A stretch of 34,889 nucleotides of DNA from the NCBI GenBank assembly GCA_015063195.1, contig SUSX01000008.1, positions 1 to 34,889 on the forward strand, read 5' to 3'. This DNA is from Thermoplasmata archaeon (GTDB lineage: Archaea > Thermoplasmatota > Thermoplasmata > Methanomassiliicoccales > Methanomethylophilaceae). Shown piece after piece: positions 1 through 34,889 of the stretch. Position numbers and translations under genes: made by a program. The number at the start of each line of letters is the position of its first letter. Position 1 is the first letter of the stretch. Below the pieces are notes generated by a model that saw only the letters and a list, made by a program, of their open reading frames with translations, was not told the DNA's origin and searched no databases.

Positions 1-81
1 TTTCGGTTCTCCTTCGCCTGCGAAGCTGGCGAAGCATACCGCTGTGGATTTATGCAAATCCATTCCGACTGCTATTCTCAT
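1..81 (-). mobile_element. IS110-family-like transposase, N-terminal fragment (truncated by window edge)
   Basis: Reverse-strand translation from ATG at 81: MRIAVGMDLHKSTAVCFASFAGEGEPK, resembling the N-terminal 'GxDxHK' start of IS110-type DEDD transposases. Only 27 codons are visible. Confidence 0.6.
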
Positions 82-363
82 CCATTCACCATCCGTTCGC
101 CGATACACGGAACGGACAGCATCGGGAGTGACAGCGTAATCTTTTATCTTCGATCACGATATCAGAATCGCTCGTGCGATTCGTTCAATGTATTAGGCAA
201 CATTTGAATGCACGAGCTCAGTTTTTAATTGGGCGGTCTTTTTTAACATCAGTTTTCTGTTAGAGTACGTTATTTCGATTGTTTTCAATTGCTTCACAAT
301 TCCATTAAAAGTCCATACCTCACGGTAAAACTGCAGTGATTTTTACAAAAAGAGTAGGGATGA

Positions 364-1090
364 TTAACCGAGAACTTTCTCAAGAACCTTGGCGCAGAAC
401 ATACCCCAACCGTCACACTGCTTCAGAAGTGAAACAATAATTCCTGAACTCAGTTTTGATTCTCCGCCCTGACGCTCTCCGAATTCGAATTCGAATTCTT
501 TGATTGTTATGTCCTTTGGTACATACTTCATAAGATCGAAGAGAGCTTTGAATCCCTTCATTTGGAAATTATCTCTGTATTTTTCGATGGTTTCTTTAAA
601 CATCTCTGTTTTTCCGCCGAAAAGACCGCTCATGATATCAGATGAAATCTGCTTATCATGCATCTTCAGCGTAAAAGCTGCGAGATAGTGTGCGCCCCAT
701 GAACCTACCCATCTTCCAAAAGATGAGAGATTAGAACGGTCCTTCCTGACACCGATTGTCAGATCCGCACCACTCTCAAGCTGTTCGAACATTCCCTTGA
801 GTGCCGAAGGAGGATGCTGGAAATCAGAATCCATATTGATGAAAAATTCAGTCTCGGTACGCTCAATACCTTCGAAGATACTTGCAGAAAGTCCCCTGTC
901 TTCAGGATCACGGACGATAAGCCTTACCATGGGATCTGATTCCGCCCTGGACAGGACTATCTCCTGAGTCTTGTCCTTGGAATTGTCATCCATGACCAAT
1001 ACGGTGAATGCCGGGTACATCTCTCTGAGAGTATCCACCATTTTTCCGATGTTAGCTTCTTCATTGTAAGTCGGGAGAATAACAGTGCAT
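364..1090 (-). CDS. GT2 family glycosyltransferase (polyprenol-phosphate mannosyl/glucosyltransferase-like), possible 5' frameshift
   Basis: ORF 364..1041 has VLVMDDNSKDKT and DSDFQHPP GT2 motifs. The upstream in-frame sequence encodes CTVILPTYNEEANIGK but has no ATG/GTG/TTG. An ATG at 1090 is one nucleotide out of frame. Confidence 0.75.
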
Positions 1091-1137
1091 CCTGATTCCG
1101 TAAGTATCCCTCTGATTAACCCATAAGGTTAATCGTA

Positions 1138-1146
1138 TTTATACGG
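1138..1146 (-). promoter_or_regulatory. Putative archaeal TATA box for the GT2 gene
   Basis: Minus-strand CCGTATAAATACG, about 25 nt upstream of an expected TSS near 1114. Confidence 0.4.
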
Positions 1147-1205
1147 GGCGCATAGAAAACAGTCAATTTTTTGTAAAAATGATTATAACCATATCTGTTT
1201 AAACA

Positions 1206-2204
1206 CTAACGGATGATTATCTTCTTACCGTATGTAGCATCAATGTTTCCGACATAACCGTAAACGTGACAGTGTTCGGCATCTGTGAAAAATGAACCTG
1301 AATTATCATCGCGTGTATCTCCGGAATCCCAATTCAGAATCTCTGAGGAATAATCGAGACCGGATGCAACAATCTGTGCGATTGATTGTAGTACCCATGC
1401 ATAATACTCTCTGCTGACGGAAAAGTTCATTATCATTCCGTTTCTTGATTCAAATAAAAGAGCTGATGAATAACCGTCAATGAAACTGCCTATTCTAAAA
1501 TAATCGGTTGTTAAGGAGCCGTATTTTATTCCGTAAGTACATTCATTGATGAATACGCCTAGTGCCTCCTGTATTATGGAATCCTGCACATCACCAAAAA
1601 GATACTCGGGGCCATCCCTGAATATAGTATCATCATCTACACCCGTGAAAATTTCTGCAAATCCTTCGATTGTGATGACTGTTGAACTCGTTGCTACGTA
1701 TTTTCCGAAGCATCCGAACATGTTGATTACTGCTCCGCCTGAATCCAACCAATCAACAAGGAAACAATCCTCTGTACCGTTGTAAAGACATTGAGGTATC
1801 TCTGCAGACACAAACATCAATGCGGTTTCATAAGGATTCAGAGATTTGAGTACATCAGGAATGTCAGATGCGGAACATATTCTGAAATCATGCAATTCCC
1901 TGTTCTCAAAGAAAGAATCGAAATAACCCAGTGTATTTTTCTGAATACGATATTCTATCGACGAATAATACCCCTCGTCATAACAGGCGATTATTGTGTT
2001 AATATCATATTTACCATCTGTTTCTATCAGAGCAGTATGAGTTTCCATGCCATAATTCGCATCATATGAGTATTCGATACTATCATCAGAATATTTTGCA
2101 CTGAATTCACAATTGTAGAGGTCTGTGGGAAAATACACCGTGACCATGCCGATTAAAACAATTCCGCAAAGTACTACGAATATCACTTTATCTCGGTTGT
2201 TCAT
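1206..2204 (-). CDS. Hypothetical membrane-anchored protein (N-terminal TM segment)
   Basis: Start moved to the internal ATG (MNNRDKVIFVVLCGIVLIGMVTVYF), preceded by GGAGG on the minus strand (CTATGGAGGCGCTCTTATG). Confidence 0.6.
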   Translation of the reverse strand: MNNRDKVIFVVLCGIVLIGMVTVYFPTDLYNCEFSAKYSDDSIEYSYDANYGMETHTALIETDGKYDINTIIACYDEGYYSSIEYRIQKNTLGYFDSFFENRELHDFRICSASDIPDVLKSLNPYETALMFVSAEIPQCLYNGTEDCFLVDWLDSGGAVINMFGCFGKYVATSSTVITIEGFAEIFTGVDDDTIFRDGPEYLFGDVQDSIIQEALGVFINECTYGIKYGSLTTDYFRIGSFIDGYSSALLFESRNGMIMNFSVSREYYAWVLQSIAQIVASGLDYSSEILNWDSGDTRDDNSGSFFTDAEHCHVYGYVGNIDATYGKKIIIR

Positions 2205-3453
2205 AAGAGCGCCTCCATAGTTCTGAGAATGCCAAAATTGCACAGATGATTCCGCATGACATCTTTATCGGTTCAAAGAAGACATAAAGTACTCCAAACA
2301 AAGAATGTCCTTTGTACACAATCGTGTTGAGGAAATCAAAAGTATAATCGTAATATCCGATTTCACCGAATATGGATATGTTGACTATTGAAAATGATAG
2401 TATCCCCAATAGAGATATGAACAGTATTGCTGCAAATGACTCTTTTGGCAATGCAATAATGACCAATGCCAGTAAAACGAGATAATATTGCGTATTTCCG
2501 GGAAGAATCAACATCACTGATGTAAAAAGAAGTCCGGAAAGACACAGAACAACCTCTCTATTATCCTTTATCTTAGACATTTTATGCATAATTATTACGA
2601 ATATAGCTATGATTGCCGGACTTAGAGGAATGATCAAGTTATATGTGTGGGAGTCTAAATTCCTGATTCTGCCCAATAGCCAATCCATGGATTGTTCAAA
2701 GTCTCCGTTAAGGATTACGGGTAACATAAGGATAACAACAGTTACAATTGCTGACAGAATATATTTTCCAGCATCTTTGAAACTATTATTCTTTCCGTAC
2801 ACATAGATTATTAAACCTAATGCAATGAATGCACCGTACGGTTTCGTCAAAAGACTGATTGCCATAGACGTACCAGATATAACGAAATTTCCCTTCAGTG
2901 CCGCATAGATGGCAATCAGCATGAAAAGAACCTCAATGTTATCAAAACTGACTCTGAATGACGATATTGAAATTGATAATGAACATAAAAGCCACAGTGC
3001 TACGGCCAATACTGCAGTCTTTTCATCCTTGAACAATATGGTGACAATTTTGTAAATGAAATATGCCACCAACATATCCACAGCAATCAAGAATATTTTC
3101 AGAACCATCGTGTATGCTACAGAAGGAACAATCTGCCCCTGTCCTGTTATTCCGGACGGAATCAAAAGATTCGGGTCCACATGACCATAGCTTATGCCAA
3201 GCATGTCACAAAAACCTGTCAGGAAAGACAATATATATCCCCATACAGGAGTATAGAAGTAGCCAAGGACATCATATAAACCATCATTTGCAGTGATATT
3301 TGATGATACCCTTACCCAATAACTCAGATCTGTACAGTACGTCAGTGAGACTGCAATTACCAAACGAACTATCAATCCAACTAGAACTATAGCAATTAAA
3401 ATCCTGGTGAGTTTCGGTAAACTCTTCAAATCTGATAGACGGGACGATTCCAA
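2188..3453 (-). CDS. Multi-TM membrane protein, probable GT-C-type glycosyltransferase
   Basis: 421 aa with about 10 hydrophobic segments; overall look of GT-C/DUF2029-like mannosyltransferases. Overlaps the downstream gene by 17 nt. Confidence 0.55.
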   Translation of the reverse strand: MESSRLSDLKSLPKLTRILIAIVLVGLIVRLVIAVSLTYCTDLSYWVRVSSNITANDGLYDVLGYFYTPVWGYILSFLTGFCDMLGISYGHVDPNLLIPSGITGQGQIVPSVAYTMVLKIFLIAVDMLVAYFIYKIVTILFKDEKTAVLAVALWLLCSLSISISSFRVSFDNIEVLFMLIAIYAALKGNFVISGTSMAISLLTKPYGAFIALGLIIYVYGKNNSFKDAGKYILSAIVTVVILMLPVILNGDFEQSMDWLLGRIRNLDSHTYNLIIPLSPAIIAIFVIIMHKMSKIKDNREVVLCLSGLLFTSVMLILPGNTQYYLVLLALVIIALPKESFAAILFISLLGILSFSIVNISIFGEIGYYDYTFDFLNTIVYKGHSLFGVLYVFFEPIKMSCGIICAILAFSELWRRSYEQPR

Positions 3454-4143
3454 CGATTTATCTAAAAAATGTAAATATAATATCCTTTCACTAATTGGAT
3501 GTATAATCCAATATGTATTATATTATCACCTCTACTGAACAGCAATCTTTTGATGTATGTCGCTTGGTTCCCATCTTATTTTTAATTTAAAATGAGCAAC
3601 ATAAACTAAGATTTATGAACACTTAATTGACGTGCAACGATACACTGAGTGCACATACCTGCAAAGAATCACAGAAAATCATACCTTTCTCCATAAATCA
3701 GTGGTATGACCCTACATACAGGTACAACGAAAGATTTCCATATGTATCAGGCACAGTCATCTCCACTTTCACACTACCATAGTGAAAGAAAAAGAGACTC
3801 AACATCGTTACAAAAAAGACACTATTGCAGCTATGATGAGTTTCTGTTTTTGCGAAAGTGCGCCTACAGGGTTCAACATCGGTTTTACAATACATCTACT
3901 CATTAAATCATTTGTCATATCTTTGTTACCACTGCACTGTGAAGAATCGGGATATGCATCAAAGAGAATGATACTTCAATAAAACAGAACAGAATAAGAC
4001 GTACTATGAGGACTGAACATATTGGTTTACAACATTCTCAAAGATTACAGATCCTAAAGGAGATGTCTCCGAGTCCAAGCTCATCTGAAATAGCAATTAG
4101 TCTTTTATTGTATGGAAACAATCGCCTCACGAAAGGTGACAAG

Positions 4144-4506
4144 ATGCACGTAATCTCACTTATCGTGAAGAACGAATTCGGCGTTATGCAAAGAGTTATG
4201 GGGGAATTTACCCGCAATAAAATCAACGTCGAAACCATCGTCGTCGGAAAATGCGAACAACCAGGCAAATCCAGAATCGTACTTTCCGTGAACGACAAAG
4301 ATCAAGCATCAATGGCAGTCATCAGACTTCAGAAACTCCAGGATGTATATGCTGCTCAGCTTGTAGAGGCCAGCGGACAGTCTGCATACGCACTCATTTC
4401 CACATCTGACGGAAATGTAGGGGTTGTCGGAGAATCCATGCAGGTAGAGGAGCTCATAGAACGCTGTAATCCGGAGAAATATGTCAAAGCACTCAATGCG
4501 CTTTGA
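4144..4506 (+). CDS. ACT domain protein, acetolactate synthase small subunit-like
   Basis: MHVISLIVKNEFGVMQRVMGEFTRNKINVETIVVGK is IlvH/IlvN-like. RBS-like GAAAGGTGAC sits just before ATG 4144, so the longer ORF start at 4006 is not favoured. Confidence 0.7.
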   Translation: MHVISLIVKNEFGVMQRVMGEFTRNKINVETIVVGKCEQPGKSRIVLSVNDKDQASMAVIRLQKLQDVYAAQLVEASGQSAYALISTSDGNVGVVGESMQVEELIERCNPEKYVKALNAL

Positions 4507-4511
4507 TATGA

Positions 4512-5930
4512 TTATTCTTCAAATTTCAAAAACGGACCGTGTCCCGGACAGACAAGATATCCCTTGAAGTTAGACAGTATATGTTTCAGGCATATCTTAG
4601 CCTTCGCTGAATCAGTATTGACGCTTTGCATGAGATACGGTGCTAAACTATTGAACTCAGCCTGTTCTTTTGAAAAGCCGGAAGCATTGACATAATCATC
4701 TCCGGTAAACACAATATCCAGATCATCACAGACCAGTAATGTGTCCCCTTTGACGTGCCCTCCGTTTCCTTCCAATATCTTAAAAGAATAGCCGGCAAAT
4801 TCAAAACTTCCAGCATTAGAATATAATTCATCGGATTCTTTTCTGCCGATGATTTCAAGATTCTTAGTACCCGGAGGAATATAACCGGCTATCAGCAGAC
4901 TGAGACGGTAGTAAGGTGCATGTATAGGATTCAGCTCCCTGTATCTCAGGCCCCCTTCCTCTTCGACCTTGAAATCATCATAAATCGACCCTGTTACCAA
5001 TATCCGATCGAAATATGGCATCAGACCGACATGATCCACATCGGAGTGTGTAAGATAGAGCAATCTGCTTTTGGTATAGAATCCGTCTATTTTTTCAGCA
5101 AAGAAATCCATGATATTCTGCGCATAACAATGGAATGCACCATCCACAAACAGAAGTGAATCATCTGATTCCAGAACATATACGGTACTTCCACAAGGAG
5201 GTTCCATCATGTGTAATTTTAAATTACCCAGATATTCAGCACGATAGACAGGGTTGAAGTTTTCACCCGTATTTTTTCTGACGAAGGAAGCGAACTTTCG
5301 GACATAATCAAAAGTTGTGAATGGGAGTTCACCCTTGTCCTCGAGGATCTGCATAATCTTGTTTGAATTGATGATCATTTCTTTTGATCCTTCGTTATCA
5401 AGTGACAGGAGCTCTTTCATATCAGATGAAAACGAAAGATAGAACACTGTATTGTCCAGAACTTTATCGGTTATATCATAATCCAGTATCGTCACTTCAT
5501 ACAACTGAGCTATACGGTCCAGAACCGCCTTTGTTATCTTCGGATTATCGATATGGATCCCCATCTTGAAATGTTGAAACTCCGTACCGTTGTCCTGTGC
5601 ATTCATGTATGAAATATTAACTTCATAGTGTGCCAGTACTTCCAGAACAGGAATGACTGCTCCTGCCTTGTCAGGAATCTTTAGGCTAAGAAGCAACACA
5701 TTATCATCACGATCCTCAGTCAAAAAACCCAAAAGACTGAGTTCCTCCGTGATACTTTCAAACACAGAATCATCATCAGCGGAAACATCCAGGAACATCG
5801 TATTGCTGTCAACGGATTTGTTATAACTGGTACGTACAATATTGCCACCATTGGCACTGATCACTTTGGCTGCACGGAGAAAACTTCCTGCCTTGTCCTC
5901 GACATTGGTGACGTATGTACGCCTCATCAA
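4512..5930 (-). CDS. Tandem ACT domains fused to metallo-beta-lactamase-fold hydrolase
   Basis: N-terminal ACT-like repeats (VEDKAGSFLRAAKVISANGGNI; IPDKAGAVIPVLEVLAHYEVNI). C-terminal MBL motifs LTHSDVDHVG, GGHVKGDT, FTGDDYV, CPGHGP. Confidence 0.75.
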   Translation of the reverse strand: MMRRTYVTNVEDKAGSFLRAAKVISANGGNIVRTSYNKSVDSNTMFLDVSADDDSVFESITEELSLLGFLTEDRDDNVLLLSLKIPDKAGAVIPVLEVLAHYEVNISYMNAQDNGTEFQHFKMGIHIDNPKITKAVLDRIAQLYEVTILDYDITDKVLDNTVFYLSFSSDMKELLSLDNEGSKEMIINSNKIMQILEDKGELPFTTFDYVRKFASFVRKNTGENFNPVYRAEYLGNLKLHMMEPPCGSTVYVLESDDSLLFVDGAFHCYAQNIMDFFAEKIDGFYTKSRLLYLTHSDVDHVGLMPYFDRILVTGSIYDDFKVEEEGGLRYRELNPIHAPYYRLSLLIAGYIPPGTKNLEIIGRKESDELYSNAGSFEFAGYSFKILEGNGGHVKGDTLLVCDDLDIVFTGDDYVNASGFSKEQAEFNSLAPYLMQSVNTDSAKAKICLKHILSNFKGYLVCPGHGPFLKFEE

Positions 5931-6031
5931 ACCTCAATCAAACAAGAACAATAAAAACTGAACGTTCAAAAACTAGGAATAGTGATAGATGATGCAAGCA
6001 CCATCATATCAGAATAAACGAAATGGTTTGA

Positions 6032-6334
6032 TCAGCTCTTCATCACTGCAACAAGGAAAATACCTACTGCAACGATTGCACCTACAATGATTGCAACCAA
6101 ATTGATCAATGAATCGATAACAAGATCAAGAGCATAAATGTCCTTGAACATCTCAATGTCACTGAATCCGACGAGGTATGCCCATACTCCGCCAACGATG
6201 AGACCCACTAAGAGCAGGACAATTCCCATCTTTCTGCTTTTACCTGTTCCGAAATATGCAGTGAATAATCCTGCAAGTAACATGATGAAAGCGAATGCGA
6301 AGACTGCGATTGTCAAAAATGACATTAACTCCAT
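6032..6334 (-). CDS. Small hypothetical membrane protein (about 3 TM)
   Basis: 100-aa hydrophobic ORF. Confidence 0.5.
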   Translation of the reverse strand: MELMSFLTIAVFAFAFIMLLAGLFTAYFGTGKSRKMGIVLLLVGLIVGGVWAYLVGFSDIEMFKDIYALDLVIDSLINLVAIIVGAIVAVGIFLVAVMKS

Positions 6335-6490
6335 TCTTCCAACTCCTTGGTTTCGAAAAACCTCTATGCCACGTAGAGTAGGACTGATGTATATACTTCA
6401 CTATTGTATATTTGGTTTAATCACCATATTGCCTAATAGCTGATATTCCAAAGACCCATATATGTCGATGTCATCTTACTCCTGATACGG

Positions 6491-7510
6491 ATGTACAGAG
6501 GAGTAAAACAGGCAGTTCTCATGGTCGGGGGAAAAGGTACCCGTCTCAGACCATTGACACTGACAAGACCGAAACCCATTCTTTCTGTGACAGACAAACC
6601 CTGTCTGGGATATCTGATTGACTCAATGGTTAAAGGCGGAATCGAAGAGATTATACTTGCATGCGGATACAAATCCGAACTACTGGTAAATGCCATCGGA
6701 GATGGTTCCGACAGGGGCGTGAAAATCAGATACTCTTTTGAAGAAGAACCTATGGGGACGGGCGGAGCAATCAAACTCCTCGAAGATGAATTAGATGACG
6801 TTTTTGTTGCGGTTAACGGAGATGTATTCGCTGACTTTGATCTGAGGGGTGAAATCGACACTCATATCGAAAATAACGCTGACATCACCCTTGCACTCAC
6901 ACCTGTGGACAATCCGTGGGAATTCGGTACAGCGTGTCAGGATGATTCAGGAAGAATTGTGGAATTCAGAGAGAAACCAAAACCTGAAGATGTTATCTCC
7001 AATCTTATCAATGCAGGCGTGTACATCGTAAAGAAGGAAATGATCGGATTCATACCCAAGGGGGAAATGTACGACTTCTCCAAAGATTTGGTCCCCAAGA
7101 AAACTGCTGAAGGCTATAGAATCTGGGGACATACACTCGAAGGCATCTGGATGGATGTGGGCCGTAAGAACGACCTTATACGTTCCAATCTGGTGGTTGC
7201 TGCCAGAGATAATATACAGGCCGGAGAGATTAAGAATTCGGAAACAAAGGGCATACTCTATTCACATGCAACATCATCCATAGAATCGTCAATAATCCAT
7301 GATGCCTCGATTATGTCCGAATGTAAGGTCATAGAATCAGAGATTATCAACTCCGTAATTATGCCTGGAGCACAGATAATCAATTCCAGAATTGAAAATT
7401 CAGTAATCGGATACGGCGCCGTTGTTGATGATTCAAAAGTAATCGAATCTATGATTGGCGACGATGAAATACTGAAGAGTACAGAAATCAAAGATTTCGG
7501 CGGAGAATAA
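6491..7510 (+). CDS. Sugar-1-phosphate nucleotidyltransferase with C-terminal hexapeptide/beta-helix segment
   Basis: QAVLMVGGKGTRLRPLTLTRPKPILSV signature, then a repetitive C-terminus IESSIIHDASIMSECKVIESEIINSVIMPGAQIINSRIENSVIGYGAVV. Confidence 0.85.
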   Translation: MYRGVKQAVLMVGGKGTRLRPLTLTRPKPILSVTDKPCLGYLIDSMVKGGIEEIILACGYKSELLVNAIGDGSDRGVKIRYSFEEEPMGTGGAIKLLEDELDDVFVAVNGDVFADFDLRGEIDTHIENNADITLALTPVDNPWEFGTACQDDSGRIVEFREKPKPEDVISNLINAGVYIVKKEMIGFIPKGEMYDFSKDLVPKKTAEGYRIWGHTLEGIWMDVGRKNDLIRSNLVVAARDNIQAGEIKNSETKGILYSHATSSIESSIIHDASIMSECKVIESEIINSVIMPGAQIINSRIENSVIGYGAVVDDSKVIESMIGDDEILKSTEIKDFGGE

Positions 7511-7557
7511 CCTGAATCATTCTATATCTGATAGAACATTACAATCGAGGTAAGACT

Positions 7558-8043
7558 ATGATAGGCATGGACACGATATTTGACGCTTTGATGCTCATCA
7601 CCCTTCTTCTGATAATCCTGTCCATCCCGTCTATTGTTCTTTCTTTCATGAGTGCTTCCAAAGCTCTGAAGAAATACGTTGCTCTTAGAACACTAAAAGT
7701 CTCTGAGGATTCCGATGTTCCTGCCCATATCCTTAACGAATGGAAAGCTGTGAAAAGCAACATGTCCTATGCAGCCCTCATTACAGAAGAAATTGAGAGA
7801 CTCAATGCACTCAGGCCGTCACTGTTCCAGGCAGAAATTGGAATATTCCTCATCATTATCATGGCATTCTATCCCGGTTATGAATCTGACGTGTTTGTGT
7901 TGATGATGGTTTTATTAGCCATTGCTGTCGTAGCAGTAACCTACGGATACTTCAACATGAAACGTTATAAGAATGAGTATCTCTCAGTTCTTAAGGAAAT
8001 AACAGGTGACGGGACCAATTCCAAAGATAATATGTACGGATAG
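7558..8043 (+). CDS. Hypothetical membrane protein
   Basis: 161 aa with N-terminal TM and C-terminal TM pair; no recognised family. Confidence 0.5.
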   Translation: MIGMDTIFDALMLITLLLIILSIPSIVLSFMSASKALKKYVALRTLKVSEDSDVPAHILNEWKAVKSNMSYAALITEEIERLNALRPSLFQAEIGIFLIIIMAFYPGYESDVFVLMMVLLAIAVVAVTYGYFNMKRYKNEYLSVLKEITGDGTNSKDNMYG

Positions 8044-8086
8044 GACTTGGCAAATCATTATAGCATAGTATTCGATTTTCCGCCAC

Positions 8087-8569
8087 ATGACTATTGTAAC
8101 ACTTCATACAAACATGGGAGACATAGCCATCAAAATGTACGATGACATGCCCATCACTGCAGGAAACTTTGTAAAACTTGCAAAAGAAGGATTCTACAAC
8201 GGACTCACATTCCACAGGGTTATCGCAGACTTCATGATTCAGGGAGGATGCCCCGAAGGTACAGGATGCGGCGGACCCGGATACTCAATCAAAGATGAAT
8301 TCGTCCCCGGACACTCAAATGTCAGAGGAACAATCTCAATGGCAAATGCAGGACCTAACACAGGCGGTAGCCAGTTCTTCATCAACACAGTCGATAATGA
8401 CTACCTTGACTGGGACAATAAGAGGACACCTTACGCACACCCCGTCTTCGGAGAAGTCGTTGACGAGGCAAGCATGATGGTTGTCGATAAGATCGGTAAC
8501 TGCAAGACAGGAAGGAACGACAAGCCCCTTACTCCTGTTGTCATCGAATCCGTTGACGTTACAGAATAA
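8087..8569 (+). CDS. Peptidyl-prolyl cis-trans isomerase (cyclophilin type)
   Basis: [34 protein letters not shown] and GGSQFFI motifs. Confidence 0.95.
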
Positions 8570-8571
8570 AC

Positions 8572-8937
8572 TCACTTGAGGGGTCTCCCCTCAACTATCA
8601 AATGTGTTCCCGACCTGAGATAAATCAGCGGGACACCTTGTTTTCTTAATTTTCCTCTTAGCGCCTTATCATTTGTAAGAACATATGCATTCTTCATGAT
8701 TGCCAATTCTATTACTGAAGCATCGCCTGACGCCTCCGTAGGAATGATGTCGTATCTTCTGGCAAGATCGAGCGCAGCTTTGGCAAATTTATGATCCAAA
8801 TGCTTAAGTTCTCCGATAAGTGGTCCAGGCACTAAGAACTGCACATCCCCCAAGACTTCACGTACTGCATAGTCAAGATTGATGCGCAGTTCAAAAGGCA
8901 TTAGTAAAGCGTTTGTGTCGAGAACGACTTTCTGCAT
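8572..8937 (-). CDS. PIN-domain nuclease (FCF1/VapC-like)
   Basis: MQKVVLDTNALLMPF with D...E...D pattern ending VLTNDKALRGKLRKQGVPLIYLR. Next to aIF2-gamma. Confidence 0.8.
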   Translation of the reverse strand: MQKVVLDTNALLMPFELRINLDYAVREVLGDVQFLVPGPLIGELKHLDHKFAKAALDLARRYDIIPTEASGDASVIELAIMKNAYVLTNDKALRGKLRKQGVPLIYLRSGTHLIVEGRPLK

Positions 8938-8942
8938 AAGAC

Positions 8943-10178
8943 TTACTCGATGATACCGTATCCGATAAGTCTCCATTTATTGGAGATTCTTCTGGATATT
9001 GCAACCCTCTGTCCTTTGACAATACAGACCGGAATCTTGAGGACAACCTGGATGCTGCCTCCCTTTCCGTTCTTCACGATACCGATGGTTGTTGCGGTAC
9101 CGATGCTGAGCATCAAAGGTTCATTGGATTTGATCTCATCAACCTTAAGATCGGATGAAGAACCGACGACACGGTCCAACAACACAGTCTTCATTGAGAA
9201 ATCGTGAGCAACCTCAGGAAGGTTTCCGGGAATACCGACCATCCTTCCGGTAAGTCCGTCTGACTTTGTGATCGAGGGATCGAGTGATGTTCCGATTGAG
9301 ATAAGTCCTCCGGGACTTACCTTCTTAACACTCTTTCCTCCGGCGAAGAGTGATGTTACTTTTGTTGTAACTCTCTGCCAGACTGCCTTTCCTCCGACTT
9401 CGGTCTTGATTCCAGGCACGATTTCGATTTCATCTCCGACAGACAGTGTTCCCTGAATGAGTGAACCTCCAAGGACTCCTCCCTTCAACTCCTTAGGCGT
9501 TGTACCGGGGGAGTTGATATCGAAAGAACGTGCAACATGCATGAGTGCGGGAGAATCTACATCCCTCTCTGTGTTCTGCACAATCTCTGTCTCGATGGTC
9601 TCGATCAATTTGTCAATATTTACACCGCTGTTTGCGGAAATGGGTACGATGGGTGCATTTTCAGCAATCGTTCCCTTGACGAACTCTTTGATCTGCTTGT
9701 AATTCTCAACTGCCTGTTCCCTTGTAACGATATCGATCTTGTTCTGAACAATAATGATCTTCTCGATACCTACAATTGACAGTGCCATGAGGTGCTCCTT
9801 TGTCTGAGGCTGGGGACACTTCTCGTTTGCTGCAACGAGAAGGATAGCCCCATCCATAAGAGCTGCACCTGAGAGCATTGTTGCCATGAGAGTCTCGTGA
9901 CCGGGAGCATCTACAAATGATACTGCCCTGAGGAACTCTGTCTCGGCACCGCATTTGGGACACTTAGGCTGTGTGCTGTATGCAGCTGCGCCCTCACAAT
10001 CGGGACACTTATAGAAAGCAACGTCGGCATATCCAAGTCTGATGGAGATACCTCTCTTGACTTCCTCTGAGTGACGGTCTGCCCACTCTCCACTGAGAGC
10101 TTTGGTCAATGTTGTTTTACCATGATCGACATGACCGATCATCCCGATGTTGAACTCGGGCTGCTTAGGTACCTTCAT
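8943..10178 (-). CDS. Translation initiation factor aIF2 subunit gamma
   Basis: [18 protein letters not shown], zinc knuckle [27 protein letters not shown]. Confidence 0.97.
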
Positions 10179-10182
10179 CGGA

Positions 10183-10581
10183 TTACTCCGCTGCCTCTTC
10201 TGCGGGTGCGAGAGACTCTTCTATGGATTTGGGTCCATATTCTGCGACAGCCATGTTGATCTGTACGATCTCGGATGAGATTGCGGATCCGCGGATTGCG
10301 ATTCTCCTTCTCTGTCCGGGGTATTTCTCATGGAATCCGAGACTCTCTGAAAGAAGAAGTGTTCTCCTCCTGTTTCCGGGAAGATCTTTCCTCATAGGAG
10401 TTCCGTTTCCGTCGCTTCCGCCGGTAATCTTAAGTTTGTAGCCGGGAAGTCCTACAAAAATTCCATCTATGACCTCTCCGACGTTCTTTCCGATCAGAGA
10501 GTTCGCGTGGTGGCCGGACACGGTAACATTGTATGATTTACCGGTCTTTACGTCATTGATAACAGTTTTAAACTCTACCAT
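10183..10581 (-). CDS. 30S ribosomal protein S6e
   Basis: [19 protein letters not shown]...[10 protein letters not shown]...[28 protein letters not shown]. Confidence 0.95.
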
Positions 10582-10672
10582 TTGAACACCTGTGAATCGG
10601 TCTATTATAAAATAGATTATAAAGGTATGGGTGAGAAACCCCATTAGTATAATTCAAAATATACCCAGCAAC

Positions 10673-11719
10673 TTATGATTTGGACTGTTTTTTCTTACGT
10701 CCAAATAATTTGTTGAAAAGTGTAGTCTTGAATACAGAAATAGAAGATACATCAGATGGATCCAATTCCCTGAAGAATGCTAAATGCAAAGATATGAAAT
10801 CTCCGAGAATCATTGCTCTAAAAATCCTCTCAAACACAGTCTTACCAGATACACGTACGACGTACGGTTTCAAGCCGTGAGATTTGAGTGTTGATGATGT
10901 TGCTCCAATAATATCCTTCATCAACTTGGACTGACGATACTCAACGAGAAGTATCGGCTTTAATGAAACACCATTATGTTCGACCAAGCCTACGATGTCA
11001 GAATGATTGGTATCTGGAATGTGCCCATCGAATGCGAGCATCTTCGAGTTCTCGTTAAATTGAGCTCTCCATCTTCCCGCAATTGAAGAAAATGACTCCG
11101 TGGAATATATTACTGGCACACCTTCTCTTATGATAGCTGCAATCTTCCTTGCCTCACTGTCAACAGGCTTGAGTGATGAGATGTATTTCTTCAACGAGGG
11201 GATACACTTGTTTACATCTGCCGTGATGTCCGGACCACCGACAGATTTGATAATATTGAGCATATATCCGACAGTATATCCAACTGCATTGCGAGGTTGA
11301 ATTCCTGATTTTACGGGAACAACTGAATTACTGTTAGAATCAGCCTTTTTCTTCAACTCCCCACCAGAAGTTATACAGATAATCTTACATCCGTGTTCCA
11401 CTGCCTGATCGTATACAGACAATGTTTCAAGCGTATTTCCCGAATAACTGCTGACAATTACCAACGTCTTCTCGTTTGCCCAAACCGGAAGTTCAGGGAA
11501 ACGTATGACCCTTATCGGAGTGTCTGAAAGTGTAAAAAGACAATTAGCAACTATATCGCCACCAATAGCAGAACCGCCCATACCGCAGATAAGAATCTCG
11601 TCAAAATCCACCCTAGGTAAATGGAGCTTTGTATTGATCGAACATTCCAAATCATCCACAATTCTGGATGTTTCCTCGATCATACCTTTGGGATCGGTTA
11701 TGACGATGTCTTCTGGCAT
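10673..11719 (-). CDS. SIS-domain phosphoglucose/phosphomannose isomerase
   Basis: ILICGMGGSAIGGDI, SSYSGNTLETLS, typical of archaeal bifunctional PGI/PMI. Confidence 0.85.
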   Translation of the reverse strand: MPEDIVITDPKGMIEETSRIVDDLECSINTKLHLPRVDFDEILICGMGGSAIGGDIVANCLFTLSDTPIRVIRFPELPVWANEKTLVIVSSYSGNTLETLSVYDQAVEHGCKIICITSGGELKKKADSNSNSVVPVKSGIQPRNAVGYTVGYMLNIIKSVGGPDITADVNKCIPSLKKYISSLKPVDSEARKIAAIIREGVPVIYSTESFSSIAGRWRAQFNENSKMLAFDGHIPDTNHSDIVGLVEHNGVSLKPILLVEYRQSKLMKDIIGATSSTLKSHGLKPYVVRVSGKTVFERIFRAMILGDFISLHLAFFRELDPSDVSSISVFKTTLFNKLFGRKKKQSKS

Positions 11720-11721
11720 AC

Positions 11722-13473
11722 TTACATTCCCCAGAATGGATCCTCTTTTCTCTTGATAGCGATAATCTCATCGAGAGTCATACGCTCATCATCATTGAGA
11801 TCCATCTTCTGGAGCTCCTTTATGGAAGATTCCAAGAGGTCGATATAAATGATATCTTCCTCTTTTGCCTGCCTTCCGATGGTGATATCATCGATGGCGC
11901 AAGCGACTTCGTCACCCTGTACTGCTTCTTTGACTACATCCTCTCCATCACGGAGACTGCGGATCTTTCCGACACTCTTACCGTTCTCATCAATGAGCTT
12001 AAGATTTGCTCTGGCTCTTCCTGCGAGAATACGGATTCCTACAATTGCAGGTTTACTTGCACGGAACACACAGTTCGGCATAATCTTGAATTTGGCAGGG
12101 AACGGGAACTCTGACCTCTTGTCAGCATCGGTCTGCTTCTTCGTACCGTCCAGCCATTCCTGATACTCTTCAATAAGCCTGTAAACAACAGGATCTGAGA
12201 AGATCTTTACATCCTGGTTCTCCAACTCTGCCTGTGCATCCTTGGAGATGTTGATGTTGAAAGCGAGAATTACTTTGTTTAAAGGATCCCCTTTTGCTGC
12301 AGCGGTCTCTACTACGTCTCTCCTTGAGAGCTCTCCCATTCCGTATTTCCTGATTGGGATACCTGCTGCCTTAGCCTCGTATGCAAGTGCTTCGAGTGAT
12401 CCTATCGCATCTGCTTTGATGAGAACTCCGTTATCCTGAACCTCAATTTTAACTGATGATTCCTCTGTCATCTCTGCGATTGCAGGATCCTTCTCATTCT
12501 TGACCACTCTCAACGGTGCGCCGGCAATGACTCCTTCCATGTTCTGACATGATATCTTCACACCAGCTGCTGCATGGAGTTCCTTGACCCTGTCAAAACG
12601 GTCACGGGGATCCATAATCTCATCCAAGGGCTTAGGTTTGAGAATCGCTTTGATTTTAGTAACTACAGGTGCACCTCTTGTACCGAGTGCTACTGTATCT
12701 CCCTGTTTGAGAACTCCGGAATAGAGAATCATGTCTAATGTCTTTCCGAGTCCCTTCTCCTCTTTTATTTCAAGGATTGTTCCTCTTCCCGGACCTTCCT
12801 CCTTTGCCAGCTGCTGCTCGAGGAAACGCTGAGCAAGTCCGATAAGCATCAACAGAAGGTCAGGTATTCCCTCTCCTTCTTTTGCACTGATAGGAACCAA
12901 TGCAACAGTCTTGGTGAAATCCTCAATCCTGTCATATCTGTCCGCATAGATTCCTTCCTCAGAAAGCTGACCGATAACTCCGTAAAGCTTGTCGTTGAAG
13001 GCCGCAATGGTATGTTCCTGCTGTGTCCTCTCGGAAAGTACGAAAGCCCTTCCTTCCTCACAGTTCCATCCCTGGATTGTATCGACTTTGTTCAATGCGA
13101 TGATGAACGGAGTCTTGTACTGCCTCAGGATTTTGATTGATTCGATTGTCTGAGGCATCAAACCTTCGCGGATGTCGATGACCAAAACCGCGATATCTGC
13201 AAGAGAACCGCCCCTTGCTCTGAGTGTAATAAAAGAGTGATGACCAGGGGTGTCGATAAACAACAACCCCGGTACATCGAATTTCTTATTTCCGATCAGT
13301 TTTCCACATACCTTGTAAATGTGGTCAATCGGAACTTCGGTGGCTCCGATGTGCTGAGTGATAGCACCCGCTTCTCTTGCCTGAACAGATGTACCTCTGA
13401 TCCTGTCAAGTAATTTCGTCTTTCCATGGTCAACATGACCCAATACGCTTACCACGGGCTGCCTTATTGTCAT
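11722..13473 (-). CDS. infB: Translation initiation factor aIF5B (IF-2-like GTPase)
   Basis: [38 protein letters not shown]. Confidence 0.97.
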   Translation of the reverse strand: MTIRQPVVSVLGHVDHGKTKLLDRIRGTSVQAREAGAITQHIGATEVPIDHIYKVCGKLIGNKKFDVPGLLFIDTPGHHSFITLRARGGSLADIAVLVIDIREGLMPQTIESIKILRQYKTPFIIALNKVDTIQGWNCEEGRAFVLSERTQQEHTIAAFNDKLYGVIGQLSEEGIYADRYDRIEDFTKTVALVPISAKEGEGIPDLLLMLIGLAQRFLEQQLAKEEGPGRGTILEIKEEKGLGKTLDMILYSGVLKQGDTVALGTRGAPVVTKIKAILKPKPLDEIMDPRDRFDRVKELHAAAGVKISCQNMEGVIAGAPLRVVKNEKDPAIAEMTEESSVKIEVQDNGVLIKADAIGSLEALAYEAKAAGIPIRKYGMGELSRRDVVETAAAKGDPLNKVILAFNINISKDAQAELENQDVKIFSDPVVYRLIEEYQEWLDGTKKQTDADKRSEFPFPAKFKIMPNCVFRASKPAIVGIRILAGRARANLKLIDENGKSVGKIRSLRDGEDVVKEAVQGDEVACAIDDITIGRQAKEEDIIYIDLLESSIKELQKMDLNDDERMTLDEIIAIKRKEDPFWGM

Positions 13474-13503
13474 CGGATCACCTCTCTGAGAGAGTTAAAG
13501 GGT

Positions 13504-13953
13504 TTACTCGTAGATCCACTTGTCTGCGGATCTGTCGTAGGAAATGAGCTCCTCGGGTTTGAAGAAGATTGAAATCTCCCTCTCTGCAGACTCGACAGAG
13601 TCTGATCCGTGGATGATGTTCATTCCGGTCTGCATTCCGAAGTCTCCGCGGATTGTTCCGGGGGCGGACTCCTTAGGGTTGGTCTTACCCATCATGTTCC
13701 TGCATACTGAAACTGCTTCCTCTCCTTCCCAAACCATTGCGAGGACGGGCCCGGAGGTGATGTAGGAAATGAGTGAGTCGAAGAACTTCTTTCCCTTGTG
13801 CTCACCGTAATGGTTCTCTGCTACTTCCTTAGGGATGACCATCAATTTCATGGCGACAAGCTTCAATCCTTTCTTCTCGAAGCGTGAGATGATCTCTCCG
13901 CACAATCCGCGCTGGACTGCGTCGGGTTTTGCCATGAGGTATGTTCTCTCCAT
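13504..13953 (-). CDS. ndk: Nucleoside diphosphate kinase
   Basis: [33 protein letters not shown] active-site motif. Confidence 0.97.
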
Positions 13954-13955
13954 GA

Positions 13956-14183
13956 TCATTCCTTCTTTTCTGCTGCCTTGAGGCGTGCTGCCTTCTCAAT
14001 GGCGAACTTCTCGGTCCAAGCGGTCGTCCTGGGGACTCTCTTGAGCTCGATCATGTTTTTGTGGCATTTGTTTGTGCAGAAGTTGTAGACTGTTCCGTCC
14101 TTCTTCACATACATTTTACCGGTTCCGGGCTCGATGTCCTGACCGCAGAATGAACATTTTCTAATTTCTGCCACAGAAATCAC
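13956..14183 (-). CDS. rpl24e: 50S ribosomal protein L24e
   Basis: [36 protein letters not shown]. Confidence 0.95.
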
Positions 14184-14392
14184 CTCATTCCAAGCTTTCT
14201 GGCCTCTCTGGATGTTTCTCTGAGCATGAGAATGTCTCCCATCCTTACGGGACCCATGATGTTCCTGGTGATGATCCTTCCCTTGTCACGGCCCTCCAAA
14301 ACACGGACCTTGACCTGTGTGGCCTCGCCGGTCATTCCCGTACGGCCGATGATTTCTACGACCTCTGACGGGATGCTGTCTGCGTCTACCAT
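14180..14392 (-). CDS. rps28e: 30S ribosomal protein S28e
   Basis: [52 protein letters not shown]. Confidence 0.96.
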
Positions 14393-14406
14393 TAGATCAC
14401 CTTAAT

Positions 14407-14772
14407 TTAGTTCTTCAGTGACTTCACTGCTGCAACGATCTCTTCACAAACTGCCTTTCCCTTTCCGACATCGGTGATTGCGATTGATGCGGTGGGTTTC
14501 TCGAGTCCGATTGCGTTACCGAGCTCTACTTTGCTGGGAACGTAGACGAAAGGCACGTTCTTCTCGTCACAGAGTGCTGGAATGTGTGCAAGGATCTCTG
14601 GGGGCTCGACATCGACTGCCATGACGACGATTGCTGCGTCTCCGCGCTCGATGGCTTTTGTAACCTCGTTTGTTCCTTTCTTAATCTTTCCGCCGTCCCT
14701 TGCGATCTCTGCGAGGGAGTATGCTTTGTCTGACAGCTCTTTGGGTGTCTCAAACTTAACAAATACAGACAT
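14407..14772 (-). CDS. rpl7ae: 50S ribosomal protein L7Ae
   Basis: MSVFVKFETPKELSDKAYSL...KIKKGTNEVTKAIERGDAAIVVMAVDVEPPEILAHIPALC. Start at 14772 is preceded by GAGGT. Confidence 0.96.
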   Translation of the reverse strand: MSVFVKFETPKELSDKAYSLAEIARDGGKIKKGTNEVTKAIERGDAAIVVMAVDVEPPEILAHIPALCDEKNVPFVYVPSKVELGNAIGLEKPTASIAITDVGKGKAVCEEIVAAVKSLKN

Positions 14773-14783
14773 TTCAATTACCT

Positions 14784-14805
14784 CTTTCAGGCCTGCAAGC
14801 AGGCC
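14784..14805 (-). promoter_or_regulatory. RNA hairpin in L7Ae leader (GGCCUG-CUUG-CAGGCC)
   Basis: Perfect inverted repeat at 14790..14805; forms a 6-bp stem with a G[CUUG]C tetraloop just upstream of the RBS. Confidence 0.5.
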
Positions 14806-14948
14806 CTCATTATTCATCGGCTCCTGAAGAGCAAGAGGTCTAATAGTTGACCATATAAAAAGGTTGTAGGTCTTCTATATAGTATAATGTAAAAAAGGAG
14901 CCTGAAGAACGGCTAAACAATTATATTGAGTAGGTCGATAAGTCAGAC

Positions 14949-16733
14949 ATGATGCTGGTTGTTTTGGCTGCAGGCATGAGCAGTCGATTCGGAAAATCGA
15001 AGCAGACAGAACCTGTAGACGAATACGGCAATTTCATCATCGACTATTCTTTGTTCGATGCTTCCACTGCAGGTTTTGACAGAGCAATAGTAATTATCAG
15101 AAAAGAAAATGAATCACTTTTCAGAGAAACACTCGGAAAAAGATTGGAAAACAGGATGGATGTAACTTACGTATTCCAGGAGATGGATACGATTCCGGAC
15201 TCCCGCATACCGTCCGACAGAACCAAACCGCTCGGTACTGCACACGCCATTCTTTGTTGCAAAGATGTTGTGGATCAGCCTTTTGCAATAATCAACGCGG
15301 ACGATTTCTACGGACCTCAATCTTTCAGACTGGCATCGGAATTCATCAAAACAGAATGTTCTGACAGAACATACGGGTGCGTATGCTACAAAGCAGGAAA
15401 AACCATAAGTGAAAACGGAAGCGTCAAACGCGGAGTGTGTACCGTTGTCGGCGGCAATGTTGTGGAAATTACGGAATCTGCGATTACCCAGGATGCGGAC
15501 GGAAAGTTATTGGCAACACCGTTGTCCGGAGGAGATACGACAGCTATTGATTCCGATACACCGGTATCGATGAATATGTTCATCCTTCCGGAATCATCCA
15601 TGACCTATTTTGAAAAGGGATTCCAGGAATTTCTCTCCACATGGGGCAATCCGATGACCTCCGAATATCTTCTTCCTGAAGTCGTTTCCAACATTGTCAA
15701 CGACGGAAATGCAGAACTGAAATGTATAGAAACTGATGAAAAATGGTTCGGTATGACATATATAGAGGACCTCGATTCAGTTAAAACAGCCATAAGTGGC
15801 AGAATAAGGAACGGAGACTACCCGGATAATATGTATAGCCAGAACAATGGAGCAATACCGATAAGCATCTGCATCTGTGCATACAATGAGGAGAATAATA
15901 TCGAACGTACCATAAGATCCGCATTCTCACAGAACGGAGACGCTTTCACTATCGGTAAAGTCATTGCCGTATCCAGCGGAAGTACGGACAATACCGATTC
16001 CATCATCCTCAAACTTACCGAAGAGTATGAAAAACTCGTGTTTCTGCCTCAGAAAAAGAGAGAAGGAAAAAACTCAGCTATCAATCTGGCACTTGATAAC
16101 ACTGATACTGAAGTTGTTGTCCTGCTAAATGCAGACAATATATTCGAAAATAACAATTCCCTGGATGAACTCATTAAACCATTCCGTGACAAAAATATCG
16201 GAATGACCGGCGGCCATCCTGTTCCCACGAATGATATAAAATCCTTCACAGGGTTCACAGTACACCTTCTGTGGTCTATGCACCATCACGTCTCGATGAT
16301 TCACCCCAAGATTGGCGAATTGGTAGCATTCAGAGACATAGGAACCCGCCTTCCCACAGATATGCAGTCTGATGAAGATATCATCCGCATGAAACTGGAA
16401 GAAGCAGGATACAATACTGTGTACGCTCCCAAAGCTAAGATTCTCAACAGAGGCCCTGAAAATGTAAAGGATTTCATCAAACAAAGAACCAGGGTCAACA
16501 TCGGAGAAAACATAATCAAAAAGGAGTTCGAATACGACCTCCCTACGCACAATTACAGAATTCTTATCAACGCAATGTTTTCTGCAATAAAAGATCTCGG
16601 ATTCCATCCAATTAAACTGGCTTTCGGAGTTTCACTTGAGATGTACACCAGATTGAAAGCCAAAATCCACGTTGCCAAAAACAAACAGGATGACAACGTC
16701 TGGGAACAGGTAACTTCAACCAAGAAAGTGTAA
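14949..16733 (+). CDS. Sugar-phosphate nucleotidyltransferase fused to GT2 glycosyltransferase
   Basis: N-terminal VVLAAGMSSRFGKSKQTEPV...KPLGTAHAILCCKDVVDQPFAIINADDFYG. C-terminal ISICICAYNEENNIERTIRSAF...NADN GT2 motifs. Confidence 0.85.
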   Translation: MMLVVLAAGMSSRFGKSKQTEPVDEYGNFIIDYSLFDASTAGFDRAIVIIRKENESLFRETLGKRLENRMDVTYVFQEMDTIPDSRIPSDRTKPLGTAHAILCCKDVVDQPFAIINADDFYGPQSFRLASEFIKTECSDRTYGCVCYKAGKTISENGSVKRGVCTVVGGNVVEITESAITQDADGKLLATPLSGGDTTAIDSDTPVSMNMFILPESSMTYFEKGFQEFLSTWGNPMTSEYLLPEVVSNIVNDGNAELKCIETDEKWFGMTYIEDLDSVKTAISGRIRNGDYPDNMYSQNNGAIPISICICAYNEENNIERTIRSAFSQNGDAFTIGKVIAVSSGSTDNTDSIILKLTEEYEKLVFLPQKKREGKNSAINLALDNTDTEVVVLLNADNIFENNNSLDELIKPFRDKNIGMTGGHPVPTNDIKSFTGFTVHLLWSMHHHVSMIHPKIGELVAFRDIGTRLPTDMQSDEDIIRMKLEEAGYNTVYAPKAKILNRGPENVKDFIKQRTRVNIGENIIKKEFEYDLPTHNYRILINAMFSAIKDLGFHPIKLAFGVSLEMYTRLKAKIHVAKNKQDDNVWEQVTSTKKV

Positions 16734-16738
16734 CCGGA

Positions 16739-17770
16739 TCACTCGTCAAGAATCTGATTGACAGCATCGACAAATGTGAATTCATCAGAAACTTTCAGCG
16801 TGTTACAACCGAGTCTTTCTCCAAACTTAACGTCTGAATCGCTGTTACCGATCATGAATGAGGATTTTACATCGATGTGATGTTTCTTTACCGCTGCAAT
16901 ACCCATGCCTACATCGGGCTTACGGCACCCGCATGCCTCATCCGGATGGTGCGGACAGTAGAAGATATCATCGATACGACCGCCTTCCGACTCGATGTCG
17001 GAAATCATCTTCTGATGTATCTGGCTCAATGTATCCTCATCAAAATATCCTCTGGCGATTCCTGATTGGTTTGTAATTACAATCACCAGATATCCGGCAT
17101 CATTGAGTTTACGGATTGCAGCAGGAACGCCATCAAAGAGGATCAAATCCTCAGGCTTATTACAGTATGGAACATCTTTTGCAATGGTGTCATCCCGATC
17201 TATAAACACTGCCTTCCTACCGTACATGTTCCTTTCTACAAGACAGCAGATCATGTGTCCTGCGACAAGGTATCCTTCCTGGATGTGAGGTGTTTCTGTC
17301 GATGGTATGATCAGAGCATAGTCCGCCATATCTTTCATAACCCCCCTGGGGCCTGTGAAAGACACGGTGATTGCTCCGCGCTCCTTTGCCTTTTCAAAAG
17401 CAAGAATGACATTCTTTGAGTTACCGGATGTAGATATCCCTACAACTACATCTCCTTCCCTTGCATATGCATCCACCTGTCTCATGAATACATTGTCAAA
17501 TGTGTAGTCATTACCGATTGCTGTAACCGGCGCTATATTGGAAAGACTGATTCCTGCCATCGGAGGACGGTCAAAGAGATATTTGCCTGAAAATTCAGCC
17601 GCAATATGCTGGGCATCTGCAGATGATCCGCCGTTTCCCATGAATATAATCCTGTTGCCTTTACGGACGGCTTCGGTCATAACATCTGCAATCTTCTCGA
17701 TCATATCGCAATCAACGTTGAGGATTGCATTGACTGATGTCTCCAACTCATGCCTGATTATATCCTTCAT
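16739..17770 (-). CDS. Sedoheptulose-7-phosphate isomerase (GmhA-like SIS) fused to heptose-bisphosphate phosphatase (GmhB-like HAD)
   Basis: FMGNGGSSADAQHIAAEFSGKY...STSGNSKNV (GmhA). AVFIDRDDTIAKDVPYC...CPHHPDEACGCRKP (GmhB with Zn-binding loop). Confidence 0.88.
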   Translation of the reverse strand: MKDIIRHELETSVNAILNVDCDMIEKIADVMTEAVRKGNRIIFMGNGGSSADAQHIAAEFSGKYLFDRPPMAGISLSNIAPVTAIGNDYTFDNVFMRQVDAYAREGDVVVGISTSGNSKNVILAFEKAKERGAITVSFTGPRGVMKDMADYALIIPSTETPHIQEGYLVAGHMICCLVERNMYGRKAVFIDRDDTIAKDVPYCNKPEDLILFDGVPAAIRKLNDAGYLVIVITNQSGIARGYFDEDTLSQIHQKMISDIESEGGRIDDIFYCPHHPDEACGCRKPDVGMGIAAVKKHHIDVKSSFMIGNSDSDVKFGERLGCNTLKVSDEFTFVDAVNQILDE

Positions 17771-18807
17771 ATCTTGGCCCTCCAACTTCTGGCTCCGCGA
17801 GGCTCGAATACAAAATCTTCTACGATAGCACCTTTCTTCTGAAGTTCCTTTGCAACGATGTGTTTCCTATCATTCTTACATATGAAGTACATGAAACCGC
17901 CGCCGCCTGCTCCGGAAACCTTTCCTCCGTATGCTCCGTTGGCAATTGCAGTGGAATAAAGATCATCTATCATCGGATTCGTAATTTTGGATGAGAATTT
18001 CTTCTTCTGTTTCCAAGTCTCATCGAGTAAAAGTCCTGCTTCCTCGATGTCCCCTTTCTTCAAAGCATCAGCAAGTTTCGTACTCAGAATCTTGGATTCA
18101 TCCAATGCCTCTTCATTGGATTTTGCTTTGAAAGATTCCACCTGAGACTCTATGATTCCTGCGGAATCTCTGGTCTTTCCAGTGTAACAAAGGAGTGAAC
18201 GGTATTCGAGTTCCCAAACAATGTCCTCAGACAAATTTACAGGATTGACGACTGTGCCGTCTTTCGTGAATTCCATCATGTTAAATCCGCCGAATGCTGC
18301 GGCGTACTGATCCTGCTTTCCACCCTTAAGTCCGATGTCCTCTCTTTCCAAATGATATGCCAGTTCGGCAAGATCGTAATTGGACATCTCTTCTCCGATC
18401 CATGTTGTAACTGCTTTGAGGATAGAAACTATGACGGTAGATGATCCGCCGAGTCCTGAACCCGGAGGTGCCTCTGAATGGATGGACATGTCAAATCCGT
18501 CTGTGATCTCAAAATGATTGGTAACAGCCTTGACAAGATCCATATTACCGTCGTATTTCAACGGACCTCCGTCCAAAGGAGTCTCGTATGTTCCGTAATC
18601 GGTAGATTTTATTGTCATTGTGTGAGAATCATTGGGAACTATCGTACAGTAAGCATACTTGTTGATTGTTGTATTGAATACCCTTCCGCCCTTCACTGAA
18701 GCATAGGGCTCAACATCCGTTCCTCCGCCCGCAATACCTATCCTAAGTGGCGCACACGATCTGACAATATTCTGGGTCAAACAAAAGCCTCGCTTGTTGT
18801 ATCTCAA
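17767..18807 (-). CDS. GHMP kinase, D-glycero-D-manno-heptose 7-phosphate kinase-like (HddA)
   Basis: IVRSCAPLRIGIAGGGTDVEPYASVKGGRVFNTTINKYAY; PPGSGLGGSSTVIVSIL. A TTG start at 18780 would fit homologues better. 4-nt ATGA overlap with the GmhAB gene. Confidence 0.85.
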   Translation of the reverse strand: MRYNKRGFCLTQNIVRSCAPLRIGIAGGGTDVEPYASVKGGRVFNTTINKYAYCTIVPNDSHTMTIKSTDYGTYETPLDGGPLKYDGNMDLVKAVTNHFEITDGFDMSIHSEAPPGSGLGGSSTVIVSILKAVTTWIGEEMSNYDLAELAYHLEREDIGLKGGKQDQYAAAFGGFNMMEFTKDGTVVNPVNLSEDIVWELEYRSLLCYTGKTRDSAGIIESQVESFKAKSNEEALDESKILSTKLADALKKGDIEEAGLLLDETWKQKKKFSSKITNPMIDDLYSTAIANGAYGGKVSGAGGGGFMYFICKNDRKHIVAKELQKKGAIVEDFVFEPRGARSWRAKI

Positions 18808-18892
18808 CTAACATATTAGTAATAGTTGGTCTAGAAAACCGAGTTCAAACTTATCCGTTCGGTCAGATGGCCTTCAATTTTTAATTCAGTTA

Positions 18893-19645
18893 TCAGAGAT
18901 CCTTGTAAAGCAACAAAATACGTCCAGTTGTTGCCAAAGAATAACCGAGACCGTAAAGTATTATGAAAACCGACATAGCGTCCAATGCTGCGAATACAAG
19001 CAACATCAGCATCATGTTGGTAAATACCAACGGATTAAAATTCATCAACTTCTTGAAAAGATTCTGATTTTTGAATGATTTACCTTCAACACCCATACTG
19101 CCCTTGCGGTCTTCGAAGCTACCGTCTCCCTCTTTGTACTTCTCGTAAAGAGGCGTGGCATCCATGAACAGTAACATACTCACTCCGGAGGCCAAACCTA
19201 GACATATGTATACCGTTCCGTTAAGGAAATCGAAAGGAAGATAATATCCTGTTGCAGAAACACAGACGCCGTATCCGATACAGAACATCAACATTGGGTA
19301 TGTGAGCCTGTGAACAATCATATCCAGAAATGCGCCTCTTGGAGATCTGAGACCTTTGTATCTTGCAATGATTCCGTCACTGTAATCCAACGCATAGGCA
19401 GCAATCCAAATCACTGCAGCAATAATGCCCAACTCATATTTTCCAGTTGAAAAGAGAAGTGAAGACAGAACCATCAATCCTCCCCAGAACCAAGTGAGCT
19501 GATTTGGAGTTATAGGCAACCTTACCAAAAATCTTGCAAAGAATGTCCCTATGTTCGAAAAAACATACCTTCCGCTAAAATATTCATGGGAATGATCACT
19601 GATTGAATTTTTGAAACGTTCTTTGTCAAAGGCCATGGACATCAC
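18893..19645 (-). CDS. CDP-alcohol phosphatidyltransferase superfamily membrane protein with altered signature
   Basis: ALDYSDGIIARYKGLRSPRGAFLDMIVH matches D-x2-DG-x2-AR-x8-G-x3-D-x3-[D] except the last Asp is His (CAC). Confidence 0.85.
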   Translation of the reverse strand: MMSMAFDKERFKNSISDHSHEYFSGRYVFSNIGTFFARFLVRLPITPNQLTWFWGGLMVLSSLLFSTGKYELGIIAAVIWIAAYALDYSDGIIARYKGLRSPRGAFLDMIVHRLTYPMLMFCIGYGVCVSATGYYLPFDFLNGTVYICLGLASGVSMLLFMDATPLYEKYKEGDGSFEDRKGSMGVEGKSFKNQNLFKKLMNFNPLVFTNMMLMLLVFAALDAMSVFIILYGLGYSLATTGRILLLYKDL

Positions 19646-19713
19646 TGTTTCAGTTTCAATATATCGCCGTTATTAAAATCGTTATCCATTGATTAATCAG
19701 AAAAAATCAATGC

Positions 19714-21474
19714 TCAGAGTCTTATTCCCTTGTATACTTCAAGAATATCTTCTTCTGACAATGACACGGGATAGTTTGACATTCTTTGAACGTTTACCAA
19801 ACCGGCATACTTGATGCAATCCTCATCTGACAATCTTTCTCCGCTTTCCGGAATATATGCATTTAATATTTCCGAGAGAGCTTTGATTATACCTTCTACA
19901 GAATCTGTATCAAAAATATCCATGTAAAGATCCAGTATATACTCTCTGTTCTCAGTGAGAATCTTTCTTTCTCCCGGATTACAATACATATCCATCACAA
20001 AAGGCATGCACATACCTACTGCGAAACCGTGAGGTATGTCCCTGTCTGACGTCAGGATGTAACTTAGCGCATGTGCGGAAGTAGTCTTAGAGATGTTTAT
20101 AGCCTTACCTGACAGATTTGAACCAATCTGCACCATCCTGAAATCATTATCGGACGGGTTGTCGAGATAAGTTTTCCATGATCTCACAAGCAGTTTCGCT
20201 CCGCGGTATGCATATGCGATGCTTTCTCTATCTGAATTTACCGCCCATAATGATTCAAGACACTGGCACAATGCATCGACGAAAGTATAGGATCTGACAC
20301 TGTAGGGCATACTGTGAATCAGTACGGGGTCCAAAAATACAGCGTCCGGGAGAATGTGGATAGTTTCCATTGATTTTTTAAGACCGTCAACATAGACAGT
20401 GGCAAATTTTGTGGACTCACTGCCTGTTCCTGCTGTTGTGGGGATGGCCACATGAATTAAGTTCATGTCATTCAATTCAAATTTGATACATTTTGCAACA
20501 TCCATTGCGGATCCGCCGCCGAACGAAACGAAGGAGTCACATCCAGAACTTACATATCTTCCGACTCCGACCTTTACCTCGTCCATTGAGGGGTTTGGAT
20601 TAAAATCTGTGAAAACTTCCATATCCAATACGGATGACAGTTTCTGATAGAGTTCTGTTTTCAGAGAGTGCTTTCCACACACCAATAAAGGCCTTTTGAC
20701 GCCTCTTTCATTCAAAAATGAAACGATGCCGTCAACATCCTCGAGAAATGTCTGATTTCCTTCTTTATCCAAAATGGACTTTGCCTTGTCGTAATCCTCG
20801 GGATTATCGATTTCCATTATGAACGTGCCAGCACAATCAACGGGAGTCATCGTACGGTCTATTCTGTTGAATGCTTCCTCTGCGTAGCAATCTGTGATTG
20901 ACTCCGCATCTACCATTCTGATTACTTCCTGCATCCATTCGGTGAAGAGACTGTACGTAACTCTGTAGAACGGCTGGAGTGTTACACAATTCTCATTGAT
21001 ATTGACTGAGATGCGAGAGATTTTCCCGTCCTTGTATCCTCCTTTGAAATCCTTCGGAGGAAGCGGAGCGGAGGTGTCCACGGCAACAGATGAACAGGAT
21101 TCGGATGAAACCATCCTCGACACCAACATACTGTCGAACACAAGATCCCCGTGAAGTATTATGTAATCGTCATCGACAATATGATCCTTCAGAAGATAAA
21201 AAGAGTAGATATTGTTGGTACTGTCGTACTTTGGGTTGCTTATAAGTTTGATATTCAAATCCGGGAAACTGTCAGCAAGGTCTCTGATCTTTTCCTCGTA
21301 CGGGCCAGTGGTTATGATGAAATCCCTTATTCCGTAAGATGAAATTATCCTAAGCTGCCTTTCTAAGATGGATTCGCCGTATGGAAGTTTTACCATACAT
21401 TTCGGGCGGTCCGCAGTCATAGAACCCATTCTTTTTCCGATACCGGAATTGAATATTATGCACTGCATAATCAA
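19714..21474 (-). CDS. LicC-like nucleotidyltransferase fused to Fe-dependent alcohol dehydrogenase (phosphonoacetaldehyde reductase/HEP dehydrogenase-like)
   Basis: N-term IIFNSGIGKRMGSMTADRPKCMVKL...NNIYSFYLLKDHI. C-term VSFGGGSAMDVAK, IPTTAGTGSE, DALCQCLESLWAVNSDRES, TTSAHALSYILTSDRDIPHG. Confidence 0.85.
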   Translation of the reverse strand: MIMQCIIFNSGIGKRMGSMTADRPKCMVKLPYGESILERQLRIISSYGIRDFIITTGPYEEKIRDLADSFPDLNIKLISNPKYDSTNNIYSFYLLKDHIVDDDYIILHGDLVFDSMLVSRMVSSESCSSVAVDTSAPLPPKDFKGGYKDGKISRISVNINENCVTLQPFYRVTYSLFTEWMQEVIRMVDAESITDCYAEEAFNRIDRTMTPVDCAGTFIMEIDNPEDYDKAKSILDKEGNQTFLEDVDGIVSFLNERGVKRPLLVCGKHSLKTELYQKLSSVLDMEVFTDFNPNPSMDEVKVGVGRYVSSGCDSFVSFGGGSAMDVAKCIKFELNDMNLIHVAIPTTAGTGSESTKFATVYVDGLKKSMETIHILPDAVFLDPVLIHSMPYSVRSYTFVDALCQCLESLWAVNSDRESIAYAYRGAKLLVRSWKTYLDNPSDNDFRMVQIGSNLSGKAINISKTTSAHALSYILTSDRDIPHGFAVGMCMPFVMDMYCNPGERKILTENREYILDLYMDIFDTDSVEGIIKALSEILNAYIPESGERLSDEDCIKYAGLVNVQRMSNYPVSLSEEDILEVYKGIRL

Positions 21475-22580
21475 AGCCCCATCTTTTTCATCAATGATTC
21501 TTTGTTTTCAACAGGGGTTGTGGTCGGCCTTCCCAAATCGGATCTGGACCCGGTTTTGGTTTTGAGAACTATCGCGACCCCTGTTTCTGATTTGGATTCT
21601 GCTATTGCATCCGATATGCCTTCTTTGGAATCCACAGTAACAATCTTCTTGAAACCGAACCCTGAAAGAATCGACACGAGATCAAGTTTTCCAGTACATG
21701 TTGGTTGACCTCCGACAGACTCGTGTGATGAATTATCATTGACTATATACTTGAAATTTGGAAGAAGCGAAGTTCCGATGACTGCCAGACCTCCCATATG
21801 CATCAGCATAGATCCGTCTCCGTCAATGCAGAATACATCCCTGTCGGTACCTAGTGCCATTCCGTAAGCGATTGAAGCCGTGTGGCCCATGGACCCTACT
21901 GTAAGGAAATCATTCTCATGGGATTCGCCTCTTTTCTCTCTGATTTCAAATATCTCCCTGGACGTCTTACCAGTGGTTGATACGATCATATCGTCTTTTC
22001 CCAAACATGATATTATTGATTCTAATGCATCTTCCCTGGTCATTGTGTAATCTGACTGAATCTTAGGTGATGCATACTTGCTGAACGTATCTTTCCTGAC
22101 AATGATAGCATAAGGTTTGTCGGATTTCATCGAAGATATTGCCTTGGAGATTGCAGACTCGTAATCATCATCCAATATCGAGTATTCGATGCCGAGTACA
22201 TCCAGAAGGCCGAGAGTAATCTTACCCTGCTTTACATGCTGAGGTTCATCATGAACGCCGGGTTCCCCCCTCCAACCTATGATAAGAAGCAATGGAATTG
22301 AATAAACATCAGAATCGGTGAGCGAAGCCAACGGATTGACGGCATTACCCTGTCCGGAGTTCTGCATATAAGTCACGCCATACTTACCTGAAGCCATGTG
22401 ATATCCTGCGCACATAGCCACTGCATTACCTTCGTTTGCAGTGATTACATGTCTTTCCGAAGGAGTCTTATCTGTGATGCAAGAACAAAACTCCTTCAAC
22501 AATGAATCCGGAACTCCTGCAAAGAAGTCAAAACCCGATGATATAAGACTGTTGTAGAATTTCTCTGTGTCAATCATCAT
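21471..22580 (-). CDS. Phosphonopyruvate decarboxylase (ThDP-dependent)
   Basis: FFAGVPDSLLKEFCSCI...ANEGNAVAMCAGYHMASGKYGVTYMQNSGQGNAVNPLASL...CIDGDGSMLMHMG. Confidence 0.94.
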   Translation of the reverse strand: MMIDTEKFYNSLISSGFDFFAGVPDSLLKEFCSCITDKTPSERHVITANEGNAVAMCAGYHMASGKYGVTYMQNSGQGNAVNPLASLTDSDVYSIPLLLIIGWRGEPGVHDEPQHVKQGKITLGLLDVLGIEYSILDDDYESAISKAISSMKSDKPYAIIVRKDTFSKYASPKIQSDYTMTREDALESIISCLGKDDMIVSTTGKTSREIFEIREKRGESHENDFLTVGSMGHTASIAYGMALGTDRDVFCIDGDGSMLMHMGGLAVIGTSLLPNFKYIVNDNSSHESVGGQPTCTGKLDLVSILSGFGFKKIVTVDSKEGISDAIAESKSETGVAIVLKTKTGSRSDLGRPTTTPVENKESLMKKMGL

Positions 22581-23887
22581 CTCTCACCCGGAATGATATT
22601 CAGAACCTGTTTGATGGGAATACAGTACTTTTCACTGGCCTCCAGACTCCTGTGTTTTTCCAGCATCATTTCTACGGTGTTCTTCATTGCAGGATATGCG
22701 GACCTGAGCAAATGATTTGCATAGATGATTATGTCTGCACCCCAACCGCACAACTCCTCATCGGTGAACTGATTGTATGTCGTGGGGATGACAATGACAG
22801 GTATTGTAGGGAACTGTTTCTTGAACTTAGAAAGAAAGTCCTTGATCTCGGATCCATCTTTCTCCTTTGAATGGATACATATTCCGTCAGCTTTTCCTTC
22901 ATTTACGTAGATTTCAGCACGGGACAGTGCCTCTTCTACACTACGTCCTGCAATAAGAGCTTCTATTCTTGCAAAAATCATGAAATCATCGGTAATCTGA
23001 GAACGTTTTCCGGCAAGGATCTTCTCAGCGAAATCATGAGGATCGTCCAGTGTCTGTTCAACTTCCGTTCCGAAAAGAGAGTTCTTCTTGGATCCGGTCT
23101 TGTCCTCGATGATAATTGCGGATACTCCGAGACGCTCCAAAGTACGGACATTGTATGTGAAATGTTCTACCTTTCCTCCGGTGTCTCCGTCTAAAATGAT
23201 AGGTTTGGATGTTACTTCTATAATCTCATCGATGGTCCTGAGTCTTGATGTAAGATCTACAAGTTCTGTATCAGGTTTTCCCTTAAATGTGGAATCACAA
23301 AGAGATGAAATCCACATTGCATCAAATTCCCTGAGAGAGCCGGTTTCTGGATCTGTTACTGAAGTCTCTTCCACAATAAGTCCTGATAATCCGTTGGATG
23401 CTTCGCAGACAGTTACATAATCTCTGAATTTCAGAAGTTTCTTCAATTTACCTCTGCGTATATCTGGAGTTGTAAGTCTCTTACGTGTATCTCTCTCCAA
23501 CTGGGTGCATGAGATTGAATCTGTGTACGGTATCTCTATTAGTTCTCCGCCCCACTGTGACAACTGGGCGATGACTTTCTCTCTGATGTTTCTTTGTACA
23601 CCAGTTTTCCAATCGTCCCCGTGTATGACGTATTTAGGTTTGTACATCTCGAGATTCTCTGTATAATCCAGCGTTGTCTGGGGCACGACCTTGTCAACTC
23701 CCTTGAATTCGCTGAAAATCTTCTCCCTGTCGCTGTATGAAAGTAAAGGCAACCTCTTGTATGATGCAATAGCTTCGTCAGTCAGAAGTCCGATTATGAC
23801 GGAACCATATTCTGAACCTTTTTTGATGATATTGATATGACCCTGATGGACAACGTCCGCAGACATTGCTATGTACACTAGATCCAT
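22577..23887 (-). CDS. Cytidylyltransferase-like domain fused to phosphoenolpyruvate mutase
   Basis: N-term DVVHQGHINIIKKGSEYG (HxGH). C-term WISSLCDSTFKGKPD, LDGDTGG, EDKTGSKKNS (PepM EDKx5NS signature). Confidence 0.94.
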   Translation of the reverse strand: MDLVYIAMSADVVHQGHINIIKKGSEYGSVIIGLLTDEAIASYKRLPLLSYSDREKIFSEFKGVDKVVPQTTLDYTENLEMYKPKYVIHGDDWKTGVQRNIREKVIAQLSQWGGELIEIPYTDSISCTQLERDTRKRLTTPDIRRGKLKKLLKFRDYVTVCEASNGLSGLIVEETSVTDPETGSLREFDAMWISSLCDSTFKGKPDTELVDLTSRLRTIDEIIEVTSKPIILDGDTGGKVEHFTYNVRTLERLGVSAIIIEDKTGSKKNSLFGTEVEQTLDDPHDFAEKILAGKRSQITDDFMIFARIEALIAGRSVEEALSRAEIYVNEGKADGICIHSKEKDGSEIKDFLSKFKKQFPTIPVIVIPTTYNQFTDEELCGWGADIIIYANHLLRSAYPAMKNTVEMMLEKHRSLEASEKYCIPIKQVLNIIPGER

Positions 23888-23974
23888 AGTATTCCAAATA
23901 AGTTCCAGATAAATATTGTTTATTCTAAAGAAAAATCTGAATCTGAAATATTGCCCCAGTACATGAGGAATCTG

Positions 23975-24460
23975 TCATTTTTTTGATGATTCGATTTCAG
24001 AAAATACATCCGAGAGATAATTGACCAATGTTCTGCTTTCCACATATGGATCCAATGTCATTGCCTTAGCCTTTGATATTGCATCCTTCAGATTCTCGAC
24101 ATCTATAACTTTGATTCCTCTGCCCATGGCCTCTATCTGATCGGCAATCATGAACTGATGGTCCGTGCTTACTTCCTTCAGATCGGCTTTTCTCGGAACC
24201 ATCACCACAGGAATGTTGCGTTCAAGACCGTTCAGAATTGTACCTACGCCTGCGTGACATACAATCACCGAAGCAGAATCATACAATGATTTCATCTCAT
24301 CGGCATCGAAGAATTTCTGATATCTGACGTTAGGATAATGTTCATCCGAGAACCCGACTTGCATAACCACTTCCTCATCCAATGAAGGTGCCAGTTCATT
24401 CATCTTTGAAAGAAGTCTGTGGAAGGCAATGTTCATCATCCCTACGGATACAAAAATCAT
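23975..24460 (-). CDS. Alg13/PssE-like C-terminal half of split glycosyltransferase
   Basis: MIFVSVGMMNIAFHRLLSKM...VICHAGVGTILNGLERNIPVVMVPRKADLKEVSTDHQ. Start chosen at 24460, giving a 4-nt ATGA overlap with the upstream gene. Confidence 0.85.
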   Translation of the reverse strand: MIFVSVGMMNIAFHRLLSKMNELAPSLDEEVVMQVGFSDEHYPNVRYQKFFDADEMKSLYDSASVIVCHAGVGTILNGLERNIPVVMVPRKADLKEVSTDHQFMIADQIEAMGRGIKVIDVENLKDAISKAKAMTLDPYVESRTLVNYLSDVFSEIESSKK

Positions 24461-24897
24461 AGAAGGCCCCCATGATATTCCGCACCTATCTCCTCTGCTA
24501 ATTTGGGCCATTGTACTAGGAAACGGTTTGCAAACTTTCTTACCAGTTTTGCTGTACCGGATATTTCATCGACATTGGCTAAAGATTCGACGTAGATTGT
24601 ATGTGTCCCTATAAGTCTGCATACAGGAAACAGGAATATGTCTGTCCAACCCATGCCGGTACTCAACAAAACATCAGGTTTTTCCAGTATAACCTTCGGA
24701 ATCTGCCACATTATAGTGAGTACATATTTGATACATCCATCCGTAGGGTGCGTGATGAGATATTTTCTGTCTTTCAGTGCTCTGGTTCTCACTGAATCGT
24801 ATGTTATGAAAAAATGATCATACTTTGACCAGGCATCTTCAAGTTTGTACATCTCCTGAAGGTGTCCGCCCTTACTGCATGCCAGAGCTATTTTCAT
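24457..24897 (-). CDS. Alg14/PssD-like N-terminal half of split glycosyltransferase
   Basis: MKIALACSKGGHLQEMYKL...KPDVLLSTGMGWTDIFLFPVCRLIGTHTIYVESLANVDE. Confidence 0.85.
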   Translation of the reverse strand: MKIALACSKGGHLQEMYKLEDAWSKYDHFFITYDSVRTRALKDRKYLITHPTDGCIKYVLTIMWQIPKVILEKPDVLLSTGMGWTDIFLFPVCRLIGTHTIYVESLANVDEISGTAKLVRKFANRFLVQWPKLAEEIGAEYHGGLL

Positions 24898-24960
24898 ATC
24901 AAAAGTTAGTAGTGCACAATATTATTTGTCTCTTCTGGATTTTTTATATTCAGAAATCCA

Positions 24961-26526
24961 TCATTTGGCACCGATTATCACGGACGGCAGATATTTTCTG
25001 ATAGAAGCAGGAATCACATTGGAAATCATAGTCTTCTCATCTTTCCTGACCATAAACATCAGAACGAACAACGAGTATACTCCGAATGTCACTACTGCAA
25101 GAAGGATCAGAGTTAGCCAGGACGGAGTGAATGAAATGAAACTGTCCAATAATGCCAGCAACAGTGTGCATACTGCACACATAACGTAACCGTACATCAA
25201 TGACTTGATGAATGTGAAGTATCCGGACCCTACAATCTTTGACGCGTAGGATATCTTCATCAGAGTCTGAAGAAGTATAGAGACGGACCATGCAGATACG
25301 ATACCCACAAGACCCATATCCAATACAGAGACGAAAATAACGGCCAATATTACATTTACAACACCGAATATCAATGTAAGCAAAGCAACATAGTTCAATT
25401 TCAGGAAAATTATAGGGATACTGTCCAAAATAGGTGCAGAGATGTATGCCAATTCGGCAATATATGCAATTATTATGATTTCAGACAGAAATGTGAATTC
25501 CGAACCCACCCAAACAGTCAACAGTTCCGGCGAAAACACCATTATGAATGCTACGGGGAAGGCAAACAGTACAGAAACAAGACGTAATGCAGTAGAGGAC
25601 ACTTTGACAATCTTGTCACGTTGGTTGTTCGTATAGAACTTATACATTATCGGTTCAATGGCTACTACAACTGAGATACATGCCGTACTTACCATAGAGA
25701 TTAACGAGACCACGATTGCAAAACTTCCCTCGGCCTCCGAACCTATCAGAATGTTGGAAAGAATCAGAGACATCTGAATGTAAAGTAATGTTCCGACCCT
25801 CATTACGATGGTCCAAACACCGAGTTTTCCCATGTCCTTAAAGATCTTAGGATCATAATCCGAAAATCTGATTTTGATTGACGGACAGAGTTTGAGGGAT
25901 TTGTACGATACTATAGAGAATAGAGCAACTGCAGATACAACGTATGCAATTCCTATATCGATCAAGGAAGGCTCTGTCAGTGCGAACATGGATACGATGA
26001 TTACTACCTGAAGGACAGAATAGACAATTCTTGCAGTGTACAGAATGTACAATCTGTTGTATGCGGAGAATATACTGTTGAAAGATGAGCTGAATGTTAC
26101 TATAGCTGCAGACATCAGAATCAACAGGAACATTATCCTGACTTCCGTTGCAGAATTTCCACTGATATCGAAGATGTATGTGGAAAAATAGGAAAATGCA
26201 ATTATGACAGGGATCAGAATCAGAACATTCCTTCCGATACCAACAAGTGCGGTATTGAAAGTACGTGATATCTCATCAGGGTCGTTTCTCTGAATAGCCA
26301 TTACAGAATATCTGGAGCATGCAGAAACCAATGAATCCGATAATATCAGAATATATGATGAAATGGATGTCGCCAACGGAATTATACCGTAAGTAGCAAC
26401 ACCGAGTGTGTCAATGTAATACGGTACAAGTAATAATCCGATAAGGGCAGTTATCACTGTGCGTGTTACATTTATCACAACATTCAGCGATGTTTTCTCC
26501 CAGAAACTGCCTTTATCCTCAGACAT
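24961..26526 (-). CDS. Polysaccharide flippase (Wzx/RfbX, MOP superfamily)
   Basis: 521 aa, 12-14 hydrophobic segments; TSLNVVINVTRTVITALIGLLLVPYYIDTLGVATYGIIPLATSI N-terminus. Confidence 0.85.
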   Translation of the reverse strand: MSEDKGSFWEKTSLNVVINVTRTVITALIGLLLVPYYIDTLGVATYGIIPLATSISSYILILSDSLVSACSRYSVMAIQRNDPDEISRTFNTALVGIGRNVLILIPVIIAFSYFSTYIFDISGNSATEVRIMFLLILMSAAIVTFSSSFNSIFSAYNRLYILYTARIVYSVLQVVIIVSMFALTEPSLIDIGIAYVVSAVALFSIVSYKSLKLCPSIKIRFSDYDPKIFKDMGKLGVWTIVMRVGTLLYIQMSLILSNILIGSEAEGSFAIVVSLISMVSTACISVVVAIEPIMYKFYTNNQRDKIVKVSSTALRLVSVLFAFPVAFIMVFSPELLTVWVGSEFTFLSEIIIIAYIAELAYISAPILDSIPIIFLKLNYVALLTLIFGVVNVILAVIFVSVLDMGLVGIVSAWSVSILLQTLMKISYASKIVGSGYFTFIKSLMYGYVMCAVCTLLLALLDSFISFTPSWLTLILLAVVTFGVYSLFVLMFMVRKDEKTMISNVIPASIRKYLPSVIIGAK

Positions 26527-26637
26527 CCTAATTTCAAAATGTCATTTCTGTATATAACAGATAACAGACACAGTTTTCACAATCAAATGAATATACTGAT
26601 ACAAAACGCACCCAATACATTAATAACAGCACCTTGA

Positions 26638-27444
26638 TTGAGATTCATGAATGAGACTCAGAAGGGACTTCTGGTAATCATGGATTATTTTGACAAAACC
26701 ATGAGAGAAAACGGAATTCCGTACTCATTGGCATATGGAAGTGCCCTCGGAGCAATCAGACATAAGGGATTCATCCCCTGGGATGACGATATGGACGTAT
26801 TCATCTTCAGGGAAGACGTTGAAAGGTTCGTAAAAGCATTTGAGAAAAATAACAACAAATTCTTCCTTCAGAAACCGCTCAGTACAGATTGGCCGTATCT
26901 TTTCTATAAAATCAGGATGAACGGCACTACCGCTATTGAAAAAAAATACATCAACACAAGAATCCACCAGGGACTTTTCATAGATGTATTTGTTCTGGAC
27001 AGCTACCCCGTTTCCAAAATCAGAAAAAAGATGTTTAACACCGTAATGCTAAGCATCAGAGCAATGCAGACATTATGCGATGGAAGAATGGGAAAAAAGA
27101 GTTTTGATCCGATTCTCAAAATGATAATGTTCGGAATTAAGGTACAGAACAAGGTACTGAATATAATTCCTGAAAAGAACTCGAATCTTTCGGCAATAAG
27201 ACTTCCGTGGTACAAAACTACAATCAACATGGATTTCTTCAAAAAGATAGAGGATGTAGAATTTGAAGGCCCGGAACACCTATATTCAATCACGTCGGAA
27301 TATGATGCATTGCTTACTACAATCTATGGAGATTATATGCAACCCCCACCGGTAGAGAAGCGTGTAGGTCAACACATATATGCCCTTGATATGGAAATAG
27401 ATTACAAAGACTGGTTGGCTAAGAACCACAAGAAGAACGTATAA
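26638..27444 (+). CDS. LicD family phosphotransferase
   Basis: MDYFDKTMRENGIPYSLAYGSALGAIRHKGFIPWDDDMDVFIFREDVERF (LicD signature). Confidence 0.92.
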   Translation: MRFMNETQKGLLVIMDYFDKTMRENGIPYSLAYGSALGAIRHKGFIPWDDDMDVFIFREDVERFVKAFEKNNNKFFLQKPLSTDWPYLFYKIRMNGTTAIEKKYINTRIHQGLFIDVFVLDSYPVSKIRKKMFNTVMLSIRAMQTLCDGRMGKKSFDPILKMIMFGIKVQNKVLNIIPEKNSNLSAIRLPWYKTTINMDFFKKIEDVEFEGPEHLYSITSEYDALLTTIYGDYMQPPPVEKRVGQHIYALDMEIDYKDWLAKNHKKNV

Positions 27445-27446
27445 TA

Positions 27447-27471
27447 GTAAAAAAGCAGACTGAGTCTGCTT
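27447..27471 (-). terminator. Hairpin with U-run downstream of aEF1B
   Basis: Minus strand AAGCAGACT-C-AGTCTGCTT then TTTT; located between convergent licD-like and aEF1B genes. Confidence 0.55.
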
Positions 27472-27473
27472 GT

Positions 27474-27758
27474 TTAGAGAACTGTGCTCTGTGCACACTC
27501 GACGTTCTCGATTCCTTCGATGTTGCGAAGTGCTTCCTCGAGGTTTCCGCCGACTGAATCATCAGAGTCGTCGATGATGAATCCGACAATGACCTTCTCA
27601 AGTCCGAAAGCAACGGGTGCGATCTTTGTGTCGGGCTCGTTGTATTTTACACCTGCAGGGATAATTGTGGGGACCTTTGCGATGATCGCGTTGAGGTCAA
27701 CCTCTGTGTCTACAGGGTAAAGCTCGTACAATGCGTAGATTTCTCCCATATATTCCAC
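27474..27758 (-). CDS. Translation elongation factor aEF1B (EF-1 beta)
   Basis: Small GEF-domain protein; PVAFGLEKVIVGFIIDDSDDSVGGNLEEALRNIEGIENVE. Start may be 27749. Confidence 0.93.
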   Translation of the reverse strand: MEYMGEIYALYELYPVDTEVDLNAIIAKVPTIIPAGVKYNEPDTKIAPVAFGLEKVIVGFIIDDSDDSVGGNLEEALRNIEGIENVECAQSTVL

Positions 27759-27762
27759 CCGC

Positions 27763-27927
27763 TTATGGTCCGACGAATCCGCAGTTGCTGCACTCGTACT
27801 TTACTCCCTGGTCACGGCACTGGGGGCACCTTCCGATTTCCTCTTTGCCACAGCTGGGGCATTTGAAAACGGTGCTGGCACGTCCCTGAAGCCTAACTCC
27901 GCATGAAGAACAAATTTTATCTGCCAT
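27763..27927 (-). CDS. Zinc-ribbon protein (54 aa), DUF1610-like, linked to aEF1B
   Basis: Translation read from sequence: MADKICSSCGVRLQGRASTVFKCPSCGKEEIGRCPQCRDQGVKYECSNCGFVGP*. Four CxxC pairs; absent from the supplied ORF track. Confidence 0.9.
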   Translation of the reverse strand: MADKICSSCGVRLQGRASTVFKCPSCGKEEIGRCPQCRDQGVKYECSNCGFVGP

Positions 27928-28001
27928 ACACGTGCGATTACTTTTCTATTATATAAGGTAGTCCATTTAAAAGGAACTTCAAAAACATCTAAAAATCAAT
28001 G

Positions 28002-28032
28002 TCTGGCATATCATAGATACTAATGTGCCAGA
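28002..28032. repeat. Inverted repeat / stem-loop in intergenic region downstream of malic enzyme
   Basis: TCTGGCATAT ... ATGTGCCAGA, 10-bp stem including one G-U, 11-nt loop. Confidence 0.5.
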
Positions 28033-28078
28033 TGAATAATCATAAGTTAAGAGGTTTGTAAAAGGTTTGGGTTTATGT

Positions 28079-29437
28079 TTACTCGTAAGCCTTCATTGCG
28101 TCAGCGATGTAGCCGTCGTCCATCATCTTGGCAGTGAGTCCTCTTGATCTCTTGATCATGAACTCTGCCCTGTCACGGAGCTCCTGCCTGCTGAGTTTGA
28201 GACGTGCAACACCCTGTGACATTGCCTTCTCTGCAACTGCAACTGCTTCTGAGATGAAGACATCTGTCTCGGACATTGTGGGGATGATGTAGTCTTCGGA
28301 GATTCCTTTCTCCTCTGCGCACCTTGCCAACTCTCTGGCTGCTGCAATACACATCTCATCTGTGATTGTCTTTGCTCTGACATCAAGAACTCCACGGAAG
28401 ATTGCGGGGAATCCCATAGAGTTGTTGACCTGGTTGGGGAAGTCTGAACGTCCGGTTGCGAATACTTTGCATCCGTGCTCTTTTGCTTCCCAAGGCCAAA
28501 TCTCAGGAACAGGATTTGCGGTTGCGAAGATAACAGGATCGTCTGCCATGAGATCGACGTATTCTGCAGGGATTGTTCCGGGTCCGGGCTTGGATGCTGC
28601 GATAACGATATCTGCACCCTTCATTGCTTCCTTGAGTCCTCCGGTCTTTCCTGCTCCGTTGGTCTTCTCACAGAGTTCCCATTTCTGTTTGAACTGTTCC
28701 TGAACATCTGTCCTCTCAAGGTTAAGAATTCCTTTTGAGTCACAGACACACATGTTCTGTGGTTTGAATCCGGTTGCAAGAAGGAGCCTTGCGATTGCAA
28801 TTGATGCTGCACCTGCTCCTACAACGGTAATCTGTGCTTCCTCAAGCTTCTTTCCGACGAGTTTCATTGCGTTGATTGCTCCGGCGACCTCGACGGTTGC
28901 TGTTCCCTGCTGGTCATCGTGCCATACGGGAATCTTACAGTCTCTTCTGAGCTCATCGAGAATGTCGAAACACTTAGGGTTGGAAATATCCTCAAGGTTG
29001 ATACCTCCAAATGAAGGTGCGATGAGCCTTACAGTCTCGATGATTTTCTCGGGATCCTTTGTGTCAAGACAGATAGGAACACAGTCTACTCCTCCGAGAT
29101 ATTTGAAGAGCATTGACTTTCCTTCCATAACAGGCATTGCTGCCTCGGGTCCGATGTCTCCCAATCCGAGAACACGTGTACCGTCTGAAACGACTGCTAC
29201 GGTGTTCCATTTCCATGTGTGTTCGTAAACCTGATCGATGTCTTTTGCAATTGCCTTACAGGGTTCTGCGACTCCGGGTGAATACCAAATTGCAAAATCA
29301 TCGAATGATCTCACACATGCCTTAGGTACAACCTCTACCTTTCCTCCGTAGTATTTGTGAAGGACCATTGCGTCTTTTCCGGGCTGCTGTGCCTTTGCAA
29401 GGCGCTCCTCAACAGTCATTTCCTCGTAACTTGCCAT
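28079..29437 (-). CDS. Malic enzyme (NAD(P)-dependent malate dehydrogenase, decarboxylating)
   Basis: YSPGVAEPCKAIA...TDGTRVLGLGDIGPEAAMPVMEGKSMLFKYLGGVD...VWHDDQQGTATV. Confidence 0.95.
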   Translation of the reverse strand: MASYEEMTVEERLAKAQQPGKDAMVLHKYYGGKVEVVPKACVRSFDDFAIWYSPGVAEPCKAIAKDIDQVYEHTWKWNTVAVVSDGTRVLGLGDIGPEAAMPVMEGKSMLFKYLGGVDCVPICLDTKDPEKIIETVRLIAPSFGGINLEDISNPKCFDILDELRRDCKIPVWHDDQQGTATVEVAGAINAMKLVGKKLEEAQITVVGAGAASIAIARLLLATGFKPQNMCVCDSKGILNLERTDVQEQFKQKWELCEKTNGAGKTGGLKEAMKGADIVIAASKPGPGTIPAEYVDLMADDPVIFATANPVPEIWPWEAKEHGCKVFATGRSDFPNQVNNSMGFPAIFRGVLDVRAKTITDEMCIAAARELARCAEEKGISEDYIIPTMSETDVFISEAVAVAEKAMSQGVARLKLSRQELRDRAEFMIKRSRGLTAKMMDDGYIADAMKAYE

Positions 29438-29457
29438 AATATTCCTCTCTTACGATT

Positions 29458-29476
29458 TTCTACGAAATTCGTAGAA
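29458..29476. promoter_or_regulatory. 19-bp palindrome upstream of malic enzyme (candidate operator)
   Basis: TTCTACGAA-A-TTCGTAGAA, perfect 9-bp arms; in the divergent intergenic region. Confidence 0.5.
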
Positions 29477-29549
29477 TGTTTTCGAATACCAAAAGCTAAG
29501 AACACACTAACCTTATTTATACCTAACCTATGATTTGCATTTCGAAAAT

Positions 29550-31169
29550 ATGGCTACGATTCACGTTTTAGTCGTCGACGGATACATCGATGACCCTGCA
29601 GCATTGGGTGTACCCCCATACATATCCCCTATGATCAGATCGATTGCAGGCGCAGCCATGGATGCTGGTGCCGATGTGACGTATCTGTCAATAGACCATA
29701 TCAGAAAGGGTGCAGAAATACCCGAAGCAGATGTGTCTGTCGTCCTTTCCGGAAACACAGTCCCCGGCAAATACATCAGATCAATGCCCATGTCTCTTAA
29801 AGAGCTGGATAAATTGTTTCCTAAATTGAAAGGATGGAGACTTATCGGAGGATCTGCAGCAGACTCTGATATTGCAGAAAAGTTTGATTTTGTAATAAAG
29901 AAGGATCTTGCCGCCTCACTTTATGACGGAATGACAGGCAAAGAAGTGGATGAACGCTTCAGAAATTTGGATGAATGGAACAGATGGATGCTCCTCGGAG
30001 CAGATGTTGTGAAACAGCATCAGGATTATCCGTATCCGCTGATAGCTGAAATTGAAACATATCGTGGCTGTCACAGATATGCCAGCGGAGGATGTGCATA
30101 CTGTATCGAGCCATTGAAAGGAAAACCGTTAATGAGATCTCCCGAAGATGTTCTGGCTGAAGCAACAAAACTCAGAGACAACGGAATCAGAAACATACGT
30201 ATTGGAGGTCAAACGTGCATCATATCATACGGTTCCACTGACAGATCTGACCCCCCCAAACCCAATGTTGAGGCTGTCAGGACACTGTTTTACGGCCTCA
30301 GGGACCTGGGATTTGACACGATACATGTCGATAATGCCAATCCGGCAGTCATATCCACATATCCGGACGAATCGGAAGAAATATTGAAAATTATTACAGA
30401 ATGCTGTACTCCAGGAAATGTGCTGGCTCTTGGTATGGAGAGCGCAGATATCAATGTTATAAGAGAGAACAATCTCAACAGTACTCCGGAAATGGTACTC
30501 GATGCGGTACGTATGATTAACAGAATCGGAGGAGACAGAGGGAAAAACGGGATGCCGAATCTCCTTCCCGGACTGAATCTTATTGCAGGATTGGACGGAG
30601 AAACGGCAGCCACATATAGCCAGAACAAAGAATTCCTCAGCAAACTTCTCGATGAGGGCCTAATGGTGCGCCGTATCAACATCAGACAGGTACTGCCTAT
30701 CAGAAAAGAATTCAACGTTAAGGTCAACCCTAACAGATTCAAAAAATTTAAAGAAGAAGTCAGAGAGACCATCGATCATGAAATGCTGAAAAGAATCGTG
30801 CCCGAAGGTACAGTGCTGAAGGATGTTTACATGGAGATTCACGACGGAAACATCACCTTTGGAAGACAGCTGGGATCATATCCGTTATTGGTGGGAGTAC
30901 CATACCGTTTGGAACTTGGAAAAACATACGATATATTCATCACAGATTGGGGAATGAGATCCATTACAGGATATGAATACGGTTTTGACATAAACAATGA
31001 ACCTATGACTTCAGTAGCTTCTCTTCCCGGAATAGGAAAAAAGAGAGCTGCGAAAATCGTAATGGAAAGGCCGTTTTCCGAATTTGAAGAATTATCTAAA
31101 GTAATAGATGATGTCCATGTTTCGGAGAATCTGAAGAGATTTATCTGCATCGAGAGAGGAAAGGAATGA
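29550..31169 (+). CDS. Radical SAM protein with C-terminal helix-hairpin-helix (COG1031-like)
   Basis: ETYRGCHRYASGGCAYCIEP cluster motif (CX7CX2C); C-terminal SLPGIGKKRAAKIVMERPFSEFEEL HhH. Confidence 0.8.
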   Translation: MATIHVLVVDGYIDDPAALGVPPYISPMIRSIAGAAMDAGADVTYLSIDHIRKGAEIPEADVSVVLSGNTVPGKYIRSMPMSLKELDKLFPKLKGWRLIGGSAADSDIAEKFDFVIKKDLAASLYDGMTGKEVDERFRNLDEWNRWMLLGADVVKQHQDYPYPLIAEIETYRGCHRYASGGCAYCIEPLKGKPLMRSPEDVLAEATKLRDNGIRNIRIGGQTCIISYGSTDRSDPPKPNVEAVRTLFYGLRDLGFDTIHVDNANPAVISTYPDESEEILKIITECCTPGNVLALGMESADINVIRENNLNSTPEMVLDAVRMINRIGGDRGKNGMPNLLPGLNLIAGLDGETAATYSQNKEFLSKLLDEGLMVRRINIRQVLPIRKEFNVKVNPNRFKKFKEEVRETIDHEMLKRIVPEGTVLKDVYMEIHDGNITFGRQLGSYPLLVGVPYRLELGKTYDIFITDWGMRSITGYEYGFDINNEPMTSVASLPGIGKKRAAKIVMERPFSEFEELSKVIDDVHVSENLKRFICIERGKE

Positions 31170-31220
31170 CTCCGCCCTCTATAATTAGATAAATAGAGTA
31201 AGCCATATCCGAAATATCAC

Positions 31221-32252
31221 ATGATCGGAATGCTGGAATCCAGATATCCTTTCCTCAGGAGCTCAATGGAAATCGCCTCTCAGAACGGAGCAGACATAGA
31301 CGCTCTGCTGACCTCGCCGTCCTTCGAAGATGCAAGAAAAAGAGGAGTAGAGAGATTAGAATCCGCTCTCAGAGGATCCGAAGTCAATTATGTAGCACAT
31401 TCCACCGATTATGACAGGATTATGGAGATTATGTCATACCCTTATGCAAGAATCCTCGCATCCTGCCTTAATGACAGATATCTCACCAACAGGTATGCCC
31501 TTGCCGAAGCAGTGCATATGAACAGACTCCTAAGCGGAGAGCCCCAGGGAGTTGTTCTGCAGATTGCACATGAACTGGAGGTCAAATCCGTATTGGAGAA
31601 TGAAAAACTTAAGATGCATTTTTCAGACTTCCTCAGATTTACCACAAGGATCAAGAGTTCTGAATGGAAACTCGTGAATCAGGAGATTTACCAGGGATAT
31701 GTCTACCTGACACGTGAAAAATTCGCAAGGGTTCTTCAGAATGCACTCCATGACAGAATTCTTTCAGAATTGCCACTTCCTGTACCTCCCGAATTCAACG
31801 GAATTGTGAACAGAGACTTGGAAACTGTCAGAAACATCATGATGGACTGTAAAAACAAGTATGAAATGAAATACACCGGTGAACTGAAACCTGAGGATCT
31901 GCCTCCGTGTATCCGTACTTTACTCGCCAATGCACAGAACGGTGTCAACCTTGCCCACAGCGGAAGATTTGCATTGGTGTCGTTCCTGCATGCCATAGGT
32001 TTGGATTTGGAACAGATTCTTGCTCTGTTCTCACAGTCCCCTGATTTCGATGAATCGAAGTCGATCTATCAGATCAAACATATCACCGGCGATTTGAACG
32101 GTACGGAAGGATATACGCCGCCTGAATGCTCCACAATGAAAACCCATGGAATCTGTTTCGATCCTGACAACCTCTGCGCAAATGAAAGGATGAACCATCC
32201 TTTGAATTATTTCAGAATTAAGACAAAATCCTATCAGAAAAAGGATGAGTGA
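31221..32252 (+). CDS. priL: DNA primase large subunit PriL
   Basis: C-terminal Fe-S region PPCIRTLL...PPECSTMKTHGICFDPDNLCANERMNHPLNYF. Confidence 0.9.
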   Translation: MIGMLESRYPFLRSSMEIASQNGADIDALLTSPSFEDARKRGVERLESALRGSEVNYVAHSTDYDRIMEIMSYPYARILASCLNDRYLTNRYALAEAVHMNRLLSGEPQGVVLQIAHELEVKSVLENEKLKMHFSDFLRFTTRIKSSEWKLVNQEIYQGYVYLTREKFARVLQNALHDRILSELPLPVPPEFNGIVNRDLETVRNIMMDCKNKYEMKYTGELKPEDLPPCIRTLLANAQNGVNLAHSGRFALVSFLHAIGLDLEQILALFSQSPDFDESKSIYQIKHITGDLNGTEGYTPPECSTMKTHGICFDPDNLCANERMNHPLNYFRIKTKSYQKKDE

Positions 32253-32260
32253 TGGAGAGC

Positions 32261-32905
32261 TTACTGCTCATCCATCTTACTCATGTTTCTCCAGGTAATG
32301 ATTGCTCTCTGGATTGCAGTGAGGTTTCCGACAACTGCGAACCAGATAATCATTATCTCCAACCAGGATACTGAGAATCCTGCGATGTCGAGATATGCAT
32401 ATCCAAATGTACCTGCAACGAACTGTATTACCGGGAACAGAGTAGAGAGTACGACACGGTCTGCACGTCCGAGAAGACCTGCATAAAGTCTGGGTGCTCC
32501 GACGGCCTGCGCCTGTGTACCCATGTAGGATGTGAGAAGCACACCTACCAATGCCAGCATACCCAGGTATGGGTTGCACCATCCGCTGATTGCGACTCCG
32601 CCGATCATGAACATGTCTGCATACCTGTCGAATACATGATCGAGATAGTCACCTTTCTTCGATGCTTTTCCTGAAAGTTTGGCAATCTTACCGTCAAGTG
32701 CATCGAAATATCCTGAAACAATAACAACCAATGCTCCGATAAGAAGGAAAATATCTTTTTCGAAGCTGTAATAGAGGAATACTCCCGAAAGAAGAGCAAG
32801 TATCAGTCCGATCCACGAGATTGTGTTTGGATTCACATTGATCAGTTTCTTGGCTACCGGGGTCAATGCGAAATCGACTCTTGCTCTCTGACCGTCTAAA
32901 ACCAT
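32261..32905 (-). CDS. Archaetidylinositol phosphate synthase-like CDP-alcohol phosphatidyltransferase
   Basis: GYFDALDGKIAKLSGKASKKGDYLDHVFDR; the canonical four Asp are intact. Confidence 0.85.
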   Translation of the reverse strand: MVLDGQRARVDFALTPVAKKLINVNPNTISWIGLILALLSGVFLYYSFEKDIFLLIGALVVIVSGYFDALDGKIAKLSGKASKKGDYLDHVFDRYADMFMIGGVAISGWCNPYLGMLALVGVLLTSYMGTQAQAVGAPRLYAGLLGRADRVVLSTLFPVIQFVAGTFGYAYLDIAGFSVSWLEIMIIWFAVVGNLTAIQRAIITWRNMSKMDEQ

Positions 32906-33414
32906 TTGTCCATCTCCTCAGCCCAAGAAACATCCTCGGGCATATGCCCAACTGTGTTTCCTTTCATAATATCTTCGATTGCAGATGCTGTATCATCGCT
33001 TGAATCGGAGGATGTGTCCACAACATATGTGGGGATTTCCGATTCCACTGATTCGTAAAGGATTACATCAAGAAGTTCTGCCTGGATATTCTCCATCACC
33101 TTCTCCGTACTGTATCCCCTGGATTCAAGACGTGTTTTCATCACATCAGGGCTGCAACGGAGAACGATAATTGTGTCCACATCCAAAAAATGGGAAAGAT
33201 GACTCTCAAATATTGTATTCTCACGGTCGAGAAGCATATCATTCAGTTTTTCGACATCCACATCGTAAGTGTCCCTTTCGGAATCGTATTCTTCTCTGAG
33301 ATTGTTGGATTTGATAAAATCTGTAATATCCAGTACATTGTATCCTCTGCTTCTGAGAACTGAGGATACCGTAGATTTTCCTGTACCTGGAGTACCGGTT
33401 ATAGCCACTCTCAT
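32896..33414 (-). CDS. Fap7/adenylate kinase-like P-loop nucleotide kinase
   Basis: MRVAITGTPGTGKSTVSSVLRSRGYNVLDITDFIKSN. Confidence 0.85.
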   Translation of the reverse strand: MRVAITGTPGTGKSTVSSVLRSRGYNVLDITDFIKSNNLREEYDSERDTYDVDVEKLNDMLLDRENTIFESHLSHFLDVDTIIVLRCSPDVMKTRLESRGYSTEKVMENIQAELLDVILYESVESEIPTYVVDTSSDSSDDTASAIEDIMKGNTVGHMPEDVSWAEEMDKWF

Positions 33415-34322
33415 CAGATTTCCCTCAAGTAAGGGTCGGCCCTTTCCAAAACATCATCCCATGTCGGAGATGCAGTCATGGAACCGTATTCCTCGACTAT
33501 AAACGATGATACGGACGAAGCGATAACCAGTGATTCGCGTACATCGTATCCGTGGTACAATCCTGCATAAAATCCGGCACGGTATGAATCCCCTGCTCCT
33601 GTGGCATCAACAACCCTGTCTGCCCTGACAACAGGGATATTGAATCTTTCACCGTCGATTACTGCGATACTGCCTTCACTTCCGCATGTACATACAGCCA
33701 AAGGAAGGTTCACATCTCCGATATCATCTATCTTCAGATACTTCCTGACGGATTCGAATTCATATCTGTTGCAGAAGAGGTATTTTGAATACTGCATCGC
33801 ATCCTTCAGATAATCTTCATTCCATATACGGTGGACTTCCTGTGCTGGATCAATGGCCACTGTACCTTTGAGACCTTTCATTATGTCGATGTAATACTGA
33901 GGTTCACCGGTACAGAAATGGATATGTTTGGATCTCGATGCATTCTTATCCAATATGATTCCTGTTTTTGATGCGAACCCTTGCGGACCCTGATAAAAAA
34001 GTACCTTCTGTGTAAGATTATCATCGTTTGCGACCAGCGCCTGTGATGTATCAAATCCTTCCACCTTGAGGAATTCGTCGGTAATCACACCGGCATCTGA
34101 TATTATATCATCGAATTTCTTCGGAAAATCCATTCCGACAAATGCACATAGTGCAGTAGGTACGCCCAATCTCGAAGCTACTACAGCAATGTTACTTCCT
34201 GTTCCTCCGAGATGTGTACTCTTATCGATGACATCTACCGATGTGTTGTCCTTAGGGAACTCACGTACCCTGAGGATCTGATCTATCGCAACATGACCGT
34301 ACACAGACAGGAATGGTTCCAT
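33414..34322 (-). CDS. PfkB-family carbohydrate/nucleoside kinase
   Basis: GGTGSNIAVVASRLG; DATGAGDSYRAGFYAGL. Start at 34322 overlaps the SAHH stop (TGATG). Confidence 0.88.
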   Translation of the reverse strand: MEPFLSVYGHVAIDQILRVREFPKDNTSVDVIDKSTHLGGTGSNIAVVASRLGVPTALCAFVGMDFPKKFDDIISDAGVITDEFLKVEGFDTSQALVANDDNLTQKVLFYQGPQGFASKTGIILDKNASRSKHIHFCTGEPQYYIDIMKGLKGTVAIDPAQEVHRIWNEDYLKDAMQYSKYLFCNRYEFESVRKYLKIDDIGDVNLPLAVCTCGSEGSIAVIDGERFNIPVVRADRVVDATGAGDSYRAGFYAGLYHGYDVRESLVIASSVSSFIVEEYGSMTASPTWDDVLERADPYLREI

Positions 34323-34889
34323 CAGGTACCTTCCTCCCAACCTGTGATGTATGACCTCTGCTCATCTGTGAGGGAATCGATAGAAACGCCCATTGCTTCA
34401 AGTTTCAGCCTTGCAATGTCATAATCCAGCTCATCAGGTGCTGTGTAGACTGCGTTGTCCATATCCTTACAGTTCCTGACCATATATTCAAGACCGAGTG
34501 CCTGAACAGCAAAACTCATATCCATGATCTCTGCGGGATGTCCCTGCCCTGCTGCGAGGTTCATCAGCCTTCCGTCGGAGATGAGATAGACTTTCCTTCC
34601 GTCCTTCAGCTCGTATTCATCCACGAACTCTCTGACACGTGTTACACCTTTGGACAGTGCATTGAGATCGGCCTTACTGATTTCATTGTCAAAGTGACCT
34701 ACATTACCCATTATACATCCGGATTTCATGACTTCCAGGTGCTCCGTGCGGATGATGTCCTTGCATCCTGTGACTGTGATGACAATCTCTGCATCCCTGA
34801 CTGCATCGACCATCTTTTTGACTGTGAAACCGTCCATCTTTGCTTCTATTGCCCTTATGGGGTCGACTTCTGTTACTGTAACATTTGCT
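34322..34889 (-). CDS. ahcY: S-adenosylhomocysteine hydrolase, C-terminal part (5' end outside window)
   Basis: ANVTVTEVDPIRAIEAKMDGFTVKKM...VTVTGCKDIIRTEHLEVMKSGCIMGNVGHFDNEI; reading frame open to window edge. Confidence 0.95.
   Translation of the reverse strand, partial: ANVTVTEVDPIRAIEAKMDGFTVKKMVDAVRDAEIVITVTGCKDIIRTEHLEVMKSGCIMGNVGHFDNEISKADLNALSKGVTRVREFVDEYELKDGRKVYLISDGRLMNLAAGQGHPAEIMDMSFAVQALGLEYMVRNCKDMDNAVYTAPDELDYDIARLKLEAMGVSIDSLTDEQRSYITGWEEGT

Follow-up and report, generated by a model that had tools for sequence, protein, structure and literature searches.

What does a CDP-alcohol phosphotransferase do when the last of its four signature aspartates is replaced by histidine? 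The question is raised by a gene on the minus strand of the window (the whole stretch of 34,889 nucleotides that was analysed), at 18893..19645, whose 250-residue product, here called CDPAP-H, is assigned from its PF01066 match, signature motif, codon reading and AlphaFold2 model. The signature, DYSDGIIARYKGLRSPRGAFLDMIVH (19310..19387, minus strand), reads D87-x2-D90-G91-x2-A94-R95-x8-G104-x3-D108-x3-H112, and His112 is encoded by CAC at 19310-19312. The replacement had been reported at this position from sequence alone, and both it and its coordinates are confirmed, as is the retention of aspartate (GDYLDHVFD) by the paralogue at 32261..32905. The listed start is a GTG (19645) that may be wrong; an ATG at 19642 or 19636 suits the homologues equally well or better.

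Place within the superfamily

Sequence homology and the predicted fold place CDPAP-H in a variant branch of the CDP-alcohol phosphotransferase (CDP-AP) superfamily and not among its canonical members. It scores 34.3 bits against PF01066 (curated cut-off 22), and its AlphaFold2 model (pLDDT 88.6, pTM 0.87) predicts the normal six-helix membrane fold of these enzymes. Across an alignment of 14 homologues from the order Methanomassiliicoccales, which are 36-55% identical to the window protein, the first three signature aspartates (D87, D90 and D108) are invariant together with G91, A94 and G104 of the motif, P205, F208 and N210; His112 is invariant too, so that the canonical four-aspartate signature is lacking in the window protein and in its homologues from the order.

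The best PDB match of the model is AF2299 from Archaeoglobus fulgidus (PDB 4o6m, 4o6n, 4q7c; TMq 0.67-0.70, E 4.5e-6, probability 1.00), followed by IPCT-DIPPS (PDB 4mnd) and then PgsA1. AF2299 shares the fold and the D-x2-DG-x2-AR...G-x3-D part of the signature, but is only about 20% identical to CDPAP-H and forms a 372-residue chain in which the CDP-AP part follows an N-terminal region that CDPAP-H does not have. IPCT-DIPPS has the CDP-AP domain in common with CDPAP-H, and a nucleotidyltransferase of its type adjoins CDPAP-H in the window, although there it is fused to an iron-containing alcohol dehydrogenase (Fe-ADH). Unlike CDPAP-H, both structures keep the fourth aspartate as read from profile alignments (LDGVLDR in AF2299). 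The closest named models are the archaetidylinositol phosphate and phosphatidylinositol (PI) phosphate synthases, and the scores fall far below their cut-offs: 46 bits against NF040950, the archaetidylinositol phosphate synthase equivalog (cut-off 180), while the IPCT-DIPPS model NF041135 gives 23 bits (cut-off 580). A profile search of the source assembly found only one other PF01066 match, the minus-strand paralogue at 32261..32905, which lies outside the gene run described below and, from its motif and 147 bits against NF040950 (cut-off 180), resembles archaetidylinositol phosphate synthase.

Distribution of the histidine and of phosphonate genes

True homologues of CDPAP-H were found by homology search in 20 of the 147 genomes of the order, and all of them have histidine at the fourth position, with or without the phosphonate gene PepM; a sequencing or assembly error, or chance, was rejected as its origin, given the residue's presence in these 20 genomes. 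The window protein reads DMIVH here and its nearest homologue (G113, at 56% identity) DMIIH; all the others share D-x-x-N-H. These genes form one clade of 20 tree rows (SH-aLRT 99), and each of the ten canonical paralogues that the tree includes from the order has the aspartate. The tree has long deep branches and a midpoint root; the histidine may have had a single origin before this clade and its relatives in DPANN archaea split, or more than one. Literature searches returned no report of this replacement, which is not proof of absence, and tblastn of CDPAP-H against a plasmid collection gave no match.

Three species (L010, L012 and L013, from G091, G094 and G085) share an in-frame TAG in one column of the CDPAP-H gene (GEYFTG-TAG-[HW]VF), a column that holds arginine in the window protein and in L018, and L010 and L012 have one additional TAG each. 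This suggests that TAG is read through in this membrane enzyme, by pyrrolysine or other decoding. One genome (G051) has a tandem pair of CDPAP-H genes (L050, 4995-6434).

In the window CDPAP-H lies downstream of PepM, phosphonopyruvate decarboxylase (Ppd) and Fe-ADH, an arrangement in favour of the sequence-only proposal that the histidine is fitted specifically to phosphonate donors, CMP-HEP for example. A histidine that varied among orthologues would have told against this proposal, and in the order it does not vary. On that proposal histidine and PepM should occur together, and no such association was found. PepM, called above the TIGR02320 cut-off, is present in 16 of the 147 genomes of the order; CDPAP-H occurs in 3 of these 16 and in 17 of the other 131, where 2.2 joint occurrences are expected by chance (Fisher p 0.46), most of the genomes being incomplete MAGs in which a missing PepM, LicD or nearby cytidylyltransferase may reflect a contig end. 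The three genomes with both are the window genome, G113 and G034, in the last of which the genes are 13 kb apart. In the remaining 13 PepM genomes CDPAP-H is absent; no CDPAP-H appeared in the stretch of their PepM clusters that was read, some contigs being short, and these clusters hold PepM and Ppd with either a MobA-like NTP transferase and aminotransferase (AEP type) or Fe-ADH (HEP type). The other CDPAP-H loci of the order are clusters of heptose, Wzx, glycosyltransferase and LicD genes without PepM.

The DPANN relatives lead to the same result. They were found in 36 of 194 genomes by profile search, with a few more by another search, and in a hand-compiled set of 39 genes, whose related sequences are not independent, histidine is the commonest residue at the fourth position (18 of 39), the others being I, L, G, S, T, N, E, R and D. 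Eight DPANN CDP-APs lie within about 15 kb of PepM, and these have D (G659), N (G555), S (G538), E (G662), G and G (G531), and H and H (G652). Histidine is thus found in 2 of 8 genes near PepM and in 16 of 31 elsewhere (p 0.25), which is no enrichment and, if anything, a deficit, and most His-type genes are far from PepM. Since the histidine is clade-wide and is not enriched with PepM in either the order or DPANN, it is best regarded, on these comparisons, as a trait of an archaeal enzyme sub-branch and not as a property of a phosphonate donor. As a general rule the phosphonate adaptation is refuted, and we regard it as very improbable.

Two other features of the DPANN genes may be recorded. 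In L062, L064-L066 and L068 the third aspartate is replaced by glutamate and the fourth by isoleucine or leucine (EELGI, EELGL, EHIGL). The His-type genes of Nanoarchaeota in L063 and L068 lie near genes of the cytidine-diphosphoramidate type (L068 2211-6546, L063 10696-16416), comprising a MobA-like transferase, a protein resembling gamma-glutamyl-CDP-amidate hydrolase (110 bits, below its 250-bit cut-off) and a fusion of a cytidylyltransferase with a PEP-synthase-like protein (852 bits against NF004508, cut-off 501, the family of Campylobacter glutamine kinase).

Candidate donors and acceptors

CDPAP-H stands in a run of minus-strand genes with only overlaps or gaps of less than 90 bp. The run begins with PepM (22577..23887; TIGR02320 357 bits, cut-off 320; EDKTGSKKNS motif), which carries an N-terminal PF01467 cytidylyltransferase domain in a Fom1-like layout, followed by Ppd (21471..22580; TIGR03297 439 bits, cut-off 312) and the fusion of an N-terminal MobA/IPCT-like nucleotidyltransferase (NTP_transf_3) with a C-terminal Fe-ADH (19714..21474), these three overlapping by 4 bp each. 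CDPAP-H comes 68 bp on, a heptose 7-phosphate kinase-like GHMP kinase (HddA-like; 17767..18807; NF049969 300 bits, below the cut-off of 600) a further 85 bp on, and then a GmhA-GmhB-like fusion of sedoheptulose-7-phosphate isomerase (SIS) and heptose bisphosphatase (HAD) domains (16739..17785; TIGR00441 and NF006506 both below cut-off). CDPAP-H therefore looks like the last step of the run from PepM through Ppd and the fusion, with the heptose genes next. Farther off lie a Wzx-like polysaccharide flippase (24961..26526, minus strand; PF01943 35.8 bits) and a LicD-family phosphotransferase (26638..27444, plus strand; PF04991 126 bits), a rival consumer of CMP-phosphonate.

Several of these genes deserve mention in their own right. 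The HddA-like and fused GmhA-GmhB-like genes (16739-18807) usually belong to a bacterial heptose pathway, and here occur in an archaeon and in most of the related loci. The neighbouring 14949-16733 is a fusion of a nucleotidyltransferase with a family 2 glycosyltransferase, of which most relatives' loci match about 290 residues only. The MobA/IPCT-like nucleotidyltransferase-Fe-ADH fusion is unusual, and together with the PepM-fused domain it gives the window two possible cytidylyltransferases for a single phosphonate.

The run holds no recognisable aminotransferase, and the expected phosphonate is therefore 2-hydroxyethylphosphonate (HEP). The fusion protein (TIGR03405 132 bits, below the cut-off of 424) is a candidate HEP dehydrogenase and a candidate second cytidylyltransferase, and the PepM-fused cytidylyltransferase groups with those of Fe-ADH (HEP-type) clusters, apart from the AEP-type sets. 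An arrangement of PepM, Ppd and Fe-ADH beside a CDP-AP is seen again in DPANN (G659, G555, G538). Given the composition of the run, the type of its cytidylyltransferase and the recurrence of the pairing in DPANN, it is plausible that the window enzyme uses CMP-HEP. The PepM-fused cytidylyltransferase of G113 groups with an AEP-type set, so the donor may differ even between the window enzyme and its nearest orthologue. In Pnt/Fom1 systems PepM is likewise fused to a PF01467 cytidylyltransferase, and Fom1 makes CMP-HEP; the passages of that paper on the neighbourhoods name LicD-like transferases and glycosyltransferases but no CDP-AP, and its text holds no match for PF01066 or phosphatidyltransferase (PMC6697681).

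At other loci CDPAP-H directly adjoins cytidylyltransferases of different types, TagD-like (L035-L037), IspD/TarI-like (L038) or MobA-like (L049). A clear nucleotidyltransferase lies within about 1.5 kb at 8 of 20 CDPAP-H loci versus none of ten canonical-paralogue loci (p 0.03), a control made up of close relatives in one setting, with the cytidylyltransferases sought by tblastn from a small query set. No cytidylyltransferase came to light in the stretch covered at five loci whose genes include a PhnW-like aminotransferase (G084, G085, G091, G092, G094), a point against a donor made by a neighbouring enzyme. LicD was detected in 13 of the 16 CDPAP-H genomes searched and not in G099, G066 and G051. 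In G099 and G066 a cytidylyltransferase is close to CDPAP-H, and because no LicD was detected there, CDPAP-H appears from gene content to be the only evident consumer of a CMP-linked donor. The varied adjoining cytidylyltransferases and the three genomes in which LicD was not detected favour a small CMP-linked donor that would differ from cluster to cluster.

These same neighbourhoods can be read in another way. LicD, present in most clusters, could use the CMP-phosphonate or CDP-alcohols, leaving CDP-archaeol as the donor for CDPAP-H, which would act on a sugar or glycan hydroxyl as acceptor and so provide the lipid anchor of a surface glycan. CDPAP-H is a steady member of the heptose, Wzx and glycosyltransferase cluster, while the type of cytidylyltransferase varies or none is found nearby, and the synthases of archaetidylinositol phosphate and PI phosphate, its nearest named models, use CDP-lipid donors. 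Against this stand its scores far below the cut-offs of those models, its close association with cytidylyltransferase genes at a number of loci, and the two genomes with a nearby cytidylyltransferase and no LicD detected. We consider this alternative unlikely, though still a serious competitor.

We infer the donor, the acceptor and the part played by the histidine as follows. In an archaeal sub-branch of the membrane CDP-alcohol phosphotransferases, the fourth aspartate would have become histidine before the members of the order diverged. The neighbouring cytidylyltransferase would make a CMP-linked small-alcohol donor, most plausibly CMP-2-hydroxyethylphosphonate in the window and another CDP-alcohol in relatives, and CDPAP-H would transfer the phospho- or phosphono-alcohol to a hydroxyl of a lipid-borne acceptor as a surface glycan containing heptose is assembled, with histidine as the base. 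Two points suggest an acceptor carried on a lipid, archaeol and a lipid-linked sugar being the candidates: enzymes of this family have their active site at the membrane, and the product of the cluster is a surface glycan. Taken as a whole, we give the transfer of such a small group from a CMP-linked donor, with histidine as the base, about an even chance of being correct.

Possible catalysis without the fourth aspartate

In PgsA1 the fourth aspartate binds the second magnesium ion and is the presumed base (PMC6506517), and D93 mutants are reported to be inactive (PMC9385802). Human CEPT1 and CHPT1 combine a small CDP-alcohol donor with a lipid acceptor, which is the logic proposed here for CDPAP-H, and in CEPT1, for which His155 or His197 has been proposed as the base, the D158A variant retains about 15% activity (PMC10156783). 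However, CEPT1 keeps all four aspartates, and its candidate histidines lie beside the third (His155) or farther away (His197) and do not replace the fourth. A histidine at the fourth position could act as base without strong magnesium ligation: D87, D90 and D108 would hold the metals, with His112 in the place of the general base and the second metal site possibly weakened.

The loss of the fourth aspartate, the inactivity of the PgsA1 mutants and the presence of I, L, G, S, T or N at this position in some relatives might instead indicate a degenerate or regulatory paralogue that has lost ordinary transferase activity. This is quite improbable, as D87, D90, D108, the rest of the motif and the histidine itself are invariant across the homologues of the order, and the gene is retained in conserved clusters. 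The same variety of residues among the DPANN relatives is, by comparison of sequences, a reason to think that the fourth position may be less essential or even non-catalytic in this branch.

It can be proposed, tentatively and at somewhat less than even chance, that the His-based CDP-alcohol phosphotransferases, a class widespread among Methanomethylophilaceae and DPANN archaea, place interchangeable groups (hydroxyethylphosphonate, polyol phosphates and perhaps phosphoramidate) on lipid-linked surface glycans or archaeol by means of swappable cytidylyltransferase modules. If so, a supposedly essential aspartate would be replaceable. This residue is taken as general base and ligand of the second metal, and a large archaeal branch with histidine, or other residues, in its place makes that assignment testable. 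To our knowledge, the final step in the transfer of such groups on archaeal surfaces is largely unknown, and CDPAP-H is a candidate for the missing transferase that would attach CMP-activated phosphonates and other small groups to the archaeal cell surface.
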